Positions 1 through 64,000 of a stretch of 64,000 bases of DNA are shown in pieces. The DNA is from Parvularcula marina. Lineage in GTDB: Bacteria > Pseudomonadota > Alphaproteobacteria > Caulobacterales > Parvularculaceae. The notes beneath the pieces were generated by a model, which was not told the DNA's origin, made no database searches, and saw only the letters and a list, made by a program, of their open reading frames with translations. The translations under genes were made by a program, and so were the position numbers. The stretch covers positions 620,001-684,000 of the forward strand of contig NZ_QUQO01000001.1 of the NCBI RefSeq assembly GCF_003399445.1, written 5' to 3'. Positions within the stretch are counted from its first letter, which is position 1; every line of letters starts with the position of its first letter.

Positions 1-372
1 ATGCACGAGACCTGTGAGCGCTTTTCAGAGTTTCAGTTGATTCAGCACGTCCTCTCGCCCGGTGGCCCGTCGGAAGATGATCTCCCCGAGACGCTGAGGC
101 GCAAGCTGACCCAGTTTAATAGCCGGGGACGGATTGTCACCTATGATCATGAGAGCTTCGATGAGGACACTCACCTTGCGCTCTACCTTGGCGCGGGCCT
201 GATGCCTGATCGCCATGACGCACTCGCCAACCGGGCAGAGGACGGACAGGTGAAAGACTTCCTCTCCGCCACGCTCAAATCCGTCCGCGCTGCACGCGAC
301 GCCATGCCGGACCAGCGGGAGTGGCTCGAGAAATCGGGCATTGCCCGCAAAACAGAGGGAGGCAGCTCATGA
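1..372 (+). CDS. Tryptophan-halogenase-like flavoprotein, C-terminal fragment cut by window edge
   Basis: This is the last ~123 codons of a gene that begins before the window; the ATG at position 1 is probably internal. The segment aligns end to end with the C-termini of the next two genes: the 'LPETL' region matches 'IPESL/IPDYL', followed by the K-x(5)-GRI block and a closing 'MP-x(2)-E/H' segment. The family is FAD-dependent flavin halogenase-like, but the FAD-binding site and the catalytic lysine lie outside the window, so activity cannot be judged. Its stop codon overlaps the next start (ATGA), implying one operon of at least three paralogues. Confidence 0.8.
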   Translation: MHETCERFSEFQLIQHVLSPGGPSEDDLPETLRRKLTQFNSRGRIVTYDHESFDEDTHLALYLGAGLMPDRHDALANRAEDGQVKDFLSATLKSVRAARDAMPDQREWLEKSGIARKTEGGSS

Positions 373-1904
373 CCACCGCCCCCTCCTCTCTTGATAAGAT
401 CGTCATCGTTGGCGGCGGCACCGCCGGCTGGATGACGGCGGCTGCACTCTCGAAATTCCTCCGTGCCGGGAAGACAAACATCGAGCTCGTTGAATCAGAA
501 GAGATCGGCACGGTCGGCGTCGGCGAAGCTACCATCCCGCCGATCAATACTTTTAACGGCCTGCTTGGCATTGACGAGAATGACTTCATCTCGAAGACGC
601 AGGCCACCTTCAAGCTCGGGATCGAATTCACGAACTGGGCAAAGAAAGGCCACACCTATATCCACCCGTTCGGGGATTACGGTCAGGATGTAGAGGCCAT
701 CAAATTCTACCAGCTCTGGCTGAAGCTCCGCCAGATATCGCAGAATGTTCCCTATATTGATGAATTCTGCGTCTCCGCCATGGCAGCCCGGCACGGCAAA
801 TATCTCGCCCCCGCCCGCGATCCGCGGCAGGTGCTCTCGGCGCTTGCCTATGCCTTCCATTTCGATGCGACTCTCTATGCGCGCTATCTGCGCCAGTTCG
901 CCGAAGACCGGGGCGTCATCCGCACCGAAGGGAAAGTGACGAAGGTCAACCTTCGCGGCGAAGACGGTTTCATTGCCTCTCTCGATCTTGAGGGCGGCAG
1001 GACAGTCGAAGGTGACCTCTTCATCGACTGCACGGGGTTCAGGGGTCTCCTCATCGAAGGCGCGCTTGAAACGGGGTATGAGGACTGGACGCACTGGCTG
1101 CCCTGCGACCGCGCGGTCGCAGTCCCTTGCGAGAATGCCGGGCCGCCCGATCCTTTCACCCGGTCAACTGCACATGAAGCCGGTTGGCAGTGGCGCATCC
1201 CGCTCCAGCACCGCATGGGCAATGGCCATGTCTGGTCGAGCGGGTTCACCGATGAAGAAACGGCGACCACGCGGCTGATGCAAAACCTTGAAGGCAAGCC
1301 GCTCGCCGATCCGCGCCATCTGCGGTTCACGACCGGCCGCAGACGGAAGTTCTGGTACAAGAACTGTGTCGCCATCGGCCTTTCCGCCGGATTCCTCGAG
1401 CCGCTTGAATCAACCTCCATCCATCTCATTCAGGCGGGGATTTCAAAACTCATCGCCCTCTTCCCGGACAAGGACTTCGCACCGATCGAGGCCGAGGAAT
1501 ATAACCGCCTGACCGCGATGCAGTTCGAGCAGATCCGCGATTTCATCATCCTCCACTATCACGCCACCGAGCGCGATGATTCCGAGTTCTGGAATTATGT
1601 CCGGACCATGAGCATCCCGGAGAGCCTGACCCGCAAAATGGACCTCTTCAAATCCAAGGGACGCATCTTCCGCTTCGAAGATGAGCTTTTCGGCGAGGCT
1701 AACTGGCTGTCGGTCTTCCTGGGGCAGAATGTCTGGCCACGCGCCTATGATCCCATGGTCGACACTTTGTCCGATGAGCAGATCACCCAGATCGCCGGGC
1801 AGATCCATCACGCCATCCGCACAACGATTGAAAAAATGCCAAGCCATCAGGACTACATCACGCGCTTTTGCGCGGCCCCCGCTTCAGGAGTCTATTCGTC
1901 ATGA
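369..1904 (+). CDS. Tryptophan-halogenase-like FAD-dependent protein
   Basis: The protein has 511 aa, typical for flavin-dependent tryptophan halogenases, which use FADH2, O2 and halide to form HOCl-like species. It carries the FAD motif GGGTAGW (residues 15-21), a lysine at residue 82 in 'ATFKLGIEF' that matches the catalytic lysine of PrnA/RebH-type enzymes, and the signature WQWRIP at 273-278. The ATG at 369 is chosen because it overlaps the preceding stop (ATGA); an in-frame start at 321 would sit deep inside the upstream gene. In Caulobacterales-type genomes such paralogues commonly cluster with TonB receptors and carbohydrate genes, and many have no demonstrated halogenase activity. The substrate is therefore unknown; it could act on a non-tryptophan substrate. 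Confidence 0.88.
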   Translation: MTTAPSSLDKIVIVGGGTAGWMTAAALSKFLRAGKTNIELVESEEIGTVGVGEATIPPINTFNGLLGIDENDFISKTQATFKLGIEFTNWAKKGHTYIHPFGDYGQDVEAIKFYQLWLKLRQISQNVPYIDEFCVSAMAARHGKYLAPARDPRQVLSALAYAFHFDATLYARYLRQFAEDRGVIRTEGKVTKVNLRGEDGFIASLDLEGGRTVEGDLFIDCTGFRGLLIEGALETGYEDWTHWLPCDRAVAVPCENAGPPDPFTRSTAHEAGWQWRIPLQHRMGNGHVWSSGFTDEETATTRLMQNLEGKPLADPRHLRFTTGRRRKFWYKNCVAIGLSAGFLEPLESTSIHLIQAGISKLIALFPDKDFAPIEAEEYNRLTAMQFEQIRDFIILHYHATERDDSEFWNYVRTMSIPESLTRKMDLFKSKGRIFRFEDELFGEANWLSVFLGQNVWPRAYDPMVDTLSDEQITQIAGQIHHAIRTTIEKMPSHQDYITRFCAAPASGVYSS

Positions 1905-3421
1905 GTGTATCCCGTATCAAGAAAGTCCTGATCGTCGGTGGCGGCTCTGCCGGCTGGATGACGGCCGCGACGCTCTCGAAAATTCTCAAGAATGATTATT
2001 GCGACATCACGCTGGTCGAGTCCGAGGAGATCGGTACGGTCGGTGTCGGCGAAGCAACGATCCCCCAGATCGGCACTTTCAACCGCACGCTCGGCATCGA
2101 AGAGAATGAATTTGTCCGCGAAACGAAGGGCACTTTCAAGCTCGGCATCGAGTTTGTCGACTGGGGCAAGAAGGGCGACCGCTATCTTCACCCTTTTGGT
2201 CCGTATGGGCTCGATATGGAGGGGCTGTCCTTTCACGCATTCTATATGAAGCAGCACAAGGATCAGTCACCGCAAGCGCTGTCTGATTATTCGCTGCAGG
2301 CCGTTGCCTGCCGGGACAACCGCTTCATGCGTCCAGTCAATGCCGGCAATTCGCCGCTGTCCAAGATCGCCTATGCCTTCCATTTCGATGCCGGGCTTTA
2401 TGCGCGTTACTTACGCAAGGCCTCAGAAGGCCGCGGCGTGACCCGCATCGAGGGGAAGATCGCCGATGTGACCCTCAACAGCGATGACGGCTTTGTAAAA
2501 TCTGTCACGTTGGAGGATGGCCGCGAGATCGAGGCGGACCTGTTCATTGACTGCTCAGGCTTCCGTGGACTGATCATCGAAGGCGCGCTCAAAGCGGGCT
2601 ACAATGACTGGACCCACTGGCTTCCGGCGGACCGGGCGATTGCCGTCCCGTGCGAGACATCCCGCCCACTTCTTCCCTATACCCGCTCAACGGCGAGGGA
2701 TTCAGGCTGGCAATGGCGTATCCCGCTTCAGCACCGGATGGGGAACGGCTATGTCTATTCCTCCGCCTACGCCTCGGATGATGAGGCCGTCGACACGCTG
2801 ATGGGCAATCTCGAAGGAAAGCCGCTCGGCGATCCGCGTTTCTTGCGATTCACGACCGGGCACCGCAAAAAATTCTGGGACAAGAACTGCGTCGCCATCG
2901 GCCTTTCAGCGGGGTTTCTGGAACCGCTTGAATCGACCTCGCTTCATCTCATCCAGAGCGGGATCGCGAAGCTTCTCCAGATGTTCCCGGACAAGGAATT
3001 TAACCAGGCCGATATCGACCGTTATAATCGCGTGACGACTTTCGAATTCGAACGCATCCGGGATTTCATTATCCTGCATTATAATGCGACGACCCGCGAC
3101 GACACACCCTTCTGGGATTATGTCCGTACCATGTCGATCCCGGATTATCTTGAAGACAAGATCAACCTCTACAAAAGCTATGGGCGGATCTTCCGGGAGA
3201 ATGAGGAGCTGTTCAACGACACAAGCTGGTTCGCGGTGATGAACGGCCAGAACATCAAGGCCGAGAAATATGACCCCGTCGCAGATGTCCTCTCGGATGC
3301 CGAGACCGCGCATCGCCTCACTCATATTCGCGAGACGATTGCGACCTCTGCCAATTACATGCCGTCCCATGAGAAGTTCATTCTGGAGAACTGCTCGTCC
3401 GGAGATCTGGAAAAAGCCTAA
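1901..3421 (+). CDS. Tryptophan-halogenase-like FAD-dependent protein (third tandem copy)
   Basis: The protein has 506 aa and is clearly paralogous to the upstream gene along its whole length. It has GGGSAGW at residues 13-19 for FAD, lysine 80 in 'GTFKLGIEF' at the catalytic-lysine position, and WQWRIP at 270-275. The ATG at 1901 overlaps the upstream stop (ATGA), and CAGGAG at 1885-1890 gives a plausible ribosome binding site. The 3' end overlaps the convergent GH43 gene by a few bases, inside a small inverted repeat. All expected halogenase motifs are intact, so this is not a decayed duplicate. The substrate is unknown; proximity to xylan genes is only suggestive. Confidence 0.88.
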   Translation: MSVSRIKKVLIVGGGSAGWMTAATLSKILKNDYCDITLVESEEIGTVGVGEATIPQIGTFNRTLGIEENEFVRETKGTFKLGIEFVDWGKKGDRYLHPFGPYGLDMEGLSFHAFYMKQHKDQSPQALSDYSLQAVACRDNRFMRPVNAGNSPLSKIAYAFHFDAGLYARYLRKASEGRGVTRIEGKIADVTLNSDDGFVKSVTLEDGREIEADLFIDCSGFRGLIIEGALKAGYNDWTHWLPADRAIAVPCETSRPLLPYTRSTARDSGWQWRIPLQHRMGNGYVYSSAYASDDEAVDTLMGNLEGKPLGDPRFLRFTTGHRKKFWDKNCVAIGLSAGFLEPLESTSLHLIQSGIAKLLQMFPDKEFNQADIDRYNRVTTFEFERIRDFIILHYNATTRDDTPFWDYVRTMSIPDYLEDKINLYKSYGRIFRENEELFNDTSWFAVMNGQNIKAEKYDPVADVLSDAETAHRLTHIRETIATSANYMPSHEKFILENCSSGDLEKA

Positions 3422-3431
3422 TCGGCTTTTT
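3411..3431. terminator. Possible bidirectional terminator in the convergent gene overlap
   Basis: Perfect 8-bp inverted repeat, AAAAAGCC (3411-3418) and GGCTTTTT (3424-3431), with a 5-nt loop containing both stop codons. Either strand reads a short hairpin ending in five U residues. Only three G-C pairs hold the stem, so it would be weak. Confidence 0.45.
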
Positions 3432-5115
3432 CCGCATACATGCCGAAGGTCGCGCCGACAAATCCGCCTGCGGTACGGGTACTGAGGAGCTTGCCGTCCT
3501 GATCGCCGCCGATGGCGGTGAACTCGCCATCGGCCACGGCATAGGCAAAGCGGTAGATGTCCCGATCCGCCTCGATGCGAAAGCGGACTGCCTCCCCTGA
3601 AGAGAACTCGACCGGCACTTCCGCCACCACGTCCCCGCGTGGCGACTGGTCCCCTCCGGCCCGGCGGCGCAGGCGGATGACGTGCGCGCCCTCTTCATCT
3701 GCTCCCAGACCAAGCGCGAAATAATATTCATCGCTCTGCATGGCGAGAAGCCCGGCCTCGCTGTCAGGTGTCGGGGTGAACTCAACCAGCGTCATGGCCG
3801 TTGCCGTCAGATGCTGCTGGCGGCGCGCAACGACCGAAGGCTGCTTCCTGTCGCCTAAACGTTCTGCACGCGAGGTGAGGACCAATGCCCCTTCCTCAAC
3901 CTGCCACCACTCTTCCTGCGGCACACGGACAAACAGCCAGTAAGGATCGAGCGGTGTATCGAATTCTTCCCTAAGGGAGAAATTCCCAGTCATCGGGATG
4001 CCTGGCGTCTCCGCTGCTGGCAAAGCGGGCCTCGCCGCCTGATAGGGCACCAGCTCATCGCCTTCGGTGATGATCGGCCAGCCATCTTTCCACTCGACCG
4101 GCATCAGGAAAGTCTCGCGGCCGGTATTATAGAAATCTCCTTCATAGGGCCGGACGCCAAGGAAGCTGACCCACCAATTCCCCTCCGCATCGGTCACGAA
4201 ATCGGCATGGCCGACAGAAGTGATCGGATGCTCCCTGTCCGGATCAAGGTGCCGCTGGGTCAGGACCGGATTTCCCTCAAAGGGCGTATAGGGCCCAAGC
4301 ACATTATCCGCTCGCGCCAGCACCTGGCTGTGATTGATCGCTGTGCCGCCCTCAGCGGAGGAAAGATAATAATACTCGCCCACATGATAGATATGCGGGC
4401 CTTCGATCCAGATCGGGTTCTCCTCCGGCCGCACCCCGCCATCGATGATGACGATGGGCTCGGAGATTGACTGGAACGTGTCAGGATCAATTTCTCTGAT
4501 CCAGATCGCGCGGTGCCCGTCATAACGGGGCTCTCCCACCGGCGCGTCATTGTTCATGAGGTAGACCTTGCCGTCCTCGTCAAAGAACAGCGACGGATCG
4601 ATCCCGCCCACTTCCGGCAGCCAGACGGGGTCTGACCAAGGGCCCGAGGGATCCTCCGCTGTCACGATGAAATTGCCGCCGCAATCCACGCAGGTATTGG
4701 CGACATAAAAGAGCCCGTCATGATGCTCGATGGTCGGCGCGAAAACGCCGCGCGACAGGCCGAGGTCCTTGAAATCGAGCATACCGGGCCGGTCGATGAC
4801 ATTACCGATCTGCATCCAGTTGACGAGATCCGTGCTGTGGAAGACCGGAATGCCGGGGAAATAGGCAAAGGTCGAATTGACGAGATAATAGTCACCCCCG
4901 ACCTGGGTGATGCTGGGGTCAGGGTAAAACCCGGCCAGGATCGGGTTCTGATAGTCCCCCTCGCCCAGCGCCTGCGCGAAGACCTCATCGCGCCCTTCAT
5001 AGGAAAACCAGTCAAAACGGGCCTCAGCGTCCGCTGGACCCGCCGTTGGCTCATCCCCTCCGCCGCAAGCGCATAACAGACCGGCAAGGGCGGGCAGAAT
5101 GAGGCGTCGGATCAT
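3418..5115 (-). CDS. Glycoside hydrolase family 43 lipoprotein (beta-xylosidase / arabinofuranosidase type)
   Basis: The protein has 565 aa. The N-terminus is a short lipoprotein-type signal (RR, hydrophobic stretch, then L-C-A-C with the likely lipidated Cys at 17). A five-bladed GH43 domain spans roughly residues 55-350: the catalytic base Asp66 sits in 'FYPDPS', the pKa-modulating Asp173 in 'GIDPSLFF', and the general acid Glu238 in 'WIEGP'. Residues ~375-565 look like the beta-sandwich found C-terminal in many GH43 enzymes. It should release xylose or arabinose from xylo-oligosaccharides at the cell envelope, feeding the xylose genes next door. It is transcribed divergently from the GH10 xylanase across a 171-nt region with operator-like repeats. 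Exact specificity cannot be read from the sequence. Confidence 0.9.
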   Translation of the reverse strand: MIRRLILPALAGLLCACGGGDEPTAGPADAEARFDWFSYEGRDEVFAQALGEGDYQNPILAGFYPDPSITQVGGDYYLVNSTFAYFPGIPVFHSTDLVNWMQIGNVIDRPGMLDFKDLGLSRGVFAPTIEHHDGLFYVANTCVDCGGNFIVTAEDPSGPWSDPVWLPEVGGIDPSLFFDEDGKVYLMNNDAPVGEPRYDGHRAIWIREIDPDTFQSISEPIVIIDGGVRPEENPIWIEGPHIYHVGEYYYLSSAEGGTAINHSQVLARADNVLGPYTPFEGNPVLTQRHLDPDREHPITSVGHADFVTDAEGNWWVSFLGVRPYEGDFYNTGRETFLMPVEWKDGWPIITEGDELVPYQAARPALPAAETPGIPMTGNFSLREEFDTPLDPYWLFVRVPQEEWWQVEEGALVLTSRAERLGDRKQPSVVARRQQHLTATAMTLVEFTPTPDSEAGLLAMQSDEYYFALGLGADEEGAHVIRLRRRAGGDQSPRGDVVAEVPVEFSSGEAVRFRIEADRDIYRFAYAVADGEFTAIGGDQDGKLLSTRTAGGFVGATFGMYAEKAD

Positions 5116-5152
5116 GTTTTTCCTCCTAACGGACTTTTATCGCGTTGTTTTT

Positions 5153-5208
5153 TTGTCATAGCGGTCGTGAGGCTGGACCCTGTCACCGCGCTTGTGATAG
5201 CGATAACA
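5153..5208. promoter_or_regulatory. Operator-like repeats in the GH43 / GH10 divergent promoter region
   Basis: An imperfect palindrome lies at 5193-5208 (TGTGATAGCGATAACA, 12 of 16 positions symmetric). A partial copy, TTGTCATAGCGGT, starts at 5153, 39 nt earlier. The minus-strand reading of the first (TGTTATCGCTA) matches the palindrome in front of the secreted protein at 11.0 kb (TGTTACCGCTA). Such palindromes are typical LacI-family operators, and a LacI-family gene lies at 9.35 kb. Binding is inferred. Confidence 0.5.
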
Positions 5209-5286
5209 TAACTGCCAGCCCTTGCGCAGGGCAGATCCCAGAAAACCAACAAGTACCCCTCGGGACAGGGAATTGGGAGGATCATC

Positions 5287-6405
5287 ATGACAGACATCTC
5301 GCGGCGCGAAGCCTTGGGAATGGGCGCTGCTGCTTTGGCAGCAGGCACCGCCGCCAGCAGCACAGTGCTGGCTGAAAAGGGTCCATCCCTTTCAGCACTA
5401 GCCAAAGCCAAAGGCCTGCGATTCGGCACCGCGATTGCCGCGTATCAGCTTGATGATCCGAAATATCTCGATCTTGTCCGCCGCGAATGTGGTGCGCTCG
5501 TCGCCGAAAATGAGCACAAGATGTATGTCATCGAGCGGGAGAAAGACGCCTATAACTTCGCGCCCGCCGATGCGCTGGTGGCTTTCGCCAAGACCAATGA
5601 TTTGATGATGCGTGGCCACACGCTGGTATGGCATCACCCGAACTGGCTGCCCCAATGGGTCAATGAGACGCAATTCGCCTCGGCCGCGGACGCCGAAGCC
5701 GTCCTTGGCGGCTATATTGGCAAGGTCGCGGGCCGTTACGATCCGTTCCTCTACTCGTGGGATGTGGTCAACGAGACCATTGATCCCGCGACGGGTGGTC
5801 TTCGTGAGACCTCCTTCTCCCGCGCCATGGGGCCGGAAGTGATCGATTTCTGTTTCCATCAGGCGCGCGAGCACGCACCCGACGCGAAGCTCGCCTATAA
5901 CGACTATATGAGCTGGGAAGACGGGCATGAGCTGCACCGGACAGGGGTGCTCAAGCTCCTCGAAGACCTGCTCTCACGCGGTGCGCCGATTGATGCACTC
6001 GGCATCCAGAGCCATTCCAATGACGACATGCCGACCGAATTCACGCCTGCCAAGCAAAAGGCGTGGCGAGATTTCTGTGACGAAGTCACCGGCATGGGCC
6101 TCGACATCTACATGACCGAGTTCGATGTGAACGACACCGAGATGGGCCCGGATATCGAAACCCGCGATCGCGAGATGGCCAGTTTCACCAAGGACTATCT
6201 CGATATCATGTTCTCCTATCCGGAGACCAAGGAGCTGCTCGTCTGGGGGCTGGTCGACAAATATAGCTGGCTACAGAATTTCAAGCCGCGCACGGATGAT
6301 GTCGAAAAGCGCCCGACGCCTTTCGACTCGAATTACCAGCCCAAACCGATGCGCGATGCCATCGGTGAGGCATTGAAGGCGGCTCCGGGCCGCACATTGG
6401 GTTAA
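5287..6405 (+). CDS. Endo-1,4-beta-xylanase, glycoside hydrolase family 10
   Basis: The protein has 372 aa, normal for a single-domain GH10 enzyme that cleaves internal beta-1,4 bonds of xylan. The N-terminus (SRREALGMG followed by an Ala-rich stretch) is a twin-arginine-like signal, so export by Tat is likely. The acid/base Glu163 is in 'WDVVNETI' and the nucleophile Glu278 is in 'YMTEFDVND'; the conserved 'HTLVWH' segment is at 111-116. A strong ribosome binding site, GGGAGG (5275-5280), precedes the ATG. It heads an apparent operon with xylB and xylA, coupling depolymerisation to xylose catabolism. No carbohydrate-binding module is attached. Confidence 0.95.
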   Translation: MTDISRREALGMGAAALAAGTAASSTVLAEKGPSLSALAKAKGLRFGTAIAAYQLDDPKYLDLVRRECGALVAENEHKMYVIEREKDAYNFAPADALVAFAKTNDLMMRGHTLVWHHPNWLPQWVNETQFASAADAEAVLGGYIGKVAGRYDPFLYSWDVVNETIDPATGGLRETSFSRAMGPEVIDFCFHQAREHAPDAKLAYNDYMSWEDGHELHRTGVLKLLEDLLSRGAPIDALGIQSHSNDDMPTEFTPAKQKAWRDFCDEVTGMGLDIYMTEFDVNDTEMGPDIETRDREMASFTKDYLDIMFSYPETKELLVWGLVDKYSWLQNFKPRTDDVEKRPTPFDSNYQPKPMRDAIGEALKAAPGRTLG

Positions 6406-6466
6406 TCAGTACGGGGCTGAAGGCGGGAACATAATCGTCACAGTCCGTTTGGAGGAAACAGGGAAC

Positions 6467-7924
6467 GTGTTTCTAGGAATTGATATCGGCACGTCGAGCG
6501 TCAAGGCCGTCATCACCAATGAAGATGGTGACGTCATTGATCAGGCGACCGCGCCGCTGATGGTCTCCCGGCCAAAAGATCTCTGGTCGGAGCAGAACCC
6601 GGACGACTGGTGGAAGGCAACCAACAAGGCTGTCCTCGACATCTCGCCCGACCGCCGGGCCAAGGTCGAAGGCATCGGGCTTTCGGGCCAGATGCATGGC
6701 GCGACGCTGATCGGCGATGATGACCGCCCGCTTCGCCCCGCCATTCTGTGGAATGATGGCCGCAGTTTCGCGCAATGCGCCGAACTGGAAGAAATCGAGC
6801 CGCGCTCGCGTGAGATTACTGGCAACCTTGCGATGCCCGGCTTTACTGCGCCCAAGATCCTCTGGGTGCGTGAGCATGAGCCGGAGATCGCCACAAAGAT
6901 CCGCAAGGTTCTTCTGCCCAAGGATTATATCAGGCTTCTTCTGACCGGCACTTATGCGGGCGAGATGTCAGATGCCGCAGGCACGCTCTGGCTCGATGTC
7001 GCGAACCGCAAATGGTCGAATGAAATGCTGACCGCGACGGGTCTCGATGAAGACGCGATGCCGGAGCTCTTCGAAGGCTCCGAAGTCACCGGCATGCTGA
7101 AGCCCGAGATCGCGAGCAGCTGGGGGATGCCTTCCGTGCCCGTTGCGGGCGGCGGCGGCGACAATGCTGCAGGCGCCGTTGGCGTTGGCGTCATCTCCCC
7201 CGGAGATGCCTTCCTGTCGCTTGGCACATCCGGCGTCCTTTTCGTCGCGGGCAAGGAATTTGTACCGAACCCGGAGAAAGGCGTTCACGCCTTCTGTCAC
7301 GCCCTGCCCGAAAAATGGCACGAGATGACGGTGATGCTGTCAGCGGCAAGCTGCGTTGATTGGGCCGCTCGCCTGACCGGCACAAATGGCGCTGGCGAGC
7401 TGATTGCCGCAGCTGAGAAGGCCGGCCGGCTCGATCATCCGTCGGTTTTCCTGCCTTATCTTTCCGGCGAGCGGACCCCGCATAATGATCCTTATGCGCG
7501 CGGTGTCCTTTTCGGCCTCGACCATGATTCAGGCGCCGCCGAGATCGGACAGGCCGTCCTCGAAGGGGTCGCCATGGCGTTCGCCGAGGGCCTCAGTGTT
7601 CTGGGTGAAGCGGACCACGTACGCGAGATCACGGTGATCGGCGGCGGCTCGCGCTCCAACTACTGGGGCCGCATCCTCGCCGCTGCGCTCAACCGCCCCC
7701 TCGTCTATCGCCGCGATTCAGAAGTCGGGCCCGCCTATGGCGCGGCCAAGCTGGCGCAGATCGCCGTGACCGGCGGTGATCCTTCACAGATCGCCGCACC
7801 GCCGCCCGTCCTCGATATTGTCGAACCGCAAGCATCCGATGTAGCTCTCATGGCCGAGAAGCAGGAACGGTTCGCCGCTATTTACAAAAATCTCAAAGAA
7901 TTGTTCCCCAAGGAGACTGACTGA
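6467..7924 (+). CDS. xylB: Xylulokinase
   Basis: ATP-dependent kinase of the FGGY family that converts D-xylulose to D-xylulose 5-phosphate, 485 aa. The N-terminal 'GIDIGTSSVKA' phosphate-binding loop, 'GLSGQMHG', and the C-terminal 'GGGSRSNYWGRILAA' nucleotide segment are characteristic. The GTG at 6467 is preferred: GGAGG at 6451-6455 lies 11 nt upstream, whereas a TTG at 6449 would overlap that site and add six unneeded residues. The stop overlaps the xylA start (TGATG), so the two are translationally coupled. A 61-nt gap separates it from the GH10 gene, with no obvious terminator. Confidence 0.94.
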   Translation: MFLGIDIGTSSVKAVITNEDGDVIDQATAPLMVSRPKDLWSEQNPDDWWKATNKAVLDISPDRRAKVEGIGLSGQMHGATLIGDDDRPLRPAILWNDGRSFAQCAELEEIEPRSREITGNLAMPGFTAPKILWVREHEPEIATKIRKVLLPKDYIRLLLTGTYAGEMSDAAGTLWLDVANRKWSNEMLTATGLDEDAMPELFEGSEVTGMLKPEIASSWGMPSVPVAGGGGDNAAGAVGVGVISPGDAFLSLGTSGVLFVAGKEFVPNPEKGVHAFCHALPEKWHEMTVMLSAASCVDWAARLTGTNGAGELIAAAEKAGRLDHPSVFLPYLSGERTPHNDPYARGVLFGLDHDSGAAEIGQAVLEGVAMAFAEGLSVLGEADHVREITVIGGGSRSNYWGRILAAALNRPLVYRRDSEVGPAYGAAKLAQIAVTGGDPSQIAAPPPVLDIVEPQASDVALMAEKQERFAAIYKNLKELFPKETD

Positions 7925-9240
7925 TGACCGCTGTCCGCGAATATTTTGCTCATATAGAGCCGATCGCATTTGAAGGTAAGGACACGGACAATCCGCTCGC
8001 CTACCGTTACTATGACAAGGACCGCGTCATCATGGGCAAGCGGATGGAGGATCATCTCCGCCCGGCTGTCTGCTACTGGCACACATTCTGCTGGGACGGG
8101 TTCGACGTTTTCGGCGCTGGCACGTTTGGCCGTCCATGGCATGAGCTTGAAGGCCAGGAAATGGCCGAGGCGAAACTCGACGTCGCGTTCGAGTTCTTCA
8201 CCAAGCTGGGCGTGCCCTTCTTCACCTTCCATGACGTCGATGTCATGGCGCCTGCCACCAACATGAAGGAGCATACGGAGAATTTCGCCCGTATCCTCGA
8301 TCCCATCGAAGCCAAGATGAGTGAGACTGGCCTCAAACTTCTATGGGGCACGGCGAATGTCTTCAGCCATCCGCGCTATATGAGCGGCGCGTCGACCAAT
8401 CCGGATCCGGAAGTTTTTGCCTGCACCGCCATGCAGATCCGTCAGGCGCTGGACGCCACGCATCGCCTCGGCGGCTCGAACTATGTGCTCTGGGGCGGCC
8501 GCGAAGGCTATGAGACCCTTCTCAATACCAATCTCAATCGTGAGCTTGACCAGCTCGGCCGTATGCTGACGCTTGCCGTCGAGCACAAGCACAAGATCGG
8601 CTTTAAAGGCCCGCTCCTCATCGAGCCGAAACCGCATGAGCCGACCAAGCACCAATATGACCGCGATGTCTCGACGATCTACGGCTTCCTGTCGAAATAT
8701 GACCTGCTCGACGATGTGAAGATGAATATCGAGACCAACCACGCAACCCTCGCTGGCCTGCCGATGGATCACGAAATGGCGACTGCTTATGCGCTCGGCA
8801 TTTTCGGCTCGATCGATGCCAACCGGGGTGACGCGCAAAATGGATGGGACACCGACCAGTTCTGGAACGATCCGCTCGATATCACCCGCTCGATGATTCA
8901 CTTCGTCAAGAATGGCGGCTTCACGACCGGCGGCTTCAACTTCGACGCCAAGGTCCGCCGCCAGAGCATCGATGCCGAGGATCTTTTCCATGGCCATATC
9001 GGTGGTCTCGACGCCCTCGCCCGCGGTCTGATTTCTGCGGCTGCCATGGTCGAGGACGGCACTTGGACGAACTTCATCGATGACCGTTACGCGGGCTGGG
9101 ATGGTCAGCTTGGCCGCTGGATGATGACCGAGGCTTCGCTTGAGGACATCGCCGACAAGGTTTCAGGCGGCGGCATTGACCCGCAACCGAAGTCCGGCCG
9201 TCAGGAATATCTTGAGAATTTGGTAAACGCCTATCTCTAG
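7924..9240 (+). CDS. xylA: Xylose isomerase
   Basis: Interconverts D-xylose and D-xylulose in the cytoplasm, the step before XylB. The protein has 438 aa, the length of the longer class II enzymes. The catalytic His103 lies in 'FTFHDVDVM', and metal-ligand segments 'IEPKPHEP', 'NIETNH' and 'GGFNFDAKVRR' are all present. The ATG overlaps the xylB stop. With xylB this gives the isomerase route; no xylonate (Weimberg/Dahms) genes are visible here. No transporter for xylose or xylo-oligosaccharides is found in the window, so uptake must be encoded elsewhere. Confidence 0.97.
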   Translation: MTAVREYFAHIEPIAFEGKDTDNPLAYRYYDKDRVIMGKRMEDHLRPAVCYWHTFCWDGFDVFGAGTFGRPWHELEGQEMAEAKLDVAFEFFTKLGVPFFTFHDVDVMAPATNMKEHTENFARILDPIEAKMSETGLKLLWGTANVFSHPRYMSGASTNPDPEVFACTAMQIRQALDATHRLGGSNYVLWGGREGYETLLNTNLNRELDQLGRMLTLAVEHKHKIGFKGPLLIEPKPHEPTKHQYDRDVSTIYGFLSKYDLLDDVKMNIETNHATLAGLPMDHEMATAYALGIFGSIDANRGDAQNGWDTDQFWNDPLDITRSMIHFVKNGGFTTGGFNFDAKVRRQSIDAEDLFHGHIGGLDALARGLISAAAMVEDGTWTNFIDDRYAGWDGQLGRWMMTEASLEDIADKVSGGGIDPQPKSGRQEYLENLVNAYL

Positions 9241-9296
9241 ACCTCAACGCGCCTGATTGCTCTGGCGCGGCACTCTCCCTTGCCGATAAGGACGAT

Positions 9297-9319
9297 CGGG
9301 CTACTATAACAGCAGCCCG
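9297..9319 (+). other. Short inverted repeat between xylA and the LacI-family gene
   Basis: CGGGCT (9297-9302) and AGCCCG (9314-9319) form a perfect 6-bp stem with an 11-nt loop. No U-tract follows, so it is a poor terminator. The loop covers a TATAA-like stretch with TTGCCG about 18 nt upstream, so it could be part of the regulator's own promoter. Confidence 0.3.
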
Positions 9320-9353
9320 GTCCAATTGGGCGATGAGGAGAGAAACGCGGCGC

Positions 9354-10400
9354 ATGAGCGAGCAAATCGACGTTCCCCAAAGGCGGGGTGCGGTAACAAT
9401 CCGCGAAGTCGCTGAAAAAGCTGGGGTTTCCCAGATGACGGTGTCGCGTGTCCTGAACCAGCCGAGCCTTGTGAAAAAGGAAACGACGCGGCGCGTGCAG
9501 GAGGCAATCAAGGCGCTCAATTACCGCCCCAACCTCATGGCGCGCGGACTTGCCGGCGGCAAATCGCTGCTGATCGGGCTCATCTACAACAACCCGAGTA
9601 CCAACTATCTGGGCGAAGTCCTGTTCGGCGCAATCAATGCCTGCGGTGAACAGGGGCATCATTTGCTGGTCGAGGATTACCTCGTCGATTACGAATCACT
9701 TTCCGTCAGCGCCCTTGCCAATCGCTTCCGCGAAAGCGGTGTGGACGGACTGATCGTCGTACCGCCCTGCGGCGAAGTGCCCAAAATCGCCCGCGCCCTG
9801 AAAGAAAGCGGCGTTCACTGCGTCAACATTTCTGGCAGCTCGAGTGATTCGGACACACAGTTCGTGGCCATCAACGAAGCAGGCGCAGCTGGTCTGATGA
9901 CCAGCTACCTCTTGGAAAAAGGCCACCGGAAGATTGGTTTCATCACCGGTGACATGACCCATGTTTCGAGTGGGGAACGCCAGCGCGGCTTCATTGAGAC
10001 CCTTAAGGCAAACGGCATTAAACCGAACCCGGATTATATCGTCGAAGGCGCCTTTACCTACCGATCAGGCATGGAAGGCGCCCAGCAATTGCTGGGGCTG
10101 AAAGATCCGCCGACCGCCATCTTCGCCAGTAACGATGACATGGCCGCTGGCGTCATTTCCGCAGTCCAGCAACTCGGACTTCAGGTGCCGTCCGATATTT
10201 CCGTTGCCGGCTTTGACGATACCGCCATCGCCAGGACGATATGGCCGGGTCTGACAACCGTGCGTCAGCCGATTTCGGAAATGGCGAGCCAGGCCGTCAC
10301 GCTGTTCAGCAATCGCGAGGCCGCAGGTGATGCGAATGGCAGCGTGCTCGATGTCACGCTGACCATCCGCGATTCGGTTGTCGCCCCGAAAAAGAAGTAG
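9354..10400 (+). CDS. LacI-family transcriptional regulator, probable xylose/xylan repressor
   Basis: A 348-aa protein with an N-terminal helix-turn-helix ('TIREVAEKAGVSQMTVSRVLN', residues ~14-34), the hinge 'YRPNLMARGL' and a periplasmic-binding-protein-like effector domain ending in 'VAGFDDT ... TTVRQP'. The family usually releases DNA on binding a sugar. The ATG at 9354 follows GAGGAG (9335-9340); an ATG at 9333 would add seven residues and has no Shine-Dalgarno sequence. Its position directly after xylA suggests control of this locus, and the palindromes at 5193-5208 and 11030-11043 are candidate operators. The effector is unknown but xylose is the natural guess. Confidence 0.9.
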   Translation: MSEQIDVPQRRGAVTIREVAEKAGVSQMTVSRVLNQPSLVKKETTRRVQEAIKALNYRPNLMARGLAGGKSLLIGLIYNNPSTNYLGEVLFGAINACGEQGHHLLVEDYLVDYESLSVSALANRFRESGVDGLIVVPPCGEVPKIARALKESGVHCVNISGSSSDSDTQFVAINEAGAAGLMTSYLLEKGHRKIGFITGDMTHVSSGERQRGFIETLKANGIKPNPDYIVEGAFTYRSGMEGAQQLLGLKDPPTAIFASNDDMAAGVISAVQQLGLQVPSDISVAGFDDTAIARTIWPGLTTVRQPISEMASQAVTLFSNREAAGDANGSVLDVTLTIRDSVVAPKKK

Positions 10401-10403
10401 CGA

Positions 10404-11015
10404 TCAGGGGTCGACGCTGCCGCTCGGCAGATCGGCGGGATCCACATCGGGTCCCATATCCATCACGTAGAACTGGCCAAGCTCGACCGTTTGGGCGTGA
10501 TGGCCGACATTAAAGGACGCGCTGACGCCGCCTGCGGGATAGGTCTCCGACGCAACCCCGCTGAGATAATGGATCTGCCACTCCTCGCGCAGCAGCACAT
10601 TGCCTTCGACAATGCCGGTATAAGGTGCCTCGCGTTTTTGCAGTCGGAACTGCATATGGCCGCTGCCGGTTGTCTTGCTTGGTGACTGAGCCCGTGCCCA
10701 GAACGCCACCAGCACAACGTCACCTTCTTCGATCGCGTCCCTTACATTCCCCTGAACGGCAATGTCATAGGGGTTCGATTTGGCCTTCTTCACTTTGACC
10801 CGAAACGCCTTCTGGCCGGGGATTTCGGCATCGACGACGCGTTTTTGCGCGTCTTCGCCATAGACCTGCCATTGCGGATCGAGCGGGTTGTTCATCAGCT
10901 TACCGGGGAGCGCCTCTTCGAGAGCTGCGAGATACTCCTCCTCGGTCATTTCCTGAGCTGAGGCGAAATTTCCGCATAAAACGGCGATTGCGCCCATAAT
11001 GATGAGATTTTTCAT
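10404..11015 (-). CDS. Small secreted protein, possibly carbohydrate-binding
   Basis: A 203-aa protein with a clear Sec signal peptide (MKN, hydrophobic core, cleavage near 'ASA-QE'). After a short helical segment ('EEEYLAALEEALPG'), residues ~45-180 have the alternating pattern of a beta-sandwich, with 'VVLVAFWARAQS' and 'GQFYVMDMG' resembling carbohydrate-binding modules attached to xylanases or esterases. No catalytic residues are recognisable. The ATG at 11015 is preceded by GGGAGG; a longer frame starting at 11120 is unlikely. It is divergent from galM, with an operator-like palindrome just upstream. A xylan-binding or periplasmic accessory role is inference from context. Confidence 0.7.
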   Translation of the reverse strand: MKNLIIMGAIAVLCGNFASAQEMTEEEYLAALEEALPGKLMNNPLDPQWQVYGEDAQKRVVDAEIPGQKAFRVKVKKAKSNPYDIAVQGNVRDAIEEGDVVLVAFWARAQSPSKTTGSGHMQFRLQKREAPYTGIVEGNVLLREEWQIHYLSGVASETYPAGGVSASFNVGHHAQTVELGQFYVMDMGPDVDPADLPSGSVDP

Positions 11016-11029
11016 CCAATCCTCCCTTC

Positions 11030-11043
11030 TGTTACCGCTAACT
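11030..11043. promoter_or_regulatory. Operator-like palindrome upstream of the secreted-protein gene and galM
   Basis: TGTTACCGCTAACT contains GTTA-CCGC-TAAC, symmetric at 10 of 12 positions, and shares the TGTTAnCGCTA core with the 5193-5208 element read on the minus strand. It lies 15 nt upstream of the minus-strand start and 72 nt upstream of galM, so a bound repressor could affect both genes. Confidence 0.5.
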
Positions 11044-11114
11044 TTTCTGTATCTGTCTTGTTCTATGATGGATGGCAGACGCCGTGTGTCAGTCGGTAAA
11101 AGCAGAACGAGAAG

Positions 11115-12131
11115 ATGCACGAACCCAGCATCCAGGAAAAGAGAGAAGGTGAAGCCTTTGGCAGGCTAAAGGATGGCCGGCCCGCAAGGCTCTACACGCT
11201 TACCTCCGACGCCCTCTCGCTCTCGATCACCGATTACGGCGCCCGCATGGTTTCACTGTCAGCGAAAGATGCGCCCGGCCACTCGATTATCCTCGGCTAT
11301 GACAATGTCGCGGCCTATGAGGCAGATCCTGCCTTTCTCGGCGCTTGCTGCGGGCGATATGCCAACCGCATCTATGGCGCCCGTTACGAGATCGATGGCG
11401 TGGCCTACAATCTGCCTGCCAATGATGCCCCCCATACGCTGCATGGAGGCCCCAAAGGGTTCTTCGCCCGGCTCTGGGAGATGGTGGCGGTCTCGGACGA
11501 CAGCCTGACCTTGCGACTGATCAGCCCCGATGGCGATCAGGGCTTTGGTGGCCAGCTTGAGGTCGAGGCGCAATTCGTCCTCTCCGGCGATGGCCTGACC
11601 GTCACCTATGTGGCGAGCACGACAAAGCCGACGCCGATCAGCCTGACCCATCACCCTTATTTCAACCTCAGGGGCGCAGGCGACATCCACGACCATGTGC
11701 TGCACGTCCCTGCGACCGGGATCATGAACGGCTTTCAGGATGCCGCCCGTCCGCACGACATCCACGACCTCGAAGGCCATCCCGAGCTCGATTTCCGGGC
11801 GCCGATCCGGATCGGCGATAAGCTGTCAGCCCTGCCCGTCGGGATCGACCACACCTATGCGGTCGAGAAGGATGCTGTCTTCACCCTCTCCCATCCGGAG
11901 GTGGCGCGGAGCCTCACCGTCAGTGCCGATATGCCGTCGGTGCAGGTTTATGCAGGCGCCAATCTCAAAGGCGGGCGGAACCGGCCAGGCGGGCTCCCCT
12001 ACAAGCCCTTTGAGGGTCTTTGCCTTGAGCCGCAGGCCTTCCCCGACGCGCCCAACGCGCCATCGCTGCCGCCAGCCATCCTCAGGCCCGGCGAGACCTA
12101 TCAACGGCAGATCCTCTATACTTATCGCTAG
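11115..12131 (+). CDS. galM: Aldose 1-epimerase (mutarotase)
   Basis: A 338-aa cytoplasmic-type protein (no signal peptide) that interconverts alpha and beta anomers of aldoses, here probably xylose or arabinose released from xylan. Family landmarks are 'GGCCGRYANRI'-like 'GACCGRYANRIYGARYEIDG', 'HTLHGGPKGF' with the conserved His, 'LTHHPYFNL' and the acidic C-terminal motif 'EGLCLEPQAFPD' containing the catalytic Glu. The start at 11115 fits the family N-terminus. It lies with the xylan genes and is probably co-regulated through the shared divergent promoter region. Confidence 0.93.
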   Translation: MHEPSIQEKREGEAFGRLKDGRPARLYTLTSDALSLSITDYGARMVSLSAKDAPGHSIILGYDNVAAYEADPAFLGACCGRYANRIYGARYEIDGVAYNLPANDAPHTLHGGPKGFFARLWEMVAVSDDSLTLRLISPDGDQGFGGQLEVEAQFVLSGDGLTVTYVASTTKPTPISLTHHPYFNLRGAGDIHDHVLHVPATGIMNGFQDAARPHDIHDLEGHPELDFRAPIRIGDKLSALPVGIDHTYAVEKDAVFTLSHPEVARSLTVSADMPSVQVYAGANLKGGRNRPGGLPYKPFEGLCLEPQAFPDAPNAPSLPPAILRPGETYQRQILYTYR

Positions 12132-12134
12132 GCG

Positions 12135-12692
12135 TCAGAACGGATTGTCGAAATCCCGCCAGAGGGTTGCCGTCTTGTCCTTGTCCGAAAGAACGGGCGC
12201 CAGATCCGCCATCCCCCAGTCGATCCCGAGATCAGGATCGTCCCAACGAACCGACCCGTCGCTGCCCTGATCATAGGGCGCATCCACCTTGTAGGCGACT
12301 TCGGTCCCCGGCTCGAGCGTAAGGAAGCCATGCAGGAACCCGCGAGGCACATACATTTGCTCCCCGCCTTTGGCGGTCAGTTCGGCCTTCACCCATTTGC
12401 CGCAGGTCGGCGAGCCCTTGCGGGCATCGACAGCGACATCAATGACGCGGCCCGCAACGACACGAACGAGCTTGGCTTGAGCGAAAGGCGGGCGTTGGAA
12501 ATGGAGACCCCGCAGCGTGTGGACGCCCTCCGACCGGGACTGGTTATCCTGCATAAAGACTGCATCAATCCCCGCCTCGGCGAAGTCCTGTACATTATAA
12601 GTGACCGAGAACCAGCCGCGGTCATCCCCGAACCGGGCAGGCCGAATGAACTTCACATCGGGGATTTCGAGAGGAGAGACGTCAAGCGCCAT
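12135..12692 (-). CDS. rfbC: dTDP-4-dehydrorhamnose 3,5-epimerase (RmlC/RfbC-like)
   Basis: A 185-aa cupin-fold epimerase of dTDP-rhamnose synthesis. Motifs are 'RFGDDRGWFS' near residue 20, 'TLRGLHFQ' with the catalytic His64, 'VAVDARKGSPT' and 'YVPRGFLHGF'. The other rml/rfb genes (rfbA, B, D) are not adjacent, so this is a solitary copy; a related sugar epimerase role is possible. It converges on galM with only 3 nt between stops and is divergent from gltD across 112 AT-richer bases. Confidence 0.88.
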   Translation of the reverse strand: MALDVSPLEIPDVKFIRPARFGDDRGWFSVTYNVQDFAEAGIDAVFMQDNQSRSEGVHTLRGLHFQRPPFAQAKLVRVVAGRVIDVAVDARKGSPTCGKWVKAELTAKGGEQMYVPRGFLHGFLTLEPGTEVAYKVDAPYDQGSDGSVRWDDPDLGIDWGMADLAPVLSDKDKTATLWRDFDNPF

Positions 12693-12713
12693 GATAATTA
12701 ATCCTGTTATTAG

Positions 12714-12739
12714 CCAGCTTATTAGCAGATAATTGCTGG
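12714..12739. other. Imperfect inverted repeat in the rfbC / gltD divergent promoter region
   Basis: CCAGCTTAT pairs with ATAATTGCTGG (two unpaired bases) around a 6-nt centre, in an AT-rich stretch between the two divergent starts. It could be a regulator site for gltBD or rfbC. There is no direct evidence of function. Confidence 0.25.
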
Positions 12740-12804
12740 AAACTTACCCCTTGAACACTATTGCGGCTCTCGGCTACGCGGGTGCGCTCATCAGCCCCTG
12801 AGAT

Positions 12805-14271
12805 ATGACCATGACTGATATGTTGAAATTCGTGACCGTTTCGCGCCAGCCCCCGCACCGCCGGGCGGCTGAAACGCGCCGTCAGGATTTCGACGAAATC
12901 TACGATCCCTTCCAGGATGCCGAAGCCGGCTCGCAAGCCTCGCGCTGTTCGCAATGTGGTGTCCCCTTTTGTCAGTCAGGCTGTCCCATCGACAATAACA
13001 TCCCCGATTGGCTTCGGCTCGCTGCCGAGGGACGCCTGAAGGATGCCTATGAGGTTTCGGCGGCAACCTCCACCATGCCGGAGATCTGCGGTCGCATCTG
13101 CCCGCAGGACCGTCTCTGCGAAGGCTCCTGCGTCATTGAACAGTCAGGGCACGGCACGGTCACTATCGGAGCCGTCGAACAGTACATCACCGAGACCGCT
13201 TTCAAGGAGGGCTGGGTCCGGGAAGTGCGCCCCGCCCGCGAGCGCGAAGAATCCGTCGGCATCATCGGCTCTGGCCCCGCCGGGCTGACCGCTGCCGAAA
13301 AGCTCCGTGAACGGGGCTATAAGGTCACCGTCTATGACCGCGCCGACCGGCCGGGCGGGCTCCTCACTTACGGCATCCCCGGCTTCAAGCTGGAGAAGCC
13401 CATTGTCATGCGCCGCGTCGAACGGCTGGAGCGCGGCGGGGTCAAATTCGAAACCGGTTGCGATGTCGGCGGCAGTGTCAAATTCTCAGACATCCGTGCG
13501 CGTCATGATGCGATCCTGATCGCGACCGGCGTCTATCAGGCGCGCGACCTTTCGGTTCCCGGGGTAGGCAGTGACGGCGTCGTCCCGGCGCTCGACTATC
13601 TCACCGCGTCGAACCGGATCGGGTTCGGCGACAAGGTCGCTGACTTTGACAGCGGCAAGCTCAACGCTGCAGGCAAACATGTCGTCGTCATCGGCGGCGG
13701 CGATACAGCGATGGACTGCGTCCGCACCGCGATCCGTCAGGATGCCCTCTCGGTCTCTTGCGTCTATCGCCGCGACAGGATGAACATGCCCGGCTCCGCC
13801 CGTGAGGTCGCCAATGCCGAAGAAGAAGGCATCACCTTTGAATGGCTCTCCTCTCCCCTCGCCGTCCTTTCCGAAGGCAATGACGTCAGTGGCCTGAAGG
13901 TCCAGCGGATGCGTCTTGGCGCGCCGGGCCCGGATGGCCGTCAGGGGATCGAAGCGATCGACGGCGCGACCGGCACGCTCAAAGCCGGGCTTGTCATCAA
14001 GGCGCTCGGCTTTGAGCCGGAGGATCTGCCCACCCTGTTCGGCCTGCCCGAGCTGAAGGTCAGCCGCTGGGGCACGATCCGGGTCAATCCGTCCACTTAT
14101 GAAACCAACGAGCCGGGGGTCTATGCTGCCGGTGACATCATGCGCGGCGCCAGCCTTGTGGTCTGGGGCATCCATGACGGCCTGAAGGCCGCCGAGGGAA
14201 TCCACGCCCAGCTTTCCGCCCGCGCTACCCCCGCCCAAAAGACGAGGTCTCATGAAGAAGCTGTCGCCTGA
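12805..14271 (+). CDS. gltD: Glutamate synthase (NADPH) small subunit
   Basis: A 488-aa FAD protein that feeds electrons from NADPH to GltB for glutamate formation from glutamine and 2-oxoglutarate. The N-terminal part has the Cys clusters 'CSQCGVPFCQSGCP' and 'CGRICPQDRLCEGSC' for two [4Fe-4S] centres. FAD and NADPH Rossmann motifs follow at 'GSGPAGL' (~155) and 'VVIGGGDTAMD' (~295). Several in-frame ATGs cluster at 12805-12820; the first is used here. Its 3' end overlaps gltB by 20 nt, so translation is probably coupled. The gltD-first order is the reverse of the common gltB-gltD order. Confidence 0.96.
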   Translation: MTMTDMLKFVTVSRQPPHRRAAETRRQDFDEIYDPFQDAEAGSQASRCSQCGVPFCQSGCPIDNNIPDWLRLAAEGRLKDAYEVSAATSTMPEICGRICPQDRLCEGSCVIEQSGHGTVTIGAVEQYITETAFKEGWVREVRPAREREESVGIIGSGPAGLTAAEKLRERGYKVTVYDRADRPGGLLTYGIPGFKLEKPIVMRRVERLERGGVKFETGCDVGGSVKFSDIRARHDAILIATGVYQARDLSVPGVGSDGVVPALDYLTASNRIGFGDKVADFDSGKLNAAGKHVVVIGGGDTAMDCVRTAIRQDALSVSCVYRRDRMNMPGSAREVANAEEEGITFEWLSSPLAVLSEGNDVSGLKVQRMRLGAPGPDGRQGIEAIDGATGTLKAGLVIKALGFEPEDLPTLFGLPELKVSRWGTIRVNPSTYETNEPGVYAAGDIMRGASLVVWGIHDGLKAAEGIHAQLSARATPAQKTRSHEEAVA

Positions 14272-17200
14272 GGAACTGGCCCGCACCGGCCTTTACGACC
14301 CTGCCGAAGAACATGACGCCTGTGGCGTTGGCATGATCGTCTCGATTGACGGCACGCCCCGCCGGGAAGTCGTTACGCGCGCCGTCGATGCGCTCAAAGC
14401 CGTCTGGCATCGCGGCGCGGTCGCATCTGACGGCAAGACCGGCGACGGCGCCGGTGTGCGCGTCGGGCTCGCGCAGGATTTCTTCCGCGAGAAGGCCGCC
14501 CGCAGTGGCCATGAAGTCGGCAATGCAGAAATCTGCGTCGGAATGGTGTTCCTGCCCCGGACGGATTTCAGCGCGCAGGACCGTGCCCGCGCGATTGTCG
14601 AAACCGAGATCCTTCGCTTCGGCTTTAAGCTGTTCGGTTGGCGTCAGGCCCCGACCGACGCCTCCGTCATCGGCCGAAAGGCAAATGATGTCCGCCCCGA
14701 AATCGAGCAGATCCTCTTCCATGATCCGGCGGGGCGCCCGCAAGAAGAGCTCGACCGGCTTCTTTATATCATCCGCAGGCGCATCGAAAAGCGCGCTAAG
14801 GAAGGCAATCTCGCCGACCTTTATATCTGCTCTCTGTCCTCGCGCGACATCATATATAAGGGGATGTTCAAGGCGCAGGATATCGACGCCTTCTTCCTCG
14901 ACCTCAAAGACGAACGTTTCGTCTCCAGCGTCGCCATCTTCCACCAGCGCTATTCGACCAACACCTTCCCCGAATGGCGGCTGGCCCAGCCCTTCCGGAT
15001 GCTTGCCCATAATGGCGAGATCAACACGATCCGCGGCAATATCAACTGGATGCGCTCCCATGAGCGCAAGATGGCTTCCGAGACATTCGGCGAGTATGGC
15101 GCCGACATCAAACCGGTCATCAATCCGGGGGCGTCGGATTCGGCCGCGCTTGATGCGGTTTATGAGCTGCTCGTCCGCTCGGGCCGCAATGCGCCGATGG
15201 CAAAGGCCCTCCTCATCCCGGAAGCATGGTCGAAACGCTCCAGCGTGATGCGCAAGGATGTCCGCGCTCTTTATGAATATTGCAACGCCGTGATGGAGCC
15301 GTGGGACGGCCCCGCTGCGATCTGTGCCTTTGATGGGCGCTGGGCGCTGGCCGGGCTCGACCGCAATGGCCTGAGACCCCTGCGCTATGCGATCACCGAG
15401 GACGGCCTACTCGCGGTCGGCTCGGAAAGCGGCATGTGCCCGCTTGGCGACAAGCATGTCATCCGCCGGGGTGCCGTGCCCGCTGGCGGCATGATCGCCG
15501 TCGACCTCAAAGAGAAGCAATTCTTCACCCATGGCGAAGTGATGGATCAGCTCGTCGCTGCCCATCCTTATGCGGAATGGCTCGGCAATATCACGGAGCT
15601 TGACCCACTTATCCGTCCGGGCAAGGAAGAACGCCTGTTCGAGGCACCTGAGCTGGCGCAGCGCCAGCTGATGTCAGGCTATACCGAAGAGGATATCGAC
15701 CTCATCCTCAAACCTATGGCAGAGACCGGCAAAGAAGCCATCGGCTCCATGGGCGATGACACGCCGCTTGCTTTCATGTCGCCGAATTACCGGCCGATGT
15801 CGCATTTCTTCCGCCAGCGCTTCAGCCAGGTCACGAACCCGCCGATCGACCCGTTGCGCGAAGGCCGGGTGATGAGCCTCAAAACGCGGTTCAAGAACCT
15901 CGGCAACATCCTTGCCCAGAACGAGACGCAGACGGATGTTTACGTCCTTGAAGGACCGATCCTCTCTAACGGCATGTATGAGCGGATGCGCGAACGTCTT
16001 GGCGAAACCGTCACCGTGCTCGACTGCACCTTTGAGGTTCGCGATAAACCCGGCGCCCTGCAGGAAGCCCTGACCCGCATTCAGGAAGAAGTCTGCACCG
16101 CTGTTGCTGGCGGCTCGGCCCATATCGTCCTGACCGACCGGCATGTCTCTGGCACGCGCGCGCCGATCCCGATGATCCTTGCAACCAGCGCCTGTCACAA
16201 GGCCCTGATCGAGAAAGGCCTGCGGTCATTCTGTTCCCTGACGGTCCGCAGCGCGGAATGTCTCGACAGCCATTATTGCGCGGTGCTGATCGGCGTCGGC
16301 GCGACCTGCGTCAGCCCCTATCTTGCCTTTGAGACCATCGCCGAGCGCATTGAGCGCGGCAAATATGACGGGCTCGATCTGTCGAGTGCCATCGGTAATT
16401 ACAAAAAGGCGCTGGAGAATGGACTGCTGAAGATCCTTTCCAAGATGGGGGTCTCTGTCCTCTCGGCCTATCGCGGCGGCTGCAATTTTGAGACGCTCGG
16501 TCTCTCCCGCTCGCTGATTGATGCCTATCTGCCCGGCGCGACTAGCCGCATCTCAGGCCTCGGTCTTCCCGGCCTTGAGAAAATGATCCGTGATCTGCAC
16601 GACAAGGCTGTCGGCGGGCAGGAAGACCTCGCCCGCCTGCCGCTGGGCAGCTTCTACCGCGTCCGCGCGGGCGGCGAGCCCCACGCCTATCAGGCAAAGG
16701 CGATCAGCGACCTGCAACAGGCCGTGCGCCAGAACGACTATGCCGCCTATAAAAGGTGGTCCTCTGCGATTGCCGAGAACTCCCAGATCCAGATCCGCGA
16801 CCTCCTCGCCTTCCGGCCGCAACGCGCGGTCCCGCTCGAAAAGGTCGAAAGCGTCAATGCGATCCGCAAGCGCTTTGTCACCCCCGGCATGTCGCTCGGC
16901 GCGCTCTCTCAGGAAGCGCATGGCACACTGAATGTTGCGATGAACCGGATCGGCGCCAAATCCGTCTCCGGTGAAGGCGGCGAGGATCCTGCCCGCTACA
17001 AACCCCTGCCCAATGGCGACAATATGAATTCGGCGATCAAGCAGATCGCCTCGGGCCGTTTCGGGGTGACAGCGGAATATCTCAATCACTGCCGTGAGAT
17101 CGAGATCAAGGTCGCACAAGGCGCAAAACCCGGCGAAGGCGGACAATTGCCCGGCTTCAAGGTGACTGAATTCATCGCCAAGATGCGCCACGCCACCCCC

Positions 17201-18727
17201 GGCGTCACGCTCATCTCCCCGCCGCCGCATCACGACATCTATTCAATCGAAGACCTCGCGCAGCTCATCTTTGATCTCAAGCAGATCAGCCCCAATGCGC
17301 GCGTCTGCGTGAAACTCGTCGCCTCGGCGGGTGTCGGCACGATTGCCGCGGGCGTCGCCAAGGCCAAGGCGGACATCATCCTGATTTCCGGCCATGTCGG
17401 CGGCACGGGCGCCAGCCCGCAGACCTCGATCAAATTTGCCGGCTCCCCATGGGAGCTGGGTCTTGCCGAAGCCAATCAGGTGCTCACCCTCAATGAGCTG
17501 CGTGAGCAGGTCACCTTACGTACCGATGGCGGCCTCAGAACGGGCCGCGATATCGTCATCGCCGCCATGCTGGGGGCGGAGGAATACGGCATCGGCACGC
17601 TCAGCCTTGTCGCCATGGGCTGCCTGATGGTGCGCCAGTGCCATTCGAATACCTGCCCCGTCGGTGTCTGCACGCAGGATGCCTCCTTGCGCGAGCGCTT
17701 TACGGGCAATGCGGACCATGTCGTAAACCTGATGACTTTCATCGCCGAGGAAGTCCGCGAAATCCTCGCCGAGCTTGGCGTGAAGAGCCTTGATGACGTG
17801 ATCGGCCGTTCGGACCTTCTTTATCAGGTCAGCCGCGGCGCGGAACATCTCGACGATCTCGACCTCAACCCGATCCTGATCCGGGCGAGCGAAGGGCCGA
17901 CCCCGCCGCGCAGCACGCGCGAGCTTCGTAATGATGTCGGCGAAACGCTCGACGCCCTGGTCGTGGCAGATGCCGACCCTGTCTGGAGCCACAGAGAAAA
18001 AATGCAGCTCACTTATCCTGTGCGCAATATCGACCGGGCGGTCGGCACACGGACCAGCTCGCATATCGTCCGGCAATTCGGCCCCGAGGGCCTGCCCGAT
18101 GGTCACCTCACCGTGAACCTGCGCGGCTCGGCGGGTCAGTCGCTCGCCGCCTTTGGCATGCGCGGCCTCAGGATCGAAGTCGAAGGCGATGCCAATGACT
18201 ATGTTGGCAAAGGGCTTTGCGGTGCGCAGGTCATCATCACGCCAGCCCGGAATGAACCGAAGACGGATGATGTCATCATCGGCAATACCTGCCTTTATGG
18301 CGCCACCTCAGGCGAGCTTTACGCCGCCGGCCATGCGGGCGAACGCTTTGCCGTGCGCAATTCGGGTGCCCGCGCGGTCGTTGAAGGCTGCGGTGCAAAT
18401 GGCTGTGAATATATGACCGGCGGTGAAGTGCTGATCCTTGGACGTGTCGGCGACAATTTTGGCGCCGGGATGACCGGCGGCCGCGTCTTTGTCTATGACC
18501 CGGCAACCCGGCTCGGCGATTATCTGAATACAGATGATGTCTGCGCCATGCCGCTCGGCGATACCGAAGAGGATTGCCGCGCTCTGCTCACCAGCCATTT
18601 TGCAAATACCGGCTCTGAACTGGCTCGCCAGCTCATCGACAATTGGGATGAAGCGCGCGCCGCGTTCCGCCTCGTCCTGCCGGCGCTTGCCGAACCTGTG
18701 GTCCAGCCGGTCCGCGCAGCCTCCTGA
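14252..18727 (+). CDS. gltB: Glutamate synthase (NADPH) large subunit
   Basis: A 1491-aa, full-length GOGAT alpha subunit. 'EEHDACGVGMI' places the Ntn-type nucleophile at Cys24, implying removal of a 23-residue propeptide to start the class II glutaminase domain. The central and FMN-binding domains follow, with 'GEGGEDPARY', 'SVEDLAQLI'-like 'SIEDLAQLIFDLK', and the [3Fe-4S] cysteines of 'CLMVRQCHSNTCPVGVC' near residue 1120. The C-terminal right-handed beta-helix carries the usual Gly-rich 'GGEVLILG' repeats. It is followed by a strong hairpin terminator shared with the convergent sapC gene. Confidence 0.98.
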   Translation: MKKLSPEELARTGLYDPAEEHDACGVGMIVSIDGTPRREVVTRAVDALKAVWHRGAVASDGKTGDGAGVRVGLAQDFFREKAARSGHEVGNAEICVGMVFLPRTDFSAQDRARAIVETEILRFGFKLFGWRQAPTDASVIGRKANDVRPEIEQILFHDPAGRPQEELDRLLYIIRRRIEKRAKEGNLADLYICSLSSRDIIYKGMFKAQDIDAFFLDLKDERFVSSVAIFHQRYSTNTFPEWRLAQPFRMLAHNGEINTIRGNINWMRSHERKMASETFGEYGADIKPVINPGASDSAALDAVYELLVRSGRNAPMAKALLIPEAWSKRSSVMRKDVRALYEYCNAVMEPWDGPAAICAFDGRWALAGLDRNGLRPLRYAITEDGLLAVGSESGMCPLGDKHVIRRGAVPAGGMIAVDLKEKQFFTHGEVMDQLVAAHPYAEWLGNITELDPLIRPGKEERLFEAPELAQRQLMSGYTEEDIDLILKPMAETGKEAIGSMGDDTPLAFMSPNYRPMSHFFRQRFSQVTNPPIDPLREGRVMSLKTRFKNLGNILAQNETQTDVYVLEGPILSNGMYERMRERLGETVTVLDCTFEVRDKPGALQEALTRIQEEVCTAVAGGSAHIVLTDRHVSGTRAPIPMILATSACHKALIEKGLRSFCSLTVRSAECLDSHYCAVLIGVGATCVSPYLAFETIAERIERGKYDGLDLSSAIGNYKKALENGLLKILSKMGVSVLSAYRGGCNFETLGLSRSLIDAYLPGATSRISGLGLPGLEKMIRDLHDKAVGGQEDLARLPLGSFYRVRAGGEPHAYQAKAISDLQQAVRQNDYAAYKRWSSAIAENSQIQIRDLLAFRPQRAVPLEKVESVNAIRKRFVTPGMSLGALSQEAHGTLNVAMNRIGAKSVSGEGGEDPARYKPLPNGDNMNSAIKQIASGRFGVTAEYLNHCREIEIKVAQGAKPGEGGQLPGFKVTEFIAKMRHATPGVTLISPPPHHDIYSIEDLAQLIFDLKQISPNARVCVKLVASAGVGTIAAGVAKAKADIILISGHVGGTGASPQTSIKFAGSPWELGLAEANQVLTLNELREQVTLRTDGGLRTGRDIVIAAMLGAEEYGIGTLSLVAMGCLMVRQCHSNTCPVGVCTQDASLRERFTGNADHVVNLMTFIAEEVREILAELGVKSLDDVIGRSDLLYQVSRGAEHLDDLDLNPILIRASEGPTPPRSTRELRNDVGETLDALVVADADPVWSHREKMQLTYPVRNIDRAVGTRTSSHIVRQFGPEGLPDGHLTVNLRGSAGQSLAAFGMRGLRIEVEGDANDYVGKGLCGAQVIITPARNEPKTDDVIIGNTCLYGATSGELYAAGHAGERFAVRNSGARAVVEGCGANGCEYMTGGEVLILGRVGDNFGAGMTGGRVFVYDPATRLGDYLNTDDVCAMPLGDTEEDCRALLTSHFANTGSELARQLIDNWDEARAAFRLVLPALAEPVVQPVRAAS

Positions 18728-18731
18728 TACA

Positions 18732-18763
18732 AAAAAGGGGCGCCGTGATGGGCGCCCCTTTTT
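18732..18763. terminator. Bidirectional intrinsic terminator between gltB and sapC
   Basis: A 13-bp perfect stem, AAAAAGGGGCGCC (18732-18744) with GGCGCCCCTTTTT (18751-18763), and a 6-nt loop. It ends in a U-tract on both strands, so it can stop both convergent genes. Confidence 0.92.
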
Positions 18764-18785
18764 GATTCAAAGATGAATGGTCTGC

Positions 18786-19601
18786 TTATGCGGACTTCAT
18801 CGATTTGAGGACGTCCACACCCTGAAGATTGTGGCGGCGTGCCCGGCGTTCCATCAGCGCGCGCCAGTTCCCCATCGACATCAGCTGCGAGTAGAGAATC
18901 GGCAGGATGTTCGACTTGCGCAGCTCAAGGAATTTGTCGTCCGGCAGTTCGTTGAGTTTGTTCTCTTCGAGGCCGACATATTTTGCGAAAGGCTGCGGCT
19001 GGTCAGTGCCATCCGGCGTGAACTGAGCGACCTGCTCGGCGAGGAAATCGTATTTTGCGAGTTCCTGGCTGAAACGCAGCGTGTTCTGACGGTCCTGCTC
19101 ATAAGTCTGGCAGTATTCCATCGCCTGCTTCATCGCGTCGCTCGGCTCGCCATTGTTGAAGAACGGCAGCTCACCATTCTCGGTGATCCCAGCGTAGCCC
19201 TCGTCGACGATCATCGCCATGCGCGGGTTTTGCGGATCGGCCCCACGGTCGGTGGCCAGCGCAAACGGATAGCGGCGCAGATAGCCCGGCACGTAGACAT
19301 TCTGTTCCCACTCACCGGATTCCTTGTCGATGAAGAGGTTCTCATCATCGATGATGCCGACGACGGCGAGCGGCAGCGCGGTTGCCTTCTCGGAGAAGAT
19401 CACCGGGTAATCGCGAGACGCCGAAGGAATTTCCGAGACGGTCAGCGGGATCGCACGAATTTTCTCAGCGAAAGCGAACGGACGATCCGGACGCGAGACG
19501 CCAAGCTTGCCGTGCTGTTCCTTGTTGAGGAGAGCCGGTTTCGAGAACAGGAACATGGACCCTTCGAGGCCCGGAGGTGTGGCGGTTGGCGTAGTGCTCA
19601 T
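18786..19601 (-). CDS. SapC family protein
   Basis: A 271-aa protein recognised as SapC-like by 'RPFAFAEKIRAIPLTVSEI', 'YPVIFSEKATALPLAVVGI' and 'YVPGYLRRYPFALA' near the N-terminus. The family is named for an S-layer-associated Campylobacter gene, but its biochemical role is not established. In Caulobacterales, Sphingomonadales and Xanthomonads it is often adjacent to TonB receptors and tryptophan-halogenase-like genes; here those genes lie 15 kb away. There is no signal peptide. A longer plus-strand frame over the same bases is a shadow. Confidence 0.85.
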   Translation of the reverse strand: MSTTPTATPPGLEGSMFLFSKPALLNKEQHGKLGVSRPDRPFAFAEKIRAIPLTVSEIPSASRDYPVIFSEKATALPLAVVGIIDDENLFIDKESGEWEQNVYVPGYLRRYPFALATDRGADPQNPRMAMIVDEGYAGITENGELPFFNNGEPSDAMKQAMEYCQTYEQDRQNTLRFSQELAKYDFLAEQVAQFTPDGTDQPQPFAKYVGLEENKLNELPDDKFLELRKSNILPILYSQLMSMGNWRALMERRARRHNLQGVDVLKSMKSA

Positions 19602-19714
19602 GAAATTCGTCTTTTCTTCTGTGAGACTGTCAATTCGGCGCGCAATAGCAAAACGCCATGCTCTGCGGAACCCTCAAGGCGAGGGAAATCAACTGTTGGT
19701 GGGCGAAATCCTGT

Positions 19715-20254
19715 TCAGAGAGAGGCCATCTCCGATTTCGAGCGGTCCTGCGCATCACAGGCGATGCGATACATCTCCTGAAGATGCTTGGCATCCTGGG
19801 CTGCCCTGTGGACATGCGGCGCCCCGCGGCTGGCAAGTTCAACCAGCTCTTTGGGCTCGCGCGGCCAGATCGGCCGGAGAAGATCGCCAAGATCATTGAG
19901 CCGGTAATTGGGGCGGACCCCGGCTGCATCATAAAGCCGGAACAGCCAGAAACTGTCATAGTCGGGCGCGTCGGAATAAACCTGCGCATCGCCCAGCGCA
20001 GCATTCAGGATCAGCGCAGATTCAATCGGATCCCGGCCATCCGTGACCAGATTGCTTGGGCTGATACCGTGCAGCTTTTCAGCCGGTTTCTCCCATGCAG
20101 TCATGCTCCAGCTATCAGCTGGCTTGATCAGCATGGAACGCGGATCACCCGTTTCGAATACCCAGCCCACTTCGATGGGCCAGGAATGTGGTCCCAGACC
20201 GGACGCCTCGACGTCGATGAACGCGATTCTCGCGTTCCTTTGATCGGCTTCCAT
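19715..20254 (-). CDS. DEDD-type 3'-5' exonuclease-like protein
   Basis: A 179-aa protein with the layout of a DnaQ/RNase T-fold nuclease: ExoI 'AFIDVEASGLG' (D14, E16 region), an ExoII-like segment 'VYSDAPDYDSFWL' and ExoIII 'HRAAQDAKHL' with the His-x(4)-Asp of the DEDDh class. The small size suggests a single-domain RNA or DNA trimming enzyme. Substrate unknown. It is read on the minus strand upstream of sapC, with 113 nt between, where only weak promoter-like sequence is visible. Confidence 0.7.
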   Translation of the reverse strand: MEADQRNARIAFIDVEASGLGPHSWPIEVGWVFETGDPRSMLIKPADSWSMTAWEKPAEKLHGISPSNLVTDGRDPIESALILNAALGDAQVYSDAPDYDSFWLFRLYDAAGVRPNYRLNDLGDLLRPIWPREPKELVELASRGAPHVHRAAQDAKHLQEMYRIACDAQDRSKSEMASL

Positions 20255-20384
20255 TCAACCTCCCCGGACGGCGCTATTGTTACGCGCTTCTTGTTGCCGG
20301 CATAATATTTTTGGTCAGTTCCCGGCGGGGTTTTTATCCGCCGGTCAGCAGCAAATGTCGAGAAAAATGGGAAAAAACGCGCGC

Positions 20385-20579
20385 TTAGACGCGCTGTCCG
20401 CCCGAGACGCGCCAGACCCCGGATGCTTCGTCTACCTCAAGATCGAGAATCGGCTCGTCGCCATTCGCCTTATTGGCGAAATTGCGGGCCGCCTCGATCC
20501 GGCGTTTGACCTTCCGGGCGAGTGTCACCGCCCCGGCGGTTGCCGCAGCGGTGAGGATAAGGGTGCCGATCGCGCTCAT
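20385..20579 (-). CDS. Small conserved-looking hypothetical protein with N-terminal membrane helix
   Basis: A 64-aa frame: a hydrophobic N-terminal helix (residues ~3-20, Ala/Leu/Thr rich) followed by a basic stretch 'KVKRRIEAARNFANK' and a short acidic C-terminal half. The pattern suggests a small inner-membrane protein with a cytoplasmic tail. I do not recognise it. It lies in a 373-nt space between the exonuclease-like and S49 peptidase genes, on the same strand as both, and without it that space would be empty. Confidence 0.55.
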   Translation of the reverse strand: MSAIGTLILTAAATAGAVTLARKVKRRIEAARNFANKANGDEPILDLEVDEASGVWRVSGGQRV

Positions 20580-20627
20580 GTGACAGAGCCTATCACAGAT
20601 TCTCGGAATTGGCGCATGACAGCTCGG

Positions 20628-21470
20628 TTAGCGCCCAAAACGCGACCACAGGCTCTTGCGCTCGATCGCGCCGAGGATCGCATCGGGGCCGATGACCCGC
20701 TCAAGCGACGCCCCCATGAGTTTTGCGAGCATGCCTTTCTTGTCCGCCGGGATCGGCCGAATCTTCACCCGGTCGCCAAAGCGGCGCTTGAGCATTGCGC
20801 GCATGTCCTCGACCCCGTCGATCAGGCCCAGCTCTTTTGCGTCTTCGGCCAGCCAGAAATCGCCATTGAAGAGCGTGTCGTCGCTGCCCTTGAGACGCTC
20901 GCCGCGGCGTTCCTTGACGACGCCGACAAAGCCCTTGTGGGATTTCTCCAGCAGGTCTTCGAGGCGGCGAACGTCGCGCGGGCTTTCGGGCCGGAAGGGA
21001 TCAAGCTGCCCCTTGTGATCACCGGCGGTATAGACCCGCCGCTCAATGCCGAGCTTTTCCAGCGCATCGGGGAAGCCGAACCCGCCGGCAATCACGCCGA
21101 TCGAGCCGACAATCGCGAAGGGATCGGCATAGATCTCGTCCCCTGCCAGCGCGAGCATATAGCCGCCCGAGGCGCCGACATCCTCGATATGAGTGATCAG
21201 CGGCAGCTTGTGCTTCTCGGCCAGCTCCCGGGCACGGGCGAGGATCATCCGCGACTGGACCGGCGAGCCGCCCGGCGAATTGATCGACAAAATGACGGCC
21301 CTTGGGCTGCCTACCGTAAAGGCCTTGCGTAGCGAATCTTCGAGACCGGAAAGATTGAGGGACTTCCCCGTCCGTGTATCGGGCGCAATCGTGCCATTCA
21401 TCGGCAGCAGATTGACGATCGGGGCCGGGTCACCGGTAAAGGGCAGTTTATGCCACAGGAATTTGAACAC
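20628..21470 (-). CDS. S49 family serine peptidase (SppA/SohB-like signal peptide peptidase)
   Basis: A 280-aa protein similar to short SppA/SohB peptidases that degrade signal peptides or membrane-protein remnants. 'INSPGGSP' forms the oxyanion segment, the nucleophile Ser101 is in 'DVGASGGYM', and the general-base Lys153 is in 'YTAGDHKGQ'; the Ser-Lys dyad is complete. The GTG at 21470 is preferred because GGAG(AGAAAT) lies directly upstream; an upstream frame to 21527 would add 19 residues. No strong signal anchor is visible with this start, so it may be cytoplasmic or peripheral. Divergent from ispB. Confidence 0.88.
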   Translation of the reverse strand: MFKFLWHKLPFTGDPAPIVNLLPMNGTIAPDTRTGKSLNLSGLEDSLRKAFTVGSPRAVILSINSPGGSPVQSRMILARARELAEKHKLPLITHIEDVGASGGYMLALAGDEIYADPFAIVGSIGVIAGGFGFPDALEKLGIERRVYTAGDHKGQLDPFRPESPRDVRRLEDLLEKSHKGFVGVVKERRGERLKGSDDTLFNGDFWLAEDAKELGLIDGVEDMRAMLKRRFGDRVKIRPIPADKKGMLAKLMGASLERVIGPDAILGAIERKSLWSRFGR

Positions 21471-21637
21471 ATTTCTCTCCGGGGATGGAAACTCGAGTAT
21501 ACGGGCTGTAAGCGCAGCGGCTTGCAAGGTTCAACCGTCTCAAAGACTGTGCCATGAGCACTTTGTCACATAAGACGTTGCGCCAATTGTCCCCATATCT
21601 CGTCTGGGCATAGTCTCGCCTGGAAAGGAACTGCTTC

Positions 21638-22657
21638 ATGGCTCTCGCCGCCGAACTCACTGCCCCGGTCCGGTTCACCGATGTGGCGGCTCGTCTCAAA
21701 GAGATGCAAGCGGACGACCTGGCCGCCACCAATGATGTGATCATCGATCACCTCTCTTCTGACATTGAGCTGATCCCGGAAGTCGCGCGGCATCTGATCG
21801 TGGCCGGCGGCAAGCGTCTGCGGCCGCTGATCTGCCTTGCCGCTGCCGATATCTGCGGCGCGAGCGGTCCTCGCCCCCTCTTTCTTGCCGGTGCCGTCGA
21901 GCTGATCCATGCCGCCACCCTCCTGCATGACGATGTGGTGGACGACTCCGCGCTGCGCCGCGGGCTGAAGACCGCGAACATCGTTTTCGGCAACAAGGAG
22001 TCGGTACTGGTCGGCGATTTCCTCTTTGCACGGGCTTTTGCCCTGATGGTGAAGACCGGCTCGCTCGATGTTCTCGATATTCTCAGCCGCGCCTCCTGCA
22101 CGATTGCCGAAGGCGAAGTCCTGCAGCTGACGACCGAGGCTGATCTCGATACGTCGCGCTCGACCTATATCAATGTCGTGACCGCCAAGACCGCTGCCCT
22201 CTTTGAAGCCGCCGCGCGCGCCGGCGCAATGGTGGCTGGTGCCAGCGAAGAAGACGCCGATGCGCTGGGCCGTTACGGGCTCAATTTCGGCATTGCCTAT
22301 CAGATGGTCGACGACACGCTCGACTATGAGGGGCAGGCGGACAATATCGGCAAGTCAGCCGGTGATGATTTCCGCGAAGGCAAGATGACCCTGCCGGTGA
22401 TCCACGCCATCGCCCGCGCCCGTGACGATGAAGAGCGCGCCTTCTGGGCCCGCACAATTGGTGAGCGCGAACAGACCGCAGGCGACTTTGAACGCGCGCA
22501 AGGGCTGATTGCCCGTGACAATCTGATCGATGTCTGCCTTGGTGAAGCCCGCGATTATGCAGCGCGCGCCGCAGAGGCACTTGAGGGCTTGCGCGATACG
22601 CCGCTCAAGCGGACGCTTGAGGATCTTGCGCTGAGTTCGGCTGCCCGTCAGGCCTAG
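21638..22657 (+). CDS. ispB: Long-chain polyprenyl diphosphate synthase (octa/decaprenyl type)
   Basis: A 339-aa trans-prenyltransferase that extends allylic diphosphates with IPP, probably to make the ubiquinone side chain. The first Asp-rich motif 'LLHDDVVDDS' is at residues ~96-104 and the second 'DDTLDYEG' at 225-232; 'GGKRLRP' at 57-63 is the usual diphosphate-binding segment. Small residues ahead of the first motif are compatible with a long product, but chain length cannot be fixed from sequence alone. Its last 53 nt overlap the convergent sugar-phosphate transferase gene. Confidence 0.93.
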   Translation: MALAAELTAPVRFTDVAARLKEMQADDLAATNDVIIDHLSSDIELIPEVARHLIVAGGKRLRPLICLAAADICGASGPRPLFLAGAVELIHAATLLHDDVVDDSALRRGLKTANIVFGNKESVLVGDFLFARAFALMVKTGSLDVLDILSRASCTIAEGEVLQLTTEADLDTSRSTYINVVTAKTAALFEAAARAGAMVAGASEEDADALGRYGLNFGIAYQMVDDTLDYEGQADNIGKSAGDDFREGKMTLPVIHAIARARDDEERAFWARTIGEREQTAGDFERAQGLIARDNLIDVCLGEARDYAARAAEALEGLRDTPLKRTLEDLALSSAARQA

Positions 22658-23669
22658 CCCGAAGCCCGAACATCCCCCGCCAGACGAAGACACAGAGCGC
22701 TGTGGTCAGGACGCCTGCTGTCCACAGACCAAATGAGCCATAGCGCTCTGGCAGCGTAATCGCGGCAATCCCGCCATTCAGGATCAGAAGCGCATAGGCC
22801 GCCGAGACGGCCTGATGTGACCAGCCCTCGGCCCGCAGGCGCTGATAGATATGCTCCTTATGCGCATCGAAGACCCGCGCGCCGCGCATGGCCCGGCGGC
22901 AGAACGTGTAGGCGACATCGAGCAGGAAGGGGATGAAGGCGATCGCAAAGACATAGACCGCCTCAGGCCGCGCCTGTCCCGCATGAAGCGCTCCAGCCCC
23001 CAGCAGCATCGCGACCCCGAGGCTGCCCGCATCGCCAAGGAAGATCCCGCCCTTGAGAAGATTGCGGACGGCAAAGCCGTAAAGCGCGGCCGCCGTGATG
23101 ACATAGAGAATGACGATCCCGCCATTGCTCGGCGCAAAGAGGACCAGCAGGACGGAGAGGCCGATCATCCCGCCGCCTGCCGCCATGCCGTTAAGCCCGT
23201 CCATGAAATTAAACGCATTGAGAAAGCCGAAAAGAAAGAGCGCGGCGAGCACATATCCAGCAGGCTCGGGCAGGCTGATCCCCGGCCCGAACGGCAATGG
23301 GATGTGCCCCAAAGGGCCTGTATAGATCGACGCAAAACCGCAAAGGACGACAAAGGCCGCCATTTTCATCCGTGCGGGGATGTCTGAAATATCATCAAGT
23401 AGACCAATCCCGGCAGCGACCAACGCAATCACCGCAAGAGTTGGCGGCAAAGGCCAACCGAGCAGGATCGCCACGCCTGTTGCAACGAGGATGACCAGCG
23501 TGATGACGAGCCCCCCGGCACGTGATGCGGGCTGCCGGTGGTTTGAGCGGGCCTTGACCTTGTCTGTCAGCCACAGCTTCGCCGCCGCCCGGCCCGATAA
23601 TCCGTAAACGGCGATCCCGGAAACTACGGCGAGAAGCACCAGAATGATGAGATCCGCCTGCCCCATCAT
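22605..23669 (-). CDS. Polyprenyl-phosphate N-acetylhexosamine-1-phosphate transferase (WecA/MraY superfamily)
   Basis: A 354-aa, multi-spanning inner membrane protein (about 10-11 hydrophobic segments). Motifs of the family are visible: 'LTDKVKARSNHRQP' early, 'NAFNFMDGLNGMAAG' with the catalytic acidic residue, 'FLGDAGSLG', and the His-rich loop 'HKEHIYQRL'. It likely transfers a HexNAc-1-phosphate to undecaprenyl phosphate, starting a surface glycan. It is distinct from the true MraY at 60.8 kb. The ATG at 23669 overlaps the ispE stop (ATGA). The 3' end overlaps ispB by 53 nt on the opposite strand. Confidence 0.87.
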   Translation of the reverse strand: MMGQADLIILVLLAVVSGIAVYGLSGRAAAKLWLTDKVKARSNHRQPASRAGGLVITLVILVATGVAILLGWPLPPTLAVIALVAAGIGLLDDISDIPARMKMAAFVVLCGFASIYTGPLGHIPLPFGPGISLPEPAGYVLAALFLFGFLNAFNFMDGLNGMAAGGGMIGLSVLLVLFAPSNGGIVILYVITAAALYGFAVRNLLKGGIFLGDAGSLGVAMLLGAGALHAGQARPEAVYVFAIAFIPFLLDVAYTFCRRAMRGARVFDAHKEHIYQRLRAEGWSHQAVSAAYALLILNGGIAAITLPERYGSFGLWTAGVLTTALCVFVWRGMFGLRARPDGQPNSAQDPQASA

Positions 23670-24556
23670 GAAGCCCCCTTGCGGAAGAGCGGTGATGAGA
23701 CCGCCCAATGGCCCTCCGCAACGAACCGTCGGGCCGCACGTGTCGCCGCACTCGCCGACGCGTAAAGCCCGAAGACGGTCGCGCCACTGCCGGACATCCG
23801 CGCGCCAAGACAGCCCGGCTGAGCGGACATCTCTGCTTCCAGCGCAGCAATGGCTGGGCAGATCACCCGCGCGGGCGGTGCTAGATCGTTCCGTGTACCC
23901 GAAAGAAAGCTTGCAACGTCACCTGATGATGCGAGCCTTGCCGTCTCCGGCAGTTCAAAGGGCGATGGCGCGGCGGCCTTATCAAAGGCGCGGAAGACGG
24001 TGCCTGTCGGCACGGCCTGCCGCGGATTGGCGAGCGCGATGTGAAGTGGCGGCAGGCTAGGTCCGTTGGTTACTGCGAAGCCGATCCCACGTGCCCGGAA
24101 ACTGTCCGCTGACATAATATAGGGTGCAAGGCAGACCGGCCCGTCCGCCCCAAGCCCCTGCGAAAGCGCCATCAGACCCGGCACGCTGAGCGGCACCGAT
24201 GCTCGCTGATTGAGTAATGCGAGCGCTGCCGCACCGTTCGACGTGCCCCCGCCAATGCCGGAAGCGACGGGCACGTTTTTGGTCAGCCGGAAGCGGACCG
24301 GGCGAATATCTGCCGCCACTGCAAAAGCGCGGGCTGCACGCAAGACGAGGTTATCCGTAGACGGCGAAAGGCCAGCCCCCTCCTCCCCATCAATGATGAG
24401 CGAAAATTCGTCCGTCTCTTCCTCAATCGAAAGAACATCGCCCGCAGAGGCAAAGACACAGAGTGTATCGACCGGATGATAGCCGTCAGGCCTCACCCCG
24501 CCGACATGCAGCGCCAGATTGATCTTCGCGAGGCTCTGGATTTCCGCGAGGGGCAT
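23666..24556 (-). CDS. ispE: 4-diphosphocytidyl-2-C-methyl-D-erythritol kinase
   Basis: A 296-aa GHMP kinase of the MEP isoprenoid pathway. The N-terminal 'AKINLALHVGGVRPDGYHPVD' carries the catalytic Lys and substrate contacts, and 'PVASGIGGGTSNGAAAL' is the ATP loop; the C-terminal 'GCLGARMSGSGATVFGLY' closes the GHMP fold. It sits between a TPR lipoprotein gene (9-nt gap) and the sugar-phosphate transferase gene (4-nt overlap), suggesting one operon. Together with ispB opposite it, the region supplies isoprenoid precursors and product. Confidence 0.95.
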   Translation of the reverse strand: MPLAEIQSLAKINLALHVGGVRPDGYHPVDTLCVFASAGDVLSIEEETDEFSLIIDGEEGAGLSPSTDNLVLRAARAFAVAADIRPVRFRLTKNVPVASGIGGGTSNGAAALALLNQRASVPLSVPGLMALSQGLGADGPVCLAPYIMSADSFRARGIGFAVTNGPSLPPLHIALANPRQAVPTGTVFRAFDKAAAPSPFELPETARLASSGDVASFLSGTRNDLAPPARVICPAIAALEAEMSAQPGCLGARMSGSGATVFGLYASASAATRAARRFVAEGHWAVSSPLFRKGAS

Positions 24557-24565
24557 TGCCTGCCT

Positions 24566-26437
24566 CTACTCGCTGTCCGCCATGTCTGCCAGCGATCCCG
24601 GCGCAGGCGGCTCGCCATTGAGCTTGGCTTCGACGCGCTGTTTCAGCTCTTCGCCCAGCCCTTCGATTTCAAGGACCCGGCGCCATTCATAGCGGGCTTC
24701 TGATTTGCGCCCCGCCTGCCAATAGGCATCGCCAAGATGGTCCGTGATGACATCATCGCCAGGCTCAAGTTGGACGGCCCGCTCGAGATATTCGACCGCC
24801 ATCTTGTAGTCCCCACGCTGATAATAGGCCCAGCCAAGGCTGTCCGTGATCGCGCCCGAAGTCGGGCGGGCTTCCAGCGCCCGCTCGATCATGCCGAAGG
24901 CTTCGTCGATATTCTCGCCGCGCTCGACATAGGAATAGCCAAGATAATTGAGGAGGCCGGGCTCGTCAGGCGACAGCTCCAGCGACTGACGCAGGTCAGG
25001 CTCGGCCCTTGCCCAATCCCCGGCCTCTGCCGTGATGGCACCGCGAGCGAAGTAATAGCGCCACAGATTGCTGCCGCGGTTTTCTTCCGAGGATAGCTGC
25101 TCGGCAATGGCGATCGCCTCGCTTCCCGCTTTGTAGGCCTCGTCTATGCGACCTTCCTGCGCGAGCAGGTTCGCAAGCTCCAGCATGACATCGGGTGCCA
25201 GCGCATCCTGCTTGAGATAATCCTTGATCAGATTGATCCCTTCATTGCGGCGGTCCATCGCCACATAGGCTTCGGCCTGCGCAATGGCGGCATAATTATA
25301 GAGCCATGAGACAGGCTTTACCCGGCCTTGCGCGCGGGCAGCATCGTCGTAGCGCTCGTAATAGGTCGCAATCGAACCGATGATGTAGTGGCCGCCATCA
25401 AGGTCGGGATCGATCGCCACGGCAAGCTGCGCCAGTGTCAACGGCACTTCGAGGTTGAGCGGGATTTCACCGAACCCGGCTTCCAGCGCGGCATCACGCT
25501 GGGTCATCGCGCGTTCATAGGCCGTCCATGCAAAATTGAGGAACACGAGTGCGGCGCCCTCTTCTGCCGACGATACCATGCGCAAGGGCGCCTTTGCGGC
25601 AACGCGCCTGAACTCGGCTGTTTCACCAGCAAGAGGCTCACCAAGGCGCGACAGCCCCAACCTTCCGACCCGGCGCAGATATCCTCTGTCCTCGGAAAGT
25701 CTCTGGAAGAGATCGATCGCTTCTTCTTTTGACTTGTTGCGCTCCACAAATCCGGCATAGGCGCGCACGGCCATGTCCGCCCCCGGCGCCCGCAGCGCCT
25801 GAGCGTAGGCAACCTCTGCCCCTTCGGTACGGTCTTCGAGATCGAACATCAGTGCAAGGTGGAAGGGCGTGAAGCCCGCGAAATTGCTTTCCTGCGTCTC
25901 GGCAAGTTTCTCGGTTGCGGCCTCAAGCCCTGTGTCGGGATAGATCGCCCACGCTTCGAGCAGATCGCCCATCGCTGTGCCCAGCCCGCTGGCGAAGGGG
26001 TCTTTGAGGGCCGCCTGCGCGGCGATGTAATTCTGCCCACGGAAGGCGTCAGCGATCAGGGTCAGGCGCGGTAAATCATCATCAAGAAAGCCTGCGAGCT
26101 GCACCTGATCATGGCCACCCTCTTCGACGACCGGCGGCGCGCTCAAAATCTCTTCGGCATAGGCCCGCGCGCGGGTGAAATCCCCTGCGACCAGCGCATA
26201 GCGAAAGGCGCTCTGCTTCACCCCGGGATCGCCCGTCTCGGCAATCGCGCGGCTGAAAGCGTCGGAGGCGTCCCCGAAACGCTGCTGGCTCGCCGCGAAC
26301 CGGCCCTGCAGGTAGTCGCCAGCGACCGTCTCAGGATCGGCAGACCCCGTTTTGCCGGAGATCATGGTGCCGGAAGCGGCAGCACAGCCGGCAAGACTCA
26401 TCAGGGCGAGAGCAAGAAGAGGAAGTCGTGATCGCAT
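24566..26437 (-). CDS. TPR-repeat outer-membrane-type lipoprotein
   Basis: About 623 aa. The N-terminus has a lipoprotein signal with lipobox L-A-G-C. The rest is helical with recognisable tetratricopeptide repeats, clearest near the C-terminus ('PGLLNYLGYSYVERGENIDEA', 'ITDSLGWAYYQRGDYKMAVEYLERA', 'ITDHLGDAYWQAGRKSEARYEWRR'). Such proteins act as scaffolds at the envelope; no catalytic domain is present. The ATG at 26437 gives a clean signal peptide; a GTG at 26455 would add six residues ahead of it. It is probably co-transcribed with ispE downstream; no specific function is assigned. Confidence 0.82.
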   Translation of the reverse strand: MRSRLPLLALALMSLAGCAAASGTMISGKTGSADPETVAGDYLQGRFAASQQRFGDASDAFSRAIAETGDPGVKQSAFRYALVAGDFTRARAYAEEILSAPPVVEEGGHDQVQLAGFLDDDLPRLTLIADAFRGQNYIAAQAALKDPFASGLGTAMGDLLEAWAIYPDTGLEAATEKLAETQESNFAGFTPFHLALMFDLEDRTEGAEVAYAQALRAPGADMAVRAYAGFVERNKSKEEAIDLFQRLSEDRGYLRRVGRLGLSRLGEPLAGETAEFRRVAAKAPLRMVSSAEEGAALVFLNFAWTAYERAMTQRDAALEAGFGEIPLNLEVPLTLAQLAVAIDPDLDGGHYIIGSIATYYERYDDAARAQGRVKPVSWLYNYAAIAQAEAYVAMDRRNEGINLIKDYLKQDALAPDVMLELANLLAQEGRIDEAYKAGSEAIAIAEQLSSEENRGSNLWRYYFARGAITAEAGDWARAEPDLRQSLELSPDEPGLLNYLGYSYVERGENIDEAFGMIERALEARPTSGAITDSLGWAYYQRGDYKMAVEYLERAVQLEPGDDVITDHLGDAYWQAGRKSEARYEWRRVLEIEGLGEELKQRVEAKLNGEPPAPGSLADMADSE

Positions 26438-26520
26438 GAGGATATCCGGGGTCACTCTTATTTGGGACGGAAGTGAGTCATCCCACCCGTCATCCGCTTA
26501 GGCAAGCATTGTGGCCCAAA

Positions 26521-27924
26521 TCAGTTCCCGCCCGAAGCACCGGCGGTGAGCCCGGCCCGCCGTCCATTGGCGAAATAGTCATCGATCCCGTCCGCAATCG
26601 CGGCGGCGGCATTGTTCCGCCAGGTGCGCGAGCCGAGATTGGCTTCGTCATCCTCGTTCGACATGAAGGCGAGTTCGACAAGGACCGCCGGGACGTCAGG
26701 AGAAAGAAGAACGACCAGCCCGCCATGGCGGTGCGTGTTGTTCACCATTTTCACCCGGCCCTTCATGTTCTGGACGAGATGAGCGGCAAGGCGTTCTGAC
26801 TGGTTCTTGGTATCGGTATTGGCAAGATCAAAGAGGATGCTTGAGACATCCTTGTCCTCACTCGACAATTCGCGGTCGAAGAGACGGAAGTCCCCTTGCG
26901 AGGTCGCCTCAGCGGCCATCTTCTCGGAGCGGTCTTCGGACAGGGTATAAACGGACGCGCCGCGGACCGAGAGCACCGGGTTCGCATCGGCATGGATCGA
27001 CACGAACATGTCGGCCTGTCGGGCGCGGGCAAATTTGATCCGCTCTTCAAGGTCGATGAACTCGTCACCGCTGCGCGTGAAGGCAACTTCATAGCCGCGC
27101 TTGGTCAGCTCCTTGCCGAGCGCTTGGGCGGCGGACCAGGTGACGCGCTTTTCCTCAAGGCCCGTGGTCCGGCCGATGGAGCCCGGATCCTTTCCGCCAT
27201 GACCGGGGTCAATGACGATGACGAGCTTGTCGGAGGGCGTCGCCGGTGTCTCGGTATATACCCGGCCCGGACGCAGACTCGGAATGCGGGTCATGCGGGA
27301 CGGCGCGCTACTGGTCGCTGATTCGGCAGCAGCGGCCTGCACGACGGACGGAATATCCATCGGCGGCGCTGTTTTGGGCTCTTCAACCTTTGCAGTCTCG
27401 ACCTTTTTCGAGGGCTTTTTCTTCGCTGGTTCTGGCTCGGGCTTCGCCTCAGCGGCCGCAAGGATCGATGCAGCGTCGGCTGCAGCGGTCAGGAAAGCGG
27501 CTCCATTGACCGGTTCCAGATCAATGACGAGGCGATAGCTCTCATTGCTGCCGCTCGGCTCGATCACGAAATCCCGCGCCGGTAGCGCTGTTTCTGCAAG
27601 ATCAATGGTCACCCGGCCCTCGCCGGTCGTCACCTTATTCACGACGCCCTTCGATGCGGGCAGACCGTCACTGCCGAGCGAAAAGCTCACATTCTCAATG
27701 AGGATGACGATCTCGCCGCCATTCGACTGGCGAGGCACAAGCTCATAGCCGGGTGCCGCGTCCATATCGAGGACGACGCGCGTATGCCCGCTTTTGTGCA
27801 CACCGAGGCGAACGTTTTCCACAATGGGCGCAGTCGCGCGCTCACCCGCAAGGGCGAGGATCCCGCAAAAAGTCAGGATCGCGACAGACCACAGGGACAG
27901 CGCTCGCTTCATCAACTTCGTCAT
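26521..27924 (-). CDS. amiC: AMIN-domain N-acetylmuramoyl-L-alanine amidase (AmiC type)
   Basis: A 467-aa periplasmic amidase that cuts the stem peptide from MurNAc during cell separation. A signal peptide (MTKLMKRALSLW..., cleaved near 'ALA-GE') is followed by an AMIN domain (~30-150), a Lys/Pro-rich linker with 'KKPSKKVE', and an Amidase_3 domain (~230-460). Zinc-site and catalytic residues are seen in 'VIDPGHGGKDPG', the Glu of 'GLEEKRV', 'MFVSIHADAN' and 'AVLVELAFMSN'. Full-length and intact. Its promoter must lie in the 580-nt region shared with rne, to which it is divergent. Confidence 0.93.
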   Translation of the reverse strand: MTKLMKRALSLWSVAILTFCGILALAGERATAPIVENVRLGVHKSGHTRVVLDMDAAPGYELVPRQSNGGEIVILIENVSFSLGSDGLPASKGVVNKVTTGEGRVTIDLAETALPARDFVIEPSGSNESYRLVIDLEPVNGAAFLTAAADAASILAAAEAKPEPEPAKKKPSKKVETAKVEEPKTAPPMDIPSVVQAAAAESATSSAPSRMTRIPSLRPGRVYTETPATPSDKLVIVIDPGHGGKDPGSIGRTTGLEEKRVTWSAAQALGKELTKRGYEVAFTRSGDEFIDLEERIKFARARQADMFVSIHADANPVLSVRGASVYTLSEDRSEKMAAEATSQGDFRLFDRELSSEDKDVSSILFDLANTDTKNQSERLAAHLVQNMKGRVKMVNNTHRHGGLVVLLSPDVPAVLVELAFMSNEDDEANLGSRTWRNNAAAAIADGIDDYFANGRRAGLTAGASGGN

Positions 27925-28503
27925 TCACTACTTCGCCGTCCGACTCACTACGGGTTTACCATGTTGAGCCTGACGACACACCCGTCTTTCCGGTTAGGTC
28001 GGTGGACCTTAACGGCCCTTTAAGCCTGAGCGCGCAATGCTCATTTACCGTCAATCGCCAACCGGCGGAGACGCGGCTTGTGCAGGGGCGAAAAGTCCGG
28101 CACATAAGCCCATCTGAGGCTAAGACGCTCAACGTCTTATGCGCTCGACCAGATTCCGGTTTCTCCTGCAAGTCAGGTGAACCTTGGATTTCCCCCCGGA
28201 CGCTTCTCCGGGAGGACCGGATCCCCCGCCGACCCGCTATTTCGTCGGGTGCGCATGGACCGGAAAGCGGAAGCACTTGGCGGAAAGGCCCTCCCCATTC
28301 GGGGGAAGCGCTCCGAACTCCGCCCGTAAGTCACCCCGCCCCCTTTTTGAGGGGCGACCTTGGAAACCTTGTCATGGCCCTGGCCACAATCATTTTGCTG
28401 ACCGTCTGGCTGACCGCCCTGAAAGGGCGATCGCTGCGGCTGCTTCGCCCTGTCATGGCATCTTCGTGCGGCGAGAGCTTGCTCCGCCGTGGAGCCCTTT
28501 TAC
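27925..28503 (+). promoter_or_regulatory. Long structured leader / intergenic region upstream of rne
   Basis: 579 nt without a convincing gene, between the divergent amiC and rne starts. It holds several perfect hairpins: 7-bp TAAGACG/CGTCTTA (28121-28139), 6-bp CCCGGA/TCCGGG (28195-28212), 5-bp ACCCG/CGGGT (28232-28250), 6-bp CGCCCC/GGGGCG (28337-28356) and 6-bp CGCCCT/AGGGCG with a 3-nt loop (28415-28429). RNase E controls its own mRNA through a long 5' leader in enterobacteria, so a similar role is plausible. A plus-strand frame (27753-28625) crosses it but looks non-coding. Confidence 0.55.
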
Positions 28504-31500
28504 ATGTCAAAGAAAATGCTGATCGATGCGCGCCACCCGGAAGAGACCCGGGTCGCGCTCCTTTCCGGCGGCAAAGTCGAGGACTTCGACTTCGAATCCC
28601 TGTCGCGCAAACCGCTCAGGGGTAACATCTATCTCGCCCGGATCACCCGGGTCGAACCGTCACTTCAGGCCGCTTTCGTTGAATATGGCGGCAACCGGCA
28701 CGGCTTCCTCGCCTTTGGCGAGATCCACCCCGATTACTATCAGATCCCGGTCGCGGACCGCGAAGTCCTGCGTCAGGCCGAAGCGCTGGAAGCAGAACTT
28801 GCCGCCAAGCTCGCCGCCCTCGATGCGGATGCCGACGAGGTCGAAGACGACAGCATCGAGGATGATGAGGACGGTGCCCGCGTTGCATCCTCTTCTGATG
28901 ATGACGAATCAGCGAGCGAAGCCCGCGCCGATTCGGAAGACGAGGACTCCCGCCCTCGCCGTGGTCGAGGCCGCCGCCGCCGGGGTGGCCGGGGCCGTCG
29001 GGGCCGTGGACGCTCTTCTGACGATAACGAAAACAACAGCGATGAGGCCGAAGCCCGCGCACCGTCGGACGACGATGACGACAACGCTGACAACAGCTCT
29101 GAGAATGACGTCGCTGATGCCGCCGAGGCAGTCACCGATGAATCGCCAGCCGAAGACGCTTCAAAAGATGACGTTCAGCCCGATGAGGATCTGGGTTGGC
29201 ACGGCACCGATGAGGACGTCATCGAAGCCCTCACCCATGAGGAAGACGCGCCAGATGCGGACGCCTCCTCCGATGACGACACTGATGATGAGGATGGCCC
29301 CAAATCCATCGCGCTCTCGGCTCGCACCGAACCCCAGCTGACCGAAGAGCTGCCCGCAGAAGATGCGGATCAAGCCTCGGACGAAGATGACGAGCCCACC
29401 GCTGAACTCGATGAGGAGCAAGCGGACGACGACGATACGGCAGAAGCTGAAGCAGAAGACGACACTGCCTCTGCAGATGACAGTGACGCTGACGCTGCTG
29501 ATGAGGATACGGACGAAAACGGCGACGATGCAGAATCTCGCGCAGAGCCGGAAGAAGAAAAAGCGCCGCGCGAGCCGACAGAAGAAGAGCTCGCAGCCCG
29601 TCAGCGCGCTGAGGAAATCGCCGACCTTCAGCGGCGCTATGACGAAGCCCGCCGCGAACGCGACCGCCTCCTGAAAAACTACCGCATCCAGGAAGTCATC
29701 AAGCGCCGCCAGATCATGCTGGTGCAGGTCGTGAAAGAAGAACGCGGCAATAAGGGCGCAGCCCTGACGACTTACCTTTCGCTTGCTGGCCGTTACGGCG
29801 TCCTGATGCCGAACAATTCGCGTGGTGGCGGCGTCAGCCGGAAAATCTCGAACCAGTCCGACCGTCGTCGTTTGAGAAAAGCAATTGCCAGCCTCGACGT
29901 GCCGCACGGTCAGGGGCTGATCATCCGCACGGCCGGTGCCAAGCGCACCAAGGCGGAGATCAAACGCGACTATGACTACCTCGCCCGTCTTTGGGATACG
30001 ATCCGTGAGCAGACGCTAAAGTCTGTCGCACCGTGCTGCATCTATGAGGAAGCCAGCCTGATCAAACGGGCGATTCGCGACCTTTATGACAAGGACACGT
30101 CCGAGATCCTGGTCGAAGGCGAAGAAGGCTATCGTGAAGCCAAAGACTTCATGAAAATGCTGATGCCGAGCCACGCCAAGAACGTTCAGCCCTATCGCGA
30201 GAAAGAGCCCCTCTTCCTGCGTCATGGCGTCGAGCGTCAGCTCGATGAAATGTACCAGCCGGTGGTGAACCTCAAATCGGGCGGCTACCTCGTTATTCAG
30301 CAGACGGAAGCTCTGATCTCCGTTGATGTGAACTCCGGCAAAGCGACAAAGGAACGCAATGTCGAGGCCACCGCGCTGAAGACCAACTCCGAAGCTGCCG
30401 TGGAGCTTGCCCGGCAATGCCGCCTGCGTGACCTTGCGGGCCTCATCGTCGTCGACTTCATCGACATGGATGAGAACCGTAATAACCGCAGTGTCGAGAA
30501 GAAATTCAAGGACGCGCTCAAACATGACCGCGCTCGCATTCAGGTCGGTTCGATTTCGAATTTCGGCCTTCTGGAGATGTCACGCCAGCGCCGCCGCTCC
30601 GGCATTGTCGACGGCACGACCCGGCTCTGCCCGGTCTGTGACGGCTCGGGCTTTGTCCGCTCGGTTGAAATGGCCGCGCTGCGCGTCCTGCGCTCGATTG
30701 AGGAAAAGGCCGTCTCTGACCGTGCCGCACAGGTCACGGCGACAACGGCGCTCGATGTTGCTCTTTATATCCTCAACCAGAAACGTGGCTGGCTGAACCG
30801 GATCGAGGACAGCTACGGCGTCACGATCGAGATCAATGGCGATCACGAGAAGACCGGTGATCAGTATGAGGTGCAAACCTCCGGCAAGGCGCGCGATGTT
30901 GATACGCTCCGCCAGTCTGCCGCTGTTGAGATCGGTGATGTCACCGTCGAGCACGAGAGTGACGAAGACGACACTGCTGAAGCCGATGACAATGTCGAGG
31001 CGGATGACAATCGTCAGGATAATGACGAAAGCCGCGCTGACAGCGACGACGACAAACCGAAGAAGAAACGCCGTCGGCGGCGCCGCCGGAAATCCGATTC
31101 GGATGATGACGAGACGGCCCGCGCCGATGGTGAGGACGAAATTTCCTCATCAGATGAGGATGGCGAAACCGAAGCCCGCTCGGATGACGCGGACGATGAC
31201 GCCGATAGCGATGGCGAGCCCAAGCGCAAACGTCGCCGCGGACGCCGGGGTGGCCGGGGCCGTAAGAGCGAACAGGCCGATGCATCCGATGAGACATCGT
31301 CAGATGAGGACGGCAAGGCTGAGAAGGCTGACGCCGACACTGCCAAGGCAGATGACGCGGACGCTGTGACGGAAGAAGTCGCCACGAGCGCAGAACCTGT
31401 CGCCGCTCAGGAAGAGCCGGACGCCGAGCCGACCCCGGAACCTGCCCCGCCGCGTGCGGCTGCCAGCATCCATGAGCCTCTCCCGGAGGATGATAAAAAG

Positions 31501-31560
31501 GATGATAAGGCGCCCAAGCGTGGCGGTTGGTGGCAGCGTGCGTTCGGGAATGGCGACTGA
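28504..31560 (+). CDS. rne: Ribonuclease E/G with large acidic insertion in the S1 domain
   Basis: A 1018-aa endoribonuclease for mRNA decay and rRNA/tRNA processing, and likely degradosome scaffold. The S1 domain starts at ~residue 33 ('RGNIYLARITRVEPSLQAAFVEYG') and is interrupted at ~97-392 by an insertion of about 295 residues, mostly Asp, Glu, Ser and Ala, with one Arg/Gly-rich island near residues 145-167. The S1 remainder, the RNase H-like and DNase I-like domains follow, with catalytic Asp in 'LISVDVNSGKATKE' and 'LIVVDFIDMDENRN' and the zinc-link 'RLCPVCDGSG'. The C-terminal ~190 residues alternate acidic and Arg-rich blocks ('KKKRRRRRRRKS', 'KRKRRRGRRGGRGRKS'). The ATG at 28504 follows GGAG at 28490-28493. 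Confidence 0.95.
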   Translation: MSKKMLIDARHPEETRVALLSGGKVEDFDFESLSRKPLRGNIYLARITRVEPSLQAAFVEYGGNRHGFLAFGEIHPDYYQIPVADREVLRQAEALEAELAAKLAALDADADEVEDDSIEDDEDGARVASSSDDDESASEARADSEDEDSRPRRGRGRRRRGGRGRRGRGRSSDDNENNSDEAEARAPSDDDDDNADNSSENDVADAAEAVTDESPAEDASKDDVQPDEDLGWHGTDEDVIEALTHEEDAPDADASSDDDTDDEDGPKSIALSARTEPQLTEELPAEDADQASDEDDEPTAELDEEQADDDDTAEAEAEDDTASADDSDADAADEDTDENGDDAESRAEPEEEKAPREPTEEELAARQRAEEIADLQRRYDEARRERDRLLKNYRIQEVIKRRQIMLVQVVKEERGNKGAALTTYLSLAGRYGVLMPNNSRGGGVSRKISNQSDRRRLRKAIASLDVPHGQGLIIRTAGAKRTKAEIKRDYDYLARLWDTIREQTLKSVAPCCIYEEASLIKRAIRDLYDKDTSEILVEGEEGYREAKDFMKMLMPSHAKNVQPYREKEPLFLRHGVERQLDEMYQPVVNLKSGGYLVIQQTEALISVDVNSGKATKERNVEATALKTNSEAAVELARQCRLRDLAGLIVVDFIDMDENRNNRSVEKKFKDALKHDRARIQVGSISNFGLLEMSRQRRRSGIVDGTTRLCPVCDGSGFVRSVEMAALRVLRSIEEKAVSDRAAQVTATTALDVALYILNQKRGWLNRIEDSYGVTIEINGDHEKTGDQYEVQTSGKARDVDTLRQSAAVEIGDVTVEHESDEDDTAEADDNVEADDNRQDNDESRADSDDDKPKKKRRRRRRRKSDSDDDETARADGEDEISSSDEDGETEARSDDADDDADSDGEPKRKRRRGRRGGRGRKSEQADASDETSSDEDGKAEKADADTAKADDADAVTEEVATSAEPVAAQEEPDAEPTPEPAPPRAAASIHEPLPEDDKKDDKAPKRGGWWQRAFGNGD

Positions 31561-31624
31561 CCCCGCGCGCTTAACCGCATTTCATGGCAAAAGGGGTGGA
31601 GCGCGCGCGTTCCCCCGCTAGACT

Positions 31625-31654
31625 GGGCGCTTGCCGGGCGGCGAGCGCCCTTTT
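31625..31654 (+). terminator. Hairpin-plus-U terminator after rne, abutting the next ribosome binding site
   Basis: An 11-bp stem (one G-U pair), left arm 31625-31635 and right arm 31640-31650, with a 4-nt loop followed by TTTT (31651-31654). It ends at the GAGGT Shine-Dalgarno sequence of the next gene, 10 nt before that start codon. Confidence 0.75.
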
Positions 31655-31664
31655 GAGGTCTTAT

Positions 31665-33041
31665 ATGTCAGTGATGAGCTTCCGGCCCATCTTCTTGCGC
31701 CTGTCCGTCTGCCTTGCCGCCCTGTTCGGATGGATAGGCATTGCATCGGCCCAGACCCTCCTGCGGGATGCCGAGATCGAGCAATTCCTTGAGGACTATA
31801 CCCGACCGCTCATGGAAGTCGCCGGTATCAACCCCGAGGGCATTGAGATCCTGATTGTCGGGGATCCCAATTTCAACGCTTTCGCTGGTCCCGGCGTGAT
31901 GGGCATGAATACCGGCACGATCCTGATGGCCGAGACGCCCAATGAGATCGAAGGCGTTCTTGCGCACGAGGTCGGCCACCTTGCCGGCGCGCACTCGGTC
32001 CGCGGCCCTGAGGCCTATGCCAAGGCCTCCCGGCCCGCCATGCTCAGCCTTGTGCTTGGTGCGGCAGCCATTGCCGCTGGCGCGCCGCCCGAAGCCGGTT
32101 TCGGCATTCTCGGCCTTGGCCAGAACGCGGCGATGGGGACGGCCTTGACCTACAGCCGTGGTCAGGAGTCGGCCGCTGACCAAGCCGCCCTCTCTTATCT
32201 TGAAGCGATCGGCCATTCCGGCCGAGGGCTGATGACCTCGTTTGAACGGCTGTCGAACCAGCTCCTCCTCTCAGGCCGGGATGTGAAGCCCTATCTTCAG
32301 ACCCACCCGATCGGCCTCAAACGGGTTGCCGCGCTTAATGACCGCGCGTCCCAGATGCAGCATTTCGGCGATACTGATAGCGAAGAGGAAATCTTCCGGC
32401 TGCACATGATCCAGGCGAAGATTACCGGTTTCATGAGCGAGCCCTTCACCACTTTACGCAAATATCCGCTGTCCGATCAGACCCAACCTGCCCGCTATGC
32501 CCGTGCCGTCGCCTATTACCGGGATAGCCGCCTTGAAAAGGCGCTGACGGAGATCGACCGACTGATTGTGGACGACCCGGACAACCCCTTCTTTGAAGAG
32601 CTTAAGGGCCAGATGTTGTTCGAGCACGGCAAAGTCCGTGAGGCAGTCGAGCCGCACCGCAAATCGGTCGAGCTGGCGCCGCAATATGCCCTTCTCAAGA
32701 TCAACCTTGCCCGCGCCCTCGTCGCACTAGAGGGCGATGAGGAAGTGACTGAAGGCATCACCCTCCTGCAGACAGCCCTCGTTCAGGAGCCGGACAACAG
32801 CTTTGCCTGGAGCGAGCTTGCCCGCGCCTATGCGGTCAAACGCAATGAGCCGATGGCGGCTCTCTCTCATGCCGAAGCGCTCTTCTCTGTCGGCAACACG
32901 CCGGAAGCCCACCGCTTTGCGAGCCTTGCGCGCGACAAGCTGACCCCCGGCACACCGGAGCACCTGCGGGCGCTTGACATTATCCGTGCCTCCGAAGACG
33001 ACGCTCGCCGCGCACGGGCGCGGGGCGGAAACCGCCGCTGA
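31665..33041 (+). CDS. M48 family metalloprotease with C-terminal TPR region (BepA-like)
   Basis: A 458-aa secreted protease. The signal peptide ends near 'GIASAQ' (residue 30). The zinc motif HEVGH is at 101-105, with 'ESAADQAAL' as the third-ligand segment. Residues ~270-450 are helical with TPR-like repeats ('FEELKGQMLFEHGKVREAVE', 'NSFAWSELARAYAVKRNEP'). The arrangement matches BepA/YfgC, a periplasmic protease-chaperone for outer-membrane protein assembly. The ATG at 31665 is chosen because of GAGGT at 31655-31659; a frame from 31584 would run through the upstream terminator. A DsbA-like gene follows after 25 nt, fitting an envelope-folding operon. Confidence 0.9.
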   Translation: MSVMSFRPIFLRLSVCLAALFGWIGIASAQTLLRDAEIEQFLEDYTRPLMEVAGINPEGIEILIVGDPNFNAFAGPGVMGMNTGTILMAETPNEIEGVLAHEVGHLAGAHSVRGPEAYAKASRPAMLSLVLGAAAIAAGAPPEAGFGILGLGQNAAMGTALTYSRGQESAADQAALSYLEAIGHSGRGLMTSFERLSNQLLLSGRDVKPYLQTHPIGLKRVAALNDRASQMQHFGDTDSEEEIFRLHMIQAKITGFMSEPFTTLRKYPLSDQTQPARYARAVAYYRDSRLEKALTEIDRLIVDDPDNPFFEELKGQMLFEHGKVREAVEPHRKSVELAPQYALLKINLARALVALEGDEEVTEGITLLQTALVQEPDNSFAWSELARAYAVKRNEPMAALSHAEALFSVGNTPEAHRFASLARDKLTPGTPEHLRALDIIRASEDDARRARARGGNRR

Positions 33042-33066
33042 CCCCTAATTTTACGGAGTAGAAGTC

Positions 33067-33858
33067 ATGTCAGGCCGTACCCTGCCCCTCGCTGTAGCCG
33101 CGCTAATGGGGATTGCCGCCCTTGGCGATATCGCGACCAGCCCATCTCTCGCTGCCACGCAAAAAAGCGAGGCAGAAATCGAGGAAATCGTCCGCAATTA
33201 TCTGCTCGAGAATCCAGAAGTCATCTTTGAGTCCGTTCAGCGCTACCGCGAAAAGCAAGAAGCCCTCGAAGCCGCCGCAGCGGCTGAAACCGCACGCGGC
33301 TATCTGCCGGAGCTTCGCTCAAACCCGGCCGGACAGGTTGTGCCCGCCCCAAGTGGGGATGCGGAAATCGTGGTTGTCGAGTTCTTTGACTACAATTGCT
33401 CGGCCTGCCGCTTCGCTGCCGATTTTGTCTTTGAACTTCAAGAAGATGACCCCAATATCGAACTCGTCTTCCAGGAACTCCCGGTTACCAATCGCCTCTC
33501 GCGCGGACCTTCTCTGCTGGCGCTCTCTGTCGCGGATACTGACGGCTATGTTGGTTTTCACCGAGCGATGATGAAGCATGACAGCCTGATTGATCAGGAC
33601 GTTGCGGCCTCCATCGCCAAAGACCTCGGCCTTCCCCAGGCGGCGATTAGATCCGCGATGCAGGAAGGTGATTTCCAGGCCAGCCTGCATGAGCGGCTCG
33701 ATGCGTCGATGGATCTCGCGGATGAGCTTGGCATCGGTGCAACCCCTGCGTTCATCGTCGCGTCCGCGGATGGTGAATATGTTCGCGTCTTCGAAGGTTT
33801 TTACGGTCCGAACGTCATAGAAATGATAGCGGAAGCAAAGAATGCGTCGCGTAAATAG
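33067..33858 (+). CDS. DsbA-family thiol:disulfide oxidoreductase
   Basis: A 263-aa protein with a signal peptide (cleavage near 'SLA-AT'), an N-terminal helical segment (~33-80, 'VRNYLLENPEVIFESVQRY') and a thioredoxin-fold domain. The active site is Cys111-Ser-Ala-Cys114 in 'DYNCSACR', and the cis-proline loop is 'GATPAFIV'. The N-terminal helical extension resembles ScsC/Com1-like periplasmic proteins, which can be isomerases or oxidases. A ribosome binding site GGAG at 33055-33058 precedes the ATG. It is likely co-transcribed with the M48 protease upstream. Confidence 0.88.
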   Translation: MSGRTLPLAVAALMGIAALGDIATSPSLAATQKSEAEIEEIVRNYLLENPEVIFESVQRYREKQEALEAAAAAETARGYLPELRSNPAGQVVPAPSGDAEIVVVEFFDYNCSACRFAADFVFELQEDDPNIELVFQELPVTNRLSRGPSLLALSVADTDGYVGFHRAMMKHDSLIDQDVAASIAKDLGLPQAAIRSAMQEGDFQASLHERLDASMDLADELGIGATPAFIVASADGEYVRVFEGFYGPNVIEMIAEAKNASRK

Positions 33859-33908
33859 GTGAGCATTTTCTGCCACGCTCTGTCATGAAACTGTGGCAAA
33901 TTTGCAAT

Positions 33909-33945
33909 CTTGGGGAAGAAGTTAACCGCCCTTCCCCGCCCCAAG
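33909..33945 (+). other. Alternative nested hairpins downstream of the DsbA-like gene
   Basis: CTTGGGG (33909-33915) can pair with CCCCAAG (33939-33945). Part of the same arm plus the next bases, GGGGAAG (33912-33918), can instead pair with CTTCCCC (33931-33937). The two folds are mutually exclusive. No clear U-tract follows, so it may be a weak terminator or an RNA/DNA structure upstream of the receptor promoter. Confidence 0.35.
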
Positions 33946-33966
33946 CCTGAACGGGCCCGGCTTCAA

Positions 33967-33995
33967 TTGACACTTTTGTGAAACGCCCGTTAGCT
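33967..33995 (+). promoter_or_regulatory. Predicted promoter of TonB-dependent receptor 1
   Basis: TTGACA (33967-33972), a 17-nt spacer and TTAGCT (33990-33995). The TTGACAnTTTTGTGAA stretch recurs at the same distance before the second receptor gene (42146), which supports function. The predicted leader to the ATG is about 110 nt. Confidence 0.6.
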
Positions 33996-34110
33996 TTTAA
34001 ACAAGGTGTCGAGCATAGGCACCAGACAACTCGGCCGTGATTCCAGCACAGGGATGAGCGGTACGTGACCAGTCGTCCTATCCGGGGCGATGAACCAGAA
34101 TGGGGTTAAG

Positions 34111-37038
34111 ATGACCAATACCTTTGATAAAAAGTCTGCGTTCCGCGCAGCGCTTATCGGCGGTGCGTCTGTCCTCGCAATGTCGGCTGCGCCGGCATTT
34201 GCACAGGATGATGACGATGCTGCCAGTGACGATAAAGTTATCGTCACCGGTTCGCGGATTGCGAACCCATCGCTGACGGGCTCCAGCCCGATCACCACTG
34301 TTGGCGCCGTCGACCTGTCGCTCTCCAACACGGTGAACTCCGAGCAGTTCCTCAACGCGCTGCCGCAAACCGTTCCGGGCTTCGACTCTTCGTCGAACAA
34401 CCCAGGTATCGGTGAAGCCACCGTCAACCTGCGTGGCCTTGGTGCAGTCCGGACGCTCGTTCTCGTCAACGGCCGTCGTTATGTGTCTTCGAACCAGAAC
34501 GCTGGTGTCGTCGACCTCAACACCATCCCGACCGCTCTCGTTGAGCGCGTCGACATCCTGACCGGTGGCGCCTCGGCGACCTACGGTTCAGAAGCTATGG
34601 CCGGTGTTGTGAACTTCATCCTGAAGGACGACTTCGAAGGCATTCAACTCGACACCTCTTACGAGATGACCGAAGAGAATGACGGCGAGATCTTCAACAC
34701 CTCTCTCACCGTGGGCGGCAACTTCGACAATGGTCGTGGTAACGCTGTTCTGAACGTTGGTTACACCGATCGTCAGTCTGTCTTCCAGGGCGACCGCGCG
34801 GAAGCCGGCGTGACCCTGAACGACGTAGGAACCGGCTTCTCCGAATCCGGCTCGGTCAACATTCCGTCGACCCTCGTTCTGGACCCGAGCTTCTTCGGTG
34901 GCGACGAGTTCAACTTCACCCAAGCTCTGGGCATCACGCCGCCTTGTACGCAAGAAGGCACGACGCTCGACAGCTCGATGACGTACTGTACTTCGGACAG
35001 CTTCGGCTTCCTGTTCGACCCGGATGGGTCGGGCGCGCTGCCGTTCATCAATGGTGGTCCGAACAACACGCGTTATAACTACGCGCCGGCAAACTACCTG
35101 CAGATCCCGCAAGAGCGTTACAACGTTTATGCTTCTGCAACGTACGACATCACCCCGACAGTCGAAGCATTCGCTCAGGCGATCTTCGTGTCGAGCCAAA
35201 CCGAGCAGCTGCTTGCACCGACTCCTGTTGGTTCGCTGACGGTTACTGTCAACTTCGACAACCCGTTCATCGCGGGCGAAACCGACGTTCTCGACCTGCT
35301 GCAACAGCTGCAGGACCAGAACATCGCTTCGGGTTTCTCGTCGAGCACGGACAGTGACGGCAACGGTACGCCGGACGCTCAGCTCTTCACCTATCGCCGG
35401 ACGCTTGAGCTCGGTGGCCGTGTTTCGGACATCCGCAACGACAGCTTCCAGCTTCAAGGCGGCCTTCGCGGTACGCTTTGGGACAGCTGGGACTGGAACC
35501 TCTTTGGTTCGTTCGGTCAGGCTGAAACCTCGATCACGCAGACCGGTAACGTCGACATCCTGCTTTACCAAGCTGCTGTTGCCAACAACTCCGCCAACAT
35601 CTTCGAACCGAATGGTGTTGATCCGGCTGTTGCTGCCGGCTTCGGTGTGACGGGTGCTATCGACGGTGTTACCGAGAAAACTGAGATCTCGGCTGACATT
35701 TCCGGTGAGCTTCCGCAACTCTCCTCGCCTTGGGCAACGAACCCGACTTCGGTCGCATTCGGTGTCGAATATCGTGAAGAGTCGCTGTCGACCGCTGGTA
35801 CGGGCCTTGGCCCGACGATCGTCGGCTTCAACCAGGCTCCGGCAACTTCTGGTTCGTTCACTGTCAACGATGTCTTCGTTGAAGCAAACGTTCCGCTGAT
35901 CGAAGATGTCGACCTGATTGACGAGCTCGTCTTCACTGGCGCCTTCCGTCGGTCGGACTACTCGACTGTTGGTGACGTCAACTCCTACGCTGCCGGCCTG
36001 AGCTGGACCCCGACTTCGGGTCTCCGCTTCCGTGGTCAGTATCAGCGCGCTGTGCGTGCACCGAACATCGGTGAACTGTTCCAGCCGCAGGTCAATGGCT
36101 TCCCGGGCGTTTCCGACCCTTGCTCGGGCGGTGCGAACGGTGCGTATGACGGTTACGATGCTTCCACGCAGGCGACTGTCATGGCCAACTGTATTGCTGA
36201 CGGTGTTCCGTCCGCTCAGGTTGGTGCCAACCTTCAGGTCAACGCACAGATCCAGGGCCTCTTCGGTGGTAACCCTGCTCTGGAAGAAGAAGTTGCTGAC
36301 ACCTACACCTACGGTGTGGTCTGGGAGCCGAACTTCGTTGATAACCTCGCGATCACGCTCGATTACTACGACATCGAGATCGAGAACGTTATCACCACGG
36401 TTCCGTCTCAGACGGTCTTCGACCTTTGTTACGTTTCGGGCATCTCGTCCTTCTGTAACAACATCACGCGTGGCCCGGGTGGTCAGGTCTCTATCTTCAA
36501 CTCCTCGCTCCAGAACGTTGCTGCTCTGGTCGCGAAGGGCGTCGATATGTCGATCGACTACTCCTACGACACGGCTGAGTGGGGTACCTTCGGTATCTAC
36601 TCACTCATCACGTATCAGGAAGAAAACTCGCTGCAATCGCTGCCGACCGAATCTCCGGTTGACTGCGTAGGCTACTACGGTGCCACGTGTGGCGAGCCGA
36701 CTCCGGAGTGGAAGTACAACACGCGCTTCGACTGGTCGATGGGCCCGTACGGCGCTCGCCTTCGCTGGCAGCGTCTTGGTGAAGTTCAGGACGACCTGTT
36801 CCAGGACGGCGGTACGCCGAACCTGTTCGTCGAAGGTGTTGATGCCTACGACCAGTACGACCTGACCCTGTTCTACACGATGAACGACAATGTCTACTGG
36901 CAGTTCGGTATCGAAAACCTGACTGACGAAGACTTCGTCATCATCGGTGATGCTTCGGCAGAACAGTCGAACACCTACCCGGCGTCTTACGACACGCTTG
37001 GCCGGACCTACTTCGGTCGTGTCGTTCTGTCCTGGTAA
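34111..37038 (+). CDS. TonB-dependent outer membrane receptor 1
   Basis: A 975-aa receptor with a signal peptide (cleavage near 'APAFA-QD'), an acidic linker and the TonB-box-like 'DDKVIVTGSRI'. The plug follows, with 'VNLRGLGAVRTLVLVNGRRY' and 'RVDILTGGASATYGSEAMAGVVNF', then a 22-strand barrel ending '...YFGRVVLSW'. The ATG at 34111 is chosen by comparison with receptor 2, which has the same GGGGTTAA(A/G)ATGACCAATAC context. It belongs to the large Oar/peptide- or glycan-type receptors of Alphaproteobacteria; the ligand is unknown. Codon use (many GTT, GCT, GGT, CGT) differs from neighbours, suggesting very high expression. An intrinsic terminator follows. Confidence 0.93.
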   Translation: MTNTFDKKSAFRAALIGGASVLAMSAAPAFAQDDDDAASDDKVIVTGSRIANPSLTGSSPITTVGAVDLSLSNTVNSEQFLNALPQTVPGFDSSSNNPGIGEATVNLRGLGAVRTLVLVNGRRYVSSNQNAGVVDLNTIPTALVERVDILTGGASATYGSEAMAGVVNFILKDDFEGIQLDTSYEMTEENDGEIFNTSLTVGGNFDNGRGNAVLNVGYTDRQSVFQGDRAEAGVTLNDVGTGFSESGSVNIPSTLVLDPSFFGGDEFNFTQALGITPPCTQEGTTLDSSMTYCTSDSFGFLFDPDGSGALPFINGGPNNTRYNYAPANYLQIPQERYNVYASATYDITPTVEAFAQAIFVSSQTEQLLAPTPVGSLTVTVNFDNPFIAGETDVLDLLQQLQDQNIASGFSSSTDSDGNGTPDAQLFTYRRTLELGGRVSDIRNDSFQLQGGLRGTLWDSWDWNLFGSFGQAETSITQTGNVDILLYQAAVANNSANIFEPNGVDPAVAAGFGVTGAIDGVTEKTEISADISGELPQLSSPWATNPTSVAFGVEYREESLSTAGTGLGPTIVGFNQAPATSGSFTVNDVFVEANVPLIEDVDLIDELVFTGAFRRSDYSTVGDVNSYAAGLSWTPTSGLRFRGQYQRAVRAPNIGELFQPQVNGFPGVSDPCSGGANGAYDGYDASTQATVMANCIADGVPSAQVGANLQVNAQIQGLFGGNPALEEEVADTYTYGVVWEPNFVDNLAITLDYYDIEIENVITTVPSQTVFDLCYVSGISSFCNNITRGPGGQVSIFNSSLQNVAALVAKGVDMSIDYSYDTAEWGTFGIYSLITYQEENSLQSLPTESPVDCVGYYGATCGEPTPEWKYNTRFDWSMGPYGARLRWQRLGEVQDDLFQDGGTPNLFVEGVDAYDQYDLTLFYTMNDNVYWQFGIENLTDEDFVIIGDASAEQSNTYPASYDTLGRTYFGRVVLSW

Positions 37039-37060
37039 GGATTACGACATAGAATACGGG

Positions 37061-37090
37061 AAAGGCGGGCCTTCGGGCCCGCCTTTTTCT
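37061..37090 (+). terminator. Intrinsic terminator of TonB-dependent receptor 1
   Basis: An 11-bp perfect stem AAAGGCGGGCC (37061-37071) / GGCCCGCCTTT (37076-37086) with a TTCG tetraloop, followed by more T residues. Confidence 0.93.
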
Positions 37091-37159
37091 TTGTGCCAGA
37101 CATGTGCACCGACGCTGAGGCAGGTCGACTGAACTTCCAGATTTATCCTGAAATCAGGT

Positions 37160-39169
37160 CTAGCCCTGAAGCGCTGCGGCAACTGCGACATCAAGCTCGC
37201 TGGCATAGCCTTCCATCAGAGAGCGGAACAGCGATCCGCCATCTGAGGATTTAGGCGAGATCTCGCCCCTCACCTGCACGCTAGAGAACGTCGCGATGCG
37301 ATTGCCGCTTGAAGATGCATCTGCGCAGGCCTCATCCCAGTCGAGCCCTGCTTTCGCGATCAGCTCTGGGATCTGCCCGGCAGGATCCGCCGCCAGCCCG
37401 TCATAATCAAAGATTGCCGCCGTATCCGGACGTGCCCGGACAAAGCGGGCACTCGCGCCCATATAAACAGGGTAATAATGTGCAATATCTTCAAACCGGT
37501 GTGACCAGCTATAGGGGAATGGAAACTGGTGGCGAAAGACACTGACCGCCACATCGAACGGCACGCGCGTCGTTAGCAGGAATCGCGCTTTGGGAAACAG
37601 CGCCGCAAATAGCGGGATCGCGAGCGCATTTCCCGGCATCTTGTCCGTGAAATATTCCGTGCCGATATCACCTGTTCCGGTGAGATATTCCCGGCGCAGA
37701 TCATCAGCATTTTCCTTGAGCCAGCCGACAGATGCTTCAGCCCCAGACTCGCGGATTTTGTAGAGATATTTCTCAAGCAGTTTTGGCCCGACGACCCGTT
37801 CACCAAGCGGGCTCACCTGGCCATGCGAGGCAATGATCCGCTCGATGAGCGTCGTGCCAGAGCGCGGCATGCCGGTGATGAATATCGGGACTGGGCCGTC
37901 CGCCTCGCCAAGGTCGACGCCCTCAAGCAAGGCGCCAGCTTCTTCAAGCAAGGTGACGTCCTTTTCCATCACCTTTGAATCATAAGGATAACCGCGTGCG
38001 GCGCCCTCGGCAGCTCGCCGTTCATTGCCCTGACGGTAAAAATCAAGGGCGTCTTCAGCTTTGCGTTCACGGAACGCCACATCGCCGAGCGCGAAAGCAA
38101 GCCCTGCCTCAAGCCCCTGATCGGCGACACCAGCCCTTAGCAACGTCGCCATTTTCTCCTTATACGGCGGATCGATCTGGCCGCGGGTGACGATCACCAA
38201 TTGCAGATAAGATCTGACGCTTTCGGGATCAGCTGAAATCGCCGCCTCGCAAAGCCTTTGAGCTTCATCCAGTTCGCCTTCGAACGTTTTGAGCCGCGCG
38301 AGCGAGGTCAGCGCATCGGCGCTCTTAGGTAATTGGCGGGCCGCTTCGGTGAGATATTTTCCGGCCTCGTCAAACCGCTGGGCATTGAGGCAAATCCGCC
38401 CATACATCAGTTTATCGTCCGCATCCGGGCTCGCCTGCTCTTCGATCAGGGGGCGGAAGAGATCGGCTGCCTCTTCAATGTTGCCTAGCTCCAGCTCGGC
38501 CCGGGATGCGTAGCGACGCGCCTTGGTGTTTTGCGGCTCGGCTTGGTGCCACGCCGTTGCCACCTTTTGCAGATCATCCCATTTGCCTGCCGCAATCGCC
38601 AGCTCTGCTGCTATCGGATGAAGGCTTTGAAGAGGTGCGCCTTTTCCTCGCGCGCGGTCGAGCGCCAGCCGCGCACCATCGAACTCATTGGCCATGATAC
38701 CGTGAAGGGCCGCGCGCATCTCGATCGTGACATCTGCCGCACCCATCGCCGAAAGGCGCTCAAGAGCCTGAAATCCTTCACCGAACTGCTTTGTGCGTTC
38801 CGCAGCATCGGCAAGATGCCTGAGCGCGAGAGGCTGATCCGGCGCAAGCCTTGCTGCAATCCGCGCCTCTTCCAACGCTGGCGCTGCCGCCCCTGCTTTC
38901 AGGTATAGCCCGGCCAGATTGATCCGTGCGGGCCAGAAATTCGTATCCAGCGCGATAGCGGATTTCAGGTATTTCTCCGCCTCCTGAGGGTTGCCGCGCT
39001 CCTGCGCGAGCAGGCCCATTAGCTGTAGCCCGTCAATGTGGCGCGGATCTTCAGCGAGCAGTGCCCGCAGGGTCTCTTCGGCTTCAGCCAGCCTGCCGGC
39101 ACGCAAGGCATTCGCTGCGCGTTCGGCCATCTCATCCAATTTGGCAGTCATGGCGAGACGCCCTAGCAT
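37160..39169 (-). CDS. TPR-repeat sulfotransferase
   Basis: About 669 aa with two parts. Residues ~1-390 are tetratricopeptide-like repeats ('AGRLAEAEETLRALLAEDP', 'GNPQEAEKYLKSAIALD', 'ADALTSLARLKTFEGELDEAQRL'). Residues ~420-669 are a sulfotransferase domain with the PAPS 5'-phosphosulfate loop 'ITGMPRSGTTLIERI' and 'PKARFLLTTRVPFDVAVS' for the 3'-phosphate. There is no signal peptide, so sulfation would be cytoplasmic. The acceptor is unknown; TPR-fused members are suspected to act on peptides or proteins. Start choice is uncertain: the ATG at 39169 follows GGGAG, with further candidates at 39151 (ATG) and 39181 (TTG). Divergent from the next TPR gene with only ~35 nt between starts. Confidence 0.87.
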   Translation of the reverse strand: MLGRLAMTAKLDEMAERAANALRAGRLAEAEETLRALLAEDPRHIDGLQLMGLLAQERGNPQEAEKYLKSAIALDTNFWPARINLAGLYLKAGAAAPALEEARIAARLAPDQPLALRHLADAAERTKQFGEGFQALERLSAMGAADVTIEMRAALHGIMANEFDGARLALDRARGKGAPLQSLHPIAAELAIAAGKWDDLQKVATAWHQAEPQNTKARRYASRAELELGNIEEAADLFRPLIEEQASPDADDKLMYGRICLNAQRFDEAGKYLTEAARQLPKSADALTSLARLKTFEGELDEAQRLCEAAISADPESVRSYLQLVIVTRGQIDPPYKEKMATLLRAGVADQGLEAGLAFALGDVAFRERKAEDALDFYRQGNERRAAEGAARGYPYDSKVMEKDVTLLEEAGALLEGVDLGEADGPVPIFITGMPRSGTTLIERIIASHGQVSPLGERVVGPKLLEKYLYKIRESGAEASVGWLKENADDLRREYLTGTGDIGTEYFTDKMPGNALAIPLFAALFPKARFLLTTRVPFDVAVSVFRHQFPFPYSWSHRFEDIAHYYPVYMGASARFVRARPDTAAIFDYDGLAADPAGQIPELIAKAGLDWDEACADASSSGNRIATFSSVQVRGEISPKSSDGGSLFRSLMEGYASELDVAVAAALQG

Positions 39170-39204
39170 CGCTCCCTTCAATGCGCGATGAAGAATTGGA
39201 AGCG

Positions 39205-41013
39205 ATGGATAACGCGACGATTTCGGGCCTGCTCAATCAGGCGGCAGCCGCCCTTAAAGGGGCCAACCCTGCGCTCGCGCTCCAGCTGACGGACCAGATT
39301 ATCGCGAGCCGCGCCGATGTCGGCCCAGCGCATTATTTACGCGGTGCGGCGAAAGCCATGCTCGGGGACGGGGCCGCCGCAGAGGCCGCCTTCCGGCAGG
39401 CGCTCAAGCTCGCGCCCGACATCATTCCAGCCCGCATTGCCCTTGCAAAACTGCTCGATCAGTCCGGGCGGTCACGCGACGCGGTGCGGCTTGTTGGAGA
39501 GCATCCAGGTGCACCCGTGCCTGACCTGCTTTTTCTTTCGGCAGAAATCCGCCTCAGGTTCGGGGAATTCGAAGCTGCCGAATCCGATTGCGAGCGGCTG
39601 ATTTCCATCGCTCCGGCCGATTCAAGAGCAAGGGTGCTCCGGGGCCGGGTCTATATAGACTCACACAAATATGCGCAGGCGGAGGAAATCCTCACCGATG
39701 CGGCAGAGAAAGCGCCAAATTCACCCACGGCATTTTTCTATCTTGCCCGCGCCAGAACGCAGCAAGGCAAAACGAGAGCCGCGCGGGAAGCCCTCAAAAA
39801 GGCCGCGGCCTTGCGCCCCAACGCGCCATCGATCCTTCAGGAACAGGCCCGCGCCGCCTATAGCGATGGCGACACGGAGGCCGCGCTCGGCTTTCTCGAA
39901 CACGCCATAGAGATAGAACCGCGCAATCCGAATCTGCACCGTGACCTCTCCCAGATCCGTTTCATGAAAGGTGATGACGATCACCTGCGCAGCTTCCGGG
40001 AAGTCCTTGCGAATGCGCCGTATGATATCGGCATTCTGTCCGTTTATGCGGGCGCCGCGCGTGCCGGAAAAGATCCGCAGACGGCCCTTCCCCAGCTTGA
40101 TGCTGCCATCAATGCGGGCGTCGATCATGCTTATCTCTGGGACGCCCGCGCACAAATCCACATCATGCTCGATAATATCAGCCAAGGCGTGGCGGATACG
40201 GATCGTGCAGGCACCGCGCCGGGCATTGACCACTCCACTCACCTTAATCGCTGCTCGGCCTATCTTTCGGCGAACCTGCCGGAGAAGGCGCTGCCCCTCG
40301 CCGAAGATCTGGTCCAGGCCGCGCCGCTCGATCAGCTGGCACTTGCCTACCGGCTGACCGCCATGTGTGCTCTCGATGATCCGGCAGCGGAGGAGTTCAT
40401 CAATCCCGATATCCTGACCAACCAGCAGGCGATTGATTGCCCTGACGGCTTTGACAGTCTTGAGGATTTCAATACCGCCCTGAAAGCGCGTCTGCTGGAG
40501 CTTCACGGTGCCGAGCGCGAGCCGATCGACCAGAGCTTGCGTGGCGGCACGCAGACCGAGCTCTTCCCACTCCTCGAAGACGACCCGCTGATCAGGCAAC
40601 TCGCCGACATGCTCTTGACCAATGTCCGTCGCTTTGCCGATGGCCTGCCGCGTCAGGACGGCCACCCTTTCCTTGGCGCAATCCCGGAGAAATTCGAATT
40701 TTCCGGCATCTGGACTGTCTGCCTGCGCGATGGCGGGCATCATGCGAGCCATGTCCACCCTGAGGGATGGCTCAGCTCAGCCTACTATGTCTCCCTGCCC
40801 GCCTCAGCCCGGAACAGTAACTCAGGCGAAGGCGCACTGAATATCGGTCGGCCGCCCATGAAGGCGCTGAATGAGAAACTGCCCGGCCGTCTGGTGCCGC
40901 CACGCGAGGGCTATCTCACCCTCTTCCCGTCCTATCTCTGGCACGGCACGGAGCCATTCCATTCAGAAGAACCGCGCATCACCGTTGCATTCGATATCGC
41001 GCCTCGGCGTTAG
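39205..41013 (+). CDS. TPR-repeat protein with C-terminal 2OG-Fe(II) oxygenase domain
   Basis: A 602-aa protein. Residues ~1-400 are TPR-like repeats ('GDGAAAEAAFRQALKLAPD', 'KYAQAEEILTDAAEKAP', 'GDTEAALGFLEHAIEIEPRNP'). The last ~110 residues match the putative 2OG-Fe(II) oxygenase family: 'GGHHASHVHPEGWLSSAYYVSLP' gives the iron-binding His pair region, 'YLWHGTEPF' the distal His, and 'PRITVAFDI' the Arg for 2-oxoglutarate. It probably hydroxylates a peptide, protein or small molecule in the cytoplasm. The ATG at 39205 follows GGAAG; an ATG at 39181 is possible. It converges on the methyltransferase gene with a 4-nt overlap. Confidence 0.85.
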   Translation: MDNATISGLLNQAAAALKGANPALALQLTDQIIASRADVGPAHYLRGAAKAMLGDGAAAEAAFRQALKLAPDIIPARIALAKLLDQSGRSRDAVRLVGEHPGAPVPDLLFLSAEIRLRFGEFEAAESDCERLISIAPADSRARVLRGRVYIDSHKYAQAEEILTDAAEKAPNSPTAFFYLARARTQQGKTRAAREALKKAAALRPNAPSILQEQARAAYSDGDTEAALGFLEHAIEIEPRNPNLHRDLSQIRFMKGDDDHLRSFREVLANAPYDIGILSVYAGAARAGKDPQTALPQLDAAINAGVDHAYLWDARAQIHIMLDNISQGVADTDRAGTAPGIDHSTHLNRCSAYLSANLPEKALPLAEDLVQAAPLDQLALAYRLTAMCALDDPAAEEFINPDILTNQQAIDCPDGFDSLEDFNTALKARLLELHGAEREPIDQSLRGGTQTELFPLLEDDPLIRQLADMLLTNVRRFADGLPRQDGHPFLGAIPEKFEFSGIWTVCLRDGGHHASHVHPEGWLSSAYYVSLPASARNSNSGEGALNIGRPPMKALNEKLPGRLVPPREGYLTLFPSYLWHGTEPFHSEEPRITVAFDIAPRR

Positions 41014-41951
41014 TTTCGAGAGCCTTCGAGAACCCAGGCGATGGCATCACCGTCTGAGATAACCTGCTCTGCCGGCGCCATATCGAGGCCAGCTTCCGTC
41101 ATCTTTGCAGACAGATTGACGACCGCCGCCTCATCCAACGCAGCATCAAGCATTGCCGTCATGCGGGAGCGGTAAGCTTCGATCTCGCCTTTCATCGCCG
41201 CACTCCAGTTAAGAATGTCCTGCGGCTCATAGGCGGTGATGCGCCCAAAAATACGAGAAAAATCAGTGTATAAGCGCTCACCTAAGGCACGCGCCGATGA
41301 GCCAGCCGGCGCAACAGCGATTGCCGCCTGAAGCGCTGGAACGGTCTTCTTCACCTCGACCAAGGGGACGGAAAGGCTGTCCGGCTGAACCTCGCCGCGG
41401 CGGATTCGTGCCATGACCCGAAAGGTCTCATCCGATGCTCCAAAGACACCGCTTTCGAGGATGCCCGAAGCTGTGCGGCGATTGGCCTCACAGTCACGCC
41501 AGATGGCGCCTTCTCTTAGATGGGTAACGAGCCTGACGCGACCTCCCGGCGCGGTGACTCGCGCCGCCTCAGCGAATGCATTTTCGCCTGCATATTCAAT
41601 ACCATACAAGGAGACAATAAGGTTGAATTCAGCATCTTGAAACGGCAAATCAGCGGCGTCTGCGACCAGGGCATGATCGACCTTTGCATCGGCCGGAATG
41701 GCCTCGATGGCTGAAGGGGCATAATCGACACATGTAATCGTCGGGGCTAGCCCCAACACCGCCCGTGCAATCGAGGCAACTTCACCTTTTCCGCAAGCGA
41801 TATCGAGCAAGCGGCATCCTGTTTCATCAATTGCTATAGCTTTGAAATACCTGCGCCATTTCTCCTTAAGGATGGGTGCTGTGATGTCAGCCTCGGCAAG
41901 CGATGCGCCTTCATCATGGCTCGCCCAGAAGCTGATCCAGTCCCGTTGCAT
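41010..41951 (-). CDS. SAM-dependent class I methyltransferase
   Basis: A 313-aa protein. Motif I 'CRLLDIACGKGEVASIA' binds SAM, with 'ITCVDYAPSAIEAI' as the acidic post-I strand and 'FNLIVSLYGIEYA' as motif IV; 'APGGRVRLVTH' follows. The ATG at 41951 is preferred because AAGGAG lies 8 nt upstream; a frame to 42005 would add 18 residues. The substrate is unknown. Its position between the TPR-oxygenase and the second TonB receptor suggests a role in the same modification locus, but it could be unrelated. Confidence 0.82.
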   Translation of the reverse strand: MQRDWISFWASHDEGASLAEADITAPILKEKWRRYFKAIAIDETGCRLLDIACGKGEVASIARAVLGLAPTITCVDYAPSAIEAIPADAKVDHALVADAADLPFQDAEFNLIVSLYGIEYAGENAFAEAARVTAPGGRVRLVTHLREGAIWRDCEANRRTASGILESGVFGASDETFRVMARIRRGEVQPDSLSVPLVEVKKTVPALQAAIAVAPAGSSARALGERLYTDFSRIFGRITAYEPQDILNWSAAMKGEIEAYRSRMTAMLDAALDEAAVVNLSAKMTEAGLDMAPAEQVISDGDAIAWVLEGSRN

Positions 41952-42145
41952 CGGTGCACTCCTTAAAATTCCGGATGAGGAAGAGTCGTCACGGATCAGT
42001 TCCATGAACGCCGGTTCTGCTGCCTCAACGCCACCTCTTGAAGCTATCTGCCAATGAGCGTCCAGCCACCTGTTGCAAAAATGTCGAGGTAACCAACAAC
42101 GCGGTCCGCAGCATGATTTCCGGGGGCCTAACTAACGTGACCGAA

Positions 42146-42174
42146 TTGACAGTTTTGTGAAGATGAAATTACGT
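42146..42174 (+). promoter_or_regulatory. Predicted promoter of TonB-dependent receptor 2
   Basis: TTGACA (42146-42151), a 17-nt spacer and TTACGT (42169-42174), sharing TTGACAnTTTTGTGAA with the receptor 1 promoter. The predicted leader to the ATG is about 107 nt, nearly the same as in receptor 1. Confidence 0.6.
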
Positions 42175-42286
42175 AGGGGCCATGGGCAATCCCGTATGGG
42201 ACGGCCGGGCAATGCACAGTGCCCGCTCGTCTCGCGGCGTCATGCGTTCGCCAATGCGGAAAGCCATGGGAAGAAATGGGGTTAAA

Positions 42287-45200
42287 ATGACCAATACCTA
42301 TGAAAACGACGATCTTCGTCGCTTTGCGCCCGGTTTCCGCGCGCTTCTGATCGGTGGCGCTTCCGCGCTCGCGATCGCAATGACGCCTGCATATGCGCAG
42401 GATACATCCTCTGACGATGTCGACACGATCGACGAAGCTGACGAAGACGATTCTGGCGACGACAAGGTTGTCGTTACTGGTTCGCGTCTGCGGAGCGACA
42501 CGTTCACCTCGATCTCGCCGCTGCAGGTCATCACCACTGATGACTCGCTCGACGTTGGCCTGATCGATCCGGCTGCTATTCTGCAGCAATCTGAAGCTGC
42601 TGCTGGTCAGCAGATCGACTCGACCTTCCAGGGCTTCGTTCTCGACAACGGCCCGGGCTCTGAAACCATCAACCTTCGTGGTCTTGGTGCGTCACGGACC
42701 CTGATCCTCATCAACGGCCGCCGCATGGCACCGGCTGGTGTGGAAGGTGCTCCTGGCCAACCGTCCATCAACCTTCTTCCTGGCTCACTGATCGAACGCT
42801 ACGACCTGCTCCTTGACGGCGCATCGTCGGTCTATGGTTCGGACGCTGTTGCCGGTGTCGGTAACGTCATCCTGAAACGTGACTTCGAAGGCCTCGAGCT
42901 CTTCGCTTCTGGCGACTACAACGTCGAAGGCGCCGGTCACGACTACACCCTCAGCGCTGCTTGGGGTAAGAACACTGACCGCGGTTTCTTCGGTATCGGT
43001 GCTGAATATGAGTACACCGACGAAGTCACCTTCGCCGACCGTGACTTCCTCGCTGGTTGCGACACGCACTACGAGATCACGGAATCCGGCCAGATCCGGA
43101 CGATCGACGTTGCAACTGCCCTCGATTACGAAGATCGTACGGGTGGTCTTGTCACTTCGAAAACTGGTCCGTGTAAAGCTTCTGGCCTTGCTGGCCGGAC
43201 GTTTGAAGCTGGCTCGCCGGCCTTCGGCTCTGCCTACTTCATTGACGGCTTCTCGAACCTGAATGTCGGCAACTTCAACGAATCGAGCCTCTACTCCGTG
43301 CCGGTTGACGGCGACGGCGACGGCATCGCGGACGTTTACTTCCCAGACTTCGCTCTGAACGGTAACGACCTCGAGACCAGCCTTTATCCGGAGCAGAAAC
43401 AGTACTCTGTCATGGCTTATGGCGAGTATACGCTCGAAGGCGAGATGAACCTCACGCCGTTCTTCGAAGCTCTGTGGGTCCGCCGCGAAGTTGAGTCCGA
43501 CTCGGGCGCTCCGCAGCTCTTCCCGTATGTGCCGGCGAACAGCCCGTTCAACATCTGTAACCCGGCAGCAACCGCTGTTGGCGGCACGGATTGTGGCCTC
43601 GGCGAAGACTCACTCCTGACCAACCCGAACTACATTGCAGCCTTCCAGGCTTACTATAATGGTGGTCCGGGTAGCGCGAACTGCTTCGGCCTGCCGGCTG
43701 CAGCCTGTCTTCCGGCCAACTTCGGCCTGCTGAACGGTCCGGTTGGTGCGATCGTCACTGAGCCGATCGTTGGTGTGAACGGCGACCGGGACAATGTTGA
43801 AGTCTCGATCGAACAGCTTCGCCTCGTTGGCGGTGTCCGTGGCGACCTGCCCTTCCTGAACTTCGGTTCGCTGAATGACTGGGGCTTCGAAACCAGCCTC
43901 GTTTACTCGCGCTCGGATGGTAAGTCCTCGCGTATGGGTATCCGTGACGACCGTCTCGCCTTCGCTCTTGGCTGGGACCCGACGGTTGACTTCAACGGCA
44001 ATGGCGGCACCGATGACGTGGCGACCAACAACATCTCGACGCTCGTCGAACTGCCTGGCGGCGCCTGCGACCCGACCGGCGCAGCAAACCCGTCGGCTCT
44101 GACGGCTGAAATCACTGCAGGCTGTGTGCCGGTGAACCTCTATGCACCGTCGCTCTATGGCCAGATCCAAGGTGATTTCGCGACTCAGGCTGAGCGCGAC
44201 TACATCTTCGACAGCCGTGACTTTGACACGGTCGTCGAGCAGACCCTGTTCAACGCCTTCATCACCGGTAACGTTTTCGAACTGCCTGCTGGTGATGTCG
44301 GGGTTGTGGCCGGTGTCGAATACCGGATCGACGAGATCGACTCGCAGCCGGACAACATTGCGGCTCAAGGCCTCTTCTTCGGCTTCTTCTCTGACCTCGG
44401 TGCGGTTGGTGAGAAGTGGACGCGGGAAGCGTTCTTCGAGGTTGCTGTTCCGGTTCTGGCCAACAAACCGCTGGTCCAGTCTCTCGACCTGACGGGTTCT
44501 GCCCGCTGGACGGAAGACGAGTTCTACGGCTCTGCTTGGACTTACTCGGTTAAAGGTGGCTGGCGTCCGTTCGACTCCCTGCTCGTCAAGGGCTCTATCG
44601 GTACGTCCTTCCGTGCGCCGAACCTGCGGGAAAACTTCCTGCTCGGCTCCACGGGCTTCAATGGCGTGACCGACCCCTGCGCCGTGCCTGACGCTGCCTA
44701 TAACGGCATCACCGGCATGTACGATGCGGGTCTTGATGACCGTGACCAGTCGATCCTCGACAACTGTATCCGCGAAGGTCGTGACCCGACCCGCGTTGGT
44801 ACGCTTCCGGGTGACCCCAACGTCATCCGTACGCCGAGCGTCGAAATCAGCAATGGTGGTGTGACCGACATCTCTGAAGAGACGTCCAACTCCTACACGG
44901 CTGGTTTCTCCTTCGAGCAACCGTGGTTCGAAAGCTTCGACCTCAACGTCGGTGTCAGCTACTACGACATCGAAATCGAAGACTCGATCATCGAGCCGGG
45001 CAACCAGTTCATCGTCAACGACTGCTTCACGCGTCAAGACGGTACCCGGAGCCCGTTCTGTGACCGGATCACCTACGACCCGCTCAGCTCGATGCAGCGT
45101 GGCCTGATCGCAACCCTCGATGCTGGTTTCATCAACCAGGACAAGGAAACGGTTACCGGCCTCGACTACAACCTGCGCTTCAGCAAAGAGTTCACTGCTT

Positions 45201-45736
45201 GGGACCAGCCGATGGACTTCGGCTTCAACCTTCGTGCGAACCAGCTGAAAGAGCGTGAGACCATCTTCGTTGGTGACGACCTCACCGTTGCGAAATCCGA
45301 GTTCGACGGCGAATTCGGCTTCCCGGAATGGACTGCAACGGGGACCTTCACCCTCGACGTCAGTGACTACCGTTTCACTTGGCAGACCCGCTATATCGGC
45401 GACGTCTCTCAGGATGTGGATGGCATCGACGAGTTCTCTGATGGTCTCGACAGCCAAGGCACCGGCTTCTTCGGTGACACTTGTGCGGGTCCGGACTTCG
45501 GCGACGAACTCTGCCGTGACGTTGGCTTCGCTGACGCTTGGTACGAGCACGCTGCTTCGATCCGTTACCGCGGTGATACTTGGACGGTTCGTGCCGGTGT
45601 CTCCAACGTCTTCGACAAGGCTCCGCCGCTCGTCGACTCGAACGAAGTGTTCGCTATCTCGAACACCCCGATCGGGAACGGCTACGCTCTCGATGGTCGT
45701 GAGTTCTTCCTCACGGTCTCCAAGGACTTCAACTAA
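42287..45736 (+). CDS. TonB-dependent outer membrane receptor 2
   Basis: A 1149-aa receptor. The signal peptide ends near 'TPAYA-QD'; an acidic linker leads to the TonB-box-like 'DDKVVVTGSRL'. The plug has 'INLRGLGASRTLILINGRRM' and 'RYDLLLDGASSVYGSDAVAGVGNVILK'. The barrel is long, with extracellular loops containing paired Cys, and ends in '...FFLTVSKDFN' with the usual near-terminal aromatic residue. The ATG at 42287 lies in the same sequence context as receptor 1; a longer frame from 42182 runs through the leader. Ligand unknown. Codon bias again suggests high expression. A strong terminator follows, then a secreted S9 peptidase, hinting that peptides are handled. Confidence 0.93.
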   Translation: MTNTYENDDLRRFAPGFRALLIGGASALAIAMTPAYAQDTSSDDVDTIDEADEDDSGDDKVVVTGSRLRSDTFTSISPLQVITTDDSLDVGLIDPAAILQQSEAAAGQQIDSTFQGFVLDNGPGSETINLRGLGASRTLILINGRRMAPAGVEGAPGQPSINLLPGSLIERYDLLLDGASSVYGSDAVAGVGNVILKRDFEGLELFASGDYNVEGAGHDYTLSAAWGKNTDRGFFGIGAEYEYTDEVTFADRDFLAGCDTHYEITESGQIRTIDVATALDYEDRTGGLVTSKTGPCKASGLAGRTFEAGSPAFGSAYFIDGFSNLNVGNFNESSLYSVPVDGDGDGIADVYFPDFALNGNDLETSLYPEQKQYSVMAYGEYTLEGEMNLTPFFEALWVRREVESDSGAPQLFPYVPANSPFNICNPAATAVGGTDCGLGEDSLLTNPNYIAAFQAYYNGGPGSANCFGLPAAACLPANFGLLNGPVGAIVTEPIVGVNGDRDNVEVSIEQLRLVGGVRGDLPFLNFGSLNDWGFETSLVYSRSDGKSSRMGIRDDRLAFALGWDPTVDFNGNGGTDDVATNNISTLVELPGGACDPTGAANPSALTAEITAGCVPVNLYAPSLYGQIQGDFATQAERDYIFDSRDFDTVVEQTLFNAFITGNVFELPAGDVGVVAGVEYRIDEIDSQPDNIAAQGLFFGFFSDLGAVGEKWTREAFFEVAVPVLANKPLVQSLDLTGSARWTEDEFYGSAWTYSVKGGWRPFDSLLVKGSIGTSFRAPNLRENFLLGSTGFNGVTDPCAVPDAAYNGITGMYDAGLDDRDQSILDNCIREGRDPTRVGTLPGDPNVIRTPSVEISNGGVTDISEETSNSYTAGFSFEQPWFESFDLNVGVSYYDIEIEDSIIEPGNQFIVNDCFTRQDGTRSPFCDRITYDPLSSMQRGLIATLDAGFINQDKETVTGLDYNLRFSKEFTAWDQPMDFGFNLRANQLKERETIFVGDDLTVAKSEFDGEFGFPEWTATGTFTLDVSDYRFTWQTRYIGDVSQDVDGIDEFSDGLDSQGTGFFGDTCAGPDFGDELCRDVGFADAWYEHAASIRYRGDTWTVRAGVSNVFDKAPPLVDSNEVFAISNTPIGNGYALDGREFFLTVSKDFN

Positions 45737-45767
45737 GTCCTGAAGGCGAGAAGCCACTAAAAATAAG

Positions 45768-45797
45768 AACCCGCGAGCATTTGCTCGCGGGTTTTTT
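45768..45797 (+). terminator. Intrinsic terminator of TonB-dependent receptor 2
   Basis: An 11-bp perfect stem AACCCGCGAGC (45768-45778) / GCTCGCGGGTT (45783-45793) with an ATTT loop, followed by a run of T. Confidence 0.95.
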
Positions 45798-45837
45798 CTT
45801 GTTAAGTCACTTGCAAATCATCTGAGAGGACGCCTGA

Positions 45838-47799
45838 ATGCGACGCCTTGCTATTGCTGTATTCACCTTCTTGAGCATGCTTGCCGGCACGACGCATGCG
45901 AACGAAGTCTATCCACTTGAATATTGGGCAGCACAAACTGCTGTTTCGAATGTCCGTCTTTCACCTGACGGCTCCAAGCTCGCCATGCTGGTCACGCCCG
46001 GTCTCGGCGTCGATCCGGTGATCCAGATCTATAACACGAACAGCCTTGCAGAAGGTCCGCGTAGATATAATGCGGCCTCTCTCAAGATTGAGAACTTTAC
46101 CTGGATTTCGAATGACACAATCGTTGTGACGTTCAGTGGCCAGGTTCGCGAACGTATCCGCGGATTTAATCAGGGTACATTCCGTTACACAGCCGCGACG
46201 CTTGATGTTGAAGAAGGCAAGTTCGACCGGATCGGCGACAATGAAGGCCGTATCGCCTCCAGCCTGCCGACCGAAGCCAACAAGGTCATTCTTTCCGTGC
46301 CCGACCGCCGGGTGACGGACTATTATCTCGCTGACATCGACCGTGGCACCGAACGCCTGATCCTCAAAGGTAACGAAGACGTCTTCAGCATCAGCTTCGA
46401 TGATCTTGGTAATCCGCGGACCGCAAACAGCGTCACGCTTGGTGGCGGCCCGGCTATCTTCCAGACGCTTTATCGCAAGCCTGGCGAACGCAGCTGGACT
46501 GTCATTCACGAACTCTCTGAGGAAAGCTTCGAGCAATTCGACGTCGTCGGATTTTATGACGATCCTCGTTATGTCTATGTTCTTGCCCATAATGGCGCGG
46601 ACAAAGTCAGCCTGTGGAAGTTCGATACCGAACAGAAACAGTTCATGGACCGCGTCTATTCCCGTACTGATGGCGACGTTATCGGCATTCGGGTCCACTC
46701 TAACCGTGCGGCCAACCCGGATGAGCTTGTCGCTGCGTCTTATCTGACGGCCGACGGGAGACGTGACTTTGAATTCTTCGACACAGAGTCCGCAGCGAGT
46801 GAAGGCGCGTTGCTCGACCAGCTCGAAGCGGTAATTCCGAACGCCTATTATCTGAGAATCATCAGCCGTTCCTCAGATGGTAATACGCTTCTGGCCTATA
46901 ATATCGGGCCGAAAGATACGGGCAGCTATTACCTCGTTAAAAATGGCCAGCTCCAGTATATCAGTTCTGGCAACCCCTTTGTGAAAAGCAACAATCTGTC
47001 TGAGCTGGAATATGTCAAATACCCGTCACGTCACGGCGACTTGACGGTCCCGGCCTGGGTGACAATCCCGAGCGTGGGCAAAGCCCCCTATCCTACGATT
47101 GTCCTACCGCATGGCGGTCCGTTTGTTCAGGAAGTCATTGACTATGACAAATGGAGCCAGATGCTCGCAAACCAGGGCTATCTCGTCATCCAGCCACAAT
47201 ATCGTGGGTCCAGAGGATATGGCCTGTCACATTACACAGCGGCCTTCCTGCCGCGTGGCGAAGGTGGCGGCAAAATGCAGGACGACAAGGATGATGGCGC
47301 CCTTTATCTCGCCAGCCAGGGCCTTTCCGATCCGAATCGCCTTGCCATGTTCGGCTGGTCCTATGGCGGCTATGCCGCTGTGACTGCCGCATCCCGTCCA
47401 GCGGACCAGATTTACCAGTGTGCGATTGCTGGTGCGTCCGTCCCTGACACCCGTCAGCAGGTGAATTACTATCGTGACCGCCTGCGGGGCTCGAGCCGCG
47501 TTGAGCAGCTGCGCTTCTGGGATGACAGCTATAACCCGATCGAGAACCCGAGCGGCGTCAACATTCCGCTCCTCCTGATCCACGGTACATCTGATCAGCG
47601 TACACCGTTGCGCGGCGTTCGTGACTACATGAAAGCACTCGATCAGGCCGGCTCAACATATAAATATGTCGAACTCCCCAAAGCTGACCACTTCTTTGGC
47701 ACTATCGGGTACGACAATGAGCTGAAGGCTTACAGTGCTATGCTGGACTTCCTCGCGAATGATTGCGGAATTCCGACAGAGCAGAACCCGGCAAATTAA
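45838..47799 (+). CDS. Secreted S9 family prolyl-oligopeptidase-like peptidase
   Basis: A 653-aa protein with a signal peptide (MRRLAIAVFTFLSML, cleaved near 'THA-NE'). A beta-propeller-like domain (~30-390) is followed by an alpha/beta-hydrolase domain with nucleophile motif 'FGWSYGGYAA', catalytic Asp in 'IHGTSDQRTP' and catalytic His in 'ADHFFG'. This matches acylaminoacyl-/dipeptidyl-peptidase relatives. GAGAGGA precedes the ATG. It follows receptor 2 after its terminator, so it probably has its own promoter or depends on readthrough. It may trim peptides in the periplasm; the AtxE2-type lasso-peptide isopeptidases are in this superfamily, but no lasso genes are seen. Confidence 0.9.
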   Translation: MRRLAIAVFTFLSMLAGTTHANEVYPLEYWAAQTAVSNVRLSPDGSKLAMLVTPGLGVDPVIQIYNTNSLAEGPRRYNAASLKIENFTWISNDTIVVTFSGQVRERIRGFNQGTFRYTAATLDVEEGKFDRIGDNEGRIASSLPTEANKVILSVPDRRVTDYYLADIDRGTERLILKGNEDVFSISFDDLGNPRTANSVTLGGGPAIFQTLYRKPGERSWTVIHELSEESFEQFDVVGFYDDPRYVYVLAHNGADKVSLWKFDTEQKQFMDRVYSRTDGDVIGIRVHSNRAANPDELVAASYLTADGRRDFEFFDTESAASEGALLDQLEAVIPNAYYLRIISRSSDGNTLLAYNIGPKDTGSYYLVKNGQLQYISSGNPFVKSNNLSELEYVKYPSRHGDLTVPAWVTIPSVGKAPYPTIVLPHGGPFVQEVIDYDKWSQMLANQGYLVIQPQYRGSRGYGLSHYTAAFLPRGEGGGKMQDDKDDGALYLASQGLSDPNRLAMFGWSYGGYAAVTAASRPADQIYQCAIAGASVPDTRQQVNYYRDRLRGSSRVEQLRFWDDSYNPIENPSGVNIPLLLIHGTSDQRTPLRGVRDYMKALDQAGSTYKYVELPKADHFFGTIGYDNELKAYSAMLDFLANDCGIPTEQNPAN

Positions 47800-47819
47800 T
47801 CATCTGCCGGATCCAAATC

Positions 47820-47848
47820 AAAACGCCGCCCTTCGGGGCGGCGTTTTT
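47820..47848. terminator. Bidirectional intrinsic terminator between the S9 peptidase and thiG
   Basis: A 12-bp stem AAAACGCCGCCC (47820-47831) / GGGCGGCGTTTT (47836-47847) with a TTCG tetraloop and T-runs on both strands. It serves two convergent genes. Confidence 0.93.
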
Positions 47849-47895
47849 CGTTTCAGCGTTTGCGGATTATCAGAACCAAAACCTGTCAGCTTAGG

Positions 47896-48678
47896 TCAGA
47901 TCAGGCCCGCCAGCGGGCTTGAAGGATCAGCATAGCGGCGCTTTTGCATCCGGCCGGCAAGATAGGCTTCCCGCCCGGCAATCACCGCATGTTTCATCGC
48001 CCGCGCCATGCGGATCGGATCGCCAGCCTCTGCGATGGCGGTATTGAGTAGCACCGCGTCACAGCCGAGTTCCATGGCAATCGCCGCATCTGATGCCGTG
48101 CCCACCCCTGCATCGATCAGCACGGGGACTTTTGCCTGCTCGATGATCAGGCGGATATTGACCGGGTTCTGGATCCCAAGCCCTGAACCGATCGGCGCGC
48201 CAAGCGGCATGATCGCCGCAGCCCCTGCCTCCTCGGCCCGCCGGGCCATGACCGGATCGTCAGAGCAATAGACCATCACCTCGAACCCGTCCGCGATCAG
48301 CATATCGAGCGCACGAAGGGTTTCGATCATGTCGGGATAAAGCGTCTTGGGGTCTGAGAGGACCTCGAGCTTGACGAGGTTCCACCCCCCCGCCTCGCGC
48401 GCAAGGCGCAAGGTGCGGACGGCATCCTCACCGGTATAGCACCCGGCTGTGTTAGGCAGGAACGTGAAGCGTTCCGGCGAGAGATAATCGACCAGCATCG
48501 GCTGGCTCTTATCCGTCAGGTTCACCCGGCGCACGGCCACGGTGACGATCTCGGCGCCAGCGGCCTCGGCGGCGGCGGCGTTCTGCGCATAGCTGTCATA
48601 TTTGCCGGTGCCGACGATCAGCCGCGAGGTAAAGCTGCGGCCCGCAATCACAAGCGGTTCGGGCAGTTCACCGTCCAT
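47896..48678 (-). CDS. thiG: Thiazole synthase
   Basis: A 260-aa TIM-barrel enzyme that joins 1-deoxy-D-xylulose 5-phosphate, dehydroglycine and ThiS-thiocarboxylate to form the thiazole of thiamin. '[14 protein letters not shown]' opens the protein; the Schiff-base Lys is in '[10 protein letters not shown]'; '[12 protein letters not shown]' and '[14 protein letters not shown]' bind phosphate. The start overlaps the thiS stop (TGATG). No thiO/thiH, thiE or thiC is adjacent. Confidence 0.96.
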
Positions 48679-48902
48679 CAGCCGCCTCCCACAAAATTCA
48701 CGATTTCGATCTCGTCTCCATCGGCCAGTGGCGCCTCCGGAAAGGTCGATTTCGGCACGATCTCGCGGTTTCGCTCAACCGCCACCTTACCCAGCGGGAT
48801 ATCAAGCGATTCCAGAAGCCCAAGCACTGTTCGGGCAGCCGTTTCATGGGCTTGCCCATTGACCTTGAGCGTGATCAGAGCACTGTTAAGCGGATCGGAC
48901 AT
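48678..48902 (-). CDS. thiS: Sulfur carrier protein ThiS
   Basis: A 74-aa ubiquitin-like sulfur carrier ending in '...NFVGGG', with the C-terminal Gly-Gly that is adenylated and thiocarboxylated. '[11 protein letters not shown]' and '[17 protein letters not shown]' are typical beta-grasp segments. It is immediately upstream of, and overlaps, thiG. It is divergent from accB across 137 nt, in which no TPP riboswitch is recognisable. Confidence 0.92.
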
Positions 48903-49039
48903 GGGACGGATTTATGGGTCGGCGGGGCATCTAACAAGCCTCTCTCTCCCCCCATTGCCCGTTATGTCGCAACGGGCTAGAGCCGGGCGCCAGTACCGGG
49001 AACGCTCCCGAAAAGACCAAGAATACAAGGCGGAAGTAG

Positions 49040-49510
49040 ATGCCAGACACCAATTCACTCGATGACGATCTCGAGGCCATCAGGGCCATGGCCGAGGTGC
49101 TCGAAGAAACCGGGCTCACGGAAATCGAACTCGACAGGGGCGGTGTACGCCTGAGGATTGCCAAAACCGGCACGACGGTCGCGATGCAGGCGGCAGCGCC
49201 CATGGTCGCGGCCCCCCAACCTGCTCTGGCACAGGGTCAGGAAAGTGCCGGCGGCGCAGCGGACCTTTCGGGTCATCCGGGCGCCGTCACGTCCCCCATG
49301 GTTGGCACGGCCTATCTTGCCCCGGCCCCGACCTCGCCGCCCTTCGTCAGCGTCGGCGACCAGGTCTCTGAAGGCCAGACCGTCCTCATCGTCGAAGCGA
49401 TGAAGACCATGAACGAGATCAAGGCCACGAAAGCGGGCAAGATCACCCAAATCCTCGCCAAAGATGCCGAGCCGGTTGAATTCGGCGAAGTGCTGCTGAT
49501 CATCGAATAG
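49040..49510 (+). CDS. accB: Biotin carboxyl carrier protein of acetyl-CoA carboxylase
   Basis: A 156-aa BCCP. An N-terminal helical region (~5-45) and Ala/Pro/Gln linker (~46-80) lead to a biotinyl domain; biotin is attached at Lys122 in '[10 protein letters not shown]'. It carries carboxylate between AccC and the AccAD transferase for malonyl-CoA. The stop overlaps the accC start (TAGTG). Confidence 0.97.
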
Positions 49511-50856
49511 TGTTCGGAAAAGTCCTCATCGCCAATCGGGGCGAAATCGCCCTTCGCGTCCATCGGGCCTGCAAGGAGCTCGGGATCCAGACGGTTGCCG
49601 TCCATTCGACGGCGGACGCGAATGCCATGCATGTTCGGCTCGCCGATGAAAGTGTCTGCATCGGCCCGCCCGCCGCAAAAGACAGTTATCTGAACATTGC
49701 CTCGATCATCGCCGCGGCGGAGATCACAGGCGCGGACGCCATCCATCCGGGCTATGGCTTCCTCTCTGAAAATGCGCGTTTTGCGGAAATCGTCGCCGCG
49801 CATGATCTGACCTTTATCGGTCCGTCAGCGGAGCATATCCGCGTGATGGGCGACAAGATCACGGCCAAGGAAACGATCGGTAAGGCGGGCATCCCGCTGG
49901 TCCCTGGCTCCGATGGCGCAGTCCGTACGGTCGATGAAGGCCGCAAGATCGCAAAAGAGATCGGCTATCCGGTTCTCGTCAAGGCAGCTTCGGGCGGCGG
50001 TGGACGCGGCATGAAGCTGGCGCGTACCGAGGACGATATCGAATCGGCAATCCTCAATGCGCAGTCCGAAGCCAAAGCCGCTTTCGGTGATGACTCGGTC
50101 TATCTTGAGAAATATCTCGAACTGCCGCGCCACATCGAAATCCAGATCGCCGCTGACAGCCACGGCAATGTCATCCATCTGGGCGAGCGTGACTGCTCGC
50201 TCCAGCGCCGTCACCAGAAAGTGCTCGAAGAGGCGCTTTCGCCGGTTCTGACCGATGAGCAACGCGCAGAGATCGGCGAGATCACCCGCAGCGCAATTGA
50301 AAAGCTTGGCTATCTCGGTGTCGGCACGGTCGAGTATCTCTATGAGAACGGCAAATTCTACTTCATCGAGATGAACACCCGGCTTCAGGTCGAACATCCG
50401 ATCACGGAGCAGGTGACCGATCTTGACCTCGTGCGTGAGCAGATCAGCATTGCCGCCGGCAACAAGCTGACCCTCCGCCAGGAAGACGTCAAATTCAACG
50501 GCCATGCCATTGAATGCCGGATCAATGCTGAGGATCCGCGAACCTTCGCGCCCTCGCCCGGCCGGATCACAGATTTCCACGCGCCCGGCGGCCCCGGCGT
50601 GCGGTTCGATTCAGCGGTCTATGACGGCTATATGATCCCGCCGCATTATGATTCGATGATCGGCAAGCTGATCGTCTATGGCGACAGCCGTGAGCTTTGC
50701 CTCGCACGCCTGCGCCGGGCCCTTTCCGAAACGGTCCTGACCGGGGTGAAGAGCACAATCCCGCTGTTTGAGGAGCTGCTCGACAATCCGGAATTCCAGC
50801 GCGGCGAGTACAATATCCATTGGCTCGAAAACTGGCTCGCAGAGGACGATGCCTGA
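49510..50856 (+). CDS. accC: Biotin carboxylase subunit of acetyl-CoA carboxylase
   Basis: A 448-aa ATP-grasp enzyme that carboxylates BCCP-biotin. '[13 protein letters not shown]' opens the protein, '[12 protein letters not shown]' is the ATP-binding glycine loop, and '[13 protein letters not shown]' carries the catalytic and metal residues. It starts at GTG 49510, overlapping the accB stop by one base. The usual pair accB-accC is intact; accA and accD are not here. Confidence 0.97.
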
Positions 50857-51388
50857 GAAGGCACCGTCCACGCCCCGGCTGACGCTTGCCACAAGGGTCA
50901 CGATCTTCCGCATCCTGCTGGCCATCGCGCTCGGCCCGCTCCTGCTCGCTTTGCCTGCGCTGGCAGGTGCAGCCCTCATCGCAGTGCTGGGGCTGACGGA
51001 TTATCTCGATGGGTATCTGGCGCGCGCACGCAATGAGGTGACGAAACTCGGCGCCGCGCTCGACCCCATCGCCGACAAGCTAGTGACCGCCTCCGCGCTC
51101 ATCGCCTTTGCAGCGAACGGCACGCTCAGCGGCATTCATCTTTATGCGGTTTTTGCCATCCTCTTACGCGAAGTGCTGATCTCAGGGCTTCGCGAAACAG
51201 CCGCTGGCAGCGGTTCTATGGCGGTCAGTCAGCTTGCTAAATGGAAGACAACCTTCCAGTTCATCGCGCTGATCTCGCTGTGTTTCGGCCCGACCCCGCT
51301 GGCGCTCGGCTTTTTGTGGATGGCAGCGGTCCTGACCGTCTGGACAGGTGCCGGTTACGTCATCCGCTGGTGGGCCAGCGTGTCGTGA
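50849..51388 (+). CDS. pgsA: CDP-diacylglycerol-glycerol-3-phosphate 3-phosphatidyltransferase
   Basis: A 179-aa membrane enzyme making phosphatidylglycerol phosphate. It contains the full CDP-alcohol phosphotransferase signature D-x2-DG-x2-AR-x8-G-x3-D-x3-D, starting at 'DYLDGYLAR'. About five hydrophobic helices are visible. The ATG at 50849 overlaps the accC end by 8 nt and follows GAGGA (50842-50846); a longer frame from 50768 is not supported. Co-transcription with accBC joins fatty-acid and phospholipid synthesis. The last 29 nt overlap the convergent nitroreductase gene. Confidence 0.93.
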
Positions 51389-51992
51389 TCGCCGCCACAT
51401 CGGGGCGCGCGCGCTCTTTTGGCGGCTCGGTCGCTGTCCCGACATAAAGAATGCCCGCAACCCGCTCATGCGGTCCCATATCGAGCCGTTGACGGACATT
51501 CTCGTCATAGGCGACCCATTCGGATATCCACTGCGCGGCATAGCCCATAGCCGAGGCGGCAATCAGGAAGTTCTGGCAGACCGCGCCTGCGGTCAGGATC
51601 TGCTCCCATTCGGGCGTCTTGTGCTCGCGGTTGACCGACGAGATCACAAAGACAATCGACGGCGCCCGGAAGGCAAGGCTGCGCGCAAGATCCGGCGCCG
51701 GCGTGTCGCTATCAGAGGATGCTTCTGCGGCGGCGGCAAAGATATCGCCGAGGGCGTCTCTGGCCTCTCCTTCGAACAGGATAAAACGGTAAGGTACGAC
51801 CCGGCGGTGATCCGGTGCCCGTGCGGCAATCGTCAGCAAGCGATCCATTTCCTCTTGCGAGGGGCCGGGGCCGGTCAGGAGTTTCGCGGCGGTCGAACGA
51901 CGGTTCCAGAGAAGTGCAAGTGTGTCGTCGCTGGGATGGGCGGCAGGCAGATCCTGCCCGAACTCAGGGGGTACAAATTGGGACTCGGTCAT
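51360..51992 (-). CDS. Nitroreductase family FMN oxidoreductase (YdjA-like)
   Basis: A 210-aa protein with 'NRRSTAAKLL' near the N-terminus for FMN phosphate, 'APDHRRVVPYRFI' and the Gly-rich 'MGYAAQWISEW' segment of YdjA-type nitroreductases. The physiological substrate is unknown. The ATG at 51992 and a GTG at 52001 are both possible. It is 43 nt downstream of the FtsA-like gene on the same strand, where ftsZ would usually be expected, so it may be transcribed with the end of the dcw cluster. Confidence 0.85.
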   Translation of the reverse strand: MTESQFVPPEFGQDLPAAHPSDDTLALLWNRRSTAAKLLTGPGPSQEEMDRLLTIAARAPDHRRVVPYRFILFEGEARDALGDIFAAAAEASSDSDTPAPDLARSLAFRAPSIVFVISSVNREHKTPEWEQILTAGAVCQNFLIAASAMGYAAQWISEWVAYDENVRQRLDMGPHERVAGILYVGTATEPPKERARPDVAAITTRWPTSG

Positions 51993-52035
51993 CCGGGTCA
52001 CTTAGTCAGTAATGTGCCGTCCCGCAAAGCGCTCT

Positions 52036-53046
52036 TCACACATGGCGCCGGACCCAGCGCAGAAGCGCATTGCCGCTGCCCGGCAGGAAGCCGCCCGGCA
52101 GGCTGATGCGGCGCGGTGCCTGCCACGCTTCCTGTGCGCCTTGCCCCAGCGGGCGCAAATGCTCATCGGCAATCAGCGTCACCTCATGGTCAAGCACGCG
52201 GGTGAAAATCTCGGCGGCGCGTTTGGCTTTGTGCCCGAGCCCCGTCAGCTCGACGGGCCAGCTCGCTTTTCCCTGAGCCGCGCTGCGCACATGATGGGCA
52301 AAGCCCGCCATTTCCTCGAGCCGCGCATCAAGAACGCGTAAGACTGCCTTTTCCGCCGTATGAGGACGGCTGAGGGCGGCGCGCATCAGCGGACCTGCCT
52401 CCTCTTCACTGACGAGACCCGCCAGCACGAGATCGGTTTCCAGATGCCGGACCCCGGCGGCCATGGACCCGGCGCCGGAAAATCCTGTCTCGGTCGCGGC
52501 AACCGCCAGCATATCTTCCCGGTTCAGATGAATGAGCAGCGACTCTTCGCTCTCATCCTCCGTCGTCCGTCGATAGGCGAGCGCCTCATGCGGGGTGATG
52601 ATGTCGCGCAGCTCATGGCCGTGCCGTGTCACGATCTCTTCAAGCTCTGATGCCTGCCGTAACGGCATAGAGAGATCGAGGAATTCCGTCGTCAGCTTGG
52701 CAGCCGACTCCCCGATTGGTGGCAGATGCGAAATCGCATGATCATATATGAAGGCCGCAGGCTGACGGTAGAGAACCGCAAGCCCCTCTTCCTCACCGGG
52801 CAGATCGGCAGCCGCCTCATTGAGCTCATCAAGATCGGCATAAGCGACAGGCCGCGACAGCTCCATCGACAGGGCAAAACGCCGTGTCCGGATCAGGCTC
52901 GCCGGGATCAGGAGGATGATTTCGCTGCCTTGCGGCAGATGACGCAGCTTGGCGTCAAGCGCCGCCTCCAGCTCATGGCCGGCACGGCTCAGATCAATGA
53001 GATGCGGCTCTGCCGTCAGCTCGATTTGGGCTTGAGATACGCCCAT
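52036..53046 (-). CDS. ftsA: Divergent FtsA-like division protein lacking canonical nucleotide-binding motifs
   Basis: A 336-aa protein directly after ftsQ, the normal ftsA position. It can be laid out against FtsA: residues ~14-110 match late domain 1A plus the 1C subdomain ('RPVAYADLDELNEAA'), 150-225 match the domain carrying phosphate loop 2 ('TEDESEESLLIHL ... AAGVRHLETDLVLAGLVSEEEA'), 265-290 the adenosine-motif region ('VELTGLGHKAKRAAEIF'), and 325-336 a C-terminal amphipathic helix ('NALLRWVRRHV') like FtsA's membrane anchor. Typical FtsA is ~410-440 aa. The phosphate-1 segment is missing, DIGGGT is replaced by HLNRED, and LTGGAA by LTGLGH. The ATG at 53046 follows GAGGGA and overlaps ftsQ by 31 nt. 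A different actin-fold or unrelated protein cannot be excluded. Confidence 0.68.
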   Translation of the reverse strand: MGVSQAQIELTAEPHLIDLSRAGHELEAALDAKLRHLPQGSEIILLIPASLIRTRRFALSMELSRPVAYADLDELNEAAADLPGEEEGLAVLYRQPAAFIYDHAISHLPPIGESAAKLTTEFLDLSMPLRQASELEEIVTRHGHELRDIITPHEALAYRRTTEDESEESLLIHLNREDMLAVAATETGFSGAGSMAAGVRHLETDLVLAGLVSEEEAGPLMRAALSRPHTAEKAVLRVLDARLEEMAGFAHHVRSAAQGKASWPVELTGLGHKAKRAAEIFTRVLDHEVTLIADEHLRPLGQGAQEAWQAPRRISLPGGFLPGSGNALLRWVRRHV

Positions 53047-53891
53047 TCGGGATCCCTCAGATCAATATAATCCAGTGTTTCAGACAGTTTGCCTGTGCCC
53101 GCGCCGAGACCTTCCAGACGGTCGAGAGCCGGGCCTGCCGGCCCTTCGGGCAGGCGGGCGGTAAAATCATTACGGAAACGAAGATCGAAACGGCGGTCAC
53201 CGACACTCATCACCACAGCGACGCGGCTCATCAGTGCAGGGCGCTCATAAAGTGCGGTCAGAAGCGGAATGGCGGTTTCGGGCGAGGATGATCCGGCAAC
53301 GACCATCAGGTCGGTATGCTCAACGGGAGGGACTTCGGCGATCAGCGTACCACTCAGATCAATCAGGTGATAGCGCCCTGCGCCATCCTGCCAGAGCGCG
53401 GCGGGGCGGCGTTCACGAACGGAAATATGCACCGTATTCGGCCATAACCGCTCAACGGCGGCGGACTGGACCCAGCCGAGCTGTTCGATCTTCTGGCGGG
53501 CGTCTTCCGCATCAACATGCAGGAGCGAACGACCAAGGACACTGCCCGCTTCGTCGTCCTCGAGCGCCAGCATGATCTCACGGTTAGAGAGCTGGTCACT
53601 GCCGTAAAGCGAGACGCGGGTGACCGAGAAGCCCATGGCCTTTGCGGCCCGGCCGGTCAGCGTATCGATCCTTGTGCCAATATTCGAGAAATAGCCCCCC
53701 GCCATCAGCATGACGACGGCGAGAACGGCAATGGCCGCAAGCCCGACAGCGACAACCGACAGAACGCCCGCGCCAAGTTCCGCAAGGCCCGTCTTTAGGC
53801 GCTCGAACATGGTCAGCTGTTTCTTCCGGCCCCGGCCTTTTTTGTTGGCCGTTTTGCCTCTGGCTTTAGATCTACCCTTTACCGGGGGCAT
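53016..53891 (-). CDS. ftsQ: Cell division protein FtsQ
   Basis: A 291-aa bitopic membrane protein of the divisome. A very basic cytoplasmic tail ('KGRSKARGKTANKKGRGRKK') precedes one transmembrane helix (~46-65), a POTRA domain ('VTRVSLYGSDQLSNREIMLAL', ~80-150) and the beta domain ('WPNTVHISVRERRPAALWQ', 'LIDLSGTLI'). The ATG at 53891 follows GAGGA; a GTG at 53912 would add seven residues. The start overlaps the ddl end, and its own end overlaps the FtsA-like gene by 31 nt, so translation is coupled along the operon. Confidence 0.92.
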   Translation of the reverse strand: MPPVKGRSKARGKTANKKGRGRKKQLTMFERLKTGLAELGAGVLSVVAVGLAAIAVLAVVMLMAGGYFSNIGTRIDTLTGRAAKAMGFSVTRVSLYGSDQLSNREIMLALEDDEAGSVLGRSLLHVDAEDARQKIEQLGWVQSAAVERLWPNTVHISVRERRPAALWQDGAGRYHLIDLSGTLIAEVPPVEHTDLMVVAGSSSPETAIPLLTALYERPALMSRVAVVMSVGDRRFDLRFRNDFTARLPEGPAGPALDRLEGLGAGTGKLSETLDYIDLRDPEWAYLKPKSS

Positions 53892-54814
53892 GTCGCGTCC
53901 TCTATCATCCACCGGGTCAGCGCCCCGAAATCGATGCCTGCCGCGGCCGCCTGTTCCGGCGCGAGAGAAGTCGGGGTCAGGCCTGGTTGGGTATTCACCT
54001 CCAGGATGAACAGGCCGTTAACGCCGGCCCTGTCGTCCCAGCGAAAGTCAGCGCGGGCAAGGCCTTTGCAGCCCAGCGCCTCGATCGCCGCGACGGAGAT
54101 TTCCATCGCGGCTTTTGCCACTTCCTCGGGGATATCGGCGGGCAGAACGTGGGTGGAGCCCCCCGCCGCATATTTCGATTCATAATCATAGAAGCTGTTC
54201 TTGGGGATGATCTCGGTGACGCCGAGCGCCCGGTCGCCCATCACCGCGACCGTGATCTCGCGGCCCGGAATGAAGGGCTCGACCATGGCGATACCGCCAA
54301 AGAGTTCCTCATCGATATCGGCTTCGACGGGCGGACCCTGATTGGGGCTGGTGATGATGAAAACACCAAAAGACGAGCCGTCTCCGACGGGCTTGAGCAC
54401 ATAAGGCAGCGACAGCGGGTGATCGCCTTTCAGCGTCGAGGTTTTGATCACGCTGCCGCCCGGCACCCGGATGCCGCGCGCGGACAGAACCGCCTTGGTG
54501 CGCGGCTTGTCCATGCAGAGGGCGGAGGAAAGAACGCCTGAATGGGTGTACGGAATGTCGAGGATTTCGAGCAGTGCCTGAATGCGGCCATCCTCACCGA
54601 ACGGTCCGTGGAGGGCATTAAAGACCGCATCGGGACCATTGCCGCCAAAACTCTGATAGAGATCGCGCGCCACATCCCGGCTCATGTCGATTTCCTCGAC
54701 ATTGAAGCCCTCCTCGCGCAGGGCCTTGGCCGCGGCCGCGCCGCTGACGAGGCTGACCTCGCGTTCCGAGCACCAGCCGCCCTTGAGCAATGCGATATTG
54801 CGGTATTCCGTCAT
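53879..54814 (-). CDS. ddl: D-alanine-D-alanine ligase
   Basis: A 311-aa ATP-grasp ligase making D-Ala-D-Ala for the peptidoglycan stem peptide. 'VALLKGGWCSEREVSLVSG'-type start (here 'IALLKGGWCSEREVSL'), 'HGPFGEDGRIQALLEILDIPYTHSG', 'YVLKPVGDGSSFGVFI' and 'LEVNTQPGLTPTSL' are diagnostic. The ATG at 54814 overlaps the murB stop (ATGA) and follows GGGAGA; a longer frame to 54844 lies inside murB. Confidence 0.95.
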   Translation of the reverse strand: MTEYRNIALLKGGWCSEREVSLVSGAAAAKALREEGFNVEEIDMSRDVARDLYQSFGGNGPDAVFNALHGPFGEDGRIQALLEILDIPYTHSGVLSSALCMDKPRTKAVLSARGIRVPGGSVIKTSTLKGDHPLSLPYVLKPVGDGSSFGVFIITSPNQGPPVEADIDEELFGGIAMVEPFIPGREITVAVMGDRALGVTEIIPKNSFYDYESKYAAGGSTHVLPADIPEEVAKAAMEISVAAIEALGCKGLARADFRWDDRAGVNGLFILEVNTQPGLTPTSLAPEQAAAAGIDFGALTRWMIEDATCPR

Positions 54815-55701
54815 GCCGGATCTCCCAGCCGTTTGATTTCCCATTGAAGATCAACACCGAATTCCCGCGCGACATCGGCCCGCAGGCCCTCGCCGAGATT
54901 TTCAAGATCGGCGGCGCTCGCCTCTCCCCGGTTGATCATGAAATTGCAGTGCAGCTCTGACATCTGTGCATCTCCGACGATCCGCCCGCGTCCGCCGACA
55001 GCGTCAATCAATTGCCAGGAGGAGCGCCCGCCGCTTTGCTCCGGGTCCGGATTCTTGAAGGTCGAGCCGCCGGTTTTCTCGCGCACGGGCTGGGTCGCTT
55101 CGCGTTTTTCCATGATTTCGTTCATCCGGGCGGTGACCGAGTCTGCATCATCTTCCACCCCGCGATAAACCGCGCGCGTGAAGATATAGTCACCGGTAAG
55201 CCCGCAATGCCGGTAGGTGTAGCCAAGCTCTTCGACGGGGAAGACATGCGCGCGGCCCTGCCGGTCAAGGGCATGGGCTTCGATCAGAACATCCTTCGTT
55301 TCGGTGCCATAGGCGCCTGCATTCATGCGCAGGGCCCCACCGATCGTGCCTGGAATGCCGCGATAGAATTCAAGGCCGCCTATGCCTGCGCGCGCCGCCT
55401 GTTTGGCAACATTGGCATCGAGCGCCGCCGCCCCTGCCGTCACGGTCACACCGTCTACGGAGATTTTCCCGAAAGCAGGTCCAAGTCGGATGACCGTCCC
55501 CCTGATCCCGCCATCGCGGATGAGAAGGTTAGATCCAACCCCGACAATGGTCAGGGGCTCATCCTCAGGCAGGTCCGCAAGGAACTCAGCAAGGTCCGCC
55601 TCATCGGCCGGGATGAACAGCCGATCCGCCGGGCCACCGACACGCAGCCACGTATAGGGCGCGAGCGCCTCGCCCTCCATGAGCCTGCCGCGAAGCGCCA
55701 T
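54811..55701 (-). CDS. murB: UDP-N-acetylenolpyruvoylglucosamine reductase
   Basis: A 296-aa FAD enzyme reducing UDP-GlcNAc-enolpyruvate to UDP-MurNAc. 'TWLRVGGPADRLFIP' and 'VGVGSNLLIRDGGIRG' bind FAD, 'GIPGTIGGALRMNAGAYG' contains the conserved Asn/Tyr region, and 'GGSTFKNP' carries the catalytic Ser of type I/II enzymes. The stop of murC is one base upstream of its start. Confidence 0.96.
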   Translation of the reverse strand: MALRGRLMEGEALAPYTWLRVGGPADRLFIPADEADLAEFLADLPEDEPLTIVGVGSNLLIRDGGIRGTVIRLGPAFGKISVDGVTVTAGAAALDANVAKQAARAGIGGLEFYRGIPGTIGGALRMNAGAYGTETKDVLIEAHALDRQGRAHVFPVEELGYTYRHCGLTGDYIFTRAVYRGVEDDADSVTARMNEIMEKREATQPVREKTGGSTFKNPDPEQSGGRSSWQLIDAVGGRGRIVGDAQMSELHCNFMINRGEASAADLENLGEGLRADVAREFGVDLQWEIKRLGDPA

Positions 55702-55702
55702 C

Positions 55703-57127
55703 TTACGCGCCTCCCTTACCGAGTTGGCCCGGCAGCGCGGCGGCGTATTTCGTGATGTCCCCTGCCCCTAAGAAGACGACCATGTCCCCGGCTTCCGTCA
55801 GCTCTTTGATCCGTGCCGGGAGCGCATCCCATCCAGCCAACGTCTCCGCGCCCCTATGGCCATGACGGGAGACACCGGCGGCGAGCCCATCCTTGTCGCG
55901 GCCTTCAATCGGGGCCTCGCCCGCCGCATAGACGTCCGCGATCAACACGTGATCGGCATTGTTGAAACAGGCACAGAATTCATCGAACAACCGGTCGAGC
56001 CGGGAGTATCGGTGCGGCTGCATCACGGCGATGACCTTGCCTTCGGTCACGCTGCGCGCAGCGCCAAGGGTGGCGGCAATCTCCACCGGGTGATGGCCGT
56101 AATCATCGATGATCCGTACCCCATCGACCACGCCCGTCTCGGTAAAGCGGCGATTGACGCCATTGAACCGCGCAAAGCCTTCGCGGATCGCCTCGTCTGA
56201 AATCTCAAGCTCTTTGGCGATGATTGTCGCGGCAAGCGCGTTCAGCACATTGTGATCGCCGGGCATCGGCAGGCGCAGGCCCTCAATCCGGTGGGGGGCG
56301 TCCTTCTGGCGAAAGACGACATCGAAACTGACCCCGCCGCCGCCATAGGTTACATTCTCCGCTCTCACATCCGCTTGCGGATTAAGCCCGTAGGAGACTA
56401 GCCGCCGGTCAGTCACCCGCCCGACCAGCGCTTGCACTTCAGGGTGGTCTAGGCAGACAGCGGCAAAGCCGTAGAAAGGAATCGTTTCGACAAACTGATC
56501 AAAGGCCCGCCGCAGCGAAGCAAAATCGCCATAATGGTCGAGATGCTCAGGGTCGATATTCGTCACGACACCGACGGTTGCCGGCAGGCGGTTGAAGGTG
56601 CCGTCGCTCTCATCGGCCTCGACGACCATCCAGTCGCCCTCGCCCGGCCTTGCATTCGAACCGTAAGCATTGATGACGCCGCCATTGATGACCGTCGGAT
56701 CAAGCCCGCCCGCATCAAGCAGGCTGCCGATCATCGAGGTCGTCGTCGTCTTCCCATGCGTGCCCGCGACACAGATATTCCATTTGAGACGCATCAGTTC
56801 GGCCAGCATGTCAGCGCGCCGGACGACCGGGATATGCCTTGCCCGCGCGGCGGCAAGCTCAGGGTTCCCCGGACGGATCGCCGAGGAGACGATGACGGCG
56901 GTTGCGCCTTCGACATTGGCCGGGTCATGCCCGATGATGACGGGAATGTTCTGTGCCCGGAGCCTCTGGACCTGCGCATTCTCGGCAATGTCCGAGCCCT
57001 GCACCTCATAGCCGAGATTGTGCATGATTTCGGCGATGCCGCTCATGCCTATGCCGCCGATCCCGACAAAATGGATGCGCCCCACCGGAAAGGGGACGTT
57101 GATCTTGATCTGGCGGGACTCGCTCAT
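55703..57127 (-). CDS. murC: UDP-N-acetylmuramate-L-alanine ligase
   Basis: A 474-aa Mur ligase adding L-Ala to UDP-MurNAc. '[19 protein letters not shown]' is the UDP-binding Rossmann start, '[13 protein letters not shown]' the ATP P-loop, 'EADESDGTF' the metal-binding acidic stretch and '[12 protein letters not shown]' the C-terminal ligand site. The ATG at 57127 is preferred over a GTG at 57133; GAGG lies just upstream. Confidence 0.97.
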
Positions 57128-57175
57128 GGACACCTCGGTTTACTCGACTTCATTAGGGACCGCCGCTCGGCGGGC

Positions 57176-58267
57176 TCAGTCCTCTAGCAAGGCCGCAACC
57201 AGATCGGCCAGCTTCTCGGCGGCCCGCTCGGGCGCAACGGATCTGGCGGCGTTTGCGGCACCTGCCAGCCAATCAGGATCATTCAATCGCGGCAACAGCA
57301 TGGCAGCGGCTTTTTCAGGTGTTGCCTCCGCTTCGAGGAGCAAATCCGCTGCGCCCGCGGCGACCAGCGTTTCGGCATTGATTCGCTGGTGGTCATCCAT
57401 GGCGATGCCGAGGGGGACGAGCAGCGCCGGGCGGCCGATGACCGCAATCTCGGTCACCGACGACGCGCCCGACCGGGAGATCACATAATGGCTCTTCGCC
57501 GTTCGTTCCGGCAGGTCGGTAAAGAAGGGCGCAAGCTCCGCCCTGATACCCGCCGCCTCATAGACACCGGCGACCGTCTCACGATCCGCCTCGGGCACCT
57601 GATGGGTGACCTCCAGCCGTGCGCGTAGCTCATCCGGGAGGCTGGCCAGCGCCGGAGCGAAGACCCGTCCGAACAGGGCCGCGCCCTGACTGCCGCCAAA
57701 GATCAGCACCCGCAGCACGCCGCTGGGCCGCGGCGCATCGTAAGGGATATCCGCCGCCTTTCGCACCGCATCGCGGACCGGATTGCCTGTCTCGACAAGC
57801 TGGCCTTTCATCTCGGGCAGGCGGTCAAGCCGGGGAAAACCATGCGCGACGATATCGGCGCCTGGCGCCGCGCGGCGATTGACCCGGCCGAGAACCGCAT
57901 TCTGTTCGTGTACCGCAAAAGGGAGGCGCAGCGTCCTTGCCGCGAACAGGCCCGGCGCGGAAGGATAGCCGCCAAAGCCGACAACGGCATTGATTTTTTC
58001 CTGCTTTAACGCCCGCCTTGCGGTGCGCAGGCCCCGGAACATCGCCCAGGCCATCTGCGCCTTGGCGACGGGACCTTTGACATTGGGATTGGCCGCTTCA
58101 AGCAGGACGATCCGGTCGGCAGGAAAGCCGTCCGTATAGCGAAGGCCCCGCTCATCGGTCAGGAGGATCACGCGCCAGCCGCGCGTCTTTGCTTCTTCGG
58201 CAAGCGACTGGGCCGGGAACATGTGCCCGCCCGTTCCCCCTGCGGCGAGGGCCAGTATGTGTGTCAC
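57176..58267 (-). CDS. murG: UDP-GlcNAc:lipid I N-acetylglucosaminyltransferase
   Basis: A 363-aa GT28 enzyme converting lipid I to lipid II on the inner membrane face. 'LAAGGTGGHMFPAQ' is the first Gly-rich loop, 'VGFGGYPSAPG' the second, 'LIFGGSQGAALF' the third, and 'VISRSGASSVTEIAVIGRPALLVP' the UDP-GlcNAc site. The start overlaps the ftsW stop (ATGA). Confidence 0.97.
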   Translation of the reverse strand: MTHILALAAGGTGGHMFPAQSLAEEAKTRGWRVILLTDERGLRYTDGFPADRIVLLEAANPNVKGPVAKAQMAWAMFRGLRTARRALKQEKINAVVGFGGYPSAPGLFAARTLRLPFAVHEQNAVLGRVNRRAAPGADIVAHGFPRLDRLPEMKGQLVETGNPVRDAVRKAADIPYDAPRPSGVLRVLIFGGSQGAALFGRVFAPALASLPDELRARLEVTHQVPEADRETVAGVYEAAGIRAELAPFFTDLPERTAKSHYVISRSGASSVTEIAVIGRPALLVPLGIAMDDHQRINAETLVAAGAADLLLEAEATPEKAAAMLLPRLNDPDWLAGAANAARSVAPERAAEKLADLVAALLED

Positions 58268-59397
58268 GAAAGCGGCTCCTGCCGCCTCGTCAGGGCAAGG
58301 AGGAGGCCAGCGGTCAGGGCCGCTGCGATCAACGACGAGCCGCCATAGGAAATGAACGGCAAGGTCATGCCTTTGGCCGGCAGGACGCCCAGCGTGACGC
58401 CGATATTCACCAGCGCCTGAAACGTCAGCTGGGCAGCAAGCCCGACAATGGCGCAGCGCACGAAAAGGCTCTGCGCCCGCGCGGCATGATAAAGGCAGCG
58501 CATCGCAATCGCGCAGAAAATCCCCAAGACGATCAGGCAGAGAAGGAAGCCGAATTCCTCACCCGCGACAGCAAAGATGAAATCCGTATGCGCATCGGGC
58601 AGATGCGTCTTGACGCTGGGGTTGTTGGCAAAGTCATGGCCGATGAGCCCGCCGCCTGAAATCGCACCAAGTGCCGTATCCACCTGATAGGTGTCGCCTG
58701 TATCAGGCGACAGGAACCGGTCGATGCGGCTCTTGAAATGCGGCGCGAAGCGATAGCCGAACAGAAGGATGCCGCCGACAAATCCGCCGAGCCCGGCAAT
58801 CCATGCCCAGCTCCACCCGGCCACGAAAAAGATCGTGCCCCACATTGCGGTCAGCAGCAGGAGTTGGCCGTAATCGGGCTGGAAGATCAGCACGACAACG
58901 GCAATCAGATAAAGCCCCAGCGAGATGCCGCCCCCGGGGAAGCGCTGATCACGATATTGCTCGGCCAGCAGCCAGGCGGTGACGACGGCAAAGCCTGGCT
59001 TGAAGAATTCAGAGGGCTGAAGGCTCACCCCGCCAAAGGTCAGCCACCGCGTCGAGCCCTTGATCTCCGGCCCGATGATCAGGGTCGCAAAAAGAAGGAG
59101 CAGCGCGCCTGCGCCGATCAGGATGCCTGCGCGCCGGACCTGATCGAGCGACAACAAAGAAGCGCCGAACATGACCAGCATGGCCGGAATGACAAAGACA
59201 AGCTGGCGCTCAACGAAGTGAAACGGATTGTCGATCCCCTTGCGCATCGCGGCCACGGGACCGGCTGCCGTACAAAGAACGATGCCGATCAGAACGAGTG
59301 CTCCGAACAAAGCGAGCAGTGTCCGGTCGGTCCGCTCCCACCAGTCTTTGAGAACAGCGAGGCGAGCCGAGGGCGCCCCCATCAGAAGATCATGCAT
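58264..59397 (-). CDS. ftsW: SEDS-family peptidoglycan glycosyltransferase FtsW
   Basis: A 377-aa polytopic membrane protein with about 10 helices. It polymerises lipid II at the septum together with a class B PBP. SEDS landmarks are 'GSTRWLTFGGVSLQPSEFFKPGFA', 'FQPDYGQLLLL', 'GGGLIGHDFANNPSVKTHLPDAHTDFIFAVAGEEFG' and 'PFISYGGSSLIAAA', including the essential acidic residue in the 'PDAHTDFI' loop. Its 5' end overlaps murD by 8 nt. Confidence 0.95.
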   Translation of the reverse strand: MHDLLMGAPSARLAVLKDWWERTDRTLLALFGALVLIGIVLCTAAGPVAAMRKGIDNPFHFVERQLVFVIPAMLVMFGASLLSLDQVRRAGILIGAGALLLLFATLIIGPEIKGSTRWLTFGGVSLQPSEFFKPGFAVVTAWLLAEQYRDQRFPGGGISLGLYLIAVVVLIFQPDYGQLLLLTAMWGTIFFVAGWSWAWIAGLGGFVGGILLFGYRFAPHFKSRIDRFLSPDTGDTYQVDTALGAISGGGLIGHDFANNPSVKTHLPDAHTDFIFAVAGEEFGFLLCLIVLGIFCAIAMRCLYHAARAQSLFVRCAIVGLAAQLTFQALVNIGVTLGVLPAKGMTLPFISYGGSSLIAAALTAGLLLALTRRQEPLS

Positions 59398-60754
59398 GGA
59401 GGGCCTGCCTTTCCATCCGGTCGGAAACGAGTTTCCTGAACTCGTCGCGGCGATATTTCCCCGCTAGTGGCGCGACCCCCGGCGCAAAAAGAACAACTGG
59501 AGCGGCATCTTCCGCCCCTACATCTCGGCTCGCGGCGGCATCATCGCACGCTGCCTTGAAAGCCTGCGCCAGCGGGCTGACCCCTTCGCCATCTTTCGTC
59601 TGCTCGCCCAGCAGATAGCTGCCGACCGCGCCGTCGCCGATCTGCTCGCGCGTGCCGGCATCGCCGCCGATCCAGAAAACATTCGGGCACGCATTGATGG
59701 CCCGTTCGGCAGCCGCCGGATTACTGGCATAGCTGTCATCGATGAAGACGATGCCGTCGGCTGCGCCTAAGCATTCGAACCGCCCGGCCAGTCCCTCATA
59801 GGAATGAAGCGACTTGATGATCATGGCGGGTGGAATGCCGATCGACAGGCAGGCGGCAATGGCGGCGGCGGCATCCTGATTGAAATGCGCGCCAAGGAAG
59901 CCTTTCGCGCGAGAGAAATCACCAAGGCTTTGGGTCTTGCCACGCTGGATCGAATAGGCCGCGCCCTCCAGCACGAAGACCCCGTGCCCGATGGTTGCCT
60001 CGCCCGAGACAGGGATGATCTGGCCCTTGCCGTCGGCATCGCCCTTGCCGGACCGCAGGATGGTGCAGACCTCCTGCCCGATCGGATCATCGACCCCGAT
60101 AATAGCCGTGCCGCCTACGGCCCGCGCACGACAGATGCGGATCAACGCCCGCATGGCCAGCGCAATCTCCGTACTCTGACGGGGACCGGCGGCATTAAGA
60201 AGGATGGGGATGTCGACGGTCAGAGAGCGCATCCCAGCAAGGCGTCGCACCGGCACTTCGAGAAGATAGACCCGGCCTGGCGACGGCGCATCAAGCGCAA
60301 GCGGCGGCTGGCCGAGATCGCCACCGATTGAAACGTCCCAGCCCTGCTCATCAAGGATATGCGAGATGATCGATATCGTGACGGATTTACCGGCGGCACC
60401 GGTCACCGCGATGACCTTGATATCGTCGCGCAGCCCGCTTTCGGCGAGCGCCTCGCCGAAGAGATCAAGCTCTGTATAGACGGGGATCTTCAGCTCCCCG
60501 GCCCGCTCGGCCACGCCGCGCGACAGCCCGCCCCGGCCGCCATCGGCGAGGATCACGGCCGTCATCTCTTCCATCGGCCAGACCCGCGGTGGCACGCAAT
60601 CGCCGGGCGTTTCCTTGCGCCGCAGCGTATGGGCATCCCAGGCATAGACTTCCGCTGCCCCGCTCGCGTGCAAACTTGCCACCGCAGCGCGGCCTCCGGG
60701 CCCAAGACCCAGAACCCCCACCTTCTGGCCGGCAAATTTTTCGAGCGGGATCAT
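59390..60754 (-). CDS. murD: UDP-N-acetylmuramoyl-L-alanine-D-glutamate ligase
   Basis: A 454-aa Mur ligase adding D-Glu. 'KVGVLGLGPGGRAAV' is the UDP-binding segment, 'VTGAAGKSVTISIISHIL' the ATP loop, with Ala-Ala where TNGKST or TGTNGKST is more usual, and 'FIDDSYASNPAAAERAI' the C-terminal signature. It sits between mraY and ftsW in canonical order. The altered P-loop is mild (G-x4-GKS/T is kept), so activity is expected. Confidence 0.93.
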   Translation of the reverse strand: MIPLEKFAGQKVGVLGLGPGGRAAVASLHASGAAEVYAWDAHTLRRKETPGDCVPPRVWPMEEMTAVILADGGRGGLSRGVAERAGELKIPVYTELDLFGEALAESGLRDDIKVIAVTGAAGKSVTISIISHILDEQGWDVSIGGDLGQPPLALDAPSPGRVYLLEVPVRRLAGMRSLTVDIPILLNAAGPRQSTEIALAMRALIRICRARAVGGTAIIGVDDPIGQEVCTILRSGKGDADGKGQIIPVSGEATIGHGVFVLEGAAYSIQRGKTQSLGDFSRAKGFLGAHFNQDAAAAIAACLSIGIPPAMIIKSLHSYEGLAGRFECLGAADGIVFIDDSYASNPAAAERAINACPNVFWIGGDAGTREQIGDGAVGSYLLGEQTKDGEGVSPLAQAFKAACDDAAASRDVGAEDAAPVVLFAPGVAPLAGKYRRDEFRKLVSDRMERQALHA

Positions 60755-60766
60755 TTTCGTCGCCTT

Positions 60767-61873
60767 CTACCTGATTTTCAGTGTGCTGAGCCCGATCAGC
60801 GCGAGGATCACCGCGATGATCCAGAAACGGATCACGATGGTCGATTCGCGCCAGCCGAGCTGTTCGTAATGGTGGTGGATGGGGGCCATGCGGAAGACCC
60901 GCTTGCCGGTCAGTTTGAACGACGCGATCTGGATCATCACCGACAGCGCTTCGAAGACAAAGAGCCCGCCGATGATGGCGAGGACCACCTCGTGCTTGGT
61001 CGCCACCGCAATCGCGCCCAGCGCCCCGCCGAGCGAGAGGGAGCCCGTATCCCCCATGAAGATCATGGCAGGCGGCGCGTTGAACCACAGGAAGCCGAGC
61101 CCGGCGCCGACAATCGCGCCGCAGATGATGGCCAGCTCCCCGACCCCCGGCACATAAGTCAGGCCGAGATAGTCGGTATAGTCGATCCGCCCGACGAGAT
61201 AGGCAATCAGCATGAAGCTCGCCGCTGCGATCATCACCGGCACGATGGCGAGCCCGTCGAGCCCGTCCGTCATGTTCACCGCATTGGATGACCCGACAAT
61301 CACGAAACCGGTAAAGGGAATGATGAAAAGCCCGAGCGGGATCATCGCGTCTTTCAGGAACGGCAGAGGCACGCGGGTCGCAATCGCATTGTCGATGCTT
61401 GGCTCATTCGAGAGCACCCAGAAACAGAACCACGCCGCGCCAAAAGCAATCAGGAACTGGAAGATCAGCTTGAAGGAGCCGACGACCCCCTTGGTGTTCT
61501 GCTTAGCGACTTTGAGATAATCGTCGAGGAAGCCAAGCAGGCCAAAACCCATGGTGACGGCCAGAACCATCCACACATAGGGATTGTTAAGCGGCGCCCA
61601 GAGCAGAACGGCGATCAGCATGCTGAGCAGGATCAGCACCCCGCCCATTGTGGGCGTGCCAGCCTTCTCGATGATGTGGCTCTGCGGGCCGTCCTGACGA
61701 ATCGGCTGGCCCTTGCCCTGCTTGACCCGCATCCAGCGGATCAGCGGCGGGCCGATGATAAAGGAGATCAGCAGCGCGGTCATGATCGCGCCGCCGGTGC
61801 GGAAGGTGATGTAGCGGAAGACGTTGAACAACGCGACGTCGTCTGCAAGCGGGGTGAAGAGATGATAGAGCAT
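60767..61873 (-). CDS. mraY: Phospho-N-acetylmuramoyl-pentapeptide transferase
   Basis: A 368-aa membrane enzyme making lipid I from UDP-MurNAc-pentapeptide and undecaprenyl phosphate. About 10 helices are visible, with '[11 protein letters not shown]', '[10 protein letters not shown]', '[13 protein letters not shown]', '[19 protein letters not shown]' and '[13 protein letters not shown]', carrying the catalytic Asp residues and the His-rich loop. Confidence 0.97.
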
Positions 61874-61882
61874 GGCCGCCCG

Positions 61883-63313
61883 CTACTCCGGTCGCACGTG
61901 CTTGGCTAGGAAACTTGCCAAAACTGCCCCGATTCCCGATGCATTGGAGCCCTTGAAGAGAACGATATCTCCGGCGCGGAGGTCTTTTGCGATTTCGTCC
62001 TCAAGACCGGCGGCATCTTCGGACCAGCCCGCGAGCATATTGGTCGCAAGACCGTCCTTGAGAGAGGTCATGTCCTTGCCCGCCAGCCAGACCTGATCGA
62101 CGCGGGCCTGCGCGATCGGCACGGCCAGTTCGGCATGAAGGGCAGCCGCGCTTTCGCCCAGCTCCTTCATCTCGCCGAGGACCGCAATCCGGCGCCCGCC
62201 CGGCCCCGGCTGCATCCCGGCGAGCACCGACAGGGCCGCCGCCATTGAGGCAGGGTTCGCGTTATAGGCTTCATCGAGAATGGTCAGTGTGCCGCCCTCG
62301 ACCTCAATCTTGTGCTGGGCGCCCCGCCCCTCACCGGCTCGGAATTTCTCAAGCCCCTGAATCACCTGTTTGATCGGCAGGCCGATGGCGTGGCCCGCTG
62401 CGATCACGGCCAGCGCATTCATCGCCAGATGCTTGCCCGGCGAGGACAGCATCAGATCATGCGTCTCGCCATCGAGCTGGAAAATGACGGTGCTGCCCCC
62501 GGCATAGCCCTGATATTCGGTCAGCATGACACCGGCTTCCGCCGCACCAGTCTCACCGAAGGGGATGATATGCCGGACACCATGGCTGCGCGCTTCTTCT
62601 GTGAGGAAACCGGCATAGTGGCTGTCAGAGGGCAGGATCGCCGTGCCGCCGGGCCGCAGACCCGAGAGGATTTCGGCCTTAGCCGCGGCGATCTCATCGA
62701 CGGAGGCAAAATGCGCCAGATGCGCCGGGGCAATCGCGGTGATGATCGCGGCATGCGGACGAACCAGCCCGACCAGCGGCGTGATCTCGCCTGAATGGTT
62801 CATGCCGATCTCGAAAACGCCGAAATCCGAATCAGACGGCATGGAGGCCAGCGACGCAGGCAAGCCTAAGTGATTGTTGAAGCTCTTCTCAGCGGCATGG
62901 ACTTGCCCGAAGGGCGAGAGTGCCGCGCGCAGCATTTCCTTGGTCGTCGTCTTGCCGACCGAGCCCGTAACCGCGACCAGCTTGCCGAAATGGCGATCCC
63001 GCGCCGCAGCCCCGAGCGCGCCCAGACCATCGAGCGTGTCCGCGACCTGCAAGAGCGGCAGGCCCGCCGGGGCATCGCCCGGCACCTTGGAGACAAGCGC
63101 CGCGCCTGCGCCTTTTTCTGCCGCGACCCCGAGGAAGTCATGTCCATCCCGCGCGCCTTCCAGCGCGACGAACAAATCGCCGGGCTTCAGCGTGCGGGTG
63201 TCAAAGCTGATCCCGCGCACCTGCCAATCCGCCTCGCCGACCAGCTTGCCTCCCGTGGCAGCCGCCGCCTCGTGAGACGACCAGAGCGGACTTGTGGATA
63301 GCGGATAGGACAT
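61883..63313 (-). CDS. murF: UDP-N-acetylmuramoyl-tripeptide-D-alanyl-D-alanine ligase
   Basis: A 476-aa Mur ligase adding D-Ala-D-Ala. The N-terminal domain has 'VRGISFDTRTLKPGDLFVAL', the ATP loop is 'VTGSVGKTTTKEML', then 'FEIGMNHSGEI' and the C-terminal 'ILDEAYNANPASMAAAL'. The start coincides with the murE stop. Confidence 0.97.
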   Translation of the reverse strand: MSYPLSTSPLWSSHEAAAATGGKLVGEADWQVRGISFDTRTLKPGDLFVALEGARDGHDFLGVAAEKGAGAALVSKVPGDAPAGLPLLQVADTLDGLGALGAAARDRHFGKLVAVTGSVGKTTTKEMLRAALSPFGQVHAAEKSFNNHLGLPASLASMPSDSDFGVFEIGMNHSGEITPLVGLVRPHAAIITAIAPAHLAHFASVDEIAAAKAEILSGLRPGGTAILPSDSHYAGFLTEEARSHGVRHIIPFGETGAAEAGVMLTEYQGYAGGSTVIFQLDGETHDLMLSSPGKHLAMNALAVIAAGHAIGLPIKQVIQGLEKFRAGEGRGAQHKIEVEGGTLTILDEAYNANPASMAAALSVLAGMQPGPGGRRIAVLGEMKELGESAAALHAELAVPIAQARVDQVWLAGKDMTSLKDGLATNMLAGWSEDAAGLEDEIAKDLRAGDIVLFKGSNASGIGAVLASFLAKHVRPE

Positions 63314-64000
63314 CAGGCATTCACCTCGCCAAGAAGCTTTGCGGTGACGTCGACATCATCAAAGGGATAGGTCACCGTGCCGATCGTCTGGCCCTGTTCG
63401 TGACCCTTGCCCGCCACCAGCAGGACATCGCCGGGCGCAAGGCCCTTGATCCCTTCTTCTATTGCTTCGCGGCGCCCCGCAATGACTATCGCATCGGGTG
63501 CGCCCTTGGCGACTTCGTCACGGATCGAGGCAGGATCTTCCGTTCGCGGATTGTCATCGGTGATGATCACCCGCTCGGCACCTTTCGCCGCAGCCGCCGC
63601 CATCAGCGGACGTTTCGCCCGGTCACGATCCCCGCCTGCGCCAAAGACGACATGCAGCCGCCCTTCCGTATGCGGGCGGATCGCGGCCAGCGCCGTCTCG
63701 ATCGCATCCGGCGTATGAGCAAAATCGATATAGGCCGCCGCTTCCCCGCCGCCGGAGAAGACCCGCGTCCCGGCGCGCTGCATCCGGCCCGGCGCCGCAG
63801 AGAGATCCGCGAGATGCTCAATGACTTCCTCGCCGTCAAAGCCGGTGACGATGGCAAGCCCAGCGGCGACCAGCGCATTGTCCGCCTGGAACGCCCCGAT
63901 CAATGGCAGCTCCAATGTCCGTCGTACCGCCTTCCAGCTCAGCGTCACCCGCAATCCGTCCGTTGTCGGCACAAGATCATGCAGGATGATATCCTCGCCC
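63313..64000 (-). CDS. murE: UDP-MurNAc-tripeptide synthetase, C-terminal part (cut by window edge)
   Basis: About 229 C-terminal codons; the N-terminal half lies beyond the window, and the GTG at 63972 is an internal codon because the frame stays open to the edge ('DIILHDLVPTTDG'). 'GAFQADNALVAAGLA' and 'YIDFAHTPDAIETAL' are Mur-ligase segments, and 'ITDDNPRTEDP' contains the DNPR motif associated with meso-diaminopimelate specificity, so the cell wall should be DAP-type. Confidence 0.95.
   Translation of the reverse strand, partial: GEDIILHDLVPTTDGLRVTLSWKAVRRTLELPLIGAFQADNALVAAGLAIVTGFDGEEVIEHLADLSAAPGRMQRAGTRVFSGGGEAAAYIDFAHTPDAIETALAAIRPHTEGRLHVVFGAGGDRDRAKRPLMAAAAAKGAERVIITDDNPRTEDPASIRDEVAKGAPDAIVIAGRREAIEEGIKGLAPGDVLLVAGKGHEQGQTIGTVTYPFDDVDVTAKLLGEVNA

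Follow-up and report, generated by a model that had tools for sequence, protein, structure and literature searches.

The window analysed here, a stretch of 64,000 nucleotides from Parvularcula marina, contains a dcw cluster in which the order murD-ftsW-murG-murC-murB-ddl-ftsQ is followed by a last gene of 336 aa (52036..53046, minus strand), identified as ftsA-derived from its open reading frame, its orthologues within the genus and matches to FtsA profiles. The names in the cluster, except that of ftsQ, were read from the sequence. The upstream neighbour and synteny anchor ftsQ (53016..53912, minus strand) was recognised by POTRA_1 (2.8e-14) and FtsQ_DivIB_C (8.9e-11), and its 3' end is overlapped by the first 31 nt of the ftsA-derived gene, which starts with ATG. 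Downstream lies a nitroreductase-like gene (51360..52001, minus strand), named from the appearance of its sequence only. The first-pass annotation had placed a 336-aa gene after ftsQ at 52036-53046, which held, the strand being minus, and had stated that phosphate 1 is absent because the protein starts after it. This also held for the window species, where the frame can be extended upstream by about five residues at most (an open frame of only 341 aa) and the missing phosphate-1 hairpin is therefore not an annotation error. An ftsA-derived gene is found directly after ftsQ, the ancestral position of ftsA, in nine genomes of the genus, the encoded proteins spanning 336–396 aa (336 aa in the window).

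When searched alone the window protein gave only weak matches, to TIGR01174 at E = 0.18 and to Pfam SHS2_FTSA at E = 0.23; its TIGR01174 score of 10.9 bits does not meet the curated cut-off of 175.85 bits, and phmmer with this single protein gave no match to FtsA in the PDB. Matches to EF-2/EF-G (E 0.006–0.13) covered only short stretches, lay far under the cut-off and were put down to chance. Orthologues, about 24% identical to the protein of the window, are present in eight further genomes of the genus, and the profile built from all nine matches canonical FtsA from other genera of the family (E 1e-17 to 1e-24), from two other families of the order (E 1e-8 and 1e-11) and from the PDB (E 8.5e-10 and 1e-9). 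Alignment of the genus profile by hhalign to canonical FtsA of other orders gave a probability of 99% and an E-value of 3.9e-18, covering residue 42 to the C-terminus; the canonical loci came from a scan of named genomes by ddl alignment and are mostly from Rhizobiales, with none from the genus. An ftsA model matches eight of the nine genus members at E 0.01 or better, the best at 2.7e-13. The profile match to FtsA that had been named beforehand as a check was hence found with the genus profile, hhalign, the PDB and the ftsA model, and by sequence and synteny, the genus profile being decisive, the 336-aa gene is an orthologue of ftsA by descent.

Alignment with canonical FtsA reveals which parts of the protein are lost and which are kept (all on the minus strand). 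Residues 1–47 (52906..53046) form a truncated subdomain 1A, without the phosphate-1 hairpin and with low model confidence for residues 1–23; in most relatives a strand is still there at this position, but the D-x-G-x-x-K motif is destroyed. The best conserved part, according to hhalign and HMMER alignments, is a 1C (SHS2)-like domain with its flanking strands, residues 48–130 (52657..52905); SHS2_FTSA was detected in six of nine genus members, and the 1C region has a pLDDT of ~73–94 in the window model. At the phosphate-2 position IDxGGGTTx is replaced by IHLNREDML (residues 172–180, 52507..52533) and at the adenosine-motif position VLTGGGSxLxG is replaced by ELTGLGHKAKR (residues 266–276, 52219..52251). 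The sequence GVRHLETDL (residues 198–206, 52429..52455) is the counterpart of GGxHxTxDIA, its G, H and D being invariant in all nine orthologues, and residues 217–231 (52354..52398) span a gap where the canonical KTLYGSAL..DE.....PxL is absent, leaving subdomain 2B short by ~25 residues. The protein ends in a membrane-targeting-like helix, NALLRWVRRHV (residues 326–336, 52039..52071; helix 325–335 in the model), with the motif W(L/V/I)xxx(F/V), of which the W is found in all nine orthologues and the terminal F in eight, the window copy having a V. Membrane binding by this end is inferred, and its hydrophobic moment was no better than that of shuffled sequences in most genus members, nor in canonical FtsA.

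The motifs quoted in the first-pass annotation, HLNRED (173–178), AAGVRHLETDL (196–206) and LTGLGH (267–272), are all present, as is a C-terminal 'LLRWVRRHV', the second motif, then described as Gly-Gly-x-T-x-DIA-like, being refined here to the G-G-x-H-x-T-x-D-I-A motif of FtsA, while the deletion in 2B had been missed. Its claim of a degenerate FtsA held and proved to be wider, with the same losses in every one of the nine genus genomes that hold the gene: phosphate 1 (LDIGxSK), phosphate 2 and the adenosine motif are all destroyed, with substitutes that vary between species. The phosphate-2 aspartate is found in none of the nine orthologues as compared with 31 of 31 other aligned FtsA sequences. 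The 2B segment KTLYGSALxGxxDExxxxxxPxL is likewise missing from all nine, and a complete subdomain 2B, the part of FtsA that binds the C-terminal peptide of FtsZ, is not present. Retained across the genus are 1C and its flanking strands, the G-x-x-H-x-x-x-D motif, a V-x-x-R-L-x-E helix and the C-terminal end. Compared with FtsA as defined by TIGR01174, the genus protein shares the position after ftsQ, the fold including 1C, the GGxHxTxDIA-like motif, the C-terminal membrane motif and descent, but it has no recognisable phosphate-1, phosphate-2 or adenosine motif, has lost part of 2B, stays below the curated score at 336–396 aa and has no adjacent ftsZ. What is new is a protein that is FtsA by descent yet satisfies neither the score cut-off nor the motifs by which that family is defined.

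An AlphaFold2 model of the window protein (pLDDT 71.8, pTM 0.58) shows an actin-like fold in which 1C takes the place of 1B. With Foldseek FtsA structures came out on top (8e-16), and in structure comparison all top PDB matches were FtsA, with Z 17–19 (up to 18.7) versus ~15 for PilM and MreB. The actin-like fold with 1C proposed in the first-pass annotation is thus predicted, with the caveat that the input alignment contained canonical FtsA rows, making the model supporting and not independent evidence; prediction from the single sequence without an alignment was uninformative (pLDDT 37). A protein that is not FtsA at all but another 1C-containing actin-like protein, for example the pilus protein PilM, could also be considered, as PilM also combines an actin-like fold with a 1C domain and the pilM model matches one of the nine genus members (E 0.0046). 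However, PilM ranks below FtsA in both sequence and structure searches, the gene sits after ftsQ, a synteny not shared with PilM, and the W(L/V/I)xxx(F/V) end is FtsA-like and differs from the C-terminus of PilM, leaving hardly any room for this explanation.

A canonical ftsA elsewhere in the window genome (G000, 99.5% complete) was looked for and none was found, the only matches besides the locus being MreB-like and DnaK-like. No other FtsA was found in any of the ten genomes of the genus and none of them reaches the FtsA cut-off, which is reached by 47 of the 61 genomes surveyed. The remaining four of the 14 below it are G016 and G017, excluded as incomplete (78% complete, with ddl, ftsZ and ftsA all missing), G025, whose match lies at the end of a contig and is incomplete, and G059, with 143 bits. 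In a class-wide sample of Alphaproteobacteria 271 of 290 genomes are above the cut-off, and the 18 below it besides the window genome are all of 1.9 Mb or less, several with a diverged FtsA as judged by sizes and E-values.

In the tenth genus genome, G006, a single contig of 2,902,643 bp which is probably Parvularcula bermudensis HTCC2503, ftsA has been deleted cleanly, the nitroreductase-like gene following 25 nt after ftsQ, and a search of the whole genome with the genus profile found no FtsA-like copy anywhere. A limited search of the open-access literature found no report of FtsA loss in Parvularcula.

As a separate observation, in several small alphaproteobacterial genomes (0.9–1.9 Mb), including G109, G155, G156, G198, G210, G212, G217, G277, G282 and G327, the match to FtsA is weak or not above MreB level. 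Each of these may represent a separate loss or divergence. FtsA has been reported in Rickettsia, Anaplasma and most Wolbachia (PMC10591338).

In a tree of FtsZ the genus forms one clade (95), in which G006 adjoins the window genome (97), and the nearest lineages are g7 and g4, sister genera from its own family. Phosphate 2 is eroded in other genera of the family as well, the last glycine of IDxGGG being kept in only 3 of 16 sequences. The FtsA proteins of g4 and g7 resemble the genus protein in having an altered phosphate 2 (LDIGARTTA, LDMGANLTG), and the g4 sequence examined is also without the 2B segment; they differ in keeping the phosphate-1 and TGG motifs and in scoring above the FtsA cut-off where complete. 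That related genera, presumably with functional proteins, already replace the phosphate-2 glycines, together with the retained fold, could suggest a working FtsA that still binds nucleotide through a site rebuilt from other residues. Against this stand the loss of the phosphate-2 aspartate in nine out of nine, the lack of the phosphate-1 hairpin in the window copy, replacements that differ from species to species, the absence of the gene from G006 and the finding that changes near the nucleotide site of E. coli FtsA impair ATP hydrolysis, membrane activity, Z-ring assembly and function (PMC10213515). A rebuilt, working site is therefore most improbable, although nucleotide binding through rebuilt contacts is conceivable and cannot be excluded from sequence.

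When comparing divergence over the same nine genomes, the FtsA-like protein shows 3.63 changes per column versus 0.92 for FtsZ (~3.9x), the corresponding values for the rest of the family being 1.56 and 0.63, and among the nine copies that of the window has diverged furthest, with a tip of 3.0 changes per column. When the window gene is compared with four relatives, identity is 0.36–0.45 at codon position 1 (expected 0.30–0.34), 0.45–0.54 at position 2 (expected from shuffled pairing 0.25–0.26) and 0.30–0.35 at position 3 (expected 0.28–0.32). In most pairs, those with the window gene included, identity at the third position hardly exceeds chance, well below the excess at the first two. NG86 estimates of dN/dS were 0.2–0.5 in six closer pairs, the window gene not among them and dS being high. 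The other eight orthologues share 20 invariant residues, of which the window copy keeps 15. The gene is under selection at the amino acid level, the window copy included, and is not a free-running pseudogene, the selection being looser than on FtsZ.

The main rival to the reading preferred below is that of a decaying relic, in which FtsA is non-essential in the genus and the gene is drifting towards loss with little function left. It is supported by the excess divergence over FtsZ, by G006 already being without the gene and by the window copy being truncated and on the longest branch. On the other hand the frames are intact in nine diverged genomes, codon positions 1 and 2 are above chance in all listed pairs, dN/dS is low in the close pairs, the 15 residues remain invariant in nine of nine despite the low identity to the window copy, and the C-terminal motif is retained; the relic reading is accordingly improbable. 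Relic and adaptor grade into each other, above all for the fast-evolving window copy.

FtsZ is present in all ten genus genomes with its C-terminal peptide (..LEIPAFLRR) intact, even in the ftsA-less G006, and the peptide must therefore have other partners. A search of eight genus genomes found no SepF, which is the textbook substitute for FtsA as an FtsA-independent FtsZ anchor and has an unrelated fold. FtsE was found in all eight (1.3 bits under the cut-off in G000) and ZapA in five, G000 included, but not in G002, G003 and G008. In Caulobacter other FtsZ-binding proteins are recruited early and FtsA late (PMC8429850), which makes a relaxed dependence on FtsA plausible.

In E. coli the FtsN binding site on FtsA is located between 1A and 1C (PMC7613929). 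The predicted FtsN proteins of the family (L201-L212), assigned by SPOR domain and layout only, have a cytoplasmic tail that is short and acidic (YDDxYDDEE-like) and lacks the basic stretch of FtsN in E. coli. This tail was considered as evidence for a link between 1C and FtsN and rejected, as it is kept in G006 and does not track FtsA.

Descent from FtsA, loss of the motifs, deletion in 2B, retention of 1C and the C-terminal motif, selection, absence of any other FtsA and one complete loss are shown by the sequences, whereas the function has to be inferred. The reading we favour, and consider likely, is that of an adaptor which is bound to the membrane, needs no nucleotide, acts through 1C and is accessory enough to be lost. 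According to this proposal the common ancestor of the genus lost nucleotide binding by FtsA while the ftsA orthologue stayed after ftsQ; the protein would neither bind or hydrolyse ATP nor form actin-type filaments, its C-terminal helix would hold it on the membrane, and 1C would act as a passive link to late division proteins, its partners also being inferred. Other proteins would have become the main membrane anchors of FtsZ, and this handover would have made first the ATPase activity dispensable and, in one lineage, FtsA altogether. The adaptor reading is limited by the divergence of the window copy, the largest among the orthologues, and by the absence of the gene from G006, which of the sampled genomes is nearest to that of the window in the FtsZ tree, and the window copy itself may be a fading relic. 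That the pseudo-FtsA tethers or regulates the Z-ring without nucleotide, as the first-pass annotation had suggested, remains an inference, and the tether part is weakened by the reduction of the FtsZ-binding subdomain 2B and by the existence of a species in the genus that has no such gene.

Work with mutants of E. coli and a few other bacteria has fed a debate on the need of FtsA for ATP and on its essential role, as Z-ring tether, filament former or activator through 1C. The family described here offers a natural series from an eroding site through a form under selection and putatively free of nucleotide to clean loss, in apparently free-living members which keep FtsZ and its C-terminal peptide, FtsA being otherwise nearly universal in free-living relatives. 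A bolder reading, which could as well be wrong as right, is that cell division in a free-living genus relies on FtsZ but on no FtsA that binds nucleotide, with a pseudo-actin adaptor working through 1C and a membrane tail and an unidentified Z-ring anchor, one species (probably Parvularcula bermudensis) having no FtsA of any kind. In cultured members such ideas could be tested directly, and the protein that anchors FtsZ instead could be sought.

In each of the ten genus genomes ftsZ lies apart from the dcw cluster (L111-L120; e.g. L111:6441-8057), and no candidate for an FtsZ anchor was seen around the relocated gene among ORFs of 250 aa or more. In genus g7 ftsZ is near ftsA in G015 and far from it in G022; as its position varies within g7 and is unlinked in the genus, the gene has apparently been relocated on more than one occasion. 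In the subclade of G001, G003, G005 and G009 (L112, L114, L116, L120) the C-terminal peptide of FtsZ is DDDDEVEVPAFLRRN-like and not EEDLEIPAFLRR.
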